The notes below the pieces were generated by a model. It saw only the letters and a program-made list of their open reading frames with translations. It made no database searches and was not told where the DNA came from. Below, piece after piece: positions 1 through 64,000 of a stretch of 64,000 nt of DNA. Each line of letters opens with the position of its first letter. Positions within the stretch are counted from its first letter, which is position 1. Source of the stretch: Bdellovibrio sp. (GTDB lineage: Bacteria > Bdellovibrionota > Bacteriovoracia > Bacteriovoracales > Bacteriovoracaceae); NCBI GenBank assembly GCA_016187935.1, contig JACPIU010000008.1, positions 58,916-122,915 of the forward strand. The letters are read 5' to 3'. A program made the position numbers and the translations under genes.

Positions 1-574
1 CAGCATTTCCACAATCAATTTTCGGCACAAAAACAAAAGGTCCGCGCACGGGGGGATGCTCTCGCATATTTCTAAGCAGCGCCTTATATCGACTCAAAAT
101 TTGAGTTTCAACTTCATTTCGGAGCTTGTCCACTGCATCCATCTGATCATAGTAGGCCTGCGGCGTGATTCCCGACCTGATCTTCTCCAGTTCATGTTGC
201 GCTTTGAAATATTTTTCAATCAACACTTGGCCACCCATATCTTGGACCAACCGTCGCATAATCTTCATTTTCTTGTCGTCCTCACTATCTTTGAAAAATT
301 TTGAAAAATGATCGATCTTATACTGACGATAGGCCTTGTCATATGAGCGATTCAATTCCAGATAACTCCGAAGAATCTCTGATGCGATTTTTTCACAGTT
401 GTGTACCGAAACGTCATTTGCATCGGCCTTCTTAATGATTCTTTCGATATCCTTTGCCAACTGCTGAGTAACCTCTCCCTGATTGAGCACAACGTAAGGA
501 CATTCCGCTTTACTCGGAGTGATGATCCAAAAACAAAAGACAATAAACAGGATTGGAATTATCGAGCATGCCAT
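1..574 (-). CDS. secreted protein of unknown function, C-terminus beyond the left edge
   Basis: An open frame on the minus strand starts at an ATG at 574 and runs off the left edge with no stop, so at least 191 codons are present. The first 25 or so residues (starting MACSIIPILFIVFCFW) form a signal peptide with a plausible cleavage site near SKA. The mature part is helical and charged, with a single Cys near its N-terminus and another after a VHNCEK motif. I recognise no family. The opposite-strand frames here look random, while this frame has a sensible secreted-protein composition, which is why I prefer it. Confidence 0.7.
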   Translation of the reverse strand, partial: MACSIIPILFIVFCFWIITPSKAECPYVVLNQGEVTQQLAKDIERIIKKADANDVSVHNCEKIASEILRSYLELNRSYDKAYRQYKIDHFSKFFKDSEDDKKMKIMRRLVQDMGGQVLIEKYFKAQHELEKIRSGITPQAYYDQMDAVDKLRNEVETQILSRYKALLRNMREHPPVRGPFVFVPKIDCGNA

Positions 575-656
575 GGATATATTATATTCGCCGTCGATAA
601 ATTTACTGACTTAGGCAAAATTGATGCAGCTAAAAGCCGACAAAATCCCTTCACTT

Positions 657-1628
657 TCAGGTTTTATCTAGCATTGTTTTAAGGGATTTGACTGCGGCAA
701 TAAATTTATCATCATTTTTGTAGCGATCCCACAAATCACTGATAACAAATTCTTTTTTAGAGGGTTCAAAATTATACCTAAACATGGCATCGATGAAGAC
801 ATCGCCTACAATAATAAGTGAGGACAATTTGGAAATCTGCCACGAGTGCAAACCTTTCGGGAAACCACTCCCGTCGGGAGCCTCATGATGTTGGATGATA
901 ATCGCGGCAACATCTTTCGGAATGTATTCCCTTTTGGCCTCATTGATCAAGGCGGCCATGGCCTCAGGGTGGTTTTTGATTCCAAAGGATAATTGGTCAA
1001 TGGGTTTTTCACGCAAGGCCTTGAGTTCTTCGTTCGTTAAAAGAATATCTCGCAGCATAACCGCAAGACACATTTTTCCCCTTAAGGCGGAATTGCTCCA
1101 GTCAAAAGTTTCCAGCATCCCGGTCACTATCCATGATAAAAGTGTATTGCGCATATAGGCCGCGTGGCATTTATCCTTGAATTCCTTAAAGAAACTAAAG
1201 ACATTGGTTTGCTCAGAAATAAGCTCCAAGGATTTCTGGGTAACCTCTTTGGCGATGGCGGCCACATCCTCACTGAGTCCGATGCGGATGAGAGAGTCAT
1301 GGACCATCTCATAACCATCACTTAAATTTTTGAGTTTTTTCTCCTTTGGAAGGGTCTTATTCCCGAAGGTTTTTTCCATGTCCTGGCGTATGGTATTTAC
1401 GAAAATGACATAGTCCTCTTTATCGGCATAGAAGTATTGGATGCCTTTCACGGCATATTTCGCTATGACGTCTTTGGCATTACTGCCATGCTTTTCCAAC
1501 TTTACGACTTTGTTGTCAGATAATTGCAGGTAAATATCAAAAGGAATGTTATCGGCGTAGGTCTCAACAATATTGGCAGGAATGCGGCAAAAACCATGCA
1601 CATTCTTTCCTTCGTTATTTTCCGACAT
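657..1628 (-). CDS. degenerate HD-GYP domain protein
   Basis: This 323-residue protein has the layout of Bdellovibrio-type HD-GYP proteins. An N-terminal sensor-like domain (about residues 15-95, DIYLQLSDNKVVKL) is followed by a helical HD-GYP fold. The motif HHEAPDGSGFP near residue 247 matches the canonical HHExxDGxGYP. The metal-binding HD pair is lost: where active enzymes have HDxGK this protein reads RDILL. Active family members hydrolyse cyclic di-GMP in the cytoplasm. This one is therefore more likely a c-di-GMP or protein-binding pseudoenzyme, which is inference. The protein at 40134-41150 has the same layout and a similar loss. Confidence 0.8.
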   Translation of the reverse strand: MSENNEGKNVHGFCRIPANIVETYADNIPFDIYLQLSDNKVVKLEKHGSNAKDVIAKYAVKGIQYFYADKEDYVIFVNTIRQDMEKTFGNKTLPKEKKLKNLSDGYEMVHDSLIRIGLSEDVAAIAKEVTQKSLELISEQTNVFSFFKEFKDKCHAAYMRNTLLSWIVTGMLETFDWSNSALRGKMCLAVMLRDILLTNEELKALREKPIDQLSFGIKNHPEAMAALINEAKREYIPKDVAAIIIQHHEAPDGSGFPKGLHSWQISKLSSLIIVGDVFIDAMFRYNFEPSKKEFVISDLWDRYKNDDKFIAAVKSLKTMLDKT

Positions 1629-1711
1629 GGCCCATCCCCATCTATTTTTGCTAAAAGACGTTTCCCAGCTTAATTATACCTTATTTAAAAAAATGCTCAA
1701 ACCCAGACAAT

Positions 1712-1894
1712 TTACGGGCACACTCTTTTTCTGATTAACCACGTATAATCACTTCCTGGTTGAAGCGCAAGATATTCGGTTCCAACTGCATAGAGATTAT
1801 GTCCGCTATCTTCTACCATGGCATAATAGATGGCACTGGATCTTCCATCAATCTTTGAATGTCCTTCCCAGTTGACTCTTCCCTCCGTCTTCTG
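1712..1894 (-). pseudogene. 60-codon remnant of a protein C-terminus
   Basis: Between an in-frame TAG (1895-1897) and a TAA (1712-1714) the minus strand reads 60 codons of convincing protein, including RVNWEGHSKIDGRSS and YAVGTEYLALQPGSDYTW. It has no start codon before a mid-sequence Met. The composition (Tyr, Gly, short beta-like stretches) resembles the end of a secreted beta-rich or fibronectin-like domain. It looks like the surviving 3' end of a disrupted gene. The parent family is not recognised. Confidence 0.45.
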
Positions 1895-1896
1895 CT

Positions 1897-1920
1897 ATGT
1901 AATTCATAAATGAATTACAT
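1897..1920. repeat. 24-bp inverted repeat, possible operator
   Basis: Arms ATGTAATTCAT and ATGAATTACAT are perfect 11-bp inverted repeats separated by AA. The element sits exactly where the remnant 1712-1894 loses its frame and just upstream of a small ORF at 1949. It could be a dimeric-regulator binding site or the scar of a lost element. Confidence 0.5.
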
Positions 1921-1948
1921 TATCCTTTTTTTATGGGAGGGAATGCCC

Positions 1949-2191
1949 ATGGATTCAAGATACACTCATCACCCTATGAGACAGAAAATATTTCCCCAGA
2001 GACCTCATCACTTAAACCCAAATGGCGCTACCCGACATCTTGTTATTTCTCCTCTAAAAAAAGGCAGCAATATCAAGATGGTTGCTAGTATGACCATCGC
2101 TTGCATGGATGTGGCCCGGGCCCTGGGTGGAATTTATCTCTATGCCCTTTATCGTCAAACCGTGGGGCGAATTATAAATCGGCGTGATTAG
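1949..2191 (+). CDS. possible small protein, unknown function
   Basis: An 80-codon frame begins MDSRYTHHPMRQK and ends GRIINRRD. The ATG at 1949 is chosen because GGGAGGGA lies 6-7 bases upstream; the frame stays open to an ATG at 1910 inside the inverted repeat. A central hydrophobic stretch (VASMTIACMDVARALGGIYLYAL) could be a membrane helix, flanked by basic residues. No family is recognised and it sits between two minus-strand genes, so it may be spurious. Confidence 0.3.
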   Translation: MDSRYTHHPMRQKIFPQRPHHLNPNGATRHLVISPLKKGSNIKMVASMTIACMDVARALGGIYLYALYRQTVGRIINRRD

Positions 2192-2218
2192 AAACTACCT
2201 TAACATCAAGATTGCTGT

Positions 2219-3322
2219 TTATTCCCAACTGGTGAGAAAACCCACTCCCCACTCACGAACTTCTAAACCACTTGTCGAAGCAACAGTCCTGATGGCCGGA
2301 GGAGTCCAGTGTGAGCTTGGCCTCTGGGTATATTTCTGCAGTTCTGGGTGGCCCATAATTTCTTTTGGAAGAACGAAAAAAAAGACACGGGTATTTTTTG
2401 ATGGTGTAGGTGTCACTTCTAAAACCACGCTTCCTTTTATTTCAGTTTCAACCTGAGGATAAACACAGTATTCTTCTGATGCTGGCATTTTAGCTGACCA
2501 GTACTCGGTAAAATCAGTAATTTCTTTTCCCTTGAAGTCTAATTTTTTGAGAACATTCGCCATCTTCGGAACAACTTCCGCATGGGAAGTGCAGAAGCCT
2601 TTATCGAATTGAAAACTGTCGAGCCCAGTTCTGTAATCATAGAAAAGATAACCGTAGGTGGCACCGTTGGCGGAAATGCGGTTATTTTTGGATAGTTTGA
2701 AGTTCCATCCCTCTTCACCAATGATGGGAACTGCCGCAAGAATATTATTACCAGGAGCAAGTTGCATTTTCACTTTGACTTCAGTGCCAGGTCTGCCGGA
2801 AAAATAAACGTTAGGCTTGCCCATCATGCCTGGAGCATGACCAGGATAAGCGCCCCCATTCATTCCACCCCATCCCCACGCTCCGGGATAAGAATAATTT
2901 GAGTAGTTATTCATGCCGTAAGTTGCCCATGGAGGTTGGGCATAAGGCATTCCATAATTCTGGTATTGGCCTTGCATGCGGCACTGAACGCAGTCAGGTT
3001 GCATATACGGGGACGATGAAAATTGCCAGTTATTGTTTCCCATATAGGATGGAAACATCTGTGGGTAGGCATAAAACGGAACACCCCCGTAAGGCGCGCC
3101 ATAGTAATTGCGTTGGGCCATACATGAGGTACCACAAACACCGGGCCCTCCCCCAAAGGCAAAAGCGGAACGCACGCCCATGAGCGCTAATAAAATTATG
3201 ATGAAGAAGAACACGACTTTTTTCCATCGATGCAAACAATAAGAAAAGGCAAGGATGAGTAAGGTCGAGAATTGGGCCACACTGCCTGTTTCCATGTTAA
3301 AAAAAATTGAAGGAAAAACCAT
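2219..3322 (-). CDS. Gly/Tyr/Pro-rich secreted protein
   Basis: The 367-residue product has a long hydrophobic N-terminus (about residues 20-55) ending in a signal-peptidase-like RSAFA before FGGGPG. The ATG at 3322 is preceded by an AGAGG ribosome site, which supports this long N-terminus over an internal start. Residues about 55-165 form a low-complexity Gly/Tyr/Asn/Met/Pro region with two Cys pairs (CGTSC and CVQC). The C-terminal half is globular and contains DYRTGLDSFQF and ITDFTEYWSAKMP. It is likely an envelope or surface protein. I do not recognise the family. Confidence 0.75.
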   Translation of the reverse strand: MVFPSIFFNMETGSVAQFSTLLILAFSYCLHRWKKVVFFFIIILLALMGVRSAFAFGGGPGVCGTSCMAQRNYYGAPYGGVPFYAYPQMFPSYMGNNNWQFSSSPYMQPDCVQCRMQGQYQNYGMPYAQPPWATYGMNNYSNYSYPGAWGWGGMNGGAYPGHAPGMMGKPNVYFSGRPGTEVKVKMQLAPGNNILAAVPIIGEEGWNFKLSKNNRISANGATYGYLFYDYRTGLDSFQFDKGFCTSHAEVVPKMANVLKKLDFKGKEITDFTEYWSAKMPASEEYCVYPQVETEIKGSVVLEVTPTPSKNTRVFFFVLPKEIMGHPELQKYTQRPSSHWTPPAIRTVASTSGLEVREWGVGFLTSWE

Positions 3323-3338
3323 GGGGACCTCTTCAGCT

Positions 3339-4562
3339 TTAAGATTTTATCACGAAAGAACCCTTTTCAAAATCGATGCAAAAATGCTCAGAGGGTGTGA
3401 GAGACGCAAATAATTTTTCTTCGACATTGGCCAATATATTGATATTTCTTTCCACTGCCGCCAGTATGCCGTGGCCCAAGATTTGTGAAGATGGAGTAAT
3501 AATGATTTTGCTGGAGGGTACCCGATAAATAGTGTCAGGAATTAGCTCTTTCAAAAGCAGTGCATCCCTCCCTATGATTCCTTCATGCAGGCCCTTACCA
3601 AGAAAGTAAGCGCCACCACTCATGGCGGTAAAAGACGCTGGAACAAAAGGTTCTGATTCATTCTTGCGAATTTCTGTTGCAAGCTTTAAATGTTTTTTGA
3701 TAATTTCGGTTTGCCAGTTAGATTGCTTTCCATAGGACAGCTTCAGAAAATCCACAAAATCACTGTCGTATCCATGCCGACGGTTCATCTTGCAATAGAG
3801 ATAAAAATAGTGAAAAAGAAAATACCAGTTAGCAAATGCAGCCGAGACACTGGACTTGGAATGATCTTGGCGACGGAATAAAAAGGCCTGCCATTCGCGT
3901 GACAGAAGTTGCCAAAACGATGGCGCGGTTTGTATGGCCGATTTGGTGTTAAGAATTTTACAAAGAAGATCATCGGTAAAAACAGAATTGAGCAGATTAA
4001 CTGGAACCAACACCGCCTGAAAAAGAAAGATTCCCTGTTGTGAAATGCCTAATTCAAAAAGCCATTTCCCCTTTTCAAGTCTATGCTTTAAAAGTTCGAG
4101 AAAGGGAATTAATAACTTTTCATGAGGAAACCTTCCCATTTTTGTGAGTGGGGATAAAACAAAAAAACCGCTTTCTCCTTCAGAAATGAAATTGCCATAG
4201 AAAAAATCTTCGTCCTGTAAAACAGTAAGATGATCGATATAAAAAATCTGTTTTTGAAGAATGATTTCATCAAGATTTTCTTGTGCGGAAATTTCCATGT
4301 AGGCATTTTTATAGCTTTCCTCATCGTAGATTTGCTTAAAACTCAGGCTTTTGCCTGCACCTAGGAAAGAGATATTTCCTTCATTTTTCAGAGACGAGCG
4401 CAAAATGCAAGGGGATGTACTCAGGAATTCAGAGATCGAGTCATCAAAATCGCAGGACGTCACCTGCAGCAAATCAGGGATGCAGCGTTCAAACATTTTT
4501 TCCCGTTTCAGCATTTTTATGATTGAGAATTTTGTCCCCTTGTCCATATAATGATTATACAA
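3339..4562 (-). CDS. divergent PEP-synthase-like protein with ATP-grasp and swivel motifs
   Basis: The 407-residue protein carries traces of both ends of PEP synthase/pyruvate phosphate dikinase. Near residue 52, CILRSSLKNEG then SFLGAGKS resembles the ATP-grasp motif VRSSAxxED...SFAGQ. The last 70 residues resemble the swivelling phosphohistidine domain: SSQILGHGILAAVERNINIL sits where the family has SHAAIVARExGIPAVVG, followed by HFCIDFEKGSFVI in place of the usual DGxxG end. A histidine is retained in LGHG. The PEP/pyruvate barrel is absent. Related stand-alone proteins transfer phosphate between ATP and a small molecule, but the substrate here cannot be told. The assignment rests on motif reading only. 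Confidence 0.55.
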   Translation of the reverse strand: MYNHYMDKGTKFSIIKMLKREKMFERCIPDLLQVTSCDFDDSISEFLSTSPCILRSSLKNEGNISFLGAGKSLSFKQIYDEESYKNAYMEISAQENLDEIILQKQIFYIDHLTVLQDEDFFYGNFISEGESGFFVLSPLTKMGRFPHEKLLIPFLELLKHRLEKGKWLFELGISQQGIFLFQAVLVPVNLLNSVFTDDLLCKILNTKSAIQTAPSFWQLLSREWQAFLFRRQDHSKSSVSAAFANWYFLFHYFYLYCKMNRRHGYDSDFVDFLKLSYGKQSNWQTEIIKKHLKLATEIRKNESEPFVPASFTAMSGGAYFLGKGLHEGIIGRDALLLKELIPDTIYRVPSSKIIITPSSQILGHGILAAVERNINILANVEEKLFASLTPSEHFCIDFEKGSFVIKS

Positions 4563-4593
4563 ATGCCGGCGTTTTATTTACAAGGAATTATCA

Positions 4594-5670
4594 ATGAAGT
4601 TTCTTCTAGGTCTGATCTTCCTTTCGATTACAGGACATGGCTTTACGGCAACCACAGAAGTTCGATCTCAAATTGGGCCACTGATAAATCCGCCGGTGGT
4701 CAGTGGGAAAGATCTCTATTTACTGGCGACGACTGGAGTTCTCTATCAAACTGATCCTCTCATCACCAAAACGAAAGTTCTTTTTCAAACCAAAATTAAT
4801 TCTATCTGTCCCCTCACTTTAAAAGATTCCGTTCTCTACTTCGGCGAAGGTTTGCACGATGATATTAAAACTGAGTTTTATGCCTACGACTTAAAAGAAC
4901 AGAAACTTAAGTTCAGTTTACCTCAGGAAGGACACATTGAACGTGCCCCGCTTGTCACGGCAGAAAAAATCTTTGTAGGCCTAGGCCCTGGGGGAATCGC
5001 CGCCATCGATCTTAAATCACAAAAAGTTCTTTGGTCGAAGAAAAAAATCGAAGAAGGCGATCTGCATATTGATTCGACGCCCGTCTCCTACAAAAACATG
5101 ATTTGTATTGCCTCAGTCTATACTTACAAAGGCGTCGTCTGTCTGAACGAAAAGAATGGAGAAAAGGTTTTTGCTGTCGCTCTCGACAAAAATCCGAAAT
5201 CTGAAATTAGGTTGTCAGGAAATCTTCTTTTCGGCATGAGCACAGAGGCCACCATCATGGATAATAACTGGAAAACACCCTCCAGTCTTTACGTCATTGA
5301 TCTGGACAAAAACAAGAAGACTGTCGACATCAGCTTGCGCGGATATAATTTTTTTGCTCCCACCCTCACTTCCGCTCAAGAAGTTTTTCTCGGTCTCTCC
5401 ACTGGAGACATGATTCTAGTGAATCTAACCAACGGGGGAATAACTTTCATCGGTGAAATGAAGGCCCCCATCGCTTCCACCCCGTTTATCAGACATGGTT
5501 TCTACTGCGCTACCAGCATCGAGGGAAGATTGCGCTGCTATCAGCGTGGGAAAGACGAATTCAAATTGGCCGAAGAACAGGAATTACAGGAAGTCATCAC
5601 GGGAGTTGTATCGAGCATTAATGGAAATTTTTATATCCCAACTAGAACTGGCCATCGGCTACTGCAATAA
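4594..5670 (+). CDS. secreted PQQ-type beta-propeller protein
   Basis: The 358-residue product begins with a signal peptide (MKFLLGLIFLSITGHGFTA). It then shows repeated blades typical of the PQQ/BamB-like propeller fold: short strands with VYxxxxxxGxxxAxD-type repeats, for example GGIAAIDLKSQKVLWSKK, GVVCLNEKNGEKVF and SSLYVIDLDKNKK. Such proteins are periplasmic scaffolds or quinoprotein relatives, and no catalytic motif is visible. It is divergently oriented from the gene at 3339-4562 and followed 10 bases downstream by another secreted protein, so the two probably form an operon. Confidence 0.8.
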   Translation: MKFLLGLIFLSITGHGFTATTEVRSQIGPLINPPVVSGKDLYLLATTGVLYQTDPLITKTKVLFQTKINSICPLTLKDSVLYFGEGLHDDIKTEFYAYDLKEQKLKFSLPQEGHIERAPLVTAEKIFVGLGPGGIAAIDLKSQKVLWSKKKIEEGDLHIDSTPVSYKNMICIASVYTYKGVVCLNEKNGEKVFAVALDKNPKSEIRLSGNLLFGMSTEATIMDNNWKTPSSLYVIDLDKNKKTVDISLRGYNFFAPTLTSAQEVFLGLSTGDMILVNLTNGGITFIGEMKAPIASTPFIRHGFYCATSIEGRLRCYQRGKDEFKLAEEQELQEVITGVVSSINGNFYIPTRTGHRLLQ

Positions 5671-5680
5671 GAGGCACATC

Positions 5681-6004
5681 ATGAAAATCTTCATTCTCAT
5701 TACTTTAATTTTGAATTTTCCTCTCTGGGCCAGCGACAAAGTCGTTCCCCTCAAAGACGCCTCTGCCTTGCATGGCAAAATCCTCGGAAACAAAAAATGT
5801 GCAGGCCCCGCGGTCATCTGGATTTCAAAAAAAGCAGAAATTTTGTATCAGGTGGAAGTTCCTATCAATGGAAGCTTTGAATTTCATCTCGTCCCAGGTG
5901 ATTACGATATTGCCGCGACAACTTCCAATAGCTGTCAGGTGAAAAAAAGCTTTACAGTTGCCAAGAATGAATCAAAAACGATTGAAATAAAACTAGCAAA
6001 ATAG
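5681..6004 (+). CDS. small periplasmic beta-sandwich protein
   Basis: A 107-residue protein with signal peptide MKIFILITLILNFPLWAS. The mature part (HGKILGNKKCAGPAVIWISK, GSFEFHLVPGDYDIAATTS) looks like a carboxypeptidase-regulatory or transthyretin-like beta-sandwich. This kind of domain often modifies or tethers larger exported proteins. The ATG at 5681 follows AAGAGG; the frame is open further upstream but overlaps the preceding gene. The short gap suggests co-transcription with the beta-propeller gene. Confidence 0.7.
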   Translation: MKIFILITLILNFPLWASDKVVPLKDASALHGKILGNKKCAGPAVIWISKKAEILYQVEVPINGSFEFHLVPGDYDIAATTSNSCQVKKSFTVAKNESKTIEIKLAK

Positions 6005-6097
6005 GTCCCAAATCTAAATGCTTTGCTGCACCAGACGTGGTTTCGACAATCTGAGATAGACGCGGGATAAGTGACAAACAGATGTGATTAGAAAATT

Positions 6098-7150
6098 TCA
6101 GGAATTCTTCCTTGGATTGTCCTTCAAAACGCTAGGTGAGACTTTGCACATGGCCAAGAATAAAGTGACGATCAGTGGTCCGATCAGCACTCCTAATAGC
6201 CCAAAAACCTGTATTCCCCCAATGACAGAAATTAATCCGACAAAGGGATGAAGCCGCCCCTTTGAACTCTTTAAAGCAAAGGCCCTTATCACATTATCAA
6301 TCAGGCCCGTTACGATACCGATACTAATCATAAAAACTATTTTTAAAGTCGTGCCTTTGAAAATTAAATATATGACTCCTGCCACCCAGACAGGAGTCGA
6401 GCCTATAAAAGGAATAAAAGAAAGCATAAATGTGGCTCCGAAGGCCAAAAAGGCATTTGGAATTTTCAAAAAATAAAAGCCCAATAAAATTAAAAGACTT
6501 TGTCCAGCTGCGGCCAAGAAGGCCGCCACAATTGCAATTTTTGATATTTCGTTGGAAGCAATGACCAAACTACTTTTTATATACTCCTCAATTGGAATCA
6601 AATTGGAAATAAAGCTATAAATTTTAGGTCCATTCAGAAGAAAAACAATAAAGCTAATTAAAATAAAAATTGTATCAATAAACAATGAAGGAAGTTGTTT
6701 GGCGAGTTGCAAGACAAGGCCGCTGACTATTCCAGTAATCGTTCTGGCCAAATTTCTGAGTTCCACTTCAAGCGAAGATGAATCAGAGAAAAAATGATTT
6801 AAAACAGGCCAATTGATAATCTTGTTTGAAATAGAATCGAAGGTAATGTCTGAAGATGAGATGTATTGAGTAAATTTACTTGACTCAATTATCAATCGTT
6901 GAAGAAAAAAGAAAAATGGACCAATCATAATTATGACGAGAGCAATAAGAAAAAGATAGGCTGCCAATTTCGCATTTACTTTTTTATCTATTAATTTAAT
7001 TTGCAATGGTTTTGCTTGCTGGGCGATAAGTGCACCGACAATGATGGCCAAAAGGAAACTTGAAACGATTTGAAATGAAATTACAATTACTAGAAAAAAG
7101 AGTATTAAAAATGAAATTTTCGCATAACGTTTCTCATCGATTGAGTTCAT
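6098..7150 (-). CDS. AI-2E family (PerM-type) permease
   Basis: The 350-residue protein has about eight membrane helices in the order typical of the AI-2E transporter family: two near the start, a hairpin around residues 55-85, a long soluble loop, and a C-terminal block with LLGFYFLKIPNAFLAFGATFMLSFIPFIGS and GLLGVLIGPLIV. The PFIGxxPVW and FGxxGvxxGP stretches are family hallmarks. Known members export small molecules or act as Na+/H+ antiporters; the substrate here cannot be deduced. It stands alone between convergent and divergent neighbours. Confidence 0.88.
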   Translation of the reverse strand: MNSIDEKRYAKISFLILFFLVIVISFQIVSSFLLAIIVGALIAQQAKPLQIKLIDKKVNAKLAAYLFLIALVIIMIGPFFFFLQRLIIESSKFTQYISSSDITFDSISNKIINWPVLNHFFSDSSSLEVELRNLARTITGIVSGLVLQLAKQLPSLFIDTIFILISFIVFLLNGPKIYSFISNLIPIEEYIKSSLVIASNEISKIAIVAAFLAAAGQSLLILLGFYFLKIPNAFLAFGATFMLSFIPFIGSTPVWVAGVIYLIFKGTTLKIVFMISIGIVTGLIDNVIRAFALKSSKGRLHPFVGLISVIGGIQVFGLLGVLIGPLIVTLFLAMCKVSPSVLKDNPRKNS

Positions 7151-7285
7151 AAGGTCCCAAAATTAATTCAATTTTCTACCCATCGTAGTGCCATGATATT
7201 TCAAAAAATTCAAATCGCTTTGATAAATAGTTTTACTCTTAGTGATTTTATTCATTGGCAGTGTTTAGGAAATTAGCTTTGAAAT

Positions 7286-7804
7286 TTATTTGGACAACCA
7301 ACATTCTTGTAAAGTGGCCTGCTCAAAAGTATGAACTTCGGGTTGATTGAGTGTGAGACGTGCCCCTGTAAAAGAATAAATGCGCACACGTAATCTTCCC
7401 TCGATAAGAACCTCTTCAGTTTGCAGATATTTACCATCGACAATAAAACCCGAATATAGTGTTGCTTCTGAAGAACGATAGAAGGTATCGATAAAGATTC
7501 CATTTTTCTCATCTAAAACAAAATGTCTCTTCTGCTTGTCATAATAGAGTTCATAGGGACGGGCCTCGGATGTCGTTCCCATTTTATAGATGATTTGCCA
7601 TTGATAGCGGGCCGGTTTATTAGCAATTTCCTTTATGTGCATTTCCATCCTGAAAGGGGCGTTTTGATTTAAGTTATTTGAGTTGCTCGTGTGCAATTGG
7701 CACTGGCCCTTCCACACTCCCTGCCAGCCCAAACTTAACGAAGATTCATCAGCACTCGCCATCATGCTGAAAAGGATAATAATACTAATGAGATAATACT
7801 TCAT
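7286..7804 (-). CDS. secreted protein, possible lipocalin-like fold
   Basis: The 172-residue product has signal peptide MKYYLISIIILFSMMASA. A run of short amphipathic strands follows (GVWKGQCQLHT, FRMEMHIKEI, RYQWQIIYKM, HFVLDEKNGIFID, LRVRIYSFTGARLTL). The opening GxWxGxC motif and the strand pattern resemble periplasmic lipocalin-like proteins. Cysteines near both ends (GQCQ and QECW) could form a disulfide. No function can be assigned. Confidence 0.7.
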   Translation of the reverse strand: MKYYLISIIILFSMMASADESSLSLGWQGVWKGQCQLHTSNSNNLNQNAPFRMEMHIKEIANKPARYQWQIIYKMGTTSEARPYELYYDKQKRHFVLDEKNGIFIDTFYRSSEATLYSGFIVDGKYLQTEEVLIEGRLRVRIYSFTGARLTLNQPEVHTFEQATLQECWLSK

Positions 7805-8036
7805 GTTGCGCTTTTACTTGGATTTTTTCTTGTTGGCCATAGAGCGGGCCTCGCCTATACTTTTTACAACAATTGCCAGGAAGTCTGTGGCTTGATTCAA
7901 ATCCCTTTTTCCCTCCCAACTATCTATAATCTTGTGCTTTCACTAAACCGACAAATTACGTCGGACCATACTGATTAATGATGCGCTTGATTCAAACCTT
8001 TTACCATTTCCTATGCCCTGACCGATAAGAATAGGA

Positions 8037-9566
8037 ATGAAACGAAGCATTTTTTTATGTTCAATACTTCTCTTTATGGCGTTCTGGCCTGGCAAAGTTC
8101 CTTTCGCCATCAGCAACTCCGAAAAAAAGAAGTTCGTCCGTCTCTCCGACCAAATATTCAGGGCCAAAAGTTGCGTAAATTGTATTGGAAATCCGATAAG
8201 CGCTTCAGATTGTGAACCGGTGGCAAATAAATTAGACAGGATTTATTGCGACAAGGAAAATACCATTGTCAATCCCTTTATGGTTCTCACCGGATTTGCC
8301 AAAGGACATACTGATAATAGATTGCCTTTACGCTGCCGCCTTTATCTCCTGCAAAATGCCTATCAGCAATCAATAGAATTAGTTAAAAGACGTGATATCA
8401 ATGCCAGAGGAAAATCCCTTATTCAATTTGGCGGAAGCCTTCATTTTATGGCGCAAAATGGAGTTTTGAGTTGGGGTAGTGATGATCGGGTGGAAGAAGA
8501 AGGCAGTGATTTCGAAGATTGCCCGGTAAGTCCCGCCATTGGGAAATTGTCACGTCAGGTGGCGCAAATCCTGGCGCCTGACTACCAACAGGCCTATGGC
8601 GACTCCTCTCTTCCCGACAATGGAGAAACCCGCTTGACCAACCAATACTGTGAAGCTGTTCTTCCTGCCTGCCAATTACTAGGCGGCAGTATGAAAAAAT
8701 ACAAAGGAAAGTTGATTTGTCGAAGGGGCGGAATCGTTCTCGATCAATCATGCCTAACTCTGAACACAGAAAAAAGAAAAAATGTCGCCAGAGCGCTGTC
8801 CAACGTCGTTGATAAGGGCGCGTTGTGCCTGTTTAATGACTTTTTAAAACCACAATATGGAACTGCAGCGTTGAAGGCCGGTCAGGCGCTTGCTGATCAC
8901 TTGAATACCCCGGAGAACATTCGAACCCAAGTTTGCTGTGGCGATGATGGTTGCAAATCCAATCTTAAATCGGAATTTGGAAACTATTCGCGGTTGCCGG
9001 CAAGATCATATTCTGGCATGGAAGCGATGGCCTACAGCACGAGTTCGGAAGAGGCAGGGCGGTCCAAGGGTATCATTGAAATTTCAGACAGAGGCATGGA
9101 TAGTTTTACTAGTCACCCTGAGAGTTTTTCTGCCACACTTTTTCATGAATTCCTCCATCGCGTCGGACTCCCTACCAGTCCTTATCACAATTACCGAGGT
9201 GGAATGGTGGAGGCCAAAAATGGGGTCTGCCCGACTTTAGGTGATGATACCTTCCAAGAGAGAGGGGGAATGTGCTTCTCTAATAACCCTTGCTATGATA
9301 GGGCAAGAGGAGAGAGTATCTATCGCTATGATGTTGTTTATGCCTGTACTGCCGCTTGTTTCCCAGGCACGCAACATAACAGTCAAGATCCAAATAAAAA
9401 TCTGACCGACAAGGAAATGGACGAGGCAAAGGAAACTTGTGGCCGTTATGCCGCTCACGGAAATTTTACGGGAACCAATCTCATTTCAAATTTACCACCA
9501 GCTCCAGGCACGGGCCCTGACCAGGAAGAAAATCTCTGCACATTCTGGAGAGATCGCACGCTGTGA
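8037..9566 (+). CDS. secreted putative zinc metalloprotease (HExxH)
   Basis: The 509-residue product starts with a signal peptide (MKRSIFLCSILLFMAFWPG). It is rich in cysteines, as expected for a disulfide-bonded exported protein. Around residue 366 the sequence ATLFHEFLHRVG contains a clear HExxH zinc motif. Further Cys-rich segments follow (GVCPTLGDD, GMCFSNNPCYD, ACTAACFPG). This fits a secreted zincin, but the third zinc ligand and the family are not obvious. A predatory or scavenging role would be speculation. The start at 8037 follows AATAGGA. Confidence 0.7.
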   Translation: MKRSIFLCSILLFMAFWPGKVPFAISNSEKKKFVRLSDQIFRAKSCVNCIGNPISASDCEPVANKLDRIYCDKENTIVNPFMVLTGFAKGHTDNRLPLRCRLYLLQNAYQQSIELVKRRDINARGKSLIQFGGSLHFMAQNGVLSWGSDDRVEEEGSDFEDCPVSPAIGKLSRQVAQILAPDYQQAYGDSSLPDNGETRLTNQYCEAVLPACQLLGGSMKKYKGKLICRRGGIVLDQSCLTLNTEKRKNVARALSNVVDKGALCLFNDFLKPQYGTAALKAGQALADHLNTPENIRTQVCCGDDGCKSNLKSEFGNYSRLPARSYSGMEAMAYSTSSEEAGRSKGIIEISDRGMDSFTSHPESFSATLFHEFLHRVGLPTSPYHNYRGGMVEAKNGVCPTLGDDTFQERGGMCFSNNPCYDRARGESIYRYDVVYACTAACFPGTQHNSQDPNKNLTDKEMDEAKETCGRYAAHGNFTGTNLISNLPPAPGTGPDQEENLCTFWRDRTL

Positions 9567-9754
9567 ATTCCGGCGGCACAGGCCTAGGTCCGTGGTCACT
9601 TCATATAATTCCGCCAGGTCGCTATCGAGCATGGCCCAATTTTCAAGAATCAATAGATTCGTCGGATTAGTCCATGATTTCCAAATGTTAAACCAACAAT
9701 AAGTCTTTTCTTTGTCGTCTGTTTTTGTCTTTTTTGGGCTATTTTTGGGGATTT

Positions 9755-9773
9755 TAGCGCCAAAATAGCGCCA
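9755..9773. repeat. paired TAGCGCCA repeats, putative integrase arm sites
   Basis: TAGCGCCA occurs at 9755-9762 and 9766-9773, an 11-bp period, just after a TTTTTGGGGATTTT tract. The same tract and the same 11-bp period, with TGGTCCAG as the repeat unit, occur at 23618-23636 inside the left end of the mobile element, and a pair lies beside the tRNA at 37331-37349. The likely meaning is the left end of another integrated element. Confidence 0.5.
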
Positions 9774-9796
9774 GATTTTGTGTTTTTTACAAGGGT

Positions 9797-9825
9797 TTGA
9801 TTAATTCACCTATCAGGTGTATTAT
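9797..9825 (+). promoter_or_regulatory. promoter and operator of the HigBA-like module
   Basis: TTGATT (9797-9802) and TATTAT (9820-9825) are spaced 17 bp apart, a good sigma-70 arrangement. The spacer contains the inverted repeat CACCT-ATC-AGGTG (9807-9819), which suits autorepression by the antitoxin encoded at 10112. The first gene begins 15 bases after the -10. Confidence 0.6.
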
Positions 9826-9840
9826 GCAGAAGGATAAGTG

Positions 9841-10122
9841 ATGATTACAAAAGTTGTATTGAGTAAATTGGCCATCAAGCAGTTAAAAAAATTACCACGG
9901 CATATCGTCGAAAATCTGGCGGCGTGGGTTGATGATGTGGAAAACATCGGGCTTTTCGAGGCCAGAAAGATTTTGGGTTATCACGACGAACCGTTGCATG
10001 GTGATCGGCGAGGTCAAAGATCAATTCGTTTAAGTCGGGCCTACAGGGCGATTTATATTTTAAGGGAAAACAACCAAATTGAGTTTGTTTCCGTAGAAGA
10101 GGTAACCAAACATGACTACTAG
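9841..10122 (+). CDS. higB: HigB/RelE-superfamily toxin
   Basis: The 93-residue protein contains GYHDEPLHGDRRGQRSIRLSRAYRAIYI, the signature of HigB-type plasmid-maintenance killers in the RelE/ParE fold. Such toxins are ribosome-dependent mRNA endonucleases. The basic residues of the GQRSIRLSRAYR segment are expected to form the active surface. The toxin-first order and the 11-base overlap with the XRE-type antitoxin gene are typical of higBA. An in-frame GTG at 9838 directly precedes the ATG; either could be used. Confidence 0.88.
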   Translation: MITKVVLSKLAIKQLKKLPRHIVENLAAWVDDVENIGLFEARKILGYHDEPLHGDRRGQRSIRLSRAYRAIYILRENNQIEFVSVEEVTKHDY

Positions 10123-10435
10123 AAGAACGAAATCAAGTACGATGAAATTTTTAGAAAAGGCCGCTGGCCGTGCTCTAACACTTGCAGGCCTACTTGAGTC
10201 CATTCGCCAAGGCGAGGAAATGTCCCAAATCGACTTTGCAAAAAAGCTGCATATTTCACCTTCCCATTTATGCGATATCGAGAAAGGACGCAAAGTTATA
10301 GGCCCAGAGCGCGCTGCTAAGTTTGCCCGGCTTTTAAACCGCTCTGAAGAGCAATTTGTCAGATTATCCTTGCAGGAATTGCTGGATGGGGCCGGACTCA
10401 AAATGAAAGTCAATATTGATGCCAAAACTTTTTAA
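10112..10435 (+). CDS. higA: XRE-family antitoxin of the HigBA-like pair
   Basis: A 107-residue protein with a classic helix-turn-helix around residues 33-80: EMSQIDFAKKLHISPSHLCD then IEKGRKVIGPERAAKFARLL. It overlaps the toxin gene by 11 bases and should both neutralise the toxin and repress the operon through the inverted repeat at 9807-9819. Its 3' end overlaps the convergent regulator gene by 4 bases. Confidence 0.88.
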   Translation: MTTRRTKSSTMKFLEKAAGRALTLAGLLESIRQGEEMSQIDFAKKLHISPSHLCDIEKGRKVIGPERAAKFARLLNRSEEQFVRLSLQELLDGAGLKMKVNIDAKTF

Positions 10436-11319
10436 ATGATGGGATAATGAAGTTCTAAAGACATGTCCGTCCAATCGTAGACCGAATTTTCATTCACGAA
10501 AATTTCCAGATGCGGGCGATTGTCCAGGCGGACTTTATTTTTTGCCAGCCAGTAAAATTTGAAATAATCCAGCACATCGGTTTCGGCGGCAAGATCGCCT
10601 CGCATTTTTACCACTGCATATTTTCCGGCGGGAACTATTTGCACATTCATATTGGGCAAAAGCACTCCTTCCCAGATGGCGGGAAGAATGACGGCGGCAT
10701 CGTAGATAAATTGCTTATAGGGATCGAGATCGAAATCCTCATAGCAAATTCCCAAGGGCCCATAAGGTCGAAATATTGGAATGCCTGACTTGAGCGCCCA
10801 TTCAGTGAGTATTACCAGACATTGCGCGGGCGAAGAAGAATGATGTACGGACATGGCATTTAAAACCCGGATATATCCAATTCGAAACGCGGGATGGTGG
10901 CGAATTTCGATATCCGTTATCGCCGAGCAGTTCATGCCTTGCTTGAATTCTTCAATTCGGAAAAAACGCTCGCGGCGATGGTCGTTTACGGAAAAAGTCG
11001 CCCCTTTTTGAATCTCAGAGGGTGTCAGATCATAGGCTTCTTTCACGGAACGGGCGAAATCCGAAATGGATTCAAAGCCATATTCCATCCCGATTTCAAG
11101 TACCGAATCTTTGCGATAGCGAAGTTCCTGTACCGCGCGCCTCAAGCGATGGCGCTTCAGAAATTTTCCCGGAGTTTCTCCCAGATTTTTTTTGAACAAT
11201 TGATTGAGATAGCTTGGAGACAGGCCGACCAATTCCGGCAGATTCATCATTTGTCCCTTGAGGGAAAAATCCGATCTGAGCAGATTGACGGCCTGGTATA
11301 ATCGCTTAATTTCTTCCAT
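10432..11319 (-). CDS. AraC-family regulator with GyrI-like effector domain
   Basis: The 295-residue protein has an N-terminal AraC DNA-binding region (about residues 10-115) with two helix-turn-helix units (LPELVGLSPSYLNQLFKKNL and VLEIGMEYGFESISDFARSV). A C-terminal GyrI-like/effector-binding domain (about residues 130-290) includes FRPYGPLGICYED and GKYAVVKMRGDLA. Family members sense hydrophobic or cationic small molecules and activate nearby genes. The glyoxalase-like gene at 11345, in the same orientation just upstream, is a possible partner. Confidence 0.85.
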   Translation of the reverse strand: MEEIKRLYQAVNLLRSDFSLKGQMMNLPELVGLSPSYLNQLFKKNLGETPGKFLKRHRLRRAVQELRYRKDSVLEIGMEYGFESISDFARSVKEAYDLTPSEIQKGATFSVNDHRRERFFRIEEFKQGMNCSAITDIEIRHHPAFRIGYIRVLNAMSVHHSSSPAQCLVILTEWALKSGIPIFRPYGPLGICYEDFDLDPYKQFIYDAAVILPAIWEGVLLPNMNVQIVPAGKYAVVKMRGDLAAETDVLDYFKFYWLAKNKVRLDNRPHLEIFVNENSVYDWTDMSLELHYPII

Positions 11320-11344
11320 AGTTCATTTTTAGCATCCGCATAAA

Positions 11345-11758
11345 TTACTTGCAATCACCGTTGAAAAGAAAAATTTTCTGACCTTCCGGCGACCTGAAAC
11401 CGGCCCCGGTCACTTTTCCTTCCGCATCCCGAAAATATACATCCATTTTCACCCCGCTTTTTTCAAGACTTGAAATTCTGTCGGCAGCTTCACGGTCAAA
11501 ATAAGTTAGCGTTGGCCCGGTCCAGTCACTGGTCTGGTGAAGACCAATTGCCACTTTTCCCTGTTTCAAAATGGCCCAGGGATACGGCTGATCATAGCGT
11601 CCCTTTAATTTAAAACCGAGTGACTTCCAGTAGGTGATCGAATGCTCAATATCTTCGGTGGCCAAAGACAACTCGCCAAATTTTCCGATCGGGTCTTTGG
11701 AAAGGGAATGGGCAGACAAACTTGAGAACAAAAACAAAGCGGCCAAAAACGTTTTCAT
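11345..11758 (-). CDS. exported glyoxalase/bleomycin-resistance fold protein
   Basis: The 137-residue protein starts with signal peptide MKTFLAALFLFSSLSAHS. One VOC-type module follows: FGELSLATEDIEHSITYWKSLGF, then TYFDREAADRISSLEKSGVK and GFRSPEGQKIFLFNGDC. VOC proteins bind metals or small ligands. Export to the periplasm is unusual and suggests binding rather than classic glyoxalase I chemistry. It lies 25 bases upstream of the AraC-family gene, so the two may be co-transcribed. Confidence 0.78.
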   Translation of the reverse strand: MKTFLAALFLFSSLSAHSLSKDPIGKFGELSLATEDIEHSITYWKSLGFKLKGRYDQPYPWAILKQGKVAIGLHQTSDWTGPTLTYFDREAADRISSLEKSGVKMDVYFRDAEGKVTGAGFRSPEGQKIFLFNGDCK

Positions 11759-11888
11759 AAAATCTCCTCCTTAATTATGGGTTGAACCAAGATTAAGGAG
11801 AACAAGACAAGCCGTCTGAGCAGAAATTACGACACGTGGCAAGACCTGTTCCAATTCCAGGATCGCAGTCAGACCATCCATTCCATGA

Positions 11889-12599
11889 TCAATAACGCCC
11901 ATCGTGACTTCCCAGATCCCAGAAGGGACCATTCAAACCTACTTCACCAAAAATCCTCTGGGCATCGCGTGCGTTCCACTTGATCCAGTCAGGGTTCCGA
12001 TGCCCTCCGTACCAGACGCGGGCGAGTGCCAACAGCACGTTTGGCGTTATGCTTTCCCCAAGAGGCAATCCATGTGCCTTGCACCAGGCTGGAATCTCCT
12101 CCTCATTCCTAAAAGGCTGCACACAAGCGCAAAAATGATGGACGTTCTCCCAGGCATCTCTTGGCGGAATAGAGAAATGGATCACGTATTCCGACCCTTC
12201 CGCCAGGACCCCGTCCATTATGCGGAATAGTGCGAGACGTTCTCTTCCTCCCAAGCGGGAGTGGATGCGGACCTCGCCCTTCAACAAAAAGGCCATCCCA
12301 AACGCGCACCACAGACAGGGGGCCCACCAACCGCGCTCATCGGTCTCAACCCATGTGGTTGTCGGCGACACCGAGAACGGGTGAATCACCCAGACACGAG
12401 TGGTGCCAGGATGCAGGACGAGTGCGTGGTTCTCTGCCAGGCGAAGAAACGAGGACTCGATCTCGCACACAGCAACCTTAAGCCTCTCCGAAAGATCGAA
12501 CGGAAAGGGACATGATCCCTTCTCGATCAGCTCATTGATCAACTCGCAATGTACCTGAGAGTCAATATTATCCCAATTCACTGCCATCTCCCTGTCCAA
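11889..12599 (-). CDS. alkylmercury-lyase (MerB)-like protein
   Basis: The 236-residue protein has an N-terminal winged-helix region (FPFDLSERLKVAVCEIESSFLRLAENHALVLH). This is followed by HPFSVSPTTTWVETDERGWWAPCLWCAFGMAFLL, which matches the MerB-like core in which cysteines follow a tryptophan-rich segment. MerB cleaves carbon-mercury bonds. Many homologues of this shorter type lack part of the Cys-Asp-Cys triad, so mercury activity is uncertain. The gene is visibly GC-richer than its surroundings and overlaps the truncated GNAT gene by 32 bases, both signs of acquisition from another genome. Confidence 0.65.
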   Translation of the reverse strand: MDREMAVNWDNIDSQVHCELINELIEKGSCPFPFDLSERLKVAVCEIESSFLRLAENHALVLHPGTTRVWVIHPFSVSPTTTWVETDERGWWAPCLWCAFGMAFLLKGEVRIHSRLGGRERLALFRIMDGVLAEGSEYVIHFSIPPRDAWENVHHFCACVQPFRNEEEIPAWCKAHGLPLGESITPNVLLALARVWYGGHRNPDWIKWNARDAQRIFGEVGLNGPFWDLGSHDGRY

Positions 12600-12852
12600 G
12601 AAAGCGATGCATGATCCAGGCGTCCACCAAACCCTGCTCAGAATGCCTGAATGCCTTTGGCGCTACCCCCACGACAGAAAAACCAAGGCCTTTCCACAAA
12701 GAAATTGCCGCATGATTGGTACTCACCACAAAGTTGAATTGCATGGCCAGATAGCCCTGGCGAGCGGCCTCGGCCAGCGCGTGGATGCCCAGCATCCGGC
12801 CGATCCCCGGCTTCCTTAACTTTGTGAGAGAAACCTGGAAAGCGGGTATCAA
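12568..12852 (-). pseudogene. GNAT acetyltransferase, 5' half missing
   Basis: The frame encodes the acetyl-CoA-binding half of a GNAT enzyme: KPGIGRMLGIHALAEAARQG (motif A), then NFVVSTNHAAISLWKGLGF and HSEQGLVDAWIMHRFL (motif B). Full-length relatives are about 160-170 residues, so roughly the first 70 are missing. The opening codons (IPAFQVSLTKLR) do not fit the family and an in-frame stop lies just upstream. It shares the high GC of the MerB-like gene and was probably transferred with it. Confidence 0.65.
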
Positions 12853-12972
12853 TTACTTCATGTCCTCGTACCGACTCTCCCTTTTGCCGAAGTTAATATC
12901 ATTTTGCAAGATCTGAAAGAAGAACGGCGTAACACAAGTAATCTAACAACGGTCAATGGCCGCGTTATTAGT

Positions 12973-13911
12973 ATGAACCTACGCCGTTGGCATAAAATCT
13001 ATCTCGGCTTTTCAGGTTTTCTTGGTGCCGCCACTAGCATCCATGAATTCACACACGTCAACAACTACTGGCTTGATGAAGGAGAAGAAAAGCTCCATCG
13101 CGAACAAACTGCGGTGGCATTCGAAATTCTACATCTGGCGAAGCTGAACAGCATAGATTGGGTACTCGCCAATTACCTCACAAATATGGCCGGTGTTGTT
13201 GCTAATCCACAAGATCTCTTGGCCACTGAGTATAAGGGCATGCCCCCACTACGGACGCTCGTCTATGGTCTCCTTAAAAGAGTCTGGGATGGAACCTATC
13301 ATGTTTCCGGTGATAAAATGGAGGCCATCGAAACTTGGGCAGCGACCTATCTTGAAGATGGTAACAAGGGAGATCGTGGATTAAACCGCGCATTCGTTTC
13401 TGCCAAGTTAAAAACCAACAGTGGAAATATACTGACAGCAACCCAATGGCGCGCCGATGTGTATCAGAGCTTGGGACGAAGGGCAAAACCGAACTTATTC
13501 AAACTGACCAATGATGAACTGTTGAGTGAAATCGCTCGCAAGGTAACAGCTGATAGTTTTTTCAGCGCTAATAGTGAAACTAAAATGCTCTTAAGAGTTG
13601 CAGGACACCGCAATTTGAAAAAAGCAATAACCTTGGCCAACGGGTATGATCGCAGTCTAGGGGAACGCCGTATCCTATTTTTCAAACTGCGCGACAAGAA
13701 TTATCTCAAACGAGTAATAGAAGATCCGAATCTATTTATTAATAAAATGAAGACAAAACTTGATTCATCCACACAAAACGAGAAGCTTCCCATTGCCCTG
13801 GCCACCTATGCGGTTCGAAATGCCAGCGAAGAGGCCCTTAATGGCAAATATGGTCTCTCTAAGGCCGGCCATAAAATGCACAAGGCCTATGAAAAATCAT
13901 TTGACGGCTAA
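12973..13911 (+). CDS. possible HExxH protein, unknown family
   Basis: The ATG at 12973 gives 312 residues (MNLRRWHKIYLGFSG); the frame is open back to 12904 but without a convincing start, so the 5' end may be truncated by the adjoining GC-rich patch. Near the start, SIHEFTHVNNYW contains HExxH, and E-rich residues follow 15-25 positions later, as in some zinc peptidases. The rest is helical and basic with no recognised motif. No signal peptide is clear. Metallopeptidase activity is only a suggestion. Confidence 0.55.
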   Translation: MNLRRWHKIYLGFSGFLGAATSIHEFTHVNNYWLDEGEEKLHREQTAVAFEILHLAKLNSIDWVLANYLTNMAGVVANPQDLLATEYKGMPPLRTLVYGLLKRVWDGTYHVSGDKMEAIETWAATYLEDGNKGDRGLNRAFVSAKLKTNSGNILTATQWRADVYQSLGRRAKPNLFKLTNDELLSEIARKVTADSFFSANSETKMLLRVAGHRNLKKAITLANGYDRSLGERRILFFKLRDKNYLKRVIEDPNLFINKMKTKLDSSTQNEKLPIALATYAVRNASEEALNGKYGLSKAGHKMHKAYEKSFDG

Positions 13912-14000
13912 AGAATATTCATGAGCCTCATAAAAAGGCAGCTGAACAGGCCAAGCTCTTTAAACCTTTTCCTGTGAGATAGAATGCCCCCTAACTAAAG

Positions 14001-14303
14001 ATGTATAAAGTTGAAGGAACCACAGAATATATAAATTGGTTTAATAAACAGACAGCTAAGGAGCAAGCTCAAATTCAAGCGAGAATTGCAAGAATTAGAA
14101 TTGATGGGCATTTTGGTGTAGCAAAAAAACTGGCCAAAAGTCTCGCTGAATTGAAATGGGGAAACGGAAGAAGAATTTATTTTACCCTTCGAAAGATAAG
14201 GATGGAAACATCATCATCCTGCTCATAGGGGGAAAAAAATTCACAAGATAAGGACATTATAAAAGCTAAATCCATCTTGAAAAAATTAAGTGAGGATAAT
14301 TAA
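14001..14303 (+). pseudogene. RelE/ParE-type killer toxin broken by frameshifts
   Basis: The frame from 14001 encodes the start of the same toxin family as 32606-32962 (TEYINWFNKQ, VAKKLAKSLAELKWGNGRRIYF). After RIYFTL the family sequence continues in the next frame (KDKDGNIIILLIGG). It then shifts again at the A7 tract near 14233, continuing to KSILKKLSEDN and a TAA at 14301-14303. The antitoxin ATG overlaps that TAA, as in an intact pair. Two frameshifts mean the toxin is dead unless they are sequencing errors in homopolymers. Confidence 0.7.
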
Positions 14304-14555
14304 ATGGCAAAATTCAAGCTTGATTCATTAACACCTATCAAAGTTAAAAAAGAAAAAACCCTTTTTAAAAATGATTCGGTCGAATTCTTTAGCGACAGTA
14401 AAGCTATTGCGGAGGCACTTTCCCAGGCGATCCTAGATGGTGACAAAGAGGCCTTTCATGAAATCATCGCGGGCCATTTAAGTATTATTAATAAAGAGGA
14501 ACTTGCAAGAAGATCAAAAGTACCAATCGCTACTATCAGAAGAATGGCCGCTTAG
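14304..14555 (+). CDS. antitoxin with helix-turn-helix, partner of a broken toxin
   Basis: The 83-residue protein ends in a helix-turn-helix (ISIINKEELARRSKVPIATIRR-type arrangement), the layout of the antidote proteins that pair with this killer family. The ATG overlaps the ancestral toxin stop by one base. With the toxin frameshifted, the antitoxin may survive as an orphan repressor or as protection against the related toxin at 32606. Confidence 0.72.
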   Translation: MAKFKLDSLTPIKVKKEKTLFKNDSVEFFSDSKAIAEALSQAILDGDKEAFHEIIAGHLSIINKEELARRSKVPIATIRRMAA

Positions 14556-14616
14556 TGGATATTTTACTCAAATGACCTGAAAAATAACCAGCGACCAAGA
14601 ATGATTGTAGGGAGTT

Positions 14617-14642
14617 AGAGAGAGTTCGTGCCCAGGAAAGGA
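14617..14642. repeat. decayed tRNA-Leu attachment-site copy
   Basis: This 26-bp segment matches 24 of 26 positions of the tRNA-Leu 3' end and flank at 37393-37418. Its core reads TTCGTGCCCAGGAAAGGA against TTGGTGCCCAGGAGAGGA. It has the same orientation as the copies at 23465 and 37393. It probably marks the outer end of the older, middle element. Confidence 0.65.
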
Positions 14643-14718
14643 TTGCATGGGCTCGATTTTCAAGACTCAATAAATTGCCGGAACACTTTGTTTTTATCTC
14701 GTCAAAACCCATGCCTTT

Positions 14719-14865
14719 ATGGACGCAACAAACGCGCGGGCGCAATCGTGGCCATCACCTTTTCAAATGAACATGGCCGAGATCATTGACGGTTGTGCTG
14801 CTGGAAAAGTCAGCAAGGAACAGTTGGCTGAATGGTTTGAGCTGCATAAAAAGAAATTTGAGTAA
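14719..14865 (+). pseudogene. remnant of an element-borne protein
   Basis: A 48-codon frame (MDATNARAQSWPSPF, then KVSKEQLAEWFELHKKKFE) continues upstream without a start until an in-frame TAA near 14672. The sequence is charged and helical and reads like the C-terminus of a real protein cut off close to the decayed attachment site. No family is recognised. Confidence 0.35.
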
Positions 14866-14875
14866 CACCTTTACA

Positions 14876-14890
14876 TTAAGCAGTGCTTAA
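14876..14890. repeat. small palindrome TTAAGCA-G-TGCTTAA with repeated downstream motif
   Basis: Perfect 7-bp arms are followed by GGACTTTGGTGCTGG. A related string, GCTTAAAAGAATTTGGTGCTGG, recurs at about 17121-17142, also just upstream of a cargo gene. The two shared blocks may be remnants of a repeated intergenic element. Confidence 0.35.
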
Positions 14891-14996
14891 GGACTTTGGT
14901 GCTGGTTCTAGCTTTGCTTTTTGCACTATGAAATCCAATTATAGTGTATAATCGTCCCAGAATAAATGATAGAGATTGGCGTGATACGGGATTTTT

Positions 14997-15473
14997 GTGG
15001 AAAATTCAGACGTTTCAAAAATTACTCAAATCATCAACGAGTTCATTGAATTTATCGAGCAAGAATGGCGAGACAAAATCAATCGCAATAAAAAATTGCT
15101 GATGCTCCTAGATTCTCTAGCGCTTGCGCAGGCAGACATAAAATATAAATTTGATGAAATGGATTACCCCGATCCGCCGAAAAATCATTTCAGTGAGGTT
15201 ATGAAATTGGTGAGGCAGAAATTTAATGATTTCGGAAATTATAATTGGCCAGCGGAAATTGAAGAGAATTTATCCAAAACCGATATCATAGTTGGAGATG
15301 CGATTGATGATATCTTAGACATTTACAGAGAGATGAAGGAAATACAATGGAGATTAAAAAATACAAGCGCCAACGATGCATTATGGTGCTTTGAGAATCA
15401 TTATAATATTCATTGGGGAACTCATTTGAGAAATCTTCAGAGATATGTTCATTATAAAGAATTTAGAATTTAG
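14997..15473 (+). CDS. DUF5063 family protein
   Basis: The 158-residue protein ends with DAIDDILDIYREMKE and FENHYNIHWGTHLRNLQRYVH. These are the diagnostic ends of DUF5063: an asp-rich DIYRDL helix and a final HWGxHL helix. The family's function is unknown; members are soluble helical proteins often found in cargo clusters. Translation likely starts at GTG 14997, preceded by ACGGGA. It is the first of a run of small, independently spaced cargo genes. Confidence 0.75.
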   Translation: MENSDVSKITQIINEFIEFIEQEWRDKINRNKKLLMLLDSLALAQADIKYKFDEMDYPDPPKNHFSEVMKLVRQKFNDFGNYNWPAEIEENLSKTDIIVGDAIDDILDIYREMKEIQWRLKNTSANDALWCFENHYNIHWGTHLRNLQRYVHYKEFRI

Positions 15474-15564
15474 CTGTATGGCAATGATTCATGGATATTT
15501 TTGGGAAACGTGAATCTCAATTTCGGCCGTGGAGAAACTTTTAATATTGGTTGTTAAACAAGAA

Positions 15565-16218
15565 ATGCGAATGGTGATTTTTAAAAAATTTCTGCTAATT
15601 GGCTTATGTCTGATTGCTTTTCTTGTGGCGGCGGGGGTGAGCTTTTTTACTTATATTACCATCCCAAAGTATGATCGTGTTTACATTAAAAATGGCGATT
15701 TTTTTAACTTTAATCATCTTAATAAAATTTACGACATGAGTTATGAGCAGCAACGGAAAGCAGGAAACTATCCAGCAGAGGTACATCGTTTAAAGAAAGG
15801 AGAAAGTGTCATTCTTATTTATCGCTATTTTCATGAACCTGATATTATGATTTTTGATGATGAGATATATAGAAAATTAACAATATCTCTCGATAACAAT
15901 CTCATCAAAAAGGGCAAAATTATATTACCAAACCCAGGAGTAAGAGCGGTTTATTCCGACGGCGGAGCTGCATGGCCAGAGGCAGGTTGTCACGGCTATG
16001 CATCCAAAGGCTCTGTAGAAATTCTTGGTATTGACGAGGAGCTGACTGTTAGAATTGATTTAGGATTTTCATTCGACCAATTTGGGGAAGCTAACAGTGC
16101 TTACTGTGATGCTAAGACATTTAATAGTACAGAAACTTTTAAACTTATAGAGTTTTCAGAGCTTTCCCCTTACATGGGAGCAAAGGCTGAATATCCTTAT
16201 GAAGCAACATATCGTTGA
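15565..16218 (+). CDS. membrane-anchored protein of unknown function
   Basis: From ATG 15565 the product is 217 residues; the frame remains open to GTG 15529. A single membrane helix or uncleaved signal lies near the N-terminus (FLLIGLCLIAFLVAAGVSFFTYI). The rest is a soluble, probably extracytoplasmic domain with GGAAWPEAGCHGYAS and one further Cys. No family is recognised. AT-rich codon use matches the other cargo genes nearby. Confidence 0.7.
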   Translation: MRMVIFKKFLLIGLCLIAFLVAAGVSFFTYITIPKYDRVYIKNGDFFNFNHLNKIYDMSYEQQRKAGNYPAEVHRLKKGESVILIYRYFHEPDIMIFDDEIYRKLTISLDNNLIKKGKIILPNPGVRAVYSDGGAAWPEAGCHGYASKGSVEILGIDEELTVRIDLGFSFDQFGEANSAYCDAKTFNSTETFKLIEFSELSPYMGAKAEYPYEATYR

Positions 16219-16253
16219 TAGGGTTTAGGGGCCCTTGAAAAGTAGGTTATGGC

Positions 16254-16931
16254 GTGAATCTAGGAACGAGAATTTTGATTGGAATCATTAGCTTGGTATT
16301 ACTACTGGGAAGCCTAATCTTCCTGGTCTCATTTTTCATTTTGCTAATTTTATTTTTAATAGCATTATTTCGTGGCGAAATACGACCTGGATACCGAACC
16401 AGAGCGCATTTTAAGGAAAGCTATATAGGCTTCATTGAATTTTTAAAATCGGCGCTTCAAACTAAAAAAGTGAGGAGTGAAATCCTCGTTTCGGGCTGGC
16501 GTTGTGTTAACGGCATAAAACTTATTGTAGGGATTAATCTTAAAGCATTGCCATTCTTTTTAATCACAATAATCTCACTGTACGTTATGGGGAACTTAGG
16601 ATTTGAAGAGGGCAATCCCGAAATGTCGGCCAAGATTCAACTTCAAAATCTCAGGGAGCGATTAAAAGAGTACAGGCGACACTGTGGAATCTATCCCAAG
16701 GAATTAAACTTCCTAACAAAATCAGTTTCCGGAAAAAATGCCAACGATGGTCCTTGTGACCACTTCGTTTATCATGGTAATACAGAACATATACCGCGCG
16801 ACCCATGGGACAAAGAATTCGTATATGCTCAAACTGAGGCTGGAAAAAAATATTCATTGAAATCATTTGGGCCAGATAAAGTTGAAAGTACTGATGACAT
16901 CACAACAGGCGGAAAGGAAAATGGCTTTTAG
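16254..16931 (+). CDS. two-helix membrane protein with a GspG-like C-terminal domain
   Basis: The 225-residue product starts at GTG 16254. It has a strong N-terminal membrane helix (about residues 5-40), a second one around residue 100 (LPFFLITIISLYVMGNL) and a soluble C-terminus. Residues about 120-220 resemble the C-terminal domain of type II secretion pseudopilin GspG: an N-terminal helix KIQLQNLRERLKEYR, the loop IPRDPWDKEFVY, and YSLKSFGPDKVESTDDI in place of the calcium-binding DPWGxPY...SxGxDGxxxxDI pattern. It lacks a prepilin cleavage site, so it is not a normal pilin. Confidence 0.7.
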   Translation: MNLGTRILIGIISLVLLLGSLIFLVSFFILLILFLIALFRGEIRPGYRTRAHFKESYIGFIEFLKSALQTKKVRSEILVSGWRCVNGIKLIVGINLKALPFFLITIISLYVMGNLGFEEGNPEMSAKIQLQNLRERLKEYRRHCGIYPKELNFLTKSVSGKNANDGPCDHFVYHGNTEHIPRDPWDKEFVYAQTEAGKKYSLKSFGPDKVESTDDITTGGKENGF

Positions 16932-17058
16932 CTCCTTTAATAAGATTGGAGATACATTGCTTGATGATTTTGATGGATCGGAGATGAATAAGAGAATACC
17001 TCGGGAAGTGTGCAGGAAATTTATGTCATTCAAAAGGGATTGGCGATTGGGTTTATAA
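16921..17058 (+). CDS. possible small protein, translationally coupled
   Basis: A 45-codon frame (MAFSSFNKIGDTLLDDFDGS to DWRLGL) begins inside the last codons of the preceding gene, with GGAAAGGAAA directly before the ATG. The overlap of stop and start suggests coupling. It is basic towards the C-terminus and has no recognised relative. Too short to be sure. Confidence 0.35.
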   Translation: MAFSSFNKIGDTLLDDFDGSEMNKRIPREVCRKFMSFKRDWRLGL

Positions 17059-17162
17059 CATTCCTTTTGAAAATTTTTCATTTTTTTTCGAAGAAGTCGA
17101 TTTTTGGAAAAAAACTGACGCTTAAAAGAATTTGGTGCTGGAACTTAATGTAGTAGGAATCT

Positions 17163-17888
17163 ATGAATTCTGATGCCGACAAAGTCCCTTTCTTGTGGAG
17201 ATTCCTTCGCGGAGATATTGAGACATCTGAATTTGAAAAGGCGCTTTACAACGATGCGAGTTATGAAGCCTTTTTCGGTAATGACTTTTTCTTAGATCTT
17301 ATTGAAAATAACTATCATGACAAAAATGAAGTGCATAAGTTGAAAGAAAAACTTAAAGCATGGCTTGGTGTGAACTATCCCAAAAAATGCAGATGTATTG
17401 AACTTCGTGATTTAGATTATGTTGATATGACTGGTGACTCAGAAACTGGTTATTTGAGTTATATGAATACAATCCATGAAATTAAAGCAAGAGGTGGAGA
17501 ATTATGGTGGTTGTATTTAGCCCGATGTGGAGAATGTCAGCAGAGTTGGCTTGTTGCATCGGATACAAGGATCAACGATATTTTTATCCTGAAAAGAGTC
17601 GAGGAAATAGATGTTGAAAAGATATTAGGTGATGATGTATGGCCAAGAGATTTCGACTCATATGCAGATGTTCTTGTTTTTGGGTGCAAGAGTGGGAAAC
17701 AAGCCAGATTTGCAGACCCAATGAACAGTCCTTCATTGGCATGGACGATGATTGACATTGCAAAAGAAAAACCCGGTATGAGTGTTTCATACTTTGCAAA
17801 ACTTCTAAATGTCGATAGAACAACCGCCATTGCGCTTGCTGAAATTGTGATGAAGACAGAAGGAATCGTGATCAAGCTAGAAGACTAA
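17163..17888 (+). CDS. hypothetical cargo protein with a cysteine cluster
   Basis: The 241-residue soluble protein contains KKCRCIELRDLDYVDMTGD followed by YLARCGECQQSW. Together these give a CxC...CxxC arrangement that could bind zinc. The C-terminus (GMSVSYFAKLLNVDRTTAIALA) resembles a winged-helix or helix-turn-helix. The layout would suit a DNA- or nucleic-acid-linked regulator or an immunity-type cargo protein. I do not recognise the family. Confidence 0.7.
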   Translation: MNSDADKVPFLWRFLRGDIETSEFEKALYNDASYEAFFGNDFFLDLIENNYHDKNEVHKLKEKLKAWLGVNYPKKCRCIELRDLDYVDMTGDSETGYLSYMNTIHEIKARGGELWWLYLARCGECQQSWLVASDTRINDIFILKRVEEIDVEKILGDDVWPRDFDSYADVLVFGCKSGKQARFADPMNSPSLAWTMIDIAKEKPGMSVSYFAKLLNVDRTTAIALAEIVMKTEGIVIKLED

Positions 17889-17931
17889 TCACTGCCCGTG
17901 TATTCCTAATCTGAAGCGATAGGCATAACAT

Positions 17932-18261
17932 ATGAAATACTACAAATTGAATGATACCATTATTGAAGAAGAATACTTGCGCGAAAATATTAAAGAAGCT
18001 TTGGGATATCAGTGGGGGGAAGATCATTGTAAAAATATTGTAAACCATCAGCACTGCCTGATTTGTCTAGTTGCAATATATCCCCAGAATGGGGCCGGCA
18101 ATGATAAATATTTTAGAACCATACCTCAGTCCGCTAAAGAATCGAATAATACATTTTTCAAGTGCACCTTTTATTCGTTGTGCGTTAATTGCTGTGAAAT
18201 ATTTATTGATTCAAAAGAAGGAATAGCAGCCATTGAATCTCTTGAGAGCATAGATCGATAG
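17932..18261 (+). CDS. small hypothetical protein, Cys-rich
   Basis: The 109-residue product has seven cysteines or histidine-cysteine neighbours (HCKNIVNHQHCLICL, FKCTFYSLCVNCCEIF), which suggest a metal-binding fold. It is soluble and acidic at the C-terminus (SKEGIAAIESLESIDR). The start has no strong ribosome site. It lies 43 bases after the previous cargo gene in the same direction, and both are AT-rich. Function unknown. Confidence 0.6.
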   Translation: MKYYKLNDTIIEEEYLRENIKEALGYQWGEDHCKNIVNHQHCLICLVAIYPQNGAGNDKYFRTIPQSAKESNNTFFKCTFYSLCVNCCEIFIDSKEGIAAIESLESIDR

Positions 18262-18557
18262 CCGAGCAGTATAGGTGTAGCAATGAAAAATTTATTGCGC
18301 AACTTACTTCATAGTGGAACGAATAAAAAGAAAGTTATTTGATGAATCGAGTTCCGCGATTTTTCTGAATAAAGGTAAAATTACAAGTTTGCATATTATT
18401 GATGGTTTATCTGGACATACCTTAAAGTGACTGTAGGAAATGGTTCGTGGTGGTAGAGGCCAAAAGGTGTCAAAGCAATGAATGAACTTATATACATACA
18501 AAGAACAGAAAATACATGCGTTCGATATTTTAAGCGCACATAGAGGTAATTTAATCA
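18262..18557. other. intergenic stretch without a convincing gene
   Basis: Only short frames are found here: a 19-codon frame starting MKNLLRN, a GTG-started 38-codon frame (ERIKRKLFDESSSAIF) and a 13-codon frame with a Gly/Arg-rich start. The fragments suggest a decayed small gene. No promoter or hairpin stands out. Confidence 0.4.
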
Positions 18558-18959
18558 ATGGAATTTTTTTTAGAAGCGTTATTTGCTGCCTTGATAGAAG
18601 TTATTGTTCCTATTTTGGCACGAATCATATGTGAAATTGTTTCATATATGCTTCCTACCGATAGCAAAGCATTCGACAGGGTGATTAGTTTTGTATTTAT
18701 TTTTGGCATTCTCGGCGTCATTTCAGGTTTTGTCGTGCCTCCATTTTTGATAAAATGGCCCACCTTAGCAATTACCAATCTCATCTTGTTACCTATATTT
18801 GTTGGATATGTTTTTAAGAAAGTCGGCGACACAAAATTAAAGCGCGAAAAACATGCTTTGAAGGTTGATACATTCTATGGTGGATATTTTGCCACGCTAA
18901 TTTATCTCCTTGCACGGCTTTTAGTTTTAAACAAGCATCTTGATGGCTTATTTTATTGA
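18558..18959 (+). CDS. small integral membrane protein
   Basis: The 133-residue protein has four likely membrane helices: residues about 3-28, 42-62, 64-85 and 110-128. Basic residues (KKVGDTKLKREKHALK) lie in the cytoplasmic loop. The ATG at 18558 follows AGAGGTAATTTAATCA. No family is recognised. It is part of the cargo cluster of the middle element. Confidence 0.65.
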   Translation: MEFFLEALFAALIEVIVPILARIICEIVSYMLPTDSKAFDRVISFVFIFGILGVISGFVVPPFLIKWPTLAITNLILLPIFVGYVFKKVGDTKLKREKHALKVDTFYGGYFATLIYLLARLLVLNKHLDGLFY

Positions 18960-19021
18960 TAATCAGATATTGGGCCTCACGTACATTCCATCGATAGAAC
19001 AACTCATCAGCTTAATTTGCA

Positions 19022-19882
19022 CTATTTTGTAGCGAGATACCTCAAGTATTTTTCTTTTATCCCTTTATCAAGCTTCTCACCTTCATTGATTAATACTCTC
19101 ATGATCCAGCATGAGTCTTCATCATTAGCATTTCCCCCTAAATCCAATATTCGCGTCATTTTTTCTTTATCTTTTTCAAGATGTGATGCAATTAATTGCA
19201 GACCTTTAGAAAAATCCTCAGCAGATGCAGCGGCATATCTTTGTTCGTCAAATTCTGCAGCTACAGCTGCATTTGTTATGGCAAACCATTGCCCTGCTAC
19301 ATCTTCGCCGAGCCTAGAAAATGCTGCAATTAAGTCATCTTCTGTTAACTTCCCATTCCAAAAACCAGTGCATACTTTTGGAGACACGCTCGCTAGTTGG
19401 GCCCTTATTCTATTCCATTTTTCAAGGTCTACATAATCCAACCTTTTCATTCCTTTTTCAGCCAATTCGTAAACGTACCTTCTCACTTCGCTCGTAGTTT
19501 TCAATTCTCGAAATTTACGTTTTAGAGGAGGAAGCCTCATCAATGCGTTCATATTTGTCGCAAACCGTTCCTTGATTACATAATCAGGGATAAACTTTGA
19601 TAGGAAATAACCATTTATATCTGAAGATTTTCCTGCAACACAGATGACTAAAAAGGTGAGTGATGCTGCGAAACTTGAGATTTTTATATCTAATTTTCTT
19701 CCCGTCACGCTTTCATTTGTTTTAGAATTCCGAGTTAGCAAGACATAGATCAACCTTGAGATGGCTCCGGCAATACTTAGCAAAATTATATTGTAGATAC
19801 GTTCAGACATGGTAGCCAACCTTGGGAAGTCGAAATGTCTTTCTGCAAGATCCCTTTTTCCTATTGTAAAATCTGGCATCAC
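19022..19882 (-). CDS. hypothetical protein with two N-terminal membrane helices
   Basis: The 286-residue frame may start at 19882, or at ATG 19810 (MSERIYNIILLSIAGAISR), which follows an AAGGTT ribosome site. Two membrane helices (about residues 28-47 and 70-85 of the long form) are followed by a long helical cytoplasmic domain with KRKFRELKTTSEVRRYVYELAEKG and AAVAAEFDEQRYAAAS. It is the only minus-strand gene in this part of the middle element. Unknown function. Confidence 0.65.
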   Translation of the reverse strand: MMPDFTIGKRDLAERHFDFPRLATMSERIYNIILLSIAGAISRLIYVLLTRNSKTNESVTGRKLDIKISSFAASLTFLVICVAGKSSDINGYFLSKFIPDYVIKERFATNMNALMRLPPLKRKFRELKTTSEVRRYVYELAEKGMKRLDYVDLEKWNRIRAQLASVSPKVCTGFWNGKLTEDDLIAAFSRLGEDVAGQWFAITNAAVAAEFDEQRYAAASAEDFSKGLQLIASHLEKDKEKMTRILDLGGNANDEDSCWIMRVLINEGEKLDKGIKEKYLRYLATK

Positions 19883-19954
19883 GCATTTATTTCAGCGAGA
19901 TTATAACATATAATGGTAATGAAATTCGCAAAATAATGTTAAAGAGGAATTGGA

Positions 19955-20602
19955 ATGGATCCCGCTCAAATGCTCTATTTCCCAATCTATTTCATAGTGA
20001 TGTGGCTGTCTCTTACGTGCTTATTGGGGCTTTTATCAGGTTGGTACTCATTAATGGATTATTTTCCAGATCAAAAAGAAAAAGCGCTACTGACATTAAA
20101 GCATCAAGGCGGGACGATGGGGTTGGTCAGTATGAGTGGAATCCTAATTCTAGCTGTATGCCCATCTGGATTACGCTTGGGGATAATGAGAATCTTTGGC
20201 CCATTCAGCCGCAGTATATTTGTGCCTTGGAAACAACTTTCTATCACGAGAAAGCAGGGATTTTTTGGTCGAAAAGCCATCTTGCAATTCGGCACACCTC
20301 AAGTTGGAAAAATTTCAATAGCAGGATATATCGCCGATAGGCTGCAAAAGATTACTCCAGAGCAATGGCCGGAATCGAATACCATTTTCGAAGAAACTCG
20401 AACACAAGCGCTTCAAAGTGTATGTAAGATATGGCTACTACGCACCTCTTGTGCAGCTGCCTTTTTTATGTTCGCTCCAATGATAGTTGCGCCTCAGGAT
20501 GAAGGCGTATCTAAAAGTATGTGCATTTCGTTTCCTGCAATAGTTTTTGGATTTGTTGCCCTTGGTGAGTACTGGTATCGAATTAAACATTTGAGGAAAT
20601 GA
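19955..20602 (+). CDS. integral membrane protein of unknown function
   Basis: The 215-residue protein starts at ATG 19955 after AGAGGAATTGG. It has two N-terminal helices (about residues 8-30 and 55-75) and two C-terminal ones (about 160-178 and 190-205). Between them lies a soluble loop with FVPWKQLSITRKQGFFGRKAIL, which looks like a pleckstrin-like or YcxB-type beta domain. It diverges from the gene at 19022-19882 across a 70-bp shared promoter region. Probable cargo. Confidence 0.65.
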   Translation: MDPAQMLYFPIYFIVMWLSLTCLLGLLSGWYSLMDYFPDQKEKALLTLKHQGGTMGLVSMSGILILAVCPSGLRLGIMRIFGPFSRSIFVPWKQLSITRKQGFFGRKAILQFGTPQVGKISIAGYIADRLQKITPEQWPESNTIFEETRTQALQSVCKIWLLRTSCAAAFFMFAPMIVAPQDEGVSKSMCISFPAIVFGFVALGEYWYRIKHLRK

Positions 20603-20727
20603 ATCATGTGGGAGAGCTGCGCGCATACGGATTCATGGACGCACTCACATAAATTCGATAGTTACAATGTTTCAGCCCTACCTTTCTATTTAAATAGTAT
20701 CACATCTTCTACATTGTGATGTTATTT

Positions 20728-20868
20728 ATGAATACTGATGAAAAAGCAAAAAAACTAAAACAAATCAATAAATGGGCCTTCACCTCCAAGAAGGCAATTT
20801 CTGATGCCGGTCTTTCTTATTACGACTTGAATCTACTTGTACGTTTCGTTTTTAATAAAATCCGCTAA
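20728..20868 (+). CDS. possible truncated 46-residue protein
   Basis: MNTDEKAKKLKQINKWAFTS starts a sensible, basic, helical product that ends after NLLVRFVFNKIR. About 50 bases later the strand reads DIPKKECLTAEDVLVF before a stop, which looks like the natural continuation after NLLVR. So the original gene may have been split by a short insertion. It lies just upstream of the integrase stub. No family is recognised. Confidence 0.35.
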   Translation: MNTDEKAKKLKQINKWAFTSKKAISDAGLSYYDLNLLVRFVFNKIR

Positions 20869-20969
20869 ATGAATTTTTCTCTTACGCTATAGGATATTCC
20901 CAAGAAAGAATGCCTAACTGCTGAAGATGTTTTAGTTTTTTGATTTAACTACTGCGAACCTAGAATATC

Positions 20970-21486
20970 TGTTAAACACTGGAATGCGAAAAGGCGAGCT
21001 GGCAGGTTTGTGTTGGGATCGGCTGGATTTTTCCAGAAGCATGATTGAGGTAAGTCGAATTCGTGGCCGCTACGGTTTGCGCAACACCACCAAGTCAGGA
21101 GTAGCCCGTCATGTGCCCATGAATGAGATGGTGAAGCAGACGTTGATGAACTCTACTCGGTGAGGAAAAACAATTTTGTTTTTCTTAAGGCCGATGGGCA
21201 AGCGATCAACCCGCTTCATATTTACCACGATTTTGGCAAGGCCCAAGCTCGTGCCAAAATGGACAAGCGCATCCGCTTCCACGATCTCCGGCATACCTTC
21301 GCCAGCCATTTCATGATGAGTGGTGGCAACCTCTACGATCTGCAAAAGATTTTAGGCCACACGCAGTTCGAGATGACTCAAATCTATGCCCACTTGTCCC
21401 CCGACCATCTGGCGAATAAGACCCAGATTCTTTCTTTTGGAAGTGAAGTTTTGGACTCTCTATCGCGAGTACCGTTAATTGATTAG
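20970..21486 (+). pseudogene. tyrosine integrase, 5' deleted and frameshifted
   Basis: From 20970 the DNA is nearly identical to 31935-32450 of the intact integrase. The first 195 or so codons are missing and replaced by unrelated AT-rich sequence. A one-base deletion near 21150 (ATGAACTCTACT against ATGAAGCTTTAT) shifts the frame. The 3' part still encodes the catalytic HDLRHTFASH and LGHTQFEMTQIYAHLS segments from 21160. It is the dead integrase of the middle element or a duplicated fragment of the right-hand one. Confidence 0.88.
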
Positions 21487-21491
21487 ATTTG

Positions 21492-21531
21492 AAAAAAGGC
21501 CTTGGGATTTCAAAGTTCCCAGGGCCTTTTT
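21492..21531 (+). terminator. rho-independent terminator after the integrase stub
   Basis: AAAAAGGCCTTGGGA and TCCCAGGGCCTTTTT form a strong stem with a short loop and a U tract. It is the same terminator as at 32456-32495, duplicated with the surrounding segment. Confidence 0.85.
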
Positions 21532-21580
21532 AATAAGGTTGTATTAATGTGCTGTGTTTTCGATAGGTTAGTTGCTCTAT

Positions 21581-21625
21581 GTAACATACATATTACATAT
21601 GCACTCTAAGTTAGACATATGTTAC
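21581..21625 (+). promoter_or_regulatory. putative operator GTAACATA...TATGTTAC
   Basis: Perfect 8-bp inverted arms (21581-21588 and 21618-21625) flank a 29-bp spacer. The equivalent region at 32546-32588 precedes the intact toxin-antitoxin pair, so this is the probable autoregulatory site left in front of the toxin deletion. Confidence 0.5.
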
Positions 21626-21695
21626 AATAAAGGCGAGAGCAAAACAAGGCCATTAAGGCGATATCAAAAAAAGATAGTCAAGCTTTGGAGAAAAT

Positions 21696-22109
21696 ATGGT
21701 AAGCACCGCAGTGAAACAAAATATTGGTAAAAATTATCGGGCAAAGAAAATGGGCCTCAAAGAAAAATTCGGACATCCCGATTTTATCCTAGAGCAGATT
21801 TCAGAGTGCGTGAAAGATGGAGATTTTGCTTCAATCACAGATTTTATTTCATCCTATGTTTCTAATAGTCCCAAATACAAATCCCAAGATGAATTTGCAG
21901 AGGCCATCGGAACGACCAGGCAAACACTCCACCGAATGTTTGCTCACGAAAATGTCTCTCTCAATATTCTATTTAACGCACTTGAAAAAATTCATGCTGA
22001 TCAGACAGCTATCGCGCAACCTGTGGACAGCAAAAAATTTCTGGAAAAGGCCAAAGGGGCCTTGAAGAAACATAAGCACGCTATGGATAAATTGAAATGC
22101 CCAACGTGA
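21696..22109 (+). CDS. orphan antitoxin, toxin gene deleted
   Basis: The first 105 or so residues are nearly identical to the antitoxin at 32981-33370, including the helix-turn-helix DEFAEAIGTTRQTLHRMFA. Upstream, where the second copy has a 119-codon toxin gene, only about 60 bases remain (GAGCAAAACAAGGCC and GCGATATCAAAAAAAGATAG, both from the toxin's 3' end). The toxin was removed by internal deletion while the antitoxin and its GGAG ribosome site were kept. The C-terminus differs from its twin: it ends GALKKHKHAMDKLKCPT, like the tail of the phosphoesterase at 34134. It may protect against the intact toxin. Confidence 0.85.
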   Translation: MVSTAVKQNIGKNYRAKKMGLKEKFGHPDFILEQISECVKDGDFASITDFISSYVSNSPKYKSQDEFAEAIGTTRQTLHRMFAHENVSLNILFNALEKIHADQTAIAQPVDSKKFLEKAKGALKKHKHAMDKLKCPT

Positions 22110-22133
22110 TTTCAAGCATATAATGCTGAAATT

Positions 22134-22160
22134 CATTGTGTATCCAATAGATACACAATG
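22134..22160 (+). promoter_or_regulatory. operator-like inverted repeat upstream of the DUF1778 antitoxin
   Basis: CATTGTGTATC and GATACACAATG are perfect 11-bp arms with a 5-bp spacer. The position 70 bases before a ribbon-helix-helix antitoxin gene fits autorepression. Confidence 0.6.
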
Positions 22161-22229
22161 ACTATACAAAGCCCCATCTTGGTGCTATAGTTTGTTAGGT
22201 AAGAGGTTTTAAAACATAGGACTATTCCC

Positions 22230-22556
22230 ATGATGAAAAGTGAGATTATCAATTCCAGGGTCGATGAGGAAACCAAAGAATTTCTAAAAAGAGCGGCCAA
22301 GCTCGCGGGTCTGGACTTATCCGCCTATGTAATAAGTCGCGCAAAAGAAGCCGCGGCCCAAGATATAATCCGCTTTGAACAGGCCAATCGCATTCTCCTC
22401 AATGAGGAAGATTTTAATTTTGCAAAATCAATTGCCGAGGCCCCCGCCAACGTGACGCCAAAGTTACAATCAGCTCTGAAAAAGCATAATAAACTTAAGA
22501 ACTCCCTCGACAAGGTTAATAAAAAATACGGGAAGACCCTTAAAAATTTGGCTTAG
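22230..22556 (+). CDS. DUF1778 (TacA-like) antitoxin without its toxin
   Basis: The 108-residue protein has the ribbon-helix-helix start of DUF1778 antitoxins: NSRVDEETKEFLKRAAKLAG then SAYVISRAKEAA. It also has the toxin-wrapping middle segment (RILLNEEDFNFAKSIAEAP). These pair with a GNAT toxin (TacT) that acetylates aminoacyl-tRNA, but no GNAT gene follows. The last 25 residues (SLDKVNKKYGKTLKNLA) are an extra basic tail also found on the unrelated antitoxin at 32981. It is an orphan antitoxin under its own operator. Confidence 0.85.
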   Translation: MMKSEIINSRVDEETKEFLKRAAKLAGLDLSAYVISRAKEAAAQDIIRFEQANRILLNEEDFNFAKSIAEAPANVTPKLQSALKKHNKLKNSLDKVNKKYGKTLKNLA

Positions 22557-22634
22557 TTCCACCAGCTCACTCTGATCCCTGAGCACTCTTGAAGAAAAAC
22601 ATGTAATATCAGTACGTTGCATAGCCTTATGAAC

Positions 22635-22680
22635 CAAAAGTGACATTTTTATGAAATAATGTCACTTTTGGACTATAATC
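22635..22680 (+). promoter_or_regulatory. promoter with 14-bp inverted-repeat operator of the abiE locus
   Basis: CCAAAAGTGACATT (22635-22648) and AATGTCACTTTTGG (22659-22672) are perfect inverted repeats with a 10-bp spacer. A consensus TATAAT follows at 22675-22680 and the ATG comes only 6 bases later. The transcript would be nearly leaderless. AbiEi antitoxins of streptococci are known to autorepress by binding inverted repeats at their promoter, which fits this layout. Confidence 0.75.
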
Positions 22681-22685
22681 TAAAT

Positions 22686-23270
22686 ATGATCAACAAAGAA
22701 AAACAACTCCAGATACTAAAGAAGCTTGGACCGTTTGATATAAAAACCGCAACTACCAAAACGGGCATCTCAATAACTACACTGAAGCGATGGACCCAAG
22801 AGGGTCTAATACGAAAGATTGGCAGAGGCCTCTATGTGCATCCCGAGAGTCTTGAAGACCCTGCCGTAGAAGACTTTTGCGCTGCTTGTGCCCACTTTGG
22901 CAAAAAATCGGCAGTGGGTGGACTCACTGCCCTTTTCCATTATGGATTAATTGAACAAGTTCCCACTCAAATCTGGATGATTGTCCCGCCTTCAAGTAAA
23001 ACAAGACTTTCGCTGTATCGTCTAATAAGAAGCAAAACACCATTTAGTGTTGGCATTGACGATCACGGGAGTTTTAGAATTACCTCTATTGAAAGAACAT
23101 TGGTGGAAGCTCTCAAATATTCAACCAAGATAGGTGTTAGAACTGCCATTGCGGCGATAAGAACCGCCATTAGGGATCGCAAGACTACGGAAGTAAAAAT
23201 TGGTCGAATGGCCGACAAGCTAAAAATGAAATCAGTCCTGATCAAATATTGGGAGACATTTGTCGAATGA
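22686..23270 (+). CDS. abiEi: AbiEi family antitoxin/transcriptional repressor
   Basis: From ATG 22686 the product is 194 residues. It has a winged-helix N-terminus (DIKTATTKTGISITTLKRWT, GLIRKIGRGLYVHP) and the AbiEi C-terminal domain (AVGGLTALFHYGLIE, QIWMIVP, FRITSIERTLVEALKY). It is the antitoxin of a type IV TA system that gives abortive phage infection and counteracts the nucleotidyltransferase AbiEii. The stop overlaps the next ATG in ATGA, as expected for the operon. Its toxin is truncated. Confidence 0.88.
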   Translation: MINKEKQLQILKKLGPFDIKTATTKTGISITTLKRWTQEGLIRKIGRGLYVHPESLEDPAVEDFCAACAHFGKKSAVGGLTALFHYGLIEQVPTQIWMIVPPSSKTRLSLYRLIRSKTPFSVGIDDHGSFRITSIERTLVEALKYSTKIGVRTAIAAIRTAIRDRKTTEVKIGRMADKLKMKSVLIKYWETFVE

Positions 23271-23446
23271 ATATAAAAGAGCAGGCACGTTCCATAACAC
23301 AAAAGTTAGTCAATCTTGCACAAAAGAAAGGAGTCGCTCACCCGCTGGTCGTCACTGAATTTCTTATTGAAAGATTGCTAGCGAGAATTATTTCCAATCA
23401 AAAACTCCAAACCTCATTGATTTTTAAAGGTGGCTATGTCGGATTA
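23267..23446 (+). pseudogene. abiEii: AbiEii toxin truncated at an attachment site
   Basis: After the ATGA overlap the frame reads MNIKEQARSITQKLVNLAQK up to LIFKGGYVGL, the start of the AbiEii nucleotidyltransferase. The catalytic GS motif and aspartates downstream are missing. At about 23447 the sequence changes to the tRNA-Leu flank (TAGAATTAAAGA at 23449), and the frame runs on through unrelated DNA to 23695. The gene was therefore cut by integration at this site. A functional toxin cannot be made. Confidence 0.82.
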
Positions 23447-23448
23447 TA

Positions 23449-23490
23449 TAGAATTAAAGAGAAAAAAGAGAGTTGGTGCCCAGGAGAGGA
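23449..23490. repeat. left attachment site of the mobile element (tRNA-Leu 3' end copy)
   Basis: This 42-bp stretch matches 37377-37418 at 39 positions with identical spacing, and the last 24 bases are identical (core TTGGTGCCCAGGAGAGGA). In the tRNA copy the segment contains the encoded CCA, acceptor stem and part of the T stem. It is the classical direct repeat left by a tyrosine integrase at a tRNA gene and bounds an element of about 13.9 kb. Confidence 0.88.
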
Positions 23491-23617
23491 GAGCCAGGGA
23501 CCAGAAAATGCGCAACAACAGACAGCAACAAACACAAACAAGACACTGAAATTATTCATAACCATTAACCGGCCTTATTGTCCTTTTTTGCCAGCTTTAT
23601 TCAATTTTTGGGGATTT

Positions 23618-23636
23618 TGGTCCAGATTTGGTCCAG
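23618..23636. repeat. paired TGGTCCAG repeats, putative integrase arm sites (left end)
   Basis: TGGTCCAG occurs at 23618-23625 and 23629-23636, an 11-bp period, inside a TTTTTGGGGATTTTGG context. The same pair (TGGTCCAG at 37331, CGGTCCAG at 37342) lies at the other end of the element about 50 bases from the tRNA-side att repeat. Positions and symmetry suit arm-type integrase or excisionase binding sites. Confidence 0.55.
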
Positions 23637-23707
23637 AATTTTACCTGTCAAGTTTGCCGTTTTCCAATAGATTTTTAGTTCGTCCTAAATGTTGAAATTC
23701 ATCACGC

Positions 23708-24451
23708 CTAAAACAAAATTTCGGTGAACCATTTAGCCTTTAATTGGTCTTGTACTTTTTTTACTTGCTCTCTAATAATATCTAATTCTGTCCCATAAAA
23801 GGATGCATTGTTTCCAATATGGCCAATTTGAGCGATCGTATTTTTAGGATTTAGCGTTAGATTTTCGAGACTTCTAATTATTTCAGCAATGTCAGCGTCT
23901 AAATCATTTAATCCATAAATGTCGGCAATCTTGTTGTAATAAATGATTTTTCGCTGCACTTGATAAATATACGAATCCAAGACATTTCCCAAATTTGCAT
24001 AAGTGAAATTAATCCCCGTTGGAGTCCGTTGAGTTGAAAATATTTGTTTCACATTAGTTGATTGAGGCATGTAGGTTATATTTAAAGTTTGAAGGACATC
24101 AAAAAATTTATCCTCCACCGGAACGACTTGCCCTGTTTGTTTTAATTCTTCTTTTAGGTCGAAAATCAAATGTTGAAAATAGGATTCTATTCGTCCTGTT
24201 TCGTTGGCAAAGCGATTCAAGATATTTATTTTTTTTGCGGCAGATGGAAATACCTCTATCAGAAAATAGAATACGAAACCAGAAATAATTCCTTCACAGA
24301 CTGACTTAATTGTTTCGTAATTTGGGGGCAACAATTGGAAAGTAATTAACGAAAAAACAAAGAGAACAACCATAATATTCCTGGGGAATTCATTAAATAG
24401 TGACTCTATTTCTTTTCGGTAAATAGCAACTTCATTAATATCAACATTCAT
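23708..24451 (-). CDS. membrane protein next to the Mrr-STAND gene
   Basis: I choose ATG 24451 because AAGGA lies 7 bases before it; the frame is open to 24481. The 247-residue product has two membrane helices near the N-terminus (about residues 25-43, MVVLFVFSLITFQLL, and 51-67, IISGFVFYFLIEVFP). A cytoplasmic helical domain follows, with coiled-coil-like stretches at the end (IIREQVKKVQDQLKAKW). It lies downstream of the large nuclease-NTPase gene on the same strand. It could be the membrane partner of a two-gene defence system, which is inference. No family is recognised. Confidence 0.65.
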   Translation of the reverse strand: MNVDINEVAIYRKEIESLFNEFPRNIMVVLFVFSLITFQLLPPNYETIKSVCEGIISGFVFYFLIEVFPSAAKKINILNRFANETGRIESYFQHLIFDLKEELKQTGQVVPVEDKFFDVLQTLNITYMPQSTNVKQIFSTQRTPTGINFTYANLGNVLDSYIYQVQRKIIYYNKIADIYGLNDLDADIAEIIRSLENLTLNPKNTIAQIGHIGNNASFYGTELDIIREQVKKVQDQLKAKWFTEILF

Positions 24452-24586
24452 ATTGCGATCCTTCACTTGGGCATGGACCATTTTGACATCAAACGATTAG
24501 GAACCTAGAACCTTTTTTTAGAACCGACGTTTTTAGTACAGAATTTTCATAGATGTAGTGAAGATGAAAATATCTGCCAAATTCTT

Positions 24587-27307
24587 TTAAAGTTTTACTA
24601 ACTTACGCTTCGACTTACTCTTTTTCTTTATTACTTTAGTGGTTTTTTTCCTCGGTCGGCCGATTTTGCTATTTGATGAGTATACATATCTTTTATCTTC
24701 AATGATTCCAAGCCCCTTTCCCCAACTCAACAAAACTTTGATCACATATGCAGCGCTGATTTCCGTTGATAATGACGGAAGTATGCGCTTTATTTCAGAC
24801 ATTAAATCTCCGCCACTTGCCACAACTTTCCAAAAATCGCCTAGTGTCTCTTCAAACAGCCCCGCAGCATCTTCAATAAACTCACTTTCATCTGCAACAA
24901 GAAGTTCATTTCCTTCAGCCCATCCGCCATTTTTCAAATCTGAATACGCTTTTTTATCATTACTATCAAAATTGTCAGAGTTGAATTCCCCTAATAAGGA
25001 ATATATCGACACAAAATTAAACGAAAGTGAAAAACGATAATTTGGAATAAAAATGCCACGGTTCCCTCTACGCCCACGTGCCTTAATATTTGTCAGATTT
25101 CCTAAGGTGCTTACAATCTCATCACGGGTTAAATCTGGAATAGATATAATGCCTGTATGTTTATCAATGCTAATAAATATTAAAGCTTGCATCCAGCTGA
25201 GAAGGGCTTTGGAATATGCTTGCCAGGTTTCGCGACTGGCCTCCACAAAGGGGAATTCCATTACTAAAATTTCAGGGACTGAGTCCAAAGAAATTGACTT
25301 GCCTTGGGATAGTAGATTAAGAATGCATGATACTGCTTCATTTTTTGCCAGTTCACGTCTTAAATGGTCGCCTAACCGACCTTGCTTGATCACATCTAAA
25401 ACAATCTGAGGGATCTTCCATCCAGCATCCGTTGTTTCGACAAGATTAAGTGTTTTCCATTCTCTCACTATATTAAAAGCTGTACCCTTTGAAGTATTCG
25501 TTTCTTTCTGCACTAAATCCGCATCAAATTTTGCATGTGTGTAAATGCTTAAAAAATTTCGGATGACTGTGTAAGCAGATAATCGGTAAAGGGTTTTCTG
25601 CTTAAATTGTGGTAATTTCCGAAAAAGTACAAACTCTTTAAGTACGTCATTATAAGTGTCGTAAGTGGAACCCGAAAGCCGAATTAATCTTGTTTTGGTC
25701 AGATGATCCAGCATTTGCTTCAAAAGAGGATCTTCGTCAAAGACTTTATGCAATTGATGATAATTTGCAGGCAAATTCTGAATGATTCTTGATAAATAAT
25801 CCAACTGGACTTCATCAAGACCTGCTAGCTCCTCATTAAAAAGATCATCCAATTTTAGACCGGTGGCAATTAGATCGCTTTGGGAAATGCCTGCATTGAG
25901 TTGATTTAAAATATGAGCCATAGTTCTTTTGATCAACCATGGAAACCCTTGAGAGAACTCAATTATATAGGAAAGAACTTCTTGGTCGATACTACTGCCC
26001 CAAGCATCAATAATTTTCTTTACGAGTAATACTGTTTCTGCCTTATCAAAATCTTTTAACGTAAAACTTTTTGAATTAGCATTAATTTTATCGAGCGAAA
26101 TTTCGGTTTCATCATATGTTGTAAGTTGGTCATTCTTCCTTGCTATAATGGTCACGATCTTTTGGGGGTAATTGGACAATAAAGAAAAAAGACTTTCATA
26201 TGCATCAAAAATCTCTTTCCTGCTGAAAGTAGACTCAAATTGATCTACAAAAAAAAGTGCTTTGTTAGTTAGTGAATTTGAAAATATCCTAATTTGCTCA
26301 TTCACTTCTCTAAAATCTTTTGCAATATCGCTAGCCCCCGTGAATCTCTGAATCAGAATAAAGATGTCTAGGCTTGCTTTGATATCCCTCGAATCATGCA
26401 GCTCAACTTTATTTCGTTTTTTCCCGTATCTATCAGCAAGCAATGCTAATAATGAACTTTTGCCGACTCCTGAACGACTCTTAATTTGGAGAAGTGATGT
26501 ATTGCTGTTTGCAATTTCAAATTCTATTTGCTTAATCGTCTCAGCACGACCAACGAAGTATTTTGGTGATGCAGGAAGCTTATAGTCAGTCCAATCCGTA
26601 CTTAGTTGCAGCCCTAATTCAATTACTCTTCCTCCAACCTGAGAAGTTTTAAGATTTGCACTTATTTCTTCTAATTCTTGCAGTTCAGCCACATGCTCAC
26701 GAATATTTTTTAGAAATGCAGCATCAGTTACAGCGATGCCTTTCTCATTAAATATTATGAAACTATTAGGCGTTCCACTTTGCTCAGATCTACAGATGAG
26801 TACCTTAAATATACCCGAGTCTGTTACCAGCAGATAATCTATGGCCTTAATATATCCTTTGGGTATGCTTTTCTCTAACGTTTCTGTTTTTGGCAGTGTC
26901 AACTTTTCATTTATCAGAAGAAAGAGTTTATTTCCGCAGTATTGTTTTATATTTATGTTCCCTAAGCTGATAAAATAATCCTCAGCTTCGGGTGAAAAAG
27001 ATGAGGTTGACATAAATAAACCGTGAACTTTTTTTTCGTGTATACCCAAGGGAAATAATTTCCCAACAAATGCTGCCACATCTTTACCTGGAATCGTATT
27101 TTCATGCGCCTTAGCTTCAGCAACCAGCACTTCATGAGTTATTTGATTTTTCCCTTCAATGTCGTACTCAAGGCTATTTTTTTTTCTACGTACATCTACT
27201 TGATATCCAAGCTTCTCAAACAATGTCTTAAGTAGTGTTTCAAATAATACCCCCTTAAAACATCGAGAGTTAGCATCCGTTTGTTCTTTATGAAAAAATA
27301 AAAACAT
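24587..27307 (-). CDS. Mrr-type restriction nuclease fused to a STAND-like NTPase
   Basis: From ATG 27307 (AAGGA 8 bases upstream; another ATG lies at 27316) the product is 906 residues. Residues about 20-120 form an Mrr-type PD-(D/E)xK nuclease: a Glu in LFETLLKTLF, Asp in LEYDIEG and the ExK in VLVAEAKAHE. A STAND/AAA ATPase follows: FVGRAETIKQIEFEI, Walker A KSRSGVGKSS, Walker B ALFFVDQFES and an arginine near TIIARKND. The last 400 residues hold winged-helix-like segments and end in a Lys/Arg-rich tail. The order nuclease, NTPase, sensor matches antiviral STAND (Avs-like) proteins, but it is shorter than known Avs proteins and lacks obvious TPRs. Confidence 0.82.
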   Translation of the reverse strand: MFLFFHKEQTDANSRCFKGVLFETLLKTLFEKLGYQVDVRRKKNSLEYDIEGKNQITHEVLVAEAKAHENTIPGKDVAAFVGKLFPLGIHEKKVHGLFMSTSSFSPEAEDYFISLGNINIKQYCGNKLFLLINEKLTLPKTETLEKSIPKGYIKAIDYLLVTDSGIFKVLICRSEQSGTPNSFIIFNEKGIAVTDAAFLKNIREHVAELQELEEISANLKTSQVGGRVIELGLQLSTDWTDYKLPASPKYFVGRAETIKQIEFEIANSNTSLLQIKSRSGVGKSSLLALLADRYGKKRNKVELHDSRDIKASLDIFILIQRFTGASDIAKDFREVNEQIRIFSNSLTNKALFFVDQFESTFSRKEIFDAYESLFSLLSNYPQKIVTIIARKNDQLTTYDETEISLDKINANSKSFTLKDFDKAETVLLVKKIIDAWGSSIDQEVLSYIIEFSQGFPWLIKRTMAHILNQLNAGISQSDLIATGLKLDDLFNEELAGLDEVQLDYLSRIIQNLPANYHQLHKVFDEDPLLKQMLDHLTKTRLIRLSGSTYDTYNDVLKEFVLFRKLPQFKQKTLYRLSAYTVIRNFLSIYTHAKFDADLVQKETNTSKGTAFNIVREWKTLNLVETTDAGWKIPQIVLDVIKQGRLGDHLRRELAKNEAVSCILNLLSQGKSISLDSVPEILVMEFPFVEASRETWQAYSKALLSWMQALIFISIDKHTGIISIPDLTRDEIVSTLGNLTNIKARGRRGNRGIFIPNYRFSLSFNFVSIYSLLGEFNSDNFDSNDKKAYSDLKNGGWAEGNELLVADESEFIEDAAGLFEETLGDFWKVVASGGDLMSEIKRILPSLSTEISAAYVIKVLLSWGKGLGIIEDKRYVYSSNSKIGRPRKKTTKVIKKKSKSKRKLVKL

Positions 27308-27399
27308 TATGGCCATCCTTGTAAATTAAAATTTGTATCTTGCAGTTCGAAAGAAATAGGCCTCAACCCCATGTGCTCCATTGCCACCTACCGGTCAAG

Positions 27400-27780
27400 C
27401 TATTTGTAGATGTCCAACTTGCCGGACATAGCTTCTACCGCGGAAGGCCACTTCCCCGACTCTATGCCTTCCATGGCTTGCAAGAACTTGTATAGAACTG
27501 GTCGGTGTTGCAACGGTGCCTCTACTTGTAACTCTTCATAAGCGATCAAAATGAGATTAATGCTATTAGGGAATCTGCTGCGGACAGTTTGCCCCGCTCG
27601 CTGAAGAGCGCCTGGTGAATCAACACTTCGGAATACGCACTTACACCAATGTTTAATTTCCGCATCAATTGCTCGCCTGTCCCGTCGATTATCGTTTCTG
27701 ACGAGCTGCCAGTAAAAGAAAATTGTTGCTACTAACAAGCCGTACTGCGTGACAAGATATTGCTTCTCAAAAAATGTCAT
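27400..27780 (-). CDS. small membrane-anchored protein upstream of the Mrr-STAND gene
   Basis: ATG 27780 is preceded by GGGGAG at 7 bases, giving 126 residues. One membrane helix lies near the start (YGLLVATIFFYWQLV), and a basic segment (RNDNRRDRRAIDAEIKHW) follows. The rest is a soluble helical domain. It ends 93 bases before the nuclease-NTPase gene on the same strand, so it may belong to the same operon. It is GC-richer than that gene. Unknown function. Confidence 0.6.
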   Translation of the reverse strand: MTFFEKQYLVTQYGLLVATIFFYWQLVRNDNRRDRRAIDAEIKHWCKCVFRSVDSPGALQRAGQTVRSRFPNSINLILIAYEELQVEAPLQHRPVLYKFLQAMEGIESGKWPSAVEAMSGKLDIYK

Positions 27781-27903
27781 AAAATTACTCCCCAACTCGC
27801 GAACACTTATTTATTCATTAAATATCTTCTAAAAATTGATGAAACTGTACCCTAATCTTTTCCACATCGCAGGATAAAGCATAGTCGCCTAAAGCTTAAT
27901 AAA

Positions 27904-28482
27904 TCAATTTTTGCTTTTATTCTGGTTCTCATTCTCAATTTCTTTAATCAACACATTAATATCTTTCGTCAATTGCTGCATTCGTTGATCCGTTCTGTAA
28001 TCGTTGTAATACCCAAAAAGCGCTACGCCGAGGATTAGTACCATTGTCAGGCGAATCATTTTTTTATCAAATCTATGTTGATGCTCATTCATTATTTTCA
28101 GCACGTCCCCTGATAAGGGTGCCACTTCTGATACGTCAAGCATCTCTGCCTCTATCTGATTGGCCTCGATGTATTTGCCGTAGCAGTCCCTTATAAACTT
28201 GGCAGCATGACAGGTTGAGCGCCTGGTAAATTCGAATATGGCCTCCCGTTTCTGAACGACCCTTAAAATTTCCATCGCCTCGACTAAGTCTGGGCAACTT
28301 CCCTCTTCCCTTGGATTGAGATAGCGGCCAAGAGTTGTGATGTTGATTCCGGTTTTTTCTGCAATATCTTTTTGCGTATTGGTCTTTGGAAGGTACAGGG
28401 AAAGGGGAGTTTCAAGATGATCTTTTGTGGCCTTCATCACGATTTGTTTTAAAATTTGGTTAATCGTTTCATTTTCTGCCAC
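27904..28482 (-). CDS. helix-turn-helix protein with C-terminal membrane helix
   Basis: GTG 28482 is the best start (AAGGAAG six bases upstream), giving 192 residues; the frame is open to 28518. A helix-turn-helix lies around residues 45-70 (TQKDIAEKTGINITTLGRYL). A helical linker follows and then one membrane helix (MIRLTMVLILGVALFGYY) before a short charged tail. A membrane-tethered DNA-binding protein could sense membrane state or conjugation, or control the adjacent defence-type genes. No family is recognised. The gene diverges from the coupling-protein gene. Confidence 0.65.
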   Translation of the reverse strand: MAENETINQILKQIVMKATKDHLETPLSLYLPKTNTQKDIAEKTGINITTLGRYLNPREEGSCPDLVEAMEILRVVQKREAIFEFTRRSTCHAAKFIRDCYGKYIEANQIEAEMLDVSEVAPLSGDVLKIMNEHQHRFDKKMIRLTMVLILGVALFGYYNDYRTDQRMQQLTKDINVLIKEIENENQNKSKN

Positions 28483-28695
28483 AAACAACTTCCTTGCATT
28501 ACAGACAATAAGCAACAACAGAGCACCGAAATATTCGATAAGACATTATCGCAAAGTTCAGCGTGAAATTCATGATGGAATTTCAGTTTGAAGTTCACGG
28601 AGGTGGTTTAATTATCTGATTTTACAGGCAAAAACCTTGTGCATTCGCATTTTTCTTTTTATTTATAACGGCAAACTTTTCACTTGGAGGAACTT

Positions 28696-30126
28696 TTGAG
28701 TCACAAAAAAGAGCAACAATCGACGGGCGGCCTCGACATTGTAACCCCGTTTGCGGAGATTCTAGAGGCCGTTTTTAAGCAGCTTTTTGAACTCGCAGGC
28801 ATTTTGCTGAAGTTGGCATTTAACAAAGGCCTGGCCTGGTATCAGGAAACCAAAAAGGGGGTGTACACCAATCACCCCCTGCGACCGAAGCAACTTCATT
28901 CGACCAAGACTTCCTTTGAACTTTTTGCTTCAGGCCGTTCCATCAATAGGAAACGGCCTTTTTTCTTTAAAGAACTCAATACCGAACGCCATACCGCCAT
29001 CATTGGCTCTACAGGGTCAGGCAAGAGCGTTTGTATGAACCATTTGATGATTCGGGCCTTGGTTAATAACTTTCCCATCATATGCTTCGATCCAAAACCG
29101 AGTTGCGAGTCGGTCGAACAATTCAAACAAATGTGCGCTCATTTTGGACGTAAGGCCTATGTCGTTAGTGAGCTACTGCATCCAAGTGATGTCTTTAACC
29201 CTCTCGTGGAAGGAAGCGCCCACGAGGTCACAAATCGCATCATGGGCGCTCTCGAATGGAGCGACAGCTATTATAAAAATGAATCACAGCGCGCTTTATT
29301 TGAAGCAGTCATGCAGCTTGAGCGCGAGCAGGCCGGGGTTACGATTAGTAATCTAGTCACAAAATTGACCAGCTACCACGACCGAAAAAGTATCTCAGGG
29401 CTCTATACTCAGCTCGTGGCCTTAGCAAATTCTGAATACAACTCCTTCATGAATGCAGGTGCGCGAGAATCTTTGAGTTTCCGCAAGATTCGGATGGAGA
29501 AATCCTGCCTGTATGTTGGAATATCCTCTCTCGGCATTGGCAGTATCGGCCTAGCGGTTAATAAATTATTCTTTGGAAATCTTTTTTATCACAGCAAGGA
29601 GGCCTATAACGGGGTCATCCCTGGGCTTGAAAATCCCCTGGAAGCACCTATTGCTGTCTTCTTTGATGAATTATCCAGCACGGTCAATACATCATTTATT
29701 GATCTTCAAAACAAATGCCGGGCCTCGGGTATCCAACTTACCTACGCCACTCAGTGCCCTTCTGATCTAGATCGAGTCTCGCCAGAATTTACCAGGCAGG
29801 TGTTTGAAAATACCCACAACTTTTTTATTTTCAATCAGCTTGTGCCTGCCCACACCGAGTTCTTTGCAAACTTGGCCGGAACCACGACCACGCTAAAAAA
29901 GACCTACGCCATGGAAGATGATAAACGCAGCAACTTTGGAACTGAAAGGGAGGTGGAAGAATTTATTGCACACGCCAACATCTTTCGCGGGCTCAAGGTC
30001 GGACAATGTATTTTTATTCAACGAATGCCTAAACGTGTTGACTTGATCAACGTAAGGCCTCGCCTTGAATTCAAAAAATGCATCGAGCACATCGCAAATA
30101 TAGCAACAACAGAAAGTATTTTTTAA
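28696..30126 (+). CDS. TraD/VirD4-like DNA-transfer coupling ATPase
   Basis: TTG 28696 is chosen as start because GGAGG precedes it by five bases. The 476-residue protein has Walker A GSTGSGKS at about 103-110, FDPKPS after strand 2, and Walker B IAVFFDELSS near 318. The sequence IQLTYATQCPSDLDR matches the sensor region of type IV coupling proteins (TraD/TraG/VirD4, FtsK-HerA superfamily). Such proteins deliver relaxase-bound DNA to a secretion channel. The long membrane N-terminus is reduced to one amphipathic segment. No T4SS genes are in the element, so it probably borrows a helper channel. Confidence 0.85.
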   Translation: MSHKKEQQSTGGLDIVTPFAEILEAVFKQLFELAGILLKLAFNKGLAWYQETKKGVYTNHPLRPKQLHSTKTSFELFASGRSINRKRPFFFKELNTERHTAIIGSTGSGKSVCMNHLMIRALVNNFPIICFDPKPSCESVEQFKQMCAHFGRKAYVVSELLHPSDVFNPLVEGSAHEVTNRIMGALEWSDSYYKNESQRALFEAVMQLEREQAGVTISNLVTKLTSYHDRKSISGLYTQLVALANSEYNSFMNAGARESLSFRKIRMEKSCLYVGISSLGIGSIGLAVNKLFFGNLFYHSKEAYNGVIPGLENPLEAPIAVFFDELSSTVNTSFIDLQNKCRASGIQLTYATQCPSDLDRVSPEFTRQVFENTHNFFIFNQLVPAHTEFFANLAGTTTTLKKTYAMEDDKRSNFGTEREVEEFIAHANIFRGLKVGQCIFIQRMPKRVDLINVRPRLEFKKCIEHIANIATTESIF

Positions 30127-30146
30127 CTTAAACATTAGGAGTCAAC

Positions 30147-30935
30147 ATGAATCAGCAGCAATTACATTCACCCCTGCACTATGAGTTAATCGAACCCTTG
30201 GTCAAATGGAAAATCCTGAGTCTCGACAATTTAATGGAGGCCACCTGGAAAATTGACAAGTCGTCCAACTTCTACAAAACGATTGATGGCCTGGAAGAAA
30301 AGGGATTGATCAGCGCCTTTCACGACCCGTACTCAAAGCGCAAATATGTGTACCTGACCAACAAAGGATATGAGACCTTGGGTGCAGAAAATAATCTGCC
30401 TATCAATCCTTCTACCGTCATCCATGACACATTTTCTTCAGAGAACGCTTTCCATTTTAGAAACTTCCCCTTCACTAAAGAGGTGTTGGTCGATCACGAA
30501 ATCTTAAAGAAGTACCCGATGATTGGTCACAGACCTGATGCATTAGTTTTCGGTCACCACAAGAAAGATTTCACCATGGCCATCGAAATGGAACTCACCA
30601 TCAAGTCAAAAGAAAGGATCATGCAGACCTATTCTGCTTACAATGCATCTTCATTTTTTAATAACGTGCTTTACATTTTTGGCCAGCCCCAGGCCTTCGA
30701 AACTTACGTGGGTGTCTTAGAAAATGAAGGCAAGGCCTTGAATCATTCCAAGTTCCTCTTTGTTTTTATGAAGAACATGTACCGCCGTTATTATGAAACG
30801 TTCAGTGCTGAATGTTACCACAACGGCAATATGACAACGCTTGGAAAGCTTTTTGATATCGAAGAAAAGCTGCCTGGAAACAAGAGTGGAATGAGGGTGG
30901 AACACGTTCCACATGAATATTTAAAAGAGGTTTAA
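30147..30935 (+). CDS. replication-relaxation family protein
   Basis: The 262-residue protein starts with a winged-helix (ILSLDNLMEATWKIDKSSNF, LEEKGLISAFHDPYSKRKYV, LTNKGYETLG). It continues with the family's nuclease-like core: GHRPDALVFG then AIEMELTIKSKERIMQTYSAY, matching the RPDA...EhExxxKs pattern. Members are linked to plasmid DNA relaxation and mobilisation. It lies 20 bases after the coupling-protein gene, so the two form an operon, and just before the big inverted repeat at 30947-31034. It is the most likely DNA-processing protein of the element. Confidence 0.78.
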   Translation: MNQQQLHSPLHYELIEPLVKWKILSLDNLMEATWKIDKSSNFYKTIDGLEEKGLISAFHDPYSKRKYVYLTNKGYETLGAENNLPINPSTVIHDTFSSENAFHFRNFPFTKEVLVDHEILKKYPMIGHRPDALVFGHHKKDFTMAIEMELTIKSKERIMQTYSAYNASSFFNNVLYIFGQPQAFETYVGVLENEGKALNHSKFLFVFMKNMYRRYYETFSAECYHNGNMTTLGKLFDIEEKLPGNKSGMRVEHVPHEYLKEV

Positions 30936-30946
30936 CAGTTTAAAAT

Positions 30947-31034
30947 CGTGGGCCTTCTTCGGCCATTCTGGTTGACCTCCCCCTCTCCACGTTGTTTCGA
31001 GAGTGAGGTCAACCAGGGGCGGAGGCGGCCCACG
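30947..31034. repeat. large nested inverted repeat, candidate oriT
   Basis: Three nested arms are perfect: CGTGGGCC/GGCCCACG (30947-30954 and 31027-31034), CTGGTTGACCTC/GAGGTCAACCAG (30968-30979 and 31005-31016), and an inner CTCTC/GAGAG. The 3' side is followed by A's, not T's, so it is not a normal terminator for the plus-strand genes. Its place directly after the coupling and relaxation genes and before xis/int suits an origin of transfer or a structured RNA. Confidence 0.6.
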
Positions 31035-31060
31035 AAAAAAAGGTGATTGAAAGGTGTGTT

Positions 31061-31246
31061 ATGGATATTGGTCAGATTTTGTACAACATTGAAGAAGCGG
31101 CAAGGATTTTGAATTTAAGAATTTCCAGACTAAGGACAGCAGTTTTTAGAAAAGAGATTGGGTATGTAAAATTAGCGGGTTTGGTGCGTTTTACTAAAGA
31201 TGATTTGGAAAATTGGATCAGGAAAAATCAGATTCAACCCAAATAG
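31061..31246 (+). CDS. excisionase-type MerR/Xis helix-turn-helix protein
   Basis: The 61-residue product MDIGQILYNIEEAARIL contains the winged helix-turn-helix of excisionase-family proteins (NIEEAARILNLRISRLRTAV, GYVKLAGLVRFTKDDLENWI). The family directs integrase towards excision and can act as a regulator. ATG 31061 is preferred over the upstream in-frame start at 31043. It lies 100 bases before the integrase gene, the usual xis-int arrangement. Confidence 0.85.
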   Translation: MDIGQILYNIEEAARILNLRISRLRTAVFRKEIGYVKLAGLVRFTKDDLENWIRKNQIQPK

Positions 31247-31346
31247 AGTATCAATTTTATGATTTGTACCTATAATGTGCCGGCTCTTTTACAAGTGAAT
31301 ATTAGTTGGCAAAAAGGACAAAAGGCCCCGAACAAAGGAGCTTTTT

Positions 31347-32450
31347 GTGGAAATCCTTAAGAACCAAGGTGAAACAACCTACCGTGAATCAGTTTACATT
31401 GACGGTAAACGGGTTAGGAGTCCAACCTTTAGAAGAAAGACCGATGCGAAAGCATGGAAGGCCAATTTTATGTCTAAGATCGGCCACTCCAAAGCGCTTG
31501 GCATCGACATCAACTTGCAGAAGAAAGAGAAAATTCTCTTCGAACACTTTCTGGTTGATTGGCTGAAACAAAAAATAAAAGTTCAGCGCTCGCAAAGTAC
31601 GTTTAGAAATTATGAACGGATTGTCCGGCTGCATCTTATCCCTCAAATGGGAAAGCTGGCCTTGACAGAGATTCTACCTAAACACGCCGATGAGCTGATC
31701 CGCTATCTTTTGAACCGCGGCCATAATCAGAAAGGGGCCAACCTAATTTTGCAAACCTTGAAGGTCGCCCTCTATGAAGCGGAACGACAGGACCTCATTC
31801 GCACCAATCCCTTGAAAAATTTTAAGATGCTCAAGGTGCCCAAACTTCCCCCGCACTATTGGACGCGGATGGAGGTAAGGCAGTTTATCTTGGCGAACAT
31901 TGATGATCCGCTCTTTCCCCTCTTCGTGGTGGCGCTCAACACGGGAATGCGAAAAGGTGAGCTGGCAGGTTTGTGCTGGGATCGGCTGGATTTTTCAAGA
32001 AGCATGATCGAGGTAAGTCGAATTCGTGACCGCTACGGTTTGCGCAATACCACCAAGTCCGGTGTGGCCCGTCATGTGCCCATGAATGAGATGGTGAAGC
32101 AGACCTTGATGAAGCTTTATGCAGTCAGAAAAAACAATTTTGTTTTTGCCAGAGAGGATGGGCAAGCGCTCAATCCACTGCATATTTACCGCGATTTTGG
32201 CAAGGCCCAAGCTCGCGCCAAAATGGACAAGCGCATCCGCTTTCACGATCTTCGGCATACCTTCGCCAGTCATTTCATGATGAGTGGTGGCAACCTCTAC
32301 GATCTGCAAAAGATTTTAGGCCACACACAGTTTGAGATGACTCAAATCTATGCCCACTTGTCCCCCGATCATCTGGCGAATAAGACCCAGATTCTTTCTT
32401 TTGGAAGTGAAGTTTTGGACTCTCTACCACGAGTACCGTTGATTGATTAG
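31347..32450 (+). CDS. int: tyrosine site-specific integrase
   Basis: The 367-residue integrase has an N-terminal AP2-like arm-binding region (about residues 5-50), a core-binding SAM-like domain (60-160) and a catalytic domain. All catalytic residues can be read: Arg in NTGMRKGELAGL (about 201), Lys in NTTKSGVARH, HDLRHTFASH (about 300-309), His in LGHTQFEM and Tyr in QIYAHLS (about 335). GTG 31347 is supported by AAGGAG upstream. It should catalyse integration at the tRNA-Leu 3' end, using the 24-bp repeat as core site. The 3' half is duplicated as a pseudogene at 20970. Confidence 0.95.
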   Translation: MEILKNQGETTYRESVYIDGKRVRSPTFRRKTDAKAWKANFMSKIGHSKALGIDINLQKKEKILFEHFLVDWLKQKIKVQRSQSTFRNYERIVRLHLIPQMGKLALTEILPKHADELIRYLLNRGHNQKGANLILQTLKVALYEAERQDLIRTNPLKNFKMLKVPKLPPHYWTRMEVRQFILANIDDPLFPLFVVALNTGMRKGELAGLCWDRLDFSRSMIEVSRIRDRYGLRNTTKSGVARHVPMNEMVKQTLMKLYAVRKNNFVFAREDGQALNPLHIYRDFGKAQARAKMDKRIRFHDLRHTFASHFMMSGGNLYDLQKILGHTQFEMTQIYAHLSPDHLANKTQILSFGSEVLDSLPRVPLID

Positions 32451-32455
32451 ATTTG

Positions 32456-32495
32456 AAAAAAGGCCTTGGGATTTCAAAGTTCCCAGGGCCTTTTT
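32456..32495 (+). terminator. rho-independent terminator after int
   Basis: AAAAAGGCCTTGGGA and TCCCAGGGCCTTTTT pair in a strong stem followed by T's. An almost identical copy lies at 21492-21531. Confidence 0.88.
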
Positions 32496-32543
32496 AATAA
32501 AGTTGTATTAATGTGCTGTGTTTTCGGTAGGTTAGTTGATTTA

Positions 32544-32588
32544 TGTAACATATATATTACATATGTACTCTAAGCTAGACATATGTTA
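32544..32588 (+). promoter_or_regulatory. putative operator of the killer/antidote module
   Basis: TAACATAT (32546-32553) and ATATGTTA (32581-32588) are inverted repeats just before the toxin start, with several internal ATATGT repeats between them. The same region survives at 21581-21625 in the duplicated copy. Autorepression by the downstream antitoxin is expected. Confidence 0.5.
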
Positions 32589-32605
32589 AAATAAAGGTGA
32601 GGAAG

Positions 32606-32962
32606 ATGACTTTAGATACGTTTACTGCTGAGGTTCCAAAAGAGGTCGAAGAACATTCAGATTATCTCGATTGGATGGAAGACCTCGATGGAACTCAAGA
32701 AATAAAGGTAATGGCCGCATTAGAAAAAATTGAAAGTGAAGGGCTCATTACCTCTGTAAAAAAACTGGATGAAGGACTTTTTGAAAAGAAATGGAACTCG
32801 GGTCTGAGGCTTTATTTCTCAGTCATCGAAAGGGCCGATAAAACAAAAACACTTCTTCTTTTGGGAAGTGGAAAAGGAAGAGAGCAAAACAAGGCCATAA
32901 ATCGGGCATTAGAGAACTTAAAAAATTATAAAGTGTTCAAAGGCGATATCAAAAAAAGATAG
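32606..32962 (+). CDS. RelE/ParE-superfamily killer toxin
   Basis: ATG 32606 follows GAGG at five bases; a GTG at 32597 is also in frame. The 118-residue protein shows the killer-family pattern: SDYLDWMEDL near the start, SVKKLDEGLFEKKWNSGLRLYFSV in the middle, TKTLLLLGSGKGREQNKAINRA and a basic C-terminus. These toxins are thought to act on mRNA like RelE. Toxin first, antitoxin 18 bases later, is the usual order. The broken relative at 14001 and the deleted copy before 21696 show repeated loss of this toxin in the stack. Confidence 0.82.
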   Translation: MTLDTFTAEVPKEVEEHSDYLDWMEDLDGTQEIKVMAALEKIESEGLITSVKKLDEGLFEKKWNSGLRLYFSVIERADKTKTLLLLGSGKGREQNKAINRALENLKNYKVFKGDIKKR

Positions 32963-32980
32963 ACAAACTTTGGAGAAAAT

Positions 32981-33370
32981 ATGGCAAGCACAGCAGTAAA
33001 ACAAAACGTTGGTGAAAATTATCGAGCTAAGAAAATGGGCCTCAAAGAAAAATTCGGACATCCCGATTTTATCCTAGAGCAGATTTCTCAGTGCGTGAAA
33101 GATGGAGATTTTGCTTCAATCACAGATTTTATTTCATCCTATGTTTCTAATAGTCCCAAATACAAATCCCAAGACGAATTTGCAGAGGCCATCGGAACGA
33201 CCAGGCAAACACTCCACCGAATGTTTGCTCACGAAAATGTCTCTCTCAATATTCTATTTAACGCACTTGAAAAAATTCATGCTGATCAAGAAGAGAGAGC
33301 TACTAAGTTTAAGAATTCACTCGACAAAATTAATAAGAAGCATGGAAAGGCGTTGAAAAACCTGGCCTAA
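32981..33370 (+). CDS. antitoxin of the killer/antidote module
   Basis: The 129-residue protein has the antidote helix-turn-helix DEFAEAIGTTRQTLHRMFA and HENVSLNILFNALEKIHAD, nearly identical to 21696-22109 over about 105 residues. It ends in NSLDKINKKHGKALKNLA, a basic tail shared instead with the DUF1778 protein at 22230. GGAG precedes the ATG. It should bind and silence the toxin encoded just upstream and repress the operon. Confidence 0.85.
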   Translation: MASTAVKQNVGENYRAKKMGLKEKFGHPDFILEQISQCVKDGDFASITDFISSYVSNSPKYKSQDEFAEAIGTTRQTLHRMFAHENVSLNILFNALEKIHADQEERATKFKNSLDKINKKHGKALKNLA

Positions 33371-33425
33371 CGACAGTCAAACTTTAGAGACAAGATAGAA
33401 AGCATCGCACATAGTCATATTGACG

Positions 33426-33459
33426 AAAGATATATCTTTTGATACGATGTATATCGTAT
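33426..33459 (+). promoter_or_regulatory. two palindromes at the tumE start
   Basis: AAAGATATATCTTT (33426-33439) is a perfect palindrome. ATACGAT-GTAT-ATCGTAT (33442-33459) overlaps the tumE start codon. The pair suits binding of the TumA helix-turn-helix antitoxin for autorepression. Confidence 0.5.
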
Positions 33460-33730
33460 GGGAACGTCAAATCGAACAACGCTTGCAGACGGTAGTTATA
33501 TTGATTGGTCAATCGTTCGGGTGCGTCCAGACAAGTGGCGTCCGCATGGTATTAGGTACAGGATTGCATGGATTCAAGACGATGTATGTCGTGTGTTGTT
33601 TGATAACCATCACGGCAAATGTGACCATTGCCATATAGATGGTTCTGAAACGGCTTATGGATTCACGACAGTAGAGCAGCTTTGGACGGATTTCAGCATG
33701 CTCGTGAAACTTTTGGGAGGTGTCATATGA
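33458..33730 (+). CDS. tumE: TumE-type (DUF6516) toxin
   Basis: The 90-residue protein matches the TumE/DUF6516 family: an opening LADGSYIDWSIVRVRP strand pair, RYRIAWIQDDVCRVLFDN, the conserved HGKCDHCHIDG and YGFTTVEQLWTDF. TumE is the toxin of a known TA system. Its partner gene overlaps in ATGA. The signature histidines are present, so the toxin looks intact. Confidence 0.82.
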   Translation: MGTSNRTTLADGSYIDWSIVRVRPDKWRPHGIRYRIAWIQDDVCRVLFDNHHGKCDHCHIDGSETAYGFTTVEQLWTDFSMLVKLLGGVI

Positions 33731-34110
33731 AGGCGCGACGGTTTAAAATCAAAATTCAGACTCTCGAACAAGCAGGTAAAGAATTTGTGAAGGCATGGAA
33801 GATGGCCGAGAAAGGGAAAGATTTTGAGGCAGGTTACGATCTTGTCTTGGCCTTTCCAGATATATCCTGGATTGCAAAAGTCTTAAGCCCAGAGCGCGTG
33901 AGAATCATCCAGACAGTACGTGATCAAAAACCGGAATCCATTCGTCAGCTCGCGAAGCTCTTAAATCGTGCGCAACAAAATGTTCAAAAGGATGTACAGG
34001 AACTCGCCCATTTTGGAATCATCGAGCTAAAAAGCAAACGGAAAAAGGGCCAAAAAAGAGAATCTCTCCAACCTGAATACAATTGGGACGGTTTCGATAT
34101 CGCAGTATAA
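33727..34110 (+). CDS. tumA: TumA-type helix-turn-helix antitoxin
   Basis: Starting in the ATGA overlap, the 127-residue protein carries VLSPERVRIIQTVRDQKPES then IRQLAKLLNRAQQNVQKDVQ, the winged-helix typical of TumA antitoxins. A basic KSKRKKGQKRE segment sits near the C-terminus. It should neutralise TumE and repress through the palindromes at 33426-33459. Confidence 0.82.
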   Translation: MKARRFKIKIQTLEQAGKEFVKAWKMAEKGKDFEAGYDLVLAFPDISWIAKVLSPERVRIIQTVRDQKPESIRQLAKLLNRAQQNVQKDVQELAHFGIIELKSKRKKGQKRESLQPEYNWDGFDIAV

Positions 34111-34133
34111 TTTTTACCCTCGGCCTATCAACT

Positions 34134-34787
34134 ATGATTTTCTTCACCGCCGACCATCATTTTGACCACCAGAACGTCATCAGATATTGCGGACGTCCGT
34201 TTAGAGGCGTGAATGAAATGAATGAAGAAATGGTACGCCGATGGAATTCTGTCGTGACTCCCGACGATACCGTTTACCACCTCGGTGATTTCAGTATGGC
34301 CAAGCGGCCAGTGGAATTTTTTGGACGCCAACTCAACGGCGAAAAGCATCTCATCGTCGGAAATCACGACCGTTGCCATCCACGAAAGAAAAACAGCACG
34401 GAATTCCAGGTACTTTATAAAAATGCTGGCTTCAGTTCGTTCAATGTAGAACTGACAATGCAGATCGCTGGCCATGAGGTTCTTCTGAATCACTTTCCTT
34501 ATCTCGCGGAAGAAGCCACTTCAGGATACAAACTGAAACATCAAGAGCTGCGCCCCAAGGACAAAGGTCTTTGGCTTCTGCATGGTCACGTTCATGAAAA
34601 ATGGAAGGTCAAAGGCCACATGATCAACGTAGGCGTGGATGCGTGGGATTTTTACCCTATCCCAATTTCCACGATTGAAGGCATCATAAGCGATCATGAA
34701 ATTCAACCCGTCGATAGCAAAAAGTTTTTAGAAAAGGCAGAAGGGGCCTTGAAGAAACATAAGCACGCTATGGATAAATTGAAATGA
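34134..34787 (+). CDS. phage-type metallophosphoesterase with a borrowed C-terminal tail
   Basis: ATG 34134 begins a 217-residue protein with all metallophosphatase motifs: FTADHHFDH (DxH), YHLGDFS (GD), IVGNHDR (GNHD), LLNHFPY and LLHGHVH (GHxH). This small calcineurin-like family is common in phages and mobile elements, and its substrate is not known. The fold should end near PISTIEGII. The last 25 residues (VDSKKFLEKAEGALKKHK, then HAMDKLK) are nearly identical at DNA level to the end of the antitoxin at 21696, so the 3' end is chimeric. Confidence 0.85.
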   Translation: MIFFTADHHFDHQNVIRYCGRPFRGVNEMNEEMVRRWNSVVTPDDTVYHLGDFSMAKRPVEFFGRQLNGEKHLIVGNHDRCHPRKKNSTEFQVLYKNAGFSSFNVELTMQIAGHEVLLNHFPYLAEEATSGYKLKHQELRPKDKGLWLLHGHVHEKWKVKGHMINVGVDAWDFYPIPISTIEGIISDHEIQPVDSKKFLEKAEGALKKHKHAMDKLK

Positions 34788-34850
34788 CCAAGTTCATTCA
34801 TTTGAAAGGGTAATATAAATATCACAGTTCTAACCGAGATCAGTGATATT

Positions 34851-35441
34851 CTATCGATCTTGGTCGGCAAATTTAATGTTACTCATGAGATGCTCGAATA
34901 CACGGAACTTCAAATCAAATTTTTCCTTAGGGACAGAACCAACAAGCATATAACTACTTTCCCGCTGTATGAGAGATTCAAATTGATAAAATTTTGCGCC
35001 ATTACTTTCTCGGTAACATTTCAATAAAGGCCATTCGTTGTCAATTTTTACACGTTCAAGCGTACATCCGCGCTTCAATAAGATATTTTTCTTATCTTCA
35101 GATGATTGCTTTATCTTTTCTTTAAATTTAATAATAAAAAAGAAAGTCTTGTCCTCTTTTGAGCTGGCAGGAAGATTGAGCCCTATTTGAAAATATTCAT
35201 CTTTTCCCTCATTTATAAAAATCAAAACAGATGGATATGGTGCAAACAATGAGAGATTTTCATGGGACACCAATGTGAATTTCGTGATGTTCTGAACGTG
35301 ACGCTCGCCCTCTGCATTACCTTTCAACCAAGTTTGGGGGATCGTAAAACGATCTTGCACACATATATCTTTTATCGGAGCCTTTGCACAGGCGTGAAGA
35401 AAAACAATAGAAAGGATCAGCGCTATACTTAAAGAACTCAT
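34851..35441 (-). CDS. lipoprotein of unknown function
   Basis: ATG 35441 follows GGAG at seven bases, giving 196 residues. The signal peptide ends in a lipobox (IVFLHAC). The mature part is a soluble domain with four further Cys. It overlaps the next upstream gene only if the longer start at 35459 is used. It is the last of three minus-strand envelope genes between the phosphoesterase and the tRNA. No family is recognised. Confidence 0.7.
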   Translation of the reverse strand: MSSLSIALILSIVFLHACAKAPIKDICVQDRFTIPQTWLKGNAEGERHVQNITKFTLVSHENLSLFAPYPSVLIFINEGKDEYFQIGLNLPASSKEDKTFFFIIKFKEKIKQSSEDKKNILLKRGCTLERVKIDNEWPLLKCYRESNGAKFYQFESLIQRESSYMLVGSVPKEKFDLKFRVFEHLMSNIKFADQDR

Positions 35442-35455
35442 TTTTAGTCTCCAAA

Positions 35456-36115
35456 TCAAAAAATAATTCTTAATTGGCTTGGCAAAATCAAAGCGATGAA
35501 AATAAACGCATATATAAGAAAATACTGAATGAAAAAAGCTTTAAACTCAGCTCTTTTCTGTTCTGGCGCAATTTCTTCGTATAAAGGCCTAATTTTTGCA
35601 ATTTTAAAAAGGAAAATTAGAATCGGGATGTAACCAAAAAATCCCACAAATGCGATAATAACGGAAAAGGAAGTTAAGAAATTAGCAAAGATTGGGGTAG
35701 CAAAGCCTATAAAACGAAGGCTTAAAAAATAGCATAATAATCCTAAATGCGAAAAAAATAGAATCACATTATAATCCCTAGATTTACTTTTTGTGGGTAT
35801 CCAATAGTCTTTCCTTAATGGAGCAAAATAGGCAAATGGAACCAGAACGAAAAATAGTGAAAATGATGAGATATACAAGAATTTACTTAGGAAGTTTGTT
35901 TGAGAATGCAATTCCAAATCACGAATGGCATTGCTTAAAACGTAAGAAAAGGTGGGAATCAAGATAGCATCAAGATAAAACTTTATGCGAACAGTCCTTT
36001 TTGTTTTCAAAATGAGAAACGAAAACATAAAGAGCAGGAGACTCAGAAAAATAGGTACAGAGTACATTGCGCTTTTAAAATCTGAAAAACCTATGGTCAT
36101 AACGTTCTGACTCAC
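35456..36115 (-). CDS. polytopic membrane protein of unknown function
   Basis: The 219-residue protein has six likely membrane helices: about residues 18-37, 48-65, 75-95, 115-135, 140-168 and 197-215. A cytoplasmic loop reads KIAKIRPLYEEIAPEQKRAEF. The composition is very AT-rich, like the flanking gene. Its stop abuts the lipoprotein gene, so co-transcription is likely. Not recognised. Confidence 0.7.
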   Translation of the reverse strand: MSQNVMTIGFSDFKSAMYSVPIFLSLLLFMFSFLILKTKRTVRIKFYLDAILIPTFSYVLSNAIRDLELHSQTNFLSKFLYISSFSLFFVLVPFAYFAPLRKDYWIPTKSKSRDYNVILFFSHLGLLCYFLSLRFIGFATPIFANFLTSFSVIIAFVGFFGYIPILIFLFKIAKIRPLYEEIAPEQKRAEFKAFFIQYFLIYAFIFIALILPSQLRIIF

Positions 36116-36167
36116 TTCTTTAAAGTAATACCATTCTTGAAGTTCTCATTTTTGCTCTCTCTACTAA

Positions 36168-37154
36168 TTAAGGCATATAGTAATACGAAACTAAACGAGA
36201 TTCACTATAGCTAGGAAACCAGGTCATAAAAGTCGCGAAAATATTTGCATTTCCAAAGTTCAAATATGTGCAATTTTCATTTTTGTAACTATAGACTAAT
36301 CGTTTCTCTTTAAAGTCAGTGGAAATGCCACCTGCTTGCTCTCTGAATAAAGAAGTCGCAATCGAGAGTTCTAAGGCAAAATTATAGGCCATCCCTACAA
36401 TTGGCTTGTAAGAGCAATATTTAAAAAAAATATTTTTATTATCGACCTCAAACTTTCCAATGAGTTCAAAAATATTTTCTGATTCTGAGTTGAACTCTGA
36501 CATCCTGTTAACCATTGATTCGAAAGTCGTTTTCTCGGCTACGGAACTTACTTTATTTGAATCTGTTAGAATCAAATATGTAGGGTGATCTGATGATAAT
36601 AATAATCGGTTGCCAATCTGAAATGCTCTTCTAACTATAAGAGTTTCATTCTTGTCCAAAATTTTTGCTCGAAACAATCTCTTGTTAGCAGAGTCTTTTG
36701 GGATATGTTTATACGAAGATTCATTAAGCTTGTGTAAATCAATAAGAACTCTATCTTCGACATAAAGTTCTTCTTCATATTTTTCTGAGAATCCATTAAC
36801 ATACAACAGAGGCTGCTTAACAATGAACGTTTTCCCAACTAATTCCTCATTTTCCTTATATACGATATTCGGAGTTGCTTTTTCATCATACTTATTGAGG
36901 GCCGCTCCACATAAAATATAAACGACATACATGAAGCCCATCTTGGACCAATAGCTCGTATCCTTAATGGATCGAATACTGCAATAAGCAGCGTAACACC
37001 ATAAGGCACAAAAACCATATTCTATGATTAATCGGGAAAAAGTATTTGGACTCTGGATCGCGAAAAAAGAATAGGGTAAGCCCAAAACAAGTACAAATGA
37101 TGACAGAAGCGAACACAAAAGAACAAAAATTCTAAACAACTTAATTTGTCCCAT
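36168..37154 (-). CDS. membrane protein with a large extracytoplasmic domain
   Basis: The 328-residue protein has helices near residues 8-30, 42-58 and 70-90, then a soluble region of about 220 residues with FIVKQPLLYVNG and VLIDLHKLNESSYK. It is the first gene of the three-gene envelope operon at the right end of the element. It is AT-rich and has no recognised family. The operon may be cargo affecting the host surface, which is inference. Confidence 0.65.
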   Translation of the reverse strand: MGQIKLFRIFVLLCSLLSSFVLVLGLPYSFFAIQSPNTFSRLIIEYGFCALWCYAAYCSIRSIKDTSYWSKMGFMYVVYILCGAALNKYDEKATPNIVYKENEELVGKTFIVKQPLLYVNGFSEKYEEELYVEDRVLIDLHKLNESSYKHIPKDSANKRLFRAKILDKNETLIVRRAFQIGNRLLLSSDHPTYLILTDSNKVSSVAEKTTFESMVNRMSEFNSESENIFELIGKFEVDNKNIFFKYCSYKPIVGMAYNFALELSIATSLFREQAGGISTDFKEKRLVYSYKNENCTYLNFGNANIFATFMTWFPSYSESRLVSYYYMP

Positions 37155-37330
37155 CCTTCTAACCCCAAACTAATTGCAGAGACTAATTGGGAAGGACATA
37201 ATATTTAATCCTATTATCATCCTCTTCCTCATTAAGGTGCCATCCTTGAAAGTCGTTTCAAAAATATTGTCATGAGAACTTTTCGGATATGCCAAAGCAA
37301 ATAATTAATGCCAGGCGACCTGAGAATTTA

Positions 37331-37349
37331 TGGTCCAGATTCGGTCCAG
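37331..37349. repeat. paired GGTCCAG repeats, putative integrase arm sites (right end)
   Basis: TGGTCCAG (37331-37338) and CGGTCCAG (37342-37349) repeat with an 11-bp period, matching the pair at 23618-23636. They lie about 45 bases from the tRNA-flanking repeat. Confidence 0.55.
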
Positions 37350-37376
37350 CGAAACTAGCAACTTTCGATAACTATC

Positions 37377-37418
37377 TAGAATTAAAGAAGAAAGAGAGAG
37401 TTGGTGCCCAGGAGAGGA
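37377..37418. repeat. right attachment site overlapping tRNA-Leu
   Basis: This is the right-hand copy of the 42-bp direct repeat (39 of 42 identical to 23449-23490). Positions 37402-37418 are the last 17 bases of the tRNA gene including CCA, so integration restores an intact tRNA. Confidence 0.88.
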
Positions 37419-37486
37419 CTTGAACCTCCAAGCCTTACGGCGCCAGATCCTAAGTCTGGTGCGTCTGCCAATTTCGCCACCTGGGC
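37402..37486 (-). tRNA. tRNA-Leu (anticodon UAG)
   Basis: Read on the minus strand the 85-nt gene folds as a class II tRNA. It has acceptor GCCCAGG/CCTGGGC, a D arm with GCG...CGC, anticodon stem CCAGA/TCTGG around the loop CTTAGGA (anticodon TAG), a long variable arm (CGCCGTAAGGCT), a T arm with TTCAAGT, and discriminator A followed by encoded CCA. It decodes CUN leucine codons. Its 3' end is the integration site of the mobile elements to the left. Confidence 0.96.
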
Positions 37487-37535
37487 CTAAAGAGGGGCAG
37501 GTTAGCATGAGGTGGTTTATTTGACAATTTTTGAA

Positions 37536-40130
37536 TTAGGCGGCCTTTTCTTTGCCTTGTAATTTGCGTTCAAGGATAGAGTTGGTATTTTGCAGAGTGT
37601 TTATTTCTTGCTTGAGTTTAATGAGTTCTTTTTTCTTTTCATTAATTTCGTCTAACATATGCTTTTGTTGATCTGCCAAACTTGCATTGGCGGTTTCAAG
37701 TTGTCTAACTTTATGTTGGAGCTGATTTTCGATGGGAGTCTGATTTCTGCTCGATCCTTTTTTGCCTTTCAGCTTTTCCGCTGATTGAAGTTGCGCAAGG
37801 GTCATTCTCATTTTTTGTTCCAATTTTTTCACTTCGAGAGTTAGCTCTTTTTGACGTAACTCTGATTGTTTGAGATCGACATTAAGCTTGCCAATTAAAA
37901 TATCTTTATCCCTTAGACTGTCCGTCATGGACATTATAGTGCGATGATCGAGACCGCCAATCGTCTGAGCAGGAGCAGGAACAGGCACATCTAATGAAGC
38001 ACTCTGGGGTATCGCTTCCTTGACCCGATTGAGCTCGATTTTATATTGCTTATCCATGGCCTCTGCCTTTTCATGGGCATCAGCAAGTTGCGCTTGCAAG
38101 AGATCAATCTGACGACTTTTACGGGTGTCACTTTCTACAATAAGTCTAAGTTCATTTTGGAGATCATGAACAGTACTAATCGGAACCATATTCTCGGCGA
38201 TCTTGTTCACATTAGAATGGTTATCATCCAGCACTTTTTCCCTTCGCGACAGACGCGCTTCCATCTCACGCATCTTAAAATCCCGTTCCCCTAATTTTTC
38301 CTTAGTGGCCTCAAGATCTCTTTTGAGCTGAGCGATCGTCTCAAAAAAATGCCTGGACTGAGTTTGAACGATCTTGTCTTTTTGTAAAGCTTCACTCTTT
38401 AAAGAAAGAATCTCATCCTCCATTAGCTTTTTTTCTCGAGAGAGATCCGCCAATGCGCTCTCACTCTCCTCTATTTCAACGTCCTTTTTTCCATGGTGAG
38501 TTCCTGTAACTTGGGACTCCATCATGCGAAGTTTGTATTCAGATTCGCTGGTCTTATTCTTTGCCTCTTGAAGTTCTTCTCGCAATTGGTCGATCGTGTC
38601 GTTCATAGTTTGGATTTGCAACTGCGTGACTTTTGTTTTCTTGAGCATCGCCATCATTTGATCGCGCATGCTGTTCATCAGTGGCTTCATCCTGTTGAGC
38701 TGCACATTCTTTTCATTGAGTTCCACTTGCAGGGGATGTTCTTGTGTCCCCGTCTCGCTGCCATCTATCGGCCTTTGAGAAAGCGCAACTTCGTTGAAAT
38801 CTCGCGCATCCTCACTGCCATTCACTAATTGCTCAACAGATTCGAAAAGACCCTTTTGATCCTTTGTACCTTCCAAACCATCTTGCCCCTGATCAATTGT
38901 TTTGCCGCGTTTGTCATTCAAAATTCCTAATTTAGGATCAGGCATGCTATCTAGTTTTTTTAAAGTCCAAGGATTCTGATCACTCTGTTTTTTTAAACCA
39001 GCAATTTTAATCATCTCAGCTGTTAAATTCCTCGGATCATTATCCCCTTTAATCACCACTTTCGATTCATCAGCTTCAAATCGCCCCTTTACTGTGGTAT
39101 AAGATTCTTTCTCCTGCTGAGTACCCTTGATTAGGACCTCCGTTTCATTCTCAACAACGTGTTGCTTTGATTCAATATGCACTGGCTTAATGCCTGGACC
39201 AGGTAGGGATTTGGCTTCATTGGATGTCAACGTTTCAGTGGAAAGAGATAATTCAATTGTCGGAGGCCTTTTTAATTCCTGTCGGCCACGCTCAAAGGCC
39301 TTAACTGAGTCGATGGCACAAATAGTGAGCGAAGGAAATGCAGGAGGAACATCCCTTTTGTGCCATATGGAAGAAATTATCAACTTTCCAGCATTTTTAA
39401 GTTGAGTTATTGAAAGACAATCGGACATGCTCAAGCACTGGCCCAATAAATACTCGAGAGGATTTTGGGGATTTAACTCACCCAACGCTGGATAGATATA
39501 TTGCAGGAAAAACCTATTGGCCGGAACAACCACTTCCACAATATAACTATCATGGGTAGCACCGTAATTGATATCAAAGGGATACTGGCATATCCCACCT
39601 TGTTCTAGATAAGCGATGTAGGTCGAAAGGAACGTCAAAAAAGCCCGCAATGAAATGGCCCTAAAGTCACGTGAAAAAGCATCGTTCACCACCAGGTCGG
39701 TGAGATGGCCGACATGCATATGGCCAGATATTTTAAGCGACATGCAGTTTTCTAAAAGGGCACCAAAATTCATTTCGAGTTTGGCCGAGACTTGGGAATT
39801 GAATAATCTTTGCAAAAGAGGAAGAGCAACACTGCAAGACAGAACTTGTGGATTTATGATGGCCTTGCCATTTTTTTCGGCGAAAGCGGTAATATCGTCA
39901 ACGGGGGCCAGCGAGACAATGGAAGCATCCACATAGTTTTGTGCAATGAAATCCATAACGCTCTTATAATCACGCACTAAAATAAAACCCGGAGTTCGTT
40001 GGTCCAGATCGGATTCTTCCAATATCTCCACACCGGCAGCGATCAATTGCTCCTTCAGGGAATTTCCAAGTTCCCCGGCCAGATTGAGCAGAATGGTTTT
40101 TTGATCACTCGCTGCCAAAAATCGCCTCAC
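37536..40130 (-). CDS. 864-residue coiled-coil protein
   Basis: Residues 1 to about 275 form a globular domain that begins like a response-regulator receiver (TILLNLAGELGNSLKEQLIA, SIVSLAPVDD) but lacks the phosphoacceptor pattern. Residues about 300-470 are low-complexity and charged. From about 470 to the end there is a long heptad-rich coiled coil (ELREELQEAKNKTSESEY, LEAKLSxR-type repeats) ending EKAA. The stop lies 4 bases from the HD-GYP-like gene upstream, indicating an operon. It may act as a scaffold or polarity protein, which is inference. Confidence 0.8.
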   Translation of the reverse strand: MRRFLAASDQKTILLNLAGELGNSLKEQLIAAGVEILEESDLDQRTPGFILVRDYKSVMDFIAQNYVDASIVSLAPVDDITAFAEKNGKAIINPQVLSCSVALPLLQRLFNSQVSAKLEMNFGALLENCMSLKISGHMHVGHLTDLVVNDAFSRDFRAISLRAFLTFLSTYIAYLEQGGICQYPFDINYGATHDSYIVEVVVPANRFFLQYIYPALGELNPQNPLEYLLGQCLSMSDCLSITQLKNAGKLIISSIWHKRDVPPAFPSLTICAIDSVKAFERGRQELKRPPTIELSLSTETLTSNEAKSLPGPGIKPVHIESKQHVVENETEVLIKGTQQEKESYTTVKGRFEADESKVVIKGDNDPRNLTAEMIKIAGLKKQSDQNPWTLKKLDSMPDPKLGILNDKRGKTIDQGQDGLEGTKDQKGLFESVEQLVNGSEDARDFNEVALSQRPIDGSETGTQEHPLQVELNEKNVQLNRMKPLMNSMRDQMMAMLKKTKVTQLQIQTMNDTIDQLREELQEAKNKTSESEYKLRMMESQVTGTHHGKKDVEIEESESALADLSREKKLMEDEILSLKSEALQKDKIVQTQSRHFFETIAQLKRDLEATKEKLGERDFKMREMEARLSRREKVLDDNHSNVNKIAENMVPISTVHDLQNELRLIVESDTRKSRQIDLLQAQLADAHEKAEAMDKQYKIELNRVKEAIPQSASLDVPVPAPAQTIGGLDHRTIMSMTDSLRDKDILIGKLNVDLKQSELRQKELTLEVKKLEQKMRMTLAQLQSAEKLKGKKGSSRNQTPIENQLQHKVRQLETANASLADQQKHMLDEINEKKKELIKLKQEINTLQNTNSILERKLQGKEKAA

Positions 40131-40133
40131 TCG

Positions 40134-41150
40134 TTAAGCACTCATCGCTTCCAAGTTTTCCTCATCCGATAAAGTCGCAAAAATATGTTCAATCATTTTC
40201 TCCAATCGATTCGCCAAAATTTTATCTTTGAGTCCATTTTCTTGCATGGCCTTTTTCAAAAATCCCATGCCATCGTTACTGGTAAAATTTATTTCCTGTA
40301 TGGGCAAGAGTGCATCTAAGAAAACCAGAACACATTCCACATCAGACATTTCCTCTTCTGACAATCGCTTAGGAAATCCCGTTCCATCAATACGTTCATG
40401 ATGCCGGGTAATTAAGTTGGCAACACTTGGATCGGCAAAAAGTTTGGAAATTTTTCCAGAGATTTGCTCATGGCCTTTATAGAGTTGGGTTTCCAGAGGC
40501 AATGCGAGATTTTCTAAATAGTTGATACCCTCTTGATAATCCACTCTCCCTTTCTCCATGGCCTCATAGAGAGAGAAACTCATCTTCTCATGCAATCTCA
40601 AATCCAAAAGCATGCACAGGTGATAGAAGTCGCGCAAGAAAGGGAATTCAACATAGCCCATGGCCAAACACAAAGTCGCACCAAGGGTTCCCATAAGCGC
40701 GCCTCGTGTGAACAGCTCAAAACACTTTGTCTTGATAACACTTTCAATTTGGGGAGGGAGACTATAAAAAACCTGCTCCCCAATATTAACCAGATCAAGC
40801 AAACTTCCCTTCAGAGAGCCGTCCCAATAAACTTTCTTAAACCAATATAAAATTTTATTTCGGATGAGCGGTACTTTTTGAAATTCCTTTTCATTGCGTA
40901 GGCCTAACCACAATTCTTGGGTGCGAGCGACATTTTCAGAATTAATAATCTTTTCGAAAGAAACCAATCCTGGAGAGGATAAATAGCGCTTCATTTTGAT
41001 CGGGTCGACCGGGGAACCCGCGCGCAAAAGTTTTATTGATTTGCCACTCTTAAAAGTAAAAAAAACATCTCCCGGCGAAATTAAATAATTTTGCAATTCC
41101 AAGAGAACTTCCGAGAGCGCTGATACGGCCTCGTCATTTTTGACAGCCAT
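40134..41150 (-). CDS. HD-GYP-like protein, degenerate
   Basis: ATG 41150 follows GGAGAATTTTTG. The 338-residue protein shares the layout of 657-1628: an N-terminal sensor-like domain (GDVFFTFKSGKSIKLLRAG), a helical linker, and a C-terminal HHERIDGTGFPKRL close to residue 251. The HD doublet is not recognisable (the equivalent region reads LCMLLDLRLHEK), so phosphodiesterase activity is doubtful. It probably senses or binds rather than cleaves c-di-GMP. It is co-transcribed with the coiled-coil protein. Confidence 0.78.
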   Translation of the reverse strand: MAVKNDEAVSALSEVLLELQNYLISPGDVFFTFKSGKSIKLLRAGSPVDPIKMKRYLSSPGLVSFEKIINSENVARTQELWLGLRNEKEFQKVPLIRNKILYWFKKVYWDGSLKGSLLDLVNIGEQVFYSLPPQIESVIKTKCFELFTRGALMGTLGATLCLAMGYVEFPFLRDFYHLCMLLDLRLHEKMSFSLYEAMEKGRVDYQEGINYLENLALPLETQLYKGHEQISGKISKLFADPSVANLITRHHERIDGTGFPKRLSEEEMSDVECVLVFLDALLPIQEINFTSNDGMGFLKKAMQENGLKDKILANRLEKMIEHIFATLSDEENLEAMSA

Positions 41151-41162
41151 CAAAAATTCTCC

Positions 41163-41227
41163 AAGTTATGTGTCAAGGCCAAATCACTCAAGTTAGACAG
41201 ACCTACACACATAACTTATCGGAATTT
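41163..41227. repeat. stem-loop between the opp operon and the HD-GYP-like gene
   Basis: AAGTTATGTGT (41163-41173) and ACACATAACTT (41217-41227) are perfect 11-bp inverted arms with a 43-base loop. It lies after the last transporter gene. There is no clean U tract, so it could be an attenuator, operator or processed 3' end. Confidence 0.45.
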
Positions 41228-41277
41228 TTAAGTAAAATTACATTGAGAAAACTAAAAATAGTTAGCTATGTCGAAAA

Positions 41278-42312
41278 TCACTGCAAAGAATTATAGCAAC
41301 GATACTGGTGTGTCGCAGTCGACGATGTAACTCCCGGATAAGTCTTTCTGCATTCTTCCGTGGCCCTCCAGCAACGTGGATGAAAGTGGCACCCACTAGG
41401 CGGATTCATCGGACTTGGAATGTCACCTTCCAAAATAATTCGCTCGGTTTTCGCAGTTGGGTCGGGGTTAGGAATGGCCGAGAAAAGAGCTTTAGTATAA
41501 GGGTGCCGGCAAGCTCCGTATAATTCTTTTGATTCTGCAATTTCTACAACATTACCTAAGTACATAACCGCTACTCGGTTAGAAATGAATTCAACCACTT
41601 TTAAGTCGTGGGCAATAAATAAAAAGGTCAGACCTAAATCTTTCTGAAGGTCCATGAGGAGGTTGATAACTTGGGCCTGCACGGAAACGTCAAGAGCAGA
41701 CACGGGTTCATCACAAACGATAAAATCTGGCTCGACTGCGAGGGCGCGAGCGATACAGATACGTTGTCTCTGCCCGCCAGAAAATTCATGAGGGTATTTA
41801 TTCAAAGTATCTTTAGGCATTTGCACGTAATCAAGCAACTGAAACAGACGCTTGAGTCGAGATTCCTTGTCACCACAGAGATTATGAATAAGAAGTGGCT
41901 CTGCCAGAATCGCTCCGACAGTCATGCGCGGATTCAAAGACGCATACGGGTCTTGAAAAATAATTTGCATGCGACGGCGAATTTCTCGCAAATCCTCAGG
42001 ATTCAGTTTTGTAACATCTATCCCGTCAAAAATGACATCGCCAGATGTGGGCTCGATTAGACGTAAAAGACTTCTTCCCAAAGTCGTCTTGCCACAACCA
42101 GACTCACCAACCAGTCCAAGCGTTTCTCCTCGATTAATCGTAAATGATACATCCGAAACGGCCTTAACCGCACCGACTTCGCGTCCTAAAATTCCACCGC
42201 GAATGGGAAAGCTTTTCACCAGATTGCGAACTTCCAAAATAGGCCGATTATTCAAATCCTTAGAAACTTTGCCGTTTGATAGAGGCTGCACTACTTGTTC
42301 TGTCATGTTCAT
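41278..42312 (-). CDS. oppF: oligopeptide ABC transporter ATPase (second)
   Basis: The 344-residue ATPase has Walker A GESGCGKT, the signature FSGGQRQR, Walker [13 protein letters not shown] and the H-loop FIAHD. The Opp/Dpp C-terminal extension follows, with [14 protein letters not shown]-type residues and four cysteines ([15 protein letters not shown]) typical of an iron-sulfur or metal site in OppF. It drives peptide import with the partner ATPase. It is the last gene of the A-B-C-D-F operon. Confidence 0.92.
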
Positions 42313-42338
42313 TTACCTTTTCACAAATATATAAGTCA

Positions 42339-43334
42339 TTAAACAACGATGGGATTAAAACAACTCACCTCATGCCCAAGTGCCAAGTTTTCCAATTGAG
42401 GCATCCCCTTCCGTCCCCGACAATCCTCAGTAACAAAATTACAGCGATCCTGGAAACTGCAACCGGTCGGCAAATCGAATAAACTAGGCACCATTCCCTC
42501 AATCGTAGGTAAACGGCCTTTTTCCTTATTTTTGGTTGAGTCATAAGATGGAATCGACTCAAGCAGCCCTTTGGTATAGGGATGTCGAGGACGACTGAAA
42601 ACAGTTTTAATATTGGCCTTCTCAACCATCTGGCCACAATACATTACCGCCACTTGATCACAGGTTTCCGCAACCACACCTAAATCGTGAGTGATCATGA
42701 TTATGGCCATACCTAAATCACTTTGAAGTTTTTTCATCAACTCCAAAATCTGGGCCTGAATAGTTACATCCAAAGCAGTGGATGGCTCATCCGCAATTAA
42801 AATATCGGGACGGCAAGCAAGAGACATGGCAATCATCACACGTTGCCGCATTCCCCCTGACATCTGATGGGGATACTCTAAATATCGTCGTTCAGGAGAG
42901 GGAATCCCAACCATTTTGAGTAGCTCAATCCCTTGATTGCGACGCTCGGCCTTGGAATACTCCTGTTGATGAAGAGCAAAGACCTCCTCAATTTGATTTC
43001 CCACTGTGAAAACCGGATTCAAAGAAGTCATGGGCTCCTGAAAAATCATAGCTATTTTATTGCCACGAATTCTTCTCATCTCATCGAGTGGCAGATGCAG
43101 GAGGTTTTGCCCACGAAAAAAAATCTCACCTCTGGCAATTTCACCGGGAGGATTGGGAATTAATCGCATGACAGAAAGGGCGGTAACCGATTTACCTGAG
43201 CCAGACTCTCCCACTATACCCAGAGTTTGTCCCCGATAGAGCTCAAAATTCACACCGTTCACCGCAGTAACCTTGCCGCGGTCAGTACGAAATTGCACAA
43301 CCAGGTCTTTAACTTCTAACAACTTTTCATTCAT
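42339..43334 (-). CDS. oppD: oligopeptide ABC transporter ATPase (first)
   Basis: The 331-residue protein shows Walker A GESGSGKS, signature MSGGMRQR, Walker [15 protein letters not shown]-loop MITHD and the OppD-type C-terminus ([23 protein letters not shown]). It overlaps oppC by 4 bases and precedes oppF by 26 bases. The two ATPases form a heterodimer beneath the membrane pair. Confidence 0.92.
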
Positions 43335-44245
43335 GATTTACCTTTCAGTTTGGGATCAAGAGCATCGCGTAGAGCATCTCCTAAAATGTTGAAGGCCAAT
43401 ACAATAACAAACATGGCCGCTGTGGCTGCAGCTAACTGCCACCACACTCCACGCGCCAATTCTAATTTAGCGTCATCAATCATGGTTCCCCATGAAGGAC
43501 GACCTTGAACACCGAGTCCAAGATACGAAAGAATAACTTCTGATTTGATGGCGGTTTGAAACTGAAGCGAGAAATTAATAATAACAAGATGGAGAACATT
43601 GGGAATAATATGCTTGAACAATCGCCGCATATCCCCACCGCCGATGGCCTTGGCAGCTTGGACATATTCACGGTCCTTATGCCGCATAACTTCGGCACGA
43701 ATCACGCGACATAAATTCTCCCAGCTGGTTAAACCTAAGGCCAGATAAACAGCCACCAGACCTTTTCCCAAAATAAAAGAGATGGCCACGATGAGCATGA
43801 TATAGGGAATAGAACTGAAAGTGGTATAAAACCACACAATAACTTCATCTATCTTACCACCAAAATAACCTGCGATAGCACCGAGAAAGACTCCGATCGT
43901 CACGGCAATCATCGCTGTCACGATACCAACGGAAAGGGCCACTTCAGCGCCTTTAAGAGTCTTGGCGACCACACTTCGCCCAAAAATATCCGTGCCAAAA
44001 ATATAATCCGCTGATGGTGGCGCATATGAAGGGCCAATTTCTTTGGACCAATCAGCAGCAATCAGTCCCAGTCCCGTCAAGAGCGCGATAAGGGCATAAA
44101 TACCAATGACCGTAATCGCAGCGACAGCATATCGATCTTTCATCAAAGTTTCGAAGGCGTGCTGCCATAAGGATTTTGACTTATGATTATCGACTTTTGC
44201 TACCACTGTTTGCATTGTCTCCACTTGTTCCATCGCCGACCTCAC
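43331..44245 (-). CDS. oppC: oligopeptide ABC transporter permease C
   Basis: The 304-residue permease has six membrane helices and the N-terminal OppC extension. The binding-protein-dependent EAA motif reads [21 protein letters not shown], and GTDIFGRSV is the typical OppC/DppC segment. ATGA overlaps link it to oppB upstream and oppD downstream. Confidence 0.92.
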
Positions 44246-45183
44246 TTTAAACGCACGCGTGGGTCAACCAATGTATAGAGCACATCAGTGATCACGGAAA
44301 AAATTATGTACGCAACGGCAGACAGAACTGTCATAGCTCGAACCACTGGAAAGTCGGTGGAATTAATGGCATTCAAGGTAATCCCTCCCAATCCAGGAAT
44401 CCCAAAGAAACTCTCGAGCAAAAGAGCACCCAAAATTAAAAAAGGGATTTGAATAACGACCCAGGTAATAATAGGAATCATGGCATTCTTTAAAATATGT
44501 TTAAAAAGAATAACCTTTTCATTCAGCCCTTTGGCCCGCGCTGTTCGCACATAATCCATATAGACTTCATCGAGAATCACGGTTCGGTAGAAACGCACAT
44601 CAGGACCGATACTCAACACAATCCAAATGATACAAGGTAGCGCTACGTATGGCACAAACGCTGGAAAGCCATGCTCATATCCCGAGATTTCAAAAAATCC
44701 CAAATCATAGGCCAGAATTTTTTGTCCAAAGAGAATGTAAGCTAAACTGGGAATGCTCATCATGGCCACGCAAACCAAGACTGCAGCTCGATCCAAGAAG
44801 TGACCGCGATAAAACGCCACAAAAAGGGATACTACCAATGAAATAATCAAAGCAATAAGAAAGGCCGGAAACGTAACCGTGAGAGAAGGGATGGCCCCAT
44901 TTTTTATCATCTCGATAATTTCCTGCTTGGTCGACCAAGATCGCCCAAAGTCGAATGTGAAAGCAGACTTCACAATGTCCAGATATTGAACAACGTATGA
45001 ACGATCCAGCCCAAGCTCATGCCTCAACTCTTGCATCTGCTTGAGATTGGCGTGCTTCCCCAACAACATCAAAGTAGGATCGGGGGAAACGAGATTAAAC
45101 AAAACGAAAATGATTAGGCAGACACCTAATAAAACAGGAATCACATAAAGGATTCGTCTCAATACATAAACATAAATATTCAA
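44242..45183 (-). CDS. oppB: oligopeptide ABC transporter permease B
   Basis: The 313-residue permease begins with MNIYVYVLRRILYVIPVLLG, the family start. The EAA loop is YVRTARAKGLNEKVILFKH, and PFLILGALLLESFFGIPGLG precedes the final helices. It pairs with OppC as the channel. It follows oppA by 38 bases. Confidence 0.92.
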   Translation of the reverse strand: MNIYVYVLRRILYVIPVLLGVCLIIFVLFNLVSPDPTLMLLGKHANLKQMQELRHELGLDRSYVVQYLDIVKSAFTFDFGRSWSTKQEIIEMIKNGAIPSLTVTFPAFLIALIISLVVSLFVAFYRGHFLDRAAVLVCVAMMSIPSLAYILFGQKILAYDLGFFEISGYEHGFPAFVPYVALPCIIWIVLSIGPDVRFYRTVILDEVYMDYVRTARAKGLNEKVILFKHILKNAMIPIITWVVIQIPFLILGALLLESFFGIPGLGGITLNAINSTDFPVVRAMTVLSAVAYIIFSVITDVLYTLVDPRVRLK

Positions 45184-45221
45184 AGGGCTGCCCTCACTTT
45201 TGCAAAATAATCTCTATGCCA

Positions 45222-46979
45222 TTAAAGCTTTGCGCTGACCGCTTGTTTCATGGCCAAATCCACATTCAAATACTGGGCCTGTCCGGATTCAAAATCTGTA
45301 GGAATGTAGTTCTTAAGCCAAGCATGATGGAGCACATAACTCTGGCGGTGAACACCATAAATCCAAGGTACCAAATCTGACGCCATCAAATTCAACTTTT
45401 CATAGAGGGCAGTTCTCTCAGGAGTGTCCTGCATCACAGCGGCTTTGGCAAAAAGTGCATTAAACTCAGGATTATCATAGTTGGAACCATTCGCACCTGG
45501 CGTCTTATTCGGTCCATAGAGAAGCTGCAAGAAATTTTCCGCATCAGGATAATCAGCGCCCCAAGCGATACCATAAGTCTGAACAGTTTTGTTGTTGATT
45601 TTTTTCTGCAAATCAGGCCATGGATTTTGCACGACCTTAATACGCACACCAATTTGCTCCATCTGTGATTTGAAATGCTCTCCCATTTGTCGTGAGACTG
45701 TGGAGCTTGGGCAATCATAAGTAATTTCGGGCAATCCTTTGCCTCCCGGATAACCTGCTTCCGCCAATTGCTGCTTAGCTTTTTCAAGGTTCAGCCCACG
45801 CCACGGACTCAAGTAATCATGCTTGTAACCTGCAATCCCTGGTGGGATGACAGATTGGGCAGGCAAGGCCGTACCGTTATAGAAAAGTTCATTGGATTTA
45901 TTTACATCGTAAGCCAAACTCATGGCACGGCGGAGTTTAACATTTTGAAAGAGGGGATTTTCGTGATTAAAGGCAGTATATGTCACATCCAAGGAAGGCT
46001 CGATCAAGAGTTGAATCCCTTTCTTTGCCAAATCATCACTTAATTGTCGAGAAGGAGTCAAAGCCGAGGCAAAATTGTCTTTTGGAATAGCAATGTAATC
46101 TAAATTGCCTTTTTGAAAGTTCAACCATCGTGGCTGATCCTCTTCCAAAATCGTCACTACGATCTTATCAATCAAAGGCAGCGTTTTCCCTGCATCCTCT
46201 AAATAGCCCAGTTTTTTATACTCATCACTGGCTTCAGATGGATACAATTTTGTGCGAAATTTTGGGTTTTTGGCATATGTAATTTTGTTGGTCTGCTCAA
46301 ATTTAGGCAGAACAAATGGCCCAGTGCCGACGGGATGATTGAGAAACTCTTTACCGTAAAAGTCTACCACTTCTTTAGGCACAGCGAAGGTAAAAGTCAT
46401 AGCGAGAGAATAGAGGAACTGAGGGAAATTCTTCTTCAAAACAAAACGTAAGGTATACTTGTCAACCGCTTGAACGCCTTCGATGACCTCATTGTAATCA
46501 ACCACATCTTTTGCAGCATTTTTATCTCGCCATTCATTCAGCCCCTTAATTTTACCATCAAGTAACCACCATCCAGTACTCTGGAGTTTGGGATCTGCCA
46601 AACGTTTGAAGGAATATACAAAGTCTTCTGCCATCAACTCGCGCCCTTTGCCGCCAGGGAAGGCCTGATCATCATGAAAAAAGACACCTTGTTTAATTTT
46701 AAATGTATAGGTAAACCCATCGGCACTCACTTCAGGCATGCTCTCGGCCAAATTTGGTACAAGAGTATAAGGTCGCTTGAGATAGTGATACTCGAGCAGG
46801 CCTTCATAGACTCGTGCCACTTCATTAGATGAATACCGATCATCGGCATAGATTGGATCCATACCCTTTATCTTTGCCGTAACAACCAGATTAAGTACCT
46901 TCTCTTTGGAATCCATCTTCTTTGTACAGCCAACATTTAGTAATCCCAGCATGGCCAAAAAAATTAGCGCTAACTTCAT
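45222..46979 (-). CDS. oppA: oligopeptide-binding lipoprotein (SBP family 5)
   Basis: ATG 46979 follows AAAGGATGG at five bases, giving 585 residues. The signal ends with lipobox LLNVGC. Family 5 solute-binding features are clear: TKxxGMDPIYADD, ADGFTYTFKIKQGVFFHDD, NHPVGTGPFVL, LRRAMSLAYDVNKSNELFYNG and a C-terminal YGIAWGADYPDAENFLQ. It delivers peptides to the OppBC channel and is the first gene of the operon. Peptide uptake suits a predator or proteolytic scavenger. Confidence 0.92.
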   Translation of the reverse strand: MKLALIFLAMLGLLNVGCTKKMDSKEKVLNLVVTAKIKGMDPIYADDRYSSNEVARVYEGLLEYHYLKRPYTLVPNLAESMPEVSADGFTYTFKIKQGVFFHDDQAFPGGKGRELMAEDFVYSFKRLADPKLQSTGWWLLDGKIKGLNEWRDKNAAKDVVDYNEVIEGVQAVDKYTLRFVLKKNFPQFLYSLAMTFTFAVPKEVVDFYGKEFLNHPVGTGPFVLPKFEQTNKITYAKNPKFRTKLYPSEASDEYKKLGYLEDAGKTLPLIDKIVVTILEEDQPRWLNFQKGNLDYIAIPKDNFASALTPSRQLSDDLAKKGIQLLIEPSLDVTYTAFNHENPLFQNVKLRRAMSLAYDVNKSNELFYNGTALPAQSVIPPGIAGYKHDYLSPWRGLNLEKAKQQLAEAGYPGGKGLPEITYDCPSSTVSRQMGEHFKSQMEQIGVRIKVVQNPWPDLQKKINNKTVQTYGIAWGADYPDAENFLQLLYGPNKTPGANGSNYDNPEFNALFAKAAVMQDTPERTALYEKLNLMASDLVPWIYGVHRQSYVLHHAWLKNYIPTDFESGQAQYLNVDLAMKQAVSAKL

Positions 46980-47105
46980 AATTACCATCCTTTAAAAAGA
47001 CCCCGTAAAAGACTTCGAAGACCAAAAACACACTTTGGGCACTATATAAAAAAGAATGGAGCTTGCCAACGCCGGATAAGAAGAATCCCTCCCTAGCACC
47101 GCGCA

Positions 47106-47861
47106 TCACTGGGCCTTCGACCGACATTCTTTAATAAAAAACTTGGCCGAGATGGGTGATGAAGGAGTTGAGGCGATCGGCCGTGCCAGATGTTGAACTT
47201 CCACTAACTGAAAATAATTTTGTTTTTCCTCAAGTTGGGAAGCTTTTAGCTTAAAGCTATCTCCTCCCCGTTGGCCTTCTATCAGAATTTCTCCATTATC
47301 TAATCTTACTTCGTAATGCCGATCTGTACCGGCAACTGTGCATACCCAATCCCCAGATTTTCCCTTTGCCCGACACCGTGACTCCACCTTCACTGAAAGG
47401 ATTAAAAAATCACTTAAGGCCTCAACCAGAGTTTGCCAAGCCGCGAATTGAACGTCCCTAGATTGCCCATCCTTTTGCTTTGAAACCTGGGTAACCCAGG
47501 CGGTCTTTCTTTGCGCATAATCTAGTTCTATCACCTCTTCACCTTTCAGGGGAATTTGGATACCCAAACGCCACAAATTTTGCGACAGAAGTAGTTCACT
47601 ATAAAAACTGACTAGATGTCGCTCGCCCTCTCCCTCAAAACGGGCACGGCCTTCACTATTCCAACACAATTTTTGCAGTACAATCTCAGGTGAAGAATAA
47701 ATCTGCGATTTGGGCCGATGTAACAGAGAAGAACATCCGCTCCATAATAAAATGGCACAAGAGGTGACTATTATTCTGACTGAACAGAGGCAGGCAGACG
47801 AACTTCTTCCATTTCCTCCATGGCTTCGAGTACTTCGCTTCGCTCTGATTCGACTTTGCAA
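47106..47861 (-). CDS. lipoprotein, possibly LolB-like, with an awkward start
   Basis: The frame encodes a clear lipoprotein signal (IIVTSCAILLWSGCSS) and a soluble domain with RARFEGEGERHLVSFYSELLL and VIELDYAQRKTAWV that resembles LolB/DUF4292-like outer-membrane lipoproteins. The only standard start codon is ATG 47861. This adds 28 Arg/Ser-rich residues and overlaps the TPR gene by 91 bases. No GTG or TTG exists closer to the signal, so either the long overlap is real or an unusual codon (ATA or ATT) is used. Confidence 0.65.
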   Translation of the reverse strand: MQSRIRAKRSTRSHGGNGRSSSACLCSVRIIVTSCAILLWSGCSSLLHRPKSQIYSSPEIVLQKLCWNSEGRARFEGEGERHLVSFYSELLLSQNLWRLGIQIPLKGEEVIELDYAQRKTAWVTQVSKQKDGQSRDVQFAAWQTLVEALSDFLILSVKVESRCRAKGKSGDWVCTVAGTDRHYEVRLDNGEILIEGQRGGDSFKLKASQLEEKQNYFQLVEVQHLARPIASTPSSPISAKFFIKECRSKAQ

Positions 47862-49687
47862 TTTTTGAGGGCCTCAACAAAATATTTTTTCGCTTCCTTC
47901 AATCTTTGCATTTTGAGGTAGACTTGAGCAAGGTGCTTTGTGATCACCACATCATCCTTTTGCAAATTCCACGCTTTCTCAATGTGGGTCAGGGCCTTTT
48001 TGAAATCCCCTACCTTAAAATAGTACCAGCCGAGTGAATCGAGTATATAGCCGTCATCTGGTCTAAGTTTGACCGCCTGAACAATATAATCCAGGGCCTT
48101 GTCCATTTCCACCCCGCGGTCGAGTAGTGAATAACCGACAAAATTTAGAGCATGGGCATTCTGGGGATCACGCTTTAAAATTTCCTCCACGATCTTTTGA
48201 GATTTATCGTAGTCGGCCACTTTTTCGTAGAGAGATGCCAAAAAATAACGTTGCTGGTCACCAAATTTTTCGCTTGTCACCACCAGTTCGAGCCACTTAA
48301 TTGCTTCCTCGGTCTGTCCCATCCCCTCATAATGACCCGCAAGATTGACATACAACTCGGTCTTCAATTCAGGATAAGCGGAAGCTTGTTTCTTCACAAA
48401 CTCCAATAAAACCTGGAGCCCTTCCTCACTGTTATTGAGATGATCTTCCTGGGCCCTGACTTGCAAAATCGTAGCTATTTGCAAATTACTATCAAGAAAG
48501 AGCGAACTGGAATTAGGCACTTTTGAATAGTAGGTTACAGCATCTTCAAACTCACCCGTTTGCTGGTACAAAGCTCCAAGGTAATAAATAATTTTATCAT
48601 TCTCCGGAACCGATTCTAAGACCTGCTTAAAAAGCTCCTTAGCATCGCTATATCGTTTGACATCAGTATAGAGAATGCCCAAACGTATCTTAAGATTGAG
48701 ATCACTTGGATCGATACCTGCCAGTTTTTCAGCATAGGGTAAAACCTTGTCAAACATTTCACCCGCAAACATGACTTGCACCAAACGAGATAAAACGGTG
48801 TAGTTGTCGGGATTCTCTTTAATGAATTTTTCATAAATTGCAGCGGCACCCTTGTAATCTTCTTTTTCCTCACGTAGCAACCCCAATCCCATTGCCGCTT
48901 GATAATACGTTTTATCAATCTGAATCGCTATTCGAAAATTTTTGGCGGCGGCTTCGCGCTTCTCCTGCACAAGAGCGATCTTTCCCCTATAGTAGGCGAA
49001 AATAGCTTTGCCTTTTGAGTTCTTCTGGCAGGAATCTAGCAAGCGATTGGCATCATCAAATTTCTTCGCGGTAGCGTAACTCTTGGCCAAAAAGACACAC
49101 GCTTCCTCAGATTTAGGAAACATGGTCATGAGTTTTTTATACGTTTGCTGGGCCTGGGGGTCATTCTCCATTGTGGTATAGACCCCCCCCAAAATTAATC
49201 CTACATTTTCATCTTCTTGTTTCGGTCGTGCAAAAAGTTTTTCCAGCACATCTTTCGCTTCTACCAGCTCTCCAAGGCGAATCATTTCTATCGCGTACTT
49301 CTTCTGGATGTAAGCATCTTCAGGATTAAGCTCCATGACATATTTAAAAAGAAAAGCTGCAGTTCGTGCATCGCCGCGGATAGAAGAATCATTGGCCTTC
49401 AAAAACAGATCGGTTGAAAGGAATTGAATTCCCGGCCCACCTGCTTTTTTGGATTCGGCCACTAAAACATCTAAACGTTTTGAGGCATTTTGATAAATTT
49501 TTTCAATTTCTTGATTGAGCTTTGAATCACTTTTTTGGTTACCGGCTACTTCTTGATCCTCTTGAGTACCTTGAATACTATGATGGCCACAAGCGAATAA
49601 TGTGATACATAAGAATGTCAGTATTAAACTTGTTGTTGGCCACTTCACAACGATACATTTTTTCACTTTGCACGCTTGCTTTTTCAT
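47771..49687 (-). CDS. TPR-repeat lipoprotein
   Basis: The 638-residue protein has a signal peptide with lipobox LFAC (Cys33). About 12-14 tetratricopeptide repeats follow from residue 85 on, for example AAAIYEKFIKENPDNYTVLSR, AKELFKQVLESVPENDKII and ALTHIEKAWNLQKDDVVI. TPR lipoproteins scaffold complexes at the outer membrane. The downstream lipoprotein gene overlaps its 3' end, suggesting the two work together, perhaps in lipoprotein or outer-membrane assembly (inference). Confidence 0.88.
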   Translation of the reverse strand: MKKQACKVKKCIVVKWPTTSLILTFLCITLFACGHHSIQGTQEDQEVAGNQKSDSKLNQEIEKIYQNASKRLDVLVAESKKAGGPGIQFLSTDLFLKANDSSIRGDARTAAFLFKYVMELNPEDAYIQKKYAIEMIRLGELVEAKDVLEKLFARPKQEDENVGLILGGVYTTMENDPQAQQTYKKLMTMFPKSEEACVFLAKSYATAKKFDDANRLLDSCQKNSKGKAIFAYYRGKIALVQEKREAAAKNFRIAIQIDKTYYQAAMGLGLLREEKEDYKGAAAIYEKFIKENPDNYTVLSRLVQVMFAGEMFDKVLPYAEKLAGIDPSDLNLKIRLGILYTDVKRYSDAKELFKQVLESVPENDKIIYYLGALYQQTGEFEDAVTYYSKVPNSSSLFLDSNLQIATILQVRAQEDHLNNSEEGLQVLLEFVKKQASAYPELKTELYVNLAGHYEGMGQTEEAIKWLELVVTSEKFGDQQRYFLASLYEKVADYDKSQKIVEEILKRDPQNAHALNFVGYSLLDRGVEMDKALDYIVQAVKLRPDDGYILDSLGWYYFKVGDFKKALTHIEKAWNLQKDDVVITKHLAQVYLKMQRLKEAKKYFVEALKNCKVESERSEVLEAMEEMEEVRLPASVQSE

Positions 49688-50233
49688 TCACTTATTTCCT
49701 TGGCCTCAAAATGAGAATTCGATGAGACCTTTCAGGCATTACCGCTTACTGCGGGCCTAATGTCCCTTTCGAAAGAGTTGCTGCAAAGGTTTATGACTGG
49801 GAGAGATTTTGCTAATAGACCTCCTAACTGGCAACTTTTTCCTTACACTTAAAGCCATGCGTAAAGCATAGTAGATTCAAGGCGTTATAACGCATCTCAA
49901 TGGTTTTATGACATGCCTTCATACCTATTTTCAACTGGTTACAGATCGAAAATACGACCTTAATAGCATTTTGAGCGGCCATCATGCATAAAGAAGGTTG
50001 ACAGATGAGCGTCATAGCGATATTTCATGGGCAAAATTCGAAGCAAAGCGCTATGAGATGTGCGTTGTGCCCTTTTTCGACCATAACTTTTGGAAATCAA
50101 AGAGGTTAGGTTAAATAAGGCTCGTGATGCGGCACGTTGAAATAAGTACAAGCCTAGTGTTTATATGAGGAATTAAAGGTTATATACCCACCGAATTAAT
50201 AAAGAGGTAGGTTTTTAAAAATAGGGGAAAACA
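49688..50233. other. 545-bp gap with possible decayed minus-strand coding sequence
   Basis: The minus strand reads two overlapping, frame-disrupted stretches: SYGRKRAQRTSHSALLRILP followed by KYRYDAHLSTFFMHDG (50151-49960), then IGMKACHKTIEMRYNALNLL in another frame (49940-49824). The composition is protein-like and basic, as in a decayed transposase or phage protein, but no family is recognised. The phaR promoter must lie at the right end. A structured RNA cannot be excluded. Confidence 0.35.
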
Positions 50234-50602
50234 ATGAGCGACGTAAGAATCATCAAAAGGTATCAGAACCGCAAACTTTATGACACTCATCAAAGTTGCT
50301 ATGTGACGCTTGAGGAGATTGCTCAAATCATTCGTGAAGGACATGAGATTCAAGTAATCGACAACAAGACTAAAAACGACATCACATACATCACGCAAAT
50401 CCAACTTCTATTCGATCAAGAAAGAAAGTCCACAAAAGCTGGTGATGTTGAACTTCTGAAGCGCGTTATTCGTTCTGAAGAGGGAACTTTCACTGGTTAT
50501 ATCCGCACTTTGGAAACTGGTAAATTGCCAGAGGCCTACAAACCTTTCGAGCAACCAGTTCAAGTGAATACAGGAATGGAAACTTCTGCTACTCTAAACT
50601 AA
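50234..50602 (+). CDS. phaR: polyhydroxyalkanoate synthesis regulator PhaR
   Basis: The 122-residue protein has the PHB/PHA accumulation regulator DNA-binding domain: IIKRYQNRKLYDTHQSCYVT then LEEIAQIIREGHEIQVIDNKT, and DITYITQIQLLFDQE. PhaR represses granule genes and is released by binding to polymer. It is shorter than many PhaR proteins because the second accumulation domain is reduced. AGGGGAAAAC precedes the ATG. No PHA synthase is present in this window, so its targets lie elsewhere. Confidence 0.9.
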   Translation: MSDVRIIKRYQNRKLYDTHQSCYVTLEEIAQIIREGHEIQVIDNKTKNDITYITQIQLLFDQERKSTKAGDVELLKRVIRSEEGTFTGYIRTLETGKLPEAYKPFEQPVQVNTGMETSATLN

Positions 50603-50633
50603 CAGAAGAATTTTCAATTTCCTGGTGTTTGAA

Positions 50634-51308
50634 ATGAATATTAAGCTGATGGTTTGTTACACGGCCTTGGCCCTGATTATCGGGGTCAAGGCCTTTTTTA
50701 TTTTTCCTTCCTTAGCAGTCGCTGAGGATAAACCCAATGTCAAGAATCTAACCTCACAAAAGCAAGCAGAAGAGGTACGAAACGATGTTAACGAATTTGA
50801 TAGTGGCACCTCGGCGGCACATCAACATTCTCTCGGGTTGGGACTTGGCCAAACCTTCCTGAAGGGTGATTTTGAAGACAATGGGGACGACGCCATTAAT
50901 ATCGATATCATTTATAACTATTCTGCAAGCCACTCATTTGATCTGATGTTGGATCTTCATCATTCAGAGCATAAGTTAGGCGCAAAAAAGACAACGCTCA
51001 ACGGCTTTGCCCCGTTCATTAAGGCAAAGGTTTTTCAATTCGATGCCTTTTCACCTTTTTTTGGTGGAGGAATTGGTTTCTATTCACCAAAAGTGAAACG
51101 TGAACTCAATGGCAGCATAAAAGAATCAAAATCAAAAACTGTCCTGGGCTACAACTTAGGAGCGGGATGTGAACTTCGACTCAACAGAAATATGTTGGTT
51201 GGGGTCATAGGGCAATTACACAATCCTTTTGATGTAAAACAAGAAACCGACCCAGCGGTCGAAGGATCCTATTATAAACTCCTCATCTTCGCCCTCTACA
51301 CCTTCTGA
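50634..51308 (+). CDS. outer-membrane beta-barrel protein
   Basis: From ATG 50634 (GTG 50625 also in frame) the 224-residue product has a long signal peptide ending SLAVA. A barrel-like pattern of alternating strands with Gly/aromatic turns follows: HSLGLGLGQTFLKGDFED, NIDIIYNYSASHSFDLMLDL, FSPFFGGGIGFYSP, and the final strand YKLLIFALYTF ending in Phe. This fits an OmpA/OmpW-like porin of eight strands. It is followed 19 bases later by the ArsA-like pair and may be co-transcribed. Confidence 0.78.
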   Translation: MNIKLMVCYTALALIIGVKAFFIFPSLAVAEDKPNVKNLTSQKQAEEVRNDVNEFDSGTSAAHQHSLGLGLGQTFLKGDFEDNGDDAINIDIIYNYSASHSFDLMLDLHHSEHKLGAKKTTLNGFAPFIKAKVFQFDAFSPFFGGGIGFYSPKVKRELNGSIKESKSKTVLGYNLGAGCELRLNRNMLVGVIGQLHNPFDVKQETDPAVEGSYYKLLIFALYTF

Positions 51309-51327
51309 GACCGGCCAACCACGGCGT

Positions 51328-52128
51328 TTGTACATCGTGACCGGAAAGGGTGGTGTTGGCAAAACTGTAATCTCAATGGCCTTATGCCTTTACCTTAAGT
51401 CACAAGGACGAACCGTCTATTACAACGGTTTTGACCAATTGCCGGATAAGGACTTGCTGCAAAAACTTGGCATTGAATTCTTGCCTTTTACTGTTAATGA
51501 AAGTGCCGAAATCTACGTAGGCAATAAATTAGGTTCCAGAACAATTGGCAATTGGGTTATGCGGGCACCTTTCTTCAAGGCCCTTTTCCAAATGATGCCA
51601 GCTCTGGCCAGCATGATACTCTTGGGACATCTCATTAAAACTTCAGACGAAAATCCAGATGCATCCATTGTCGTGGATTCACCTTCAACTGGTCATGCGC
51701 GCGTACTGTTTGAATCAACACAAAATTATAAAGAAATGTTTGGCACAGGTCTGATTGTAGAGGATATAAAAAAAATGCAATGCTTTCTCTCTGGGCCAAA
51801 TCATTTGCGTACTCTCATTTGCTCCCTACCGTCCGAGTTGCCCTTGGAAGAAGGGAAAGAACTTTTCGACTACTTAAAAAATTCCCAATACCAGGATGTT
51901 AGCTTAATACTCAATGATTCCTTATTCGAATTATTAAAAACAGAAAACATCTCCTTGGAAAACATTCCCCAAACATTGCAGATGAAGATTGAGCTGGAAA
52001 TGAATCTTTTACGCGCGTTTGGCATGGATATTGATTTTATTATTCCTAAAATCACTGATATCGACCGTGAGTCTTTAATTCGTAAACTTAGTTACAAGAT
52101 GGACATGCTTGCCTATGGAAAACATTAA
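51328..52128 (+). CDS. ArsA/Get3-like P-loop ATPase, first of a pair
   Basis: The 266-residue protein opens with the deviant Walker A of the SIMIBI class, TGKGGVGKT, starting at TTG 51328. The switch-like segment SIVVDSPSTGHA corresponds to the Walker B/switch II region. The C-terminal half is more diverged. Relatives act as ATP-driven chaperones or membrane-protein targeting factors. Together with the next gene it forms the two-ATPase arrangement known in Bdellovibrionota and Myxococcota, where the two probably dimerise. Confidence 0.82.
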   Translation: MYIVTGKGGVGKTVISMALCLYLKSQGRTVYYNGFDQLPDKDLLQKLGIEFLPFTVNESAEIYVGNKLGSRTIGNWVMRAPFFKALFQMMPALASMILLGHLIKTSDENPDASIVVDSPSTGHARVLFESTQNYKEMFGTGLIVEDIKKMQCFLSGPNHLRTLICSLPSELPLEEGKELFDYLKNSQYQDVSLILNDSLFELLKTENISLENIPQTLQMKIELEMNLLRAFGMDIDFIIPKITDIDRESLIRKLSYKMDMLAYGKH

Positions 52129-53188
52129 GCATAAGCCGATTGAAATTTTTTGCGGCACTGGCGGTGTGGGGAAAACCACTTTGGCGACTTCACGGGCCTT
52201 GTATTTGGCCACACAAAATTTTAAGGTTTTGCTGATTACCATTGATCCATCCCATCGACTTAAACAAATCCTCAATATGCAGGAAGAGGAATCGGGAGTT
52301 ATTGTCCAGATTCCTCTTACACGTTTTCCAAGTATGGGAGGGGGACAAGAAAGCTTTTCCTCGCAAACTTTTGATGCATTACTGCTTTCACCCCGCGCTA
52401 CCCTTCAGCGAATGAATCGAGAGGAAACAGGCACTCTCTCCTTCGAGAATCCTATTTTAGAAATCCTGACTAGGCCTAACGGTGGTATGAGTGAGATCAT
52501 GGGGATCATTGAAGTTCAATACCACCTCACACAGCAAAAATATGACGTGATTGTTCTCGACACACCTCCCGGAAAACATTTTATTGATTTCCTAGAAGGT
52601 AGTGCCAAGATTCAACGTTTTTTTGATAAAACTTTTGTGGATATCTTTCGCTACCTCGGCAAATCATTTGAAAAACTTGAAGTGAGTACGGCCAAAAAAG
52701 TGATGAACCTCATTGTCTCATCAGGTATAAAGCAACTTTTGAAATATCTGGAAAAAGTCACAGGCACCGGCTTCGTCGATACCTTTATCGATGCGGTGGC
52801 CACCCTCTATCGCAATCGTAACTCTTTTTTGGAGGCACTCAATTTTCAAGAAACTCTCAAAAAGCCAAATCAATCTAATTGGTTTTTAGTCACAGCGGCG
52901 GATCAGGCCAAGAGTGAAGAGGCGCTTGGATTACAAAAGACCGCTGTGGTGTTTATGCATCAAGATAACTATTTGGTTATTAATAAGTGCCTGGCCAATG
53001 ATCTTAAGGATTGGAACCCTGCGCATGCCCCATCTCAGCAATTGCGTGCTTTCTTGCTACATAAGGAAAATGAGTTGGTGGAGGCAGGTCAGCAGCAATT
53101 CGGCCACATCCTCAGATTTCCAGAAATTTTGGCCGATTCACCTGAGGCCCATGTTAGTGCATTGGCCCAAATGTGGTCCACAAAATAA
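52115..53188 (+). CDS. ArsA/Get3-like P-loop ATPase, second of a pair
   Basis: The start at 52115 overlaps the preceding stop by 14 bases. The 357-residue ATPase has FCGTGGVGKTT (deviant Walker A), LLITIDPSHRL (switch I) and IVLDTPPGKHF (switch II) and a helical client-binding-like region. There is no arsenic-binding cysteine set and no arsenite pump gene nearby, so arsenical efflux is unlikely. The two-protein organisation resembles a split ArsA and may serve tail-anchored or outer-membrane protein biogenesis, an inference. Confidence 0.85.
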   Translation: MENIKHKPIEIFCGTGGVGKTTLATSRALYLATQNFKVLLITIDPSHRLKQILNMQEEESGVIVQIPLTRFPSMGGGQESFSSQTFDALLLSPRATLQRMNREETGTLSFENPILEILTRPNGGMSEIMGIIEVQYHLTQQKYDVIVLDTPPGKHFIDFLEGSAKIQRFFDKTFVDIFRYLGKSFEKLEVSTAKKVMNLIVSSGIKQLLKYLEKVTGTGFVDTFIDAVATLYRNRNSFLEALNFQETLKKPNQSNWFLVTAADQAKSEEALGLQKTAVVFMHQDNYLVINKCLANDLKDWNPAHAPSQQLRAFLLHKENELVEAGQQQFGHILRFPEILADSPEAHVSALAQMWSTK

Positions 53189-53311
53189 AGAATTACTTGC
53201 GCGCAGGAATTGAAACAATCTTGAAGTATGGTAACATGCCCGCGGAAATTACAATTTATTTAATCGGTGAATAATCTGTTAGTTGATTAGAACTGAAGGA
53301 GATATGATTAT

Positions 53312-54718
53312 ATGGAAAAAGCTCAAACCAACTTGATGAAAGGATCCGTGGCCAATGTCTTAGATGCCATTGGTAATACTCCCATTGTTAAATTAAGCAA
53401 AAAAACTACCGGAGTGGAATCCGAGATCTATGTCAAATTGGAGTATATGAATCCTGGCGGCTCGACCAAAGATCGCATTGGAAAATATATGCTGGAGCAG
53501 GCCGTGGCCAAGGGACTCCTTAAGCCTGGTGGAACAATCATCGAAGGAACCTCGGGTAATACGGGCGTAGGGCTAGCGCTCTTTGCTGCCGTTCATGGTT
53601 ACCGCAGTATTTTTGTCATTGCTGATAAACAGTCTAAAGAAAAAATGGATAATTTACGTGCCTTTGGCGCCAAGGTCGTGGTCTGTCCCACCAATGTTGA
53701 ACCGGAAGATCCCCGTTCTTATTATCAGGTTTCCAAACGTCTGGCCGAGACGATTCCCAATAGTTACTACGTCAACCAGTACGATAATTTGTGGAACAGA
53801 GAGACCCACTTCAAGTGGACTGGTCCGGAAATATACCGACAAACCGGCGGAGAATTTGATATTTTCATGGCGGGAGTTGGCACAGGAGGTACCATCACAG
53901 GTACTTCCCAATACTTAAAATCAGTAATGCCTCATCTCAAAGTCGTGGGCATGGACATTGAAGGTTCCATCATTTCTCATTATGCAAAGACAGGAGAGAG
54001 GATCAAGGCCCGTCCTTATGTGCTTGAAGGCGTAGGTGAAGATTTCATTCCGCTCAATTACGACTTTAAACTGATTGATGATTGGATTGTAGCACAAGAC
54101 AAAGAAAGCTTCGTGATGACAAGAAAGTTGCTCAATCACGAAGGAATTTACGCCGGCGGAAGTTCTGGAGCTGTTGTCGCATGCGCAATTCGTTATGCAC
54201 GGAATTTGAAAACTCCGAAGAGAATCTTGGCCCTTCTGCCAGATTCCGGGAATCGATACGCTTCAAAAATCTACAATGATGATTGGATGAGTTCCAATGG
54301 TTATCAAGATAGTTCATTTAATGTCTTGATCAGTGAGGTCCTGGAAGCGTTGGGCAAAGGCAAAAAAGAAATTATCAAACTTGAAGATACTGCCTCGATT
54401 GGTGATGCCGTTCGCATCATGGATGAAAAAGGTATTTCTCAAATTCCAGTTTTTGGTCAGGGTAAAATTAAAGGCCTAGTCAGTGAAAAATCCTTGTTGT
54501 TGCCAGTCTATCAAGGACAATACAAACTCACCGATTCGATAAACTTGGTCTACCAAAGTAAATTTAGAATGATTGACAAGCACGAGCTACTTTCTAAAGT
54601 CACGGATTCTCTCTTGGCAAAAGAAATAGTGCTGGTTACTGACAGAGGAAACAATATCGTTGATATCCTCACAGATATCGACATCCTTCATTTTATTTCC
54701 CTTAAAGGTAGTTACTAG
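53312..54718 (+). CDS. cbs: cystathionine beta-synthase
   Basis: The 468-residue PLP enzyme has the fold-type II core: NPGGSTKDRIG with the PLP lysine at residue 53, EGTSGNTGVGLA (phosphate/asparagine loop), and AGVGTGGTITG. A pair of CBS domains follows (residues about 345-465; SIGDAVRIMDEKGISQIPVF and IVDILTDIDILHF) that regulates the enzyme. It makes cystathionine from serine and homocysteine, the first step of reverse transsulfuration. ATG 53312 follows AAGGAGATATG. The next gene overlaps functionally and starts two bases later. Confidence 0.94.
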   Translation: MEKAQTNLMKGSVANVLDAIGNTPIVKLSKKTTGVESEIYVKLEYMNPGGSTKDRIGKYMLEQAVAKGLLKPGGTIIEGTSGNTGVGLALFAAVHGYRSIFVIADKQSKEKMDNLRAFGAKVVVCPTNVEPEDPRSYYQVSKRLAETIPNSYYVNQYDNLWNRETHFKWTGPEIYRQTGGEFDIFMAGVGTGGTITGTSQYLKSVMPHLKVVGMDIEGSIISHYAKTGERIKARPYVLEGVGEDFIPLNYDFKLIDDWIVAQDKESFVMTRKLLNHEGIYAGGSSGAVVACAIRYARNLKTPKRILALLPDSGNRYASKIYNDDWMSSNGYQDSSFNVLISEVLEALGKGKKEIIKLEDTASIGDAVRIMDEKGISQIPVFGQGKIKGLVSEKSLLLPVYQGQYKLTDSINLVYQSKFRMIDKHELLSKVTDSLLAKEIVLVTDRGNNIVDILTDIDILHFISLKGSY

Positions 54719-54719
54719 T

Positions 54720-55889
54720 ATGAAAGCGACTAAGAAAAACAAATTAGGATTGGCGACACGTGCCCTGCATGTTGGAAATGAACCCGATCCAAGTACCGGA
54801 GCGATTATTCCTCCCCTTTTTCAGACATCCACCTATGTGCAAGCGGCACCTGGGGAACATAAAGGTTTTGAATACACCCGCACTCACAACCCTACCCGAC
54901 GCCGACTTGAGGCCTGCTTAGCTTCTCTTGAAAACGCCGACTTTTGTGTTACCACCTCCTCAGGGATGGCGGCCACGATGCTGATCATGCAAGCATTGCC
55001 GGCCAACTCTTCAGTTTTATGCGGAGATGATGTTTATGGAGGAACCTATCGCCTATTCACAACTGTGAGCAATGATCGACATATTTTTAATTTTGTGGAT
55101 ACAACGGATTTGAAAAAAGTTGAAAAAGCTATCAAACAACATAAACCCGTTCTCATCTGGGCGGAAACACCAACAAATCCATTATTGAAAATCACGGATA
55201 TAAAGGGTCTGTGTGAACTTGCCAAGAAATACGGGGCCCGCGTTGTGGTTGATAATACTTTTATGAGTCCCTATTTTCAAAATCCTCTCACTCTGGGGGC
55301 CGATTTCGTCGTACACTCTCTCACCAAATATATTAATGGGCATTCTGATGTTGTTGGTGGGGCCATCATGCTCAACGATAAAAAGATGCATGAGAAGCTT
55401 TATAAGTTACAGAATTCTATCGGCCCATGTGCTTCTCCGTTTGATTCATGGTTAGTCTTAAGAGGCGTAAAAACTCTTGCGGTACGCATGGAAACCCACC
55501 AAAAAAATGCTCTGAGAATTGCCACTTGGTTAGAGAATAATTCCAATGTTGAACGCGTGGTATATCCAGGTCTAAAATCACATCCCCAGTTCAAGATTGC
55601 CCAGAAGCAAATGTCCGGCTTCGGCGGAATGATTACCTTTTTTATCAAAGGCGGCCTTAAAGAATCACGGCAATTTCTAAAATCAGTCACCTTATTTTCC
55701 TTGGCAGAAAGTTTGGGTGGAGTTGAAAGTTTAATAGAACATCCTGCCATTATGACTCATGCAAGCATTCCCCTTGAAAACCGTCTTAAAATAGGAATTA
55801 CCGACAATCTCATCCGAATTTCTGTCGGGATTGAAGATGGAGATGATTTGATTCAGGATTTAGAACAGGCCTTTGACAATACATACTAA
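54720..55889 (+). CDS. cth: cystathionine gamma-lyase / gamma-synthase family enzyme
   Basis: ATG 54720, one base after the cbs stop, begins a 389-residue Cys/Met-metabolism PLP enzyme. Motifs include YTRTHNPTRRRLEACLASLE, TTSSGMAA, and HSLTKYINGHSDVVGG with the PLP lysine at residue 203. The family includes gamma-synthase and gamma-lyase; coupling to cbs favours the lyase, which cleaves cystathionine to cysteine, ammonia and 2-oxobutyrate. Together the pair converts methionine-derived homocysteine to cysteine. Confidence 0.92.
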   Translation: MKATKKNKLGLATRALHVGNEPDPSTGAIIPPLFQTSTYVQAAPGEHKGFEYTRTHNPTRRRLEACLASLENADFCVTTSSGMAATMLIMQALPANSSVLCGDDVYGGTYRLFTTVSNDRHIFNFVDTTDLKKVEKAIKQHKPVLIWAETPTNPLLKITDIKGLCELAKKYGARVVVDNTFMSPYFQNPLTLGADFVVHSLTKYINGHSDVVGGAIMLNDKKMHEKLYKLQNSIGPCASPFDSWLVLRGVKTLAVRMETHQKNALRIATWLENNSNVERVVYPGLKSHPQFKIAQKQMSGFGGMITFFIKGGLKESRQFLKSVTLFSLAESLGGVESLIEHPAIMTHASIPLENRLKIGITDNLIRISVGIEDGDDLIQDLEQAFDNTY

Positions 55890-55950
55890 CAGGTTGTTGA
55901 AAAGTCCCAGATGCTAAGAGCGACATTGTCGACGGCTTGCTCATTAAAAA

Positions 55951-56646
55951 TTAAAAATCGGCCCGTTCAGGTGCAGCCGTGGGAAGAGCTTCTGCTTCAG
56001 GTTTCGCAGTTGGAGTGGGCGTAGAGGTCATTGGTTCTTGATCCGCGGGAACTGGCGATGATGCAGAAGGACCCTTTTTTTCAGTTAACACATCAGGCGG
56101 TACGCTTTCCCATGAATTTGAAAATTTCTTTAACAAACCTTCATAAGATTCTTGGCGGGCAAAAACACTCGCACCCTCAAGATAGGATTTTAGGAGTAGA
56201 TAAGTGCAATTCACACGGCCGTGGGCCGACGACAGATCTTCTTTTTCTCCTGGTGCGAAAATCAATCCATCATCTTGGAGAACTTTAAATAGCTCATCGC
56301 TCATTTTACAGTACTCATTATTAAGGGTCTTACACACACCTTGGCGCTTAACAACTTCGACACTTGTTGCACCATACTTAATATGAATAGGTCCACGGCA
56401 GACATCAACATCCCATTGCTTGGTGAGATAACGCAACTTTTCGTGTCTAACGACTATACGACAATCCTTTTTCTCAATTTCAAGCTTTGTTTCTGTCAGT
56501 CCAAAGGGGAATGCTTTGTGCGAAACCTTGGTAGTAAATGTTCCTTCCAAACATTCATTGTCTGTAAAAGGTGAACTGGCAAATGCAGAAACAATGAATG
56601 ATAGAGCAATAAATAAAATTATACTTTTATACTTTAATAATCGCAT
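55951..56646 (-). CDS. secreted protein with proline-rich C-terminus
   Basis: The 231-residue product has signal peptide MRLLKYKSIILFIALSFIVSAFA and eight cysteines in the mature domain (NECLEG, KKDCRI, DVCRGP, GVCKTL, EYCKM, VNCTYL). About 45 residues of Pro/Ala/Ser/Thr-rich tail follow. It is probably a disulfide-bonded periplasmic or surface protein. Its start overlaps the upstream PP2C-like gene by 20 bases, so the two are translationally linked. Confidence 0.72.
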   Translation of the reverse strand: MRLLKYKSIILFIALSFIVSAFASSPFTDNECLEGTFTTKVSHKAFPFGLTETKLEIEKKDCRIVVRHEKLRYLTKQWDVDVCRGPIHIKYGATSVEVVKRQGVCKTLNNEYCKMSDELFKVLQDDGLIFAPGEKEDLSSAHGRVNCTYLLLKSYLEGASVFARQESYEGLLKKFSNSWESVPPDVLTEKKGPSASSPVPADQEPMTSTPTPTAKPEAEALPTAAPERADF

Positions 56647-57790
56647 TGGGGCTTACCTCTATTACAGTTGCGGTTACATCATACTTATAAAATTCACTAT
56701 CATCACCCTTTTTAAGTTGAAAAAAGATTTCATTAATACATTTAAGTGAAGGAGAGGTGATATTTTCCAAGCCAAACTTAAGTATCGGAGTTTTATTTAA
56801 AAAACCACTTGAATTATAGTGTACACCGGGAGAGATGATTAAAAGTTTTCCGCCTCTTTCTAGTTTAAAGGAAACACATGCTTGCTCGGCAAAAGAGGGG
56901 GATACTGGAAAATTTTTCTTATCAACCACCAATCCGTTGGTAGAAATCATATTAAAACCACCAAAGAGCCACCCATACACTTCCAGAGTTTTAATATTAA
57001 TTTGAAATAAGCACAACTCTAAGGCCGGACGGTTGTCATCACTCTTGCTCTTGTTTTGATAAGGAATCGCTTCTCGACTGAGTAGTTTTAGCAGTTCATT
57101 AAGTGTTGGAACTTGGCCGTCATATGTTGGTCGCCATACCTCAAAGGCCGTCAATGCCTTACTGTTCAAAACGTAAGAATTGGAAGAAAAATGGACATAG
57201 GCCAGATTGCCCTCAGAAATGGCAACATCAAAGAATTCTCCTCCAGGAGAATCTCCCGCACCATACTTGGATAATATATCAAAATTTTTTAGTGATTGCC
57301 GTCTTACGGGTACAATTTTTTCATGAATATGTCGGGCGCGATGAAGCTCTGCCAAGGTGGAAGCCAGCACTTGATTTAAGGCCGTGGAATAATGTTCAAG
57401 CTCAATTTGAGAGAAATAAGCATCGAGGAGTCGTCCTAACAATCCCAGAGAATTTCGAAGATGTAGTTGCCCGAACAGGTCAATCTGGTCGAACCTTAAC
57501 ACCGCCCATAGGTGAGCTAAATCTCGTTGGCTTAGCTCCTGGCACGTCTCTTCTGGCAGCTCACAATTCAGCAAAATAATAGCTGGGATGGACTTTTCCA
57601 AAAATTTCCATAATTGTGGCAAATCTCTGGAAGCTGAATTGACAAAGAAAAGGGCCATATCCTTTTCTGATATTCCAGGATAGGCACGCGTTTCTAAATC
57701 ATAGTTACGCTTTAAAAGTGCCGATTTCTGGGGACCCAAAGCACTAAAAAGTTCATCAGAGTTAAAAATTATGACTTTGCGATCAATCAT
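56627..57790 (-). CDS. degenerate PP2C (SpoIIE/RsbU-like) protein
   Basis: From ATG 57790 (GTG 57805 also in frame) the protein has 387 residues. An N-terminal receiver-like region (VIIFNSDELFSALG, FFVNSASRDLPQ) is followed by an amphipathic linker HRARHIHEKIVPVR. The RsbU-type catalytic start reads KYGAGDSPGGEFFDVA, where active phosphatases have GGDFYD. The first metal-binding Asp is Glu and later Asp-Gly motifs are not visible, so catalysis is doubtful. It may be a signalling pseudophosphatase. It overlaps the secreted-protein gene. Confidence 0.7.
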   Translation of the reverse strand: MIDRKVIIFNSDELFSALGPQKSALLKRNYDLETRAYPGISEKDMALFFVNSASRDLPQLWKFLEKSIPAIILLNCELPEETCQELSQRDLAHLWAVLRFDQIDLFGQLHLRNSLGLLGRLLDAYFSQIELEHYSTALNQVLASTLAELHRARHIHEKIVPVRRQSLKNFDILSKYGAGDSPGGEFFDVAISEGNLAYVHFSSNSYVLNSKALTAFEVWRPTYDGQVPTLNELLKLLSREAIPYQNKSKSDDNRPALELCLFQINIKTLEVYGWLFGGFNMISTNGLVVDKKNFPVSPSFAEQACVSFKLERGGKLLIISPGVHYNSSGFLNKTPILKFGLENITSPSLKCINEIFFQLKKGDDSEFYKYDVTATVIEVSPNAIIKV

Positions 57791-58004
57791 AAGGCCTTCG
57801 CCCACCGTTAAGTTAAGGGTTCTTTAAGGATATAATATTTCAATACAATTCATAGGATATCAAAAATTTCAGATATTTGGTCAACTTTCAAAGAGGAAAA
57901 AATGTATCCACTCTCGAATAACCTCGCCCAAGTTTAAGTTTTTAGGACTTATATTCCGATAAGTTCTCTAGTGTAAGGCCAAAATTTCGTTCTAAAGGAC
58001 TTAA

Positions 58005-58760
58005 ATGGCCAGTTCGCGTAAAAAACATAACGTGATTAACTTGCAAGCAGAAGTTAAGAACTTGGCCGTTTTGGAGATGGCCAGAGAAGTGAATCGTCTT
58101 AAAGATGAAGCCTTTCATTTTAATTACAGGATTGCCAAATGTCTTCTCCGCGCTTTGCAGCTGAAAGATCCCTATACATATGAACACAGCGCACGAGTGG
58201 CATATTACTCGGTAAGAGCAGGCGAAGAGCTAGGCTTAAGCAAAAAAGAACTTACTAAACTAGAGCTGGCAGCATTCTTTCATGATGTAGGGAAGATTGG
58301 TATTCCTGATAGCATTTTACAGAAACCTGCTCGCCTGGAAGAGGCCGAATTTCGCTTGATGAAGACACATCCCGAAAAAACATATCAAATTCTCTTAGAA
58401 TTTTGTGAAGAAGGAGGATCCTCTTCAGAGTTCACGGAAATTGCCTTAGCAGCTCTCCATCATCACGAACGCTATGATGGCCGTGGTTATCCGTCCGGTC
58501 TTAAAGGAGAACAAATTCCTTTGTATGCTCGGATCATTCTCATTGCCGATACTTTCGATGCCATGACATCAACGCGTCCCTATCGTCAAGGACTACCTTA
58601 CGAAGTCGCCTTTGCCGAACTCAAAGAATTTAGTGGTGATCAGTTTGACAAAAATTTAGTTGAAGTGTTCATTTCGGCCATGGGAAAAGACAAGTCACAA
58701 GGTTCATCAGAATTCTATCTAACGATTCACCCTGGACCTTTCAAGAAAGAAGCCGCTTAG
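58005..58760 (+). CDS. HD-GYP cyclic di-GMP phosphodiesterase
   Basis: The 251-residue protein is a stand-alone, apparently active HD-GYP domain. It has KDPYTYEHSARVAYYS, the metal motif FFHDVGKIGIPD, THPEKTYQILLE, HHHERYDGRGYPSGL and ADTFDAMTSTRPYRQ. All catalytic and GYP residues are present, unlike the two degenerate relatives in this window. It hydrolyses c-di-GMP to GMP and has no sensor domain, so partner proteins may target it. A short helical N-terminus precedes the domain. Confidence 0.93.
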   Translation: MASSRKKHNVINLQAEVKNLAVLEMAREVNRLKDEAFHFNYRIAKCLLRALQLKDPYTYEHSARVAYYSVRAGEELGLSKKELTKLELAAFFHDVGKIGIPDSILQKPARLEEAEFRLMKTHPEKTYQILLEFCEEGGSSSEFTEIALAALHHHERYDGRGYPSGLKGEQIPLYARIILIADTFDAMTSTRPYRQGLPYEVAFAELKEFSGDQFDKNLVEVFISAMGKDKSQGSSEFYLTIHPGPFKKEAA

Positions 58761-58847
58761 AAAATAGTTTATAACTTTTGCACTTTGCTTTTCATTTACG
58801 CGAAAATCTAATTGTGAGGAGTGAATAAAATTATAAATTGCTGATAT

Positions 58848-59951
58848 CTATTTACAGAAATCGGTTTTTTCGCGTGTATTAATATTGTGAAGTTGTATCA
58901 TTTCACAATCTTCATTGGTGGCATAAACATTAACCGTGATGCATTCTTTAGGTTTTGAATGAGTTGCATTCCATTTCATATTGTCCCTGCATACGAAATA
59001 CGCATCTTTGTTAATACATGCCCAATGCTGGCCTTTGCAGTTATAAACTAGGCCTCTACCCAATTCCTCATAGGTAGGAGGGGATACGTATTCGAGTGAT
59101 TTTTGCTTATCAAGTTGCTCAACGACTTTATCCATAGTCCCTTCTGATACAGTCGGATCTTTCACCTGATCGACCGGTACCGTTTCGCCAACCTGAAATG
59201 CTGTTACATCGCTATTCGCTGTTGAAGCTTGAGTATCAGTTCCACCACTGGGAGTGCGATCAACCGTATTGCTTTCAGGAACTGAATCAGGAACGGTAGC
59301 GACTGTGTCTGGAACTTTCTCATCCCCAACGGGAACTTCGGCTTGTGTTTGCTGTGGGACCTCGGTCGGTACTACCTCAGGTGTCGGTGCAGGTGTTGCA
59401 ACTTCAGCTATGGGATCTGGAGTAGGTGTGGCAACTTCAGCTACCGGCGTTGGCGTAGACACCGGCGAAGGAGTGGCCTGGGCCTGTTCTGCTGCTGGAG
59501 TTTCAATCGGTTTTGGTGGCTCTTCCTGTTGTTTTTCTTTCTTCGGATTCTTGACCACGGTAGCAGGGGGAGTGCTCTCTGCGGGCTGCTCAGTATTTAA
59601 AAACTCGTCTGCCGCAAAAAAAACTATTGCTATGCCTACACCTATTTTAATAATTTTGGATCGCTTGGCGGCCTTTGCATCAACCGGGGGTTTTCCATCT
59701 GGCGCTGTACCATCAACCTTTGATGAGGTCCCATGTGTTTTGGTTTGCGTTTTGGATTGGGTCTTTTCATGTGCATCAGTTTGCGTTGAACCGGTCATCG
59801 TAGCATTGCTCTTGGTGCCAGTCCTGGTTGCGGCATTAGTTGCTTCGCCTTCCCCATCTCCTGAATCCTTTTTGGGCGCAATTTTACCAAGCAGATTCGG
59901 AGGAATCTGGGACTTCACTTTGGCAATCAGGTCATCAAATTTAAATGCCAT
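58848..59951 (-). CDS. single-pass membrane protein with Pro/Thr-rich periplasmic region
   Basis: ATG 59951 starts a 367-residue protein. Residues 1-25 (FDDLIAKVKSQIPPNLLGKI) are amphipathic, then there is a low-complexity Thr/Ser-rich cytoplasmic part. One membrane helix follows near residue 105 (IIKIGVGIAIVFFAADEFL), and then a long PT/PV/EV-rich stretch with repeats of ATPTPDPIAEVATPAP. A C-terminal domain with six cysteines (CKGQHWACINK, YFVCRDNMK, KECITVN, NEDCEMI, DFCK) ends the protein. The extended region could span the periplasm, TonB-like. Confidence 0.75.
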   Translation of the reverse strand: MAFKFDDLIAKVKSQIPPNLLGKIAPKKDSGDGEGEATNAATRTGTKSNATMTGSTQTDAHEKTQSKTQTKTHGTSSKVDGTAPDGKPPVDAKAAKRSKIIKIGVGIAIVFFAADEFLNTEQPAESTPPATVVKNPKKEKQQEEPPKPIETPAAEQAQATPSPVSTPTPVAEVATPTPDPIAEVATPAPTPEVVPTEVPQQTQAEVPVGDEKVPDTVATVPDSVPESNTVDRTPSGGTDTQASTANSDVTAFQVGETVPVDQVKDPTVSEGTMDKVVEQLDKQKSLEYVSPPTYEELGRGLVYNCKGQHWACINKDAYFVCRDNMKWNATHSKPKECITVNVYATNEDCEMIQLHNINTREKTDFCK

Positions 59952-60091
59952 AATATTAACCAACTACAGAGAACTTATCGGGGATATTCTAAAAAGCTGT
60001 AATTGAACTCATACACTTTGCTTTTAAAGCAGATGAGGAATGTTGACCAAACTACTTTATTTTTATTAACCGTCTTTTCCAGTCAGAGAAG

Positions 60092-62770
60092 TCATCGCTT
60101 TGAGCGATGTTTTGAACTTGCAAACTTTTTTGGGCCAGCAGCTCGTGGCACTCCACGATTGAAGCTTGAGCGACCACCACGCTGTGAACGTGCTTGCCCG
60201 TTACTTTGGCGAGGAGGAGGGCCTTGGCGAACAGGACCACCGCGTCGCCCTCGCTGAAAACGCGCACTTCGCCGATCGGCAAAACATGATTCACAAATTC
60301 CAAATTGAGAATTCTCTGGTAATGCCACCCCACAACTGGCACAGGTGCGTACAATCTTATCGCTTAGTAATTTATTAAGTTTATCAATCGCCTTGCCTTT
60401 ATTTTCTAATAAAAATAGTTCGTCATGTTCAAAGCGTTTAAAATTAAAATGCCGGGCGAGCCACTGATAAAGTTCCACACATTTTATCGACGTTTCTAAA
60501 TAATCAATGTCATTGGATTCAGGCTCAATAGGAGCAAAATCCACATTTACTCCTTTGGCAAAATTGTTAAGAATCCATACGTAATACTGTACGTGTTCCA
60601 GCAAACCAAGATTGACTGGAGCGCAGGCCAGACCAAAAATCTCAGCAATGGAAAGAATTTTATTAGAATCGGCATCTTCTACCATTTCCGCCAACTCGAT
60701 CATTTCTTTTAAATCAACACAGAAAAACGGTTTCTGAAAGGTCATGGTATTAAATAGGCGCAGGAATTCTGAAAGCGTTAACTCTGGAAGAGCATTATTC
60801 TTTAAGGCCGTGTTTACCTGCGTAAAAATATCCAAGTCAGGGCCTACCATACATTGTGTTTTTTGGGGCAATTCTGTCTGAAGGGCATCACGTATTTGGG
60901 CAAGCCCATTTTCAACTTTGGTGAGACAGTTCACTTCACCAACGGGAAATCGATTGAATCTTCCCGCCCGACCTGCAATCTGTTTAATTTCTGATAACGT
61001 AATAGGAATAGTCTCATCATCTATATGTTTAGTAAGCGTGGAAAAAATAATTCTCTTAATTGGCAAGTTCATACCCATGGCAATGGCGTCGGTAGACACA
61101 ATGACATCTGTCTCTTCGGCATCAAATTTACGGGCCTGCTCCCGTCGTACTTCTGGACCTAAACGTCCATATACAATGGAAACGCGAAAACCTAAATTTT
61201 CAATTTCCGCTTTATATTTCAGGGCATTCTTGCGAGAAAAAACAATCAGAGCGTCACTTCGCTCCAAATCACCTAGTCGCAAAGGCGCTGAAGCCAACCT
61301 GAGTTCGCACATTCGATCGTACTTCCTTATTTCCAGTGTATCCCCGCAAAGCGCCACAATCTGTTCGATCAATTGCAACACAGTTGGATCACCACAAATA
61401 TGGATTTCCGGTGAATACATATTCACCAGGGCCCTGGTCCAGGCCCATCCCCTTTGAGGATCAGAAATCATTTGAACTTCATCAATGACACACGAATCAA
61501 AATCTTCATGGAATCTGGCCATCTCAATGGTAGAAGAATAATGAGTAGAACCTTCGACTTCGATGACCTCTTCACCCGTGAGAAGCGTCGTTTTCACTCC
61601 CTTCTCGGTTAGGGTGTCATAAAGTTCACCGGCAAGTAAACGAAGTGGAGCAAGATAACATCCTTTTTTAACGCGACAAAGTTCTTGTATCGCATGGTAA
61701 GTTTTCCCCGAATTAGTAGGTCCCATGTGATAAATAATTCGCCTTGTCAGTTCCCGCGCCCGGGAATGAATCCAAAACTCACCTAAATATCGCTTTAAGA
61801 TGGTGGCAGAAATGTCTTTACGCTTAAAAGCTAAAACGGACTTAATCAATTTTGAAAATTCTGTTTCAAGATAATATTCACCACGCCAAAGATTCGTGCC
61901 GAGTATCGTTAAAAAACGTGTAAATTCATGTTCTGAAATTAAGTCTCCGCGCAATGATTGCGTTCTTAAAATCTCTTGAAACCACGGTTTAAGCAGCTCC
62001 GCTCTTCTCATTGCCAAAGGAGCGGGAAAAGTGAAATTTGTCTTAACACGCTCTTTTATCTGAGACTCTATTCTGGCGAGAACACTTCTTTTCAGTTTAA
62101 AACGGATCGCAAAAAACTTTTTGTCCAAGGTTCTTTGAAATTCCTTAAAAACATCTTCCGTTTTGCGACTGTTTAAATCCAGAACCTCTTCTAAATTCTT
62201 ATAGGTCTGTTTAATCAACTCCATCGATTCTTCGTAAACAATATCGCGAAACCTATTTCTAAATTCCCCAAGACATAAATTACACTGGCATGGAAAATCT
62301 TTTGGCTTTATTTCGGAATTAAATTTCTCTTTTAACAGATTTTGGGTTTTTTCGTGGCCCAGAACTATTTCTGTGGACCACTTGAGAAAAAAAAGTTCCT
62401 GTTCTTTTAATTTATCTATTGAAAGTGTACCTGTTTCCAAATCAGTAAAGAGGCCGATTTCTTTGTCTGGGAATAAAAAGTCGTCAAGGAAACATATTTC
62501 CAATACCACAGCACGGTTAAGAAATTCACCGTAAAAACCAAACTCTTGATTAAAAAAAGGAATCAATGATGGAAAGGCCATGAATGTCTTGTCTAATGTT
62601 AACTGAATCGTCGCCAAGGTATCTAAAATGACGGCGGCATCGCTGGTTGAGCGGATTAAATTTTCTTCTTCGTTAAAAGCATTGACTCGGATAATGGCCT
62701 TTCTTTCTGCATCTAAGAGTAGTTTAAGGGAAGTAAAATCAATAGGACGTTGGATTTCAGAGGGATTCAC
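60092..62770 (-). CDS. Suv3-like superfamily 2 RNA helicase with zinc ribbon and RG-rich tail
   Basis: The 892-residue protein has a helical N-terminal third, then a helicase core: GPTNSGKT (Walker A, about 349-356), TLLTGEEV, CVIDEVQM (motif II, about 433), STDAIAMGMNLPIKRIIFST and IKQIAGRAGRFNRF (motif VI). The core and the SUV3-type C-domain match the mitochondrial degradosome helicase Suv3/SUPV3L1. A zinc-ribbon-like CxxC...CxxC (about 807-826) and an RG/RGG-rich tail follow, features for RNA binding. It likely unwinds structured RNA for exonucleolytic decay. ATG 62770 is the natural start. Confidence 0.9.
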   Translation of the reverse strand: MNPSEIQRPIDFTSLKLLLDAERKAIIRVNAFNEEENLIRSTSDAAVILDTLATIQLTLDKTFMAFPSLIPFFNQEFGFYGEFLNRAVVLEICFLDDFLFPDKEIGLFTDLETGTLSIDKLKEQELFFLKWSTEIVLGHEKTQNLLKEKFNSEIKPKDFPCQCNLCLGEFRNRFRDIVYEESMELIKQTYKNLEEVLDLNSRKTEDVFKEFQRTLDKKFFAIRFKLKRSVLARIESQIKERVKTNFTFPAPLAMRRAELLKPWFQEILRTQSLRGDLISEHEFTRFLTILGTNLWRGEYYLETEFSKLIKSVLAFKRKDISATILKRYLGEFWIHSRARELTRRIIYHMGPTNSGKTYHAIQELCRVKKGCYLAPLRLLAGELYDTLTEKGVKTTLLTGEEVIEVEGSTHYSSTIEMARFHEDFDSCVIDEVQMISDPQRGWAWTRALVNMYSPEIHICGDPTVLQLIEQIVALCGDTLEIRKYDRMCELRLASAPLRLGDLERSDALIVFSRKNALKYKAEIENLGFRVSIVYGRLGPEVRREQARKFDAEETDVIVSTDAIAMGMNLPIKRIIFSTLTKHIDDETIPITLSEIKQIAGRAGRFNRFPVGEVNCLTKVENGLAQIRDALQTELPQKTQCMVGPDLDIFTQVNTALKNNALPELTLSEFLRLFNTMTFQKPFFCVDLKEMIELAEMVEDADSNKILSIAEIFGLACAPVNLGLLEHVQYYVWILNNFAKGVNVDFAPIEPESNDIDYLETSIKCVELYQWLARHFNFKRFEHDELFLLENKGKAIDKLNKLLSDKIVRTCASCGVALPENSQFGICESCFADRRSARFQRGRRGGPVRQGPPPRQSNGQARSQRGGRSSFNRGVPRAAGPKKFASSKHRSKR

Positions 62771-62776
62771 TAAGCT

Positions 62777-62823
62777 AAGAATGCCTGAAATGATCTACAT
62801 TGTAAATCACCACAGGCATTCTT
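62777..62823. terminator. stem-loop between the aminopeptidase and helicase genes
   Basis: AAGAATGCCTG (62777-62787) and CAGGCATTCTT (62813-62823) are perfect arms, and an inner GATYTACA/TGTAGATC pairing extends the stem with one mismatch. It lies 15 bases after the aminopeptidase stop. The U tract is weak, so it may end transcription poorly or act as a leader structure for the helicase gene. Confidence 0.55.
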
Positions 62824-62837
62824 GATCATGAGACTAA

Positions 62838-64000
62838 TTAATTATCGAGTTCTACTGCGAACGCTACACCGAGTTTAGCAAAATGCAGAGCATGCTGAGC
62901 GTTGCCACGAGAAAGTTCTATCGTATCTTGCGGGGTATGAATTCTCCGATTCATCTCATTCATGCGGGCCTCAAATGGCATGGAGGCCGGAAATCCCTGA
63001 CCATGCCAAGAAGCATGATCACTACAAGCATATCCACAGCGATCTTGTCCCCAAGGAACTTTGACGTATTCATCAATTAAACGTCCCATAAAAGCATTTT
63101 GTTCAGTATTGGTATAGTCCGACATTAAAACAATATCCAGATCGGCGGAACCCTTATAATTCGTCATATCAAGCTGCATGACTCCGATGATATTTTGATT
63201 CTCGCGTTTTGCCTGTTGGGCGATCTCTTTTGAACCCCATAATCCAACTTCTTCCGCGGCATAGGCCATGAATTTGATAGTATGCTTTGGACGGTAAGAT
63301 GACGTCATTAAAACTCTCACAATCTCGGTTAGAGTTGCGATACCGCTCGCGTTATCATCAGCTCCGGGAGCATGGTTACTGGATCGATCACCAAAGTACC
63401 CTGAAATAGAATCCCCATGGCCGCCAAGCACGATAATTTCTTCTGGTGTCTCACTCCCGGTAAGTGTCAATACAACCGAAGGTTGAGGCCAGCCAGAGTG
63501 TCGAAAAAATTCAACCTTGGCATCCGTTCGTCCTTGCACCAGGGTTTCCCAAGTTTCTTTCACCAATTTTTGAGAATCTTGTCCGGTTTGTGACTTATAG
63601 TAGCGGTTTTTAAAACTAGAAAGTTTTTGAATGGTACTCGCAATATTCGGTGCACTCAATTCGGTCAAAAGCGCTCGAACACTCTCGCCTTGATTAATAG
63701 AATAATCAGCAAAATTCATGGATTTGGCGTGAAAACGTTCCCCTTCATTATTGGCCCATTCAAGTGCCTCTGCCAAAGTCTCATGGCCGATAAAACCACC
63801 ACATCGATGAAATTTGTCGTGCATTAGATGACCAATTTGGTGAAGCTCACTTTCACGCACTTTCATGACAGTAATGCCATTAGAAAATTCTTGCTTCTCA
63901 CTAGGATCGTGAAGAAATCCAAAAGTTTTTCCTATTTGAAGAGCGGCATCGTGGCCAATCGTGGCCCAAAATTCTCGATCAAGATTTTTGATATTCTTTG
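62838..64000 (-). CDS. M28 family aminopeptidase, N-terminus beyond the right edge
   Basis: The open frame continues past the internal ATG at 63866 to the window edge (NLDREFWATIGHDAALQIGK just upstream), so the true start is outside. The M28 zinc sites are visible: VLGGHGDS (His-x-Asp), GADDNASGIA (bridging Asp), YAAEEVGLWGS (catalytic and ligand Glu), MQLDMTNYKG (Asp) and CSDHASW (final His). This is a co-catalytic two-zinc exopeptidase, often secreted. With the oligopeptide transporter it suits peptide scavenging. Confidence 0.9.
   Translation of the reverse strand, partial: KNIKNLDREFWATIGHDAALQIGKTFGFLHDPSEKQEFSNGITVMKVRESELHQIGHLMHDKFHRCGGFIGHETLAEALEWANNEGERFHAKSMNFADYSINQGESVRALLTELSAPNIASTIQKLSSFKNRYYKSQTGQDSQKLVKETWETLVQGRTDAKVEFFRHSGWPQPSVVLTLTGSETPEEIIVLGGHGDSISGYFGDRSSNHAPGADDNASGIATLTEIVRVLMTSSYRPKHTIKFMAYAAEEVGLWGSKEIAQQAKRENQNIIGVMQLDMTNYKGSADLDIVLMSDYTNTEQNAFMGRLIDEYVKVPWGQDRCGYACSDHASWHGQGFPASMPFEARMNEMNRRIHTPQDTIELSRGNAQHALHFAKLGVAFAVELDN

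Follow-up and report, generated by a model that had tools for sequence, protein, structure and literature searches.

The known Avs proteins detect phage proteins via long repeat sensors. STAND proteins with the order effector, NTPase and sensor have been described as oligomerising switches that are driven by ATP and carry the sensor at the C-terminus (PMC12724215, PMC12931631). For Avs1–4, killing is reported to follow from recognition of terminase or portal and to proceed through cleavage of both phage and host DNA (PMC12931631). A recent BREX survey describes the core protein BrxA as a FokI/BpuJI-like tandem HTH DNA binder and lists, among the auxiliary BREX effectors, PD-(D/E)XK nucleases that stand alone or are joined to NTPase and DNA-binding domains (PMC12839542). 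In DpnI-like enzymes, m6A is reported to be sensed by winged-helix (wH) domains (PMC11037411, PMC4117772). Antiviral genes are reported to gather in hotspots within prophages and P4-like satellites, and the P4 hotspot is mentioned as a source of STAND proteins that have an Mrr_cat domain, though these end in C-terminal repeats (PMC9122126).

The protein described here is encoded in a 64,000-nucleotide stretch of DNA (the window) from a relative of Bdellovibrio and belongs to a family that resembles Avs4 in being a single-gene system, in placing a STAND NTPase after an N-terminal nuclease of the Mrr type and in its best solved-structure match (8dgf). Avs4 is about 1,580 aa long and has a helical-repeat sensor, whereas members of this family are about 900 aa long and end in a winged-helix array. 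The family shares with Avs5 (SIR2-STAND) the effector-STAND-sensor order and a similar size, and EfAvs5 (9jap) ranks among the five best fold matches; Avs5 however combines SIR2, nSTAND3 and a repeat sensor (PMC12931631), in place of Mrr and nSTAND1. In the PF22722 NA-iREase1 NACHT/nSTAND proteins a restriction endonuclease fold is also fused to a STAND/NACHT NTPase, and PF22722 scores over the Pfam cut-off in L050 and L059, but NA-iREase1 is defined as inactive while the catalytic residues are conserved in this family. The DNA-recognition region of FokI and BREX BrxA have a comparable array of HTH/winged-helix domains in tandem, which is either attached to a defence nuclease or encoded close to one; FokI differs in lacking an NTPase and in its reversed domain order, and no sequence similarity was detected. 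Type IV Mrr and wH-fusion modification-dependent nucleases combine an Mrr/PD-(D/E)XK catalytic domain with a winged helix, but are far shorter, lack a STAND NTPase and give only a weak match to the nuclease domain.

Gene and domain organization

A search of the genome collection identified 132 related loci in Bacteria and Archaea; 83 loci were kept for family comparison and 79 members were aligned. The window gene and the regions of its product are as follows.

24587..27307, minus strand: Mrr-nSTAND1-winged-helix gene, 906 aa (alternative start 27316, 909 aa)
26933..27307, minus strand: Mrr_cat PD-(D/E)XK nuclease domain, residues 1-125 (Pfam PF04471 and conservation in 79 relatives)
26588..26932, minus strand: middle segment, alpha+beta and fast-evolving, residues 126-240 (AlphaFold secondary structure)
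25823..26587, minus strand: nSTAND1 NTPase and helical domain, residues 241-495 (Pfam PF20703, motif counts)
25622..25822, minus strand: putative STAND winged-helix domain (WHD), residues 496-562 (invariant YxD at 552-554, AlphaFold model)
24674..25621, minus strand: putative sensor, a C-terminal tandem winged-helix array, residues 563-878 (AlphaFold, wHTH profiles, weak fold matches)
24590..24673, minus strand: Lys/Arg-rich tail with GRPRKK, residues 879-906, disordered (pLDDT below 50)

The ORF around the gene spans 24587–27316. The ATG at 27305–27307, with AAGG about 8 nt upstream, is the likelier start codon and agrees with the end coordinate of the original prediction, to which the minus strand can now be added.

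The Mrr_cat model PF04471 matches residues 21–119 with E 4e-10 and a score of 40 bits, where the cut-off is 21, and the conserved nuclease residues within the domain are E23, E47, D49, E64 and K66. In ungapped alignment rows, E64 and K66 are each present in 78/78, while the column of D49 contains 74 D and 3 E. On the presence of the PD-(D/E)XK D...ExK residues the protein is assigned to the Mrr_cat class. The idea of a dead nuclease was rejected on the conservation of the catalytic residues in the 79 aligned members. The middle segment that follows has a mean pairwise identity of 19.8%.

The nSTAND1 model PF20703 matches residues 248–449 with E 2e-10 and a score of 41 bits, where the cut-off is 27. 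The motifs of this region are a Walker A (SGVGKSS, 279–285), D305/R307, a Walker B (DQFE, 355–358), K391xD393 and a GxP (GFPWL, 454–458). The match, the Walker motifs, the GxP and the modelled WHD together indicate a protein of the nSTAND1 class. GKSS, DQFE and GxP are found in 79/79 aligned members, and the invariant or nearly invariant positions comprise E47, E64, K66, D49, G-x-GKSS, DQFE, GxPWLxK, D305, R307 and YxD. Because the active sites are conserved, it can be argued that both cutting and NTP binding matter. The E...D...ExK nuclease and the P-loop NTPase of the original prediction are thus borne out: Mrr_cat and nSTAND1 are both over their Pfam cut-offs, relatives retain the catalytic and NTPase motifs far more often than chance would allow, and GVGKSS and VDQFES represent Walker A and Walker B.

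The integrative element

The nuclease gene lies as cargo in an integrative element of 13.9 kb bounded by att repeats, one of which is found at the 3' end of a tRNA-Leu gene. The element is defined by the following features.

37396..37418, plus strand: att repeat copy at the 3' end of tRNA-Leu (tRNA 37402-37486, minus), within a 46-nt repeat at 37373-37418
23468..23490, plus strand: att repeat copy at the other element end, within a 46-nt repeat at 23445-23490
31347..32450, plus strand: tyrosine integrase of the element (Pfam PF00589, E 1.7e-31)
31043..31246, plus strand: excisionase-like HTH_17 protein (Pfam PF12728)
28684..30126, plus strand: TraD-like coupling ATPase (TIGR03743 E 5.6e-28, below the curated cut-off; TraG-D_C over cut-off)
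30147..30935, plus strand: MobC-like replication-relaxation protein (NF041423 E 3e-7, below cut-off)

The integrase and the att repeats at tRNA-Leu agree with the integrase-borne island proposed earlier. No BREX genes were present among eight window genes scanned with PADLOC.

C-terminal array and structural prediction

AlphaFold modelled the whole window protein with a mean pLDDT of 85.5 and a pTM of 0.69, and residues 563–883 alone with a pLDDT of 90.7 as winged helices in a chain. Profile searches matched the C-terminus to Csa3 and 2d1h wHTH (E 7e-5 to 1e-4). The winged-helix-like C-terminus read from the sequence in the original prediction is therefore upheld by both profile and model, including the separate model that had been proposed as a check. 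A PDB fold search of this region gave no solved-structure match at E<=0.001. The weak fold matches include FokI, which ranks first (E 0.02), SelB, JetC of Wadjet, MukBEF, RPC62 and IclR- and GntR-type regulators, and many of the matches are winged-helix proteins. Across profile and fold searches the N-terminus falls with Mrr-like nucleases (1y88) and the centre with NTPases of the STAND/ORC type, and the C-terminus resembles winged-helix regulators.

The C-terminus and residues 126–240 are among the fastest-evolving parts of the family; mean pairwise identity in the C-terminus is 17–23%, compared to 29–39% in the nuclease and NTPase/WHD regions. Of the last two C-terminal segments, the first has a net basic charge in 61/79 members and the second in 71/77. 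In the window protein these two winged-helix segments are slightly acidic (net -2 and -4) and only the extra tail is strongly basic. This tail is mostly gap in the family alignment and is absent from most relatives.

In the PDB, the fold of the whole model is matched best by portal-bound Avs4 (8dgf, E 2.3e-12), and EfAvs5 (9jap) comes fifth. The TM-scores of the whole-model fold matches are low (0.14–0.21), which fits a correspondence of nuclease and STAND regions only, so the Avs4 match supports the domain order and not full-length identity. A pairwise PDB search (phmmer) with the window protein returned no solved relative.

Relationship to Avs proteins and restriction enzymes

The effector-STAND NTPase-sensor order was expected from the sequence and is seen in the Pfam matches, the conserved motifs and the top fold matches to Avs4 and EfAvs5. 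The protein was also described as smaller than Avs proteins and without TPRs, and both descriptions hold: it has 906 aa against about 1,580 aa for Avs4, and its C-terminus consists of winged helices, unlike the TPR-type Avs sensors. A helical-repeat (TPR-like) sensor of the Avs1–5 kind was not found by profile or model. PADLOC 2023 and NCBIfam, which served as the proposed profile comparison, gave no Avs match. The Avs4 model NF041815 (1,579 positions, cut-off 1,500 bits) had no match in the NCBIfam scan at E<=1, and in nine family members PADLOC 2023 matched nuclease-domain, P-loop or wHTH fragments and no Avs model. Membership in Avs4, or in Avs1–5 generally, was rejected on these profiles, and a native Avs4 over cut-off was not found in any genome searched. 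By analogy, the family would function like an Avs nuclease, yet it stands outside Avs by profile tests.

Close similarity to a restriction enzyme subunit, which would have spoken against the original prediction, was also looked for, and no family-level profile match was obtained. No characterised type II or IV restriction subunit proved closely similar, with phmmer returning no solved relative and the PADLOC mREase_IV model reaching only E 4.5e-4 over the nuclease domain.

Distribution of the family

The aligned members (n=79) come from about 20 phylum-level groups, and the uncut members among the 83 loci mostly have 880–950 aa and the same domain order. Mrr_cat and nSTAND1 were over the Pfam cut-off in all three further members scanned (from E. 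coli, from Acinetobacter and a BREX-linked one). The archaeal loci belong to Lokiarchaeota, Methanosarcinales and Thermoplasmata bins, which may hold stray contigs. Plasmid relatives are found in Salmonella, Enterobacter, Streptomyces, Burkholderia and Chryseobacterium, and further relatives occur in Acinetobacter records. Phage records and a first viral-contig scan yielded no relative, and an alignment scan identified three viral contigs with relatives.

In the tree, a clade with good support unites the window protein with members from E. coli, Geobacteraceae, Gallicola, cyanobacteria and actinobacteria. Within its own phylum, full-length members are found only in its own genus, and the remaining matches cover just an isolated Mrr, P-loop or HTH stretch. 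Vertical inheritance was rejected, since full-length copies within the phylum are restricted to this genus, and the distribution pattern is read as horizontal spread.

A homologue is carried by 35 of 5,426 E. coli genomes, in all cases on the chromosome; the E. coli protein is WP_021536679.1 (877 aa). Copies on Salmonella and Enterobacter IncF plasmids (L005, L006) lack the start of the nuclease domain beside an IS3 element and have a frame split near the C-terminus. Because of the missing nuclease start and the split reading frame these plasmid copies are probably inactive, whereas the E. coli chromosomal copies are intact.

RefSeq names the homologues by domain only, as 'restriction endonuclease' or 'nSTAND1 domain-containing NTPase'. 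The Mrr-nSTAND1-winged-helix family is not represented among the PADLOC 2023 models, and no description of the architecture was found in the literature searched, a search that extended to neither subscription papers nor preprints. The accessions of three E. coli/Enterobacter homologues likewise had no mention in that literature.

Genomic context of relatives

Three members from Myxococcota, Latescibacterota and Verrucomicrobiota bins (L049, L059 and L089, respectively) form one clade, and in each the gene directly follows PglXI, within 60 nt downstream, inside a BREX type 3 operon. The type, which is defined by BrxC, PglXI, PglZ, BrxF, BrxHII and BrxA at a single locus, was assigned by gene order, with PADLOC confirming genes of L059 (BrxF, BrxC, PglXI, PglZ and BrxA) and of L049, where the helicase is BrxH. 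No BrxHII lies between the nuclease gene and PglZ in L059. In the E. coli strains inspected, the homologue is located in the Rac prophage or a P4-like island.

Among the matches listed, the nearest neighbours of other members (n=107) include two type IIG enzymes, NgoPII- and PstI-type REases, a C5 methylase, a type III REase, DRT4, DRT6, HmaC and two PADLOC candidate systems. Defence genes make up about 11/107 adjoining neighbours versus about 8/105 at 5.5–9.5 kb, again among the matches listed, where the more distant tally consists of Septu, mad6, Cas1 and several generic matches. These raw, approximate counts give a modest excess beside the family gene. A fixed partner gene was rejected: none is common to the family, and BREX genes recur only in the one clade of three.

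Methyltransferases adjoin L038 (C5 methylase), L028 (type IIG) and the three BREX members (PglXI), while most copies have none adjoining. In L038 the C5 DNA methyltransferase gene (L038:12622-13635) is on the same strand as the relative and its start touches the relative's stop codon, suggesting a restriction-modification-like pair in this one member. A CBASS-type nucleotidyltransferase (L033:5759-6511) is encoded upstream of the Herpetosiphon homologue.

The E. coli homologue is accompanied in the Rac prophage, in P4-like islands and on a viral contig by a 505-aa membrane protein (L096:8715-10232; L091:6749-8350) with no Pfam or PADLOC match, whose gene is separated from the homologue by an IS30 remnant. 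It is unlikely to be needed by the homologue because it is absent or broken in some E. coli strains with an intact nuclease gene.

Proposed function

The window protein is likely to be an antiphage nuclease of the STAND type that works as a single-gene system, is carried by the element as cargo and has a C-terminal winged-helix sensor for a ligand. We infer the defence function from context, namely the mobile-element cargo, the Rac prophage, the P4-like islands, BREX type 3 and the R-M and DRT neighbours. At rest, the NTPase would keep the Mrr domain apart and inactive. The ligand bound by the C-terminal array would be specific to infection and would most likely be some feature of nucleic acid, such as DNA that is foreign or modified, the ends of DNA or an intermediate of replication. 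With ligand bound, the ATP-bound NTPases would oligomerise and bring the Mrr domains together on DNA, where they would cut phage DNA, and perhaps host DNA, so that infection is blocked or aborted. Oligomerisation, and DNA as both ligand and substrate, are proposed parts of this scheme.

What the fast-evolving and usually basic C-terminus reads is probably nucleic acid and not a phage protein. A nucleic-acid trigger was put first, with moderate confidence, because this kind of sensor usually binds DNA and resembles FokI- and BrxA-type arrays; by this comparison it would be no less likely than the protein trigger that the analogy with Avs suggests. The winged helices could instead form a protein-binding surface for a conserved phage protein, as Avs4 does for portal, leaving DNA as the nuclease substrate only. 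The nuclease-STAND order of Avs4, the top fold match to it, the fast evolution of the C-terminus and the precedent of Avs (PMC12931631, PMC12724215) are all in keeping with such a receptor. We consider it rather unlikely, as Avs sensors are long helical repeats, whereas here the winged helices are like DNA-binding modules and usually basic, and no Avs sequence profile matches. A serious rival, in part because some members adjoin methyltransferases, is an NTP-dependent restriction enzyme in which the array reads specific or modified DNA and the NTPase gates cutting of the same DNA, with neither STAND-type signalling nor abortive infection. The Mrr_cat family itself, the weak PADLOC type IV mREase match over the nuclease, FokI as the best fold match of the array, the methyltransferases beside L038, L028 and the three BREX members and the reported sensing of m6A by wH domains of DpnI-like enzymes (PMC11037411, PMC4117772) point in this direction. 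An enzyme of this kind is nevertheless unlikely: most copies have no methyltransferase beside them, the STAND signatures do not vary, GxP and the WHD included, and the intact E. coli copies, in strains assumed to be dam+, argue against Dam-methylation-dependent cutting. It is more improbable still that the protein controls or excludes mobile elements, for example competing plasmids or elements, instead of phages. The family is often found on mobile elements and its winged helices could recognise plasmid features, JetC of Wadjet being among the weak fold matches, but the gene is embedded in BREX type 3 in some members and copies lie beside R-M systems.

If the preferred reading of a STAND-type antiphage nuclease with a DNA-binding-type sensor is true, a compact family reaching from E. 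coli to archaea, with nuclease and STAND switch kept, would widen the range of NLR-like detection. A tentative and somewhat doubtful extension is that such proteins form a widespread class of STAND receptors that sense nucleic acid directly by joining an NLR-like switch to a FokI/BrxA-type reader instead of a repeat sensor for proteins, uniting the detection of foreign DNA and the nuclease in about 900 residues, and that BREX type 3 has recruited them to provide a second line. The family is new to the defence catalogue searched (PADLOC 2023), and the E. coli copy WP_021536679.1 makes it directly testable.

Other features of the locus

A third att-like copy is located at 14620–14642, and the three copies share one orientation with 0–2 mismatches. 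Stretches of 20975–22111 are repeated at 31938–33239 with 92–96% identity, duplicating integrase and HTH segments. The third copy and the duplicated segments suggest a second, decayed element in tandem at tRNA-Leu.

TA modules had also been predicted in the island, and here the outcome is mixed. At 22659–23695 an AbiEi-like gene, which looks intact, is followed by an AbiEii-like gene matching only the first ~60 of about 290 residues. The AbiEii-like similarity ends at the att copy, with the gene at or outside the element boundary, and the toxin looks truncated. The HigBA-like pair at 32597–33370 had no Pfam match. A TacA-like antitoxin is encoded in the segment neighbouring the element.

Small membrane or HTH-membrane proteins are encoded on either side of the nuclease gene on the same (minus) strand (23708–24481, 27400–27795 and 27904–28518), and those at 23708–24481 and 27400–27795 have no Pfam match. 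They were rejected as partners on account of a recurrence limited to the same genus. The 131-aa flanking protein and the HTH-type one occur in the same order again in L012.
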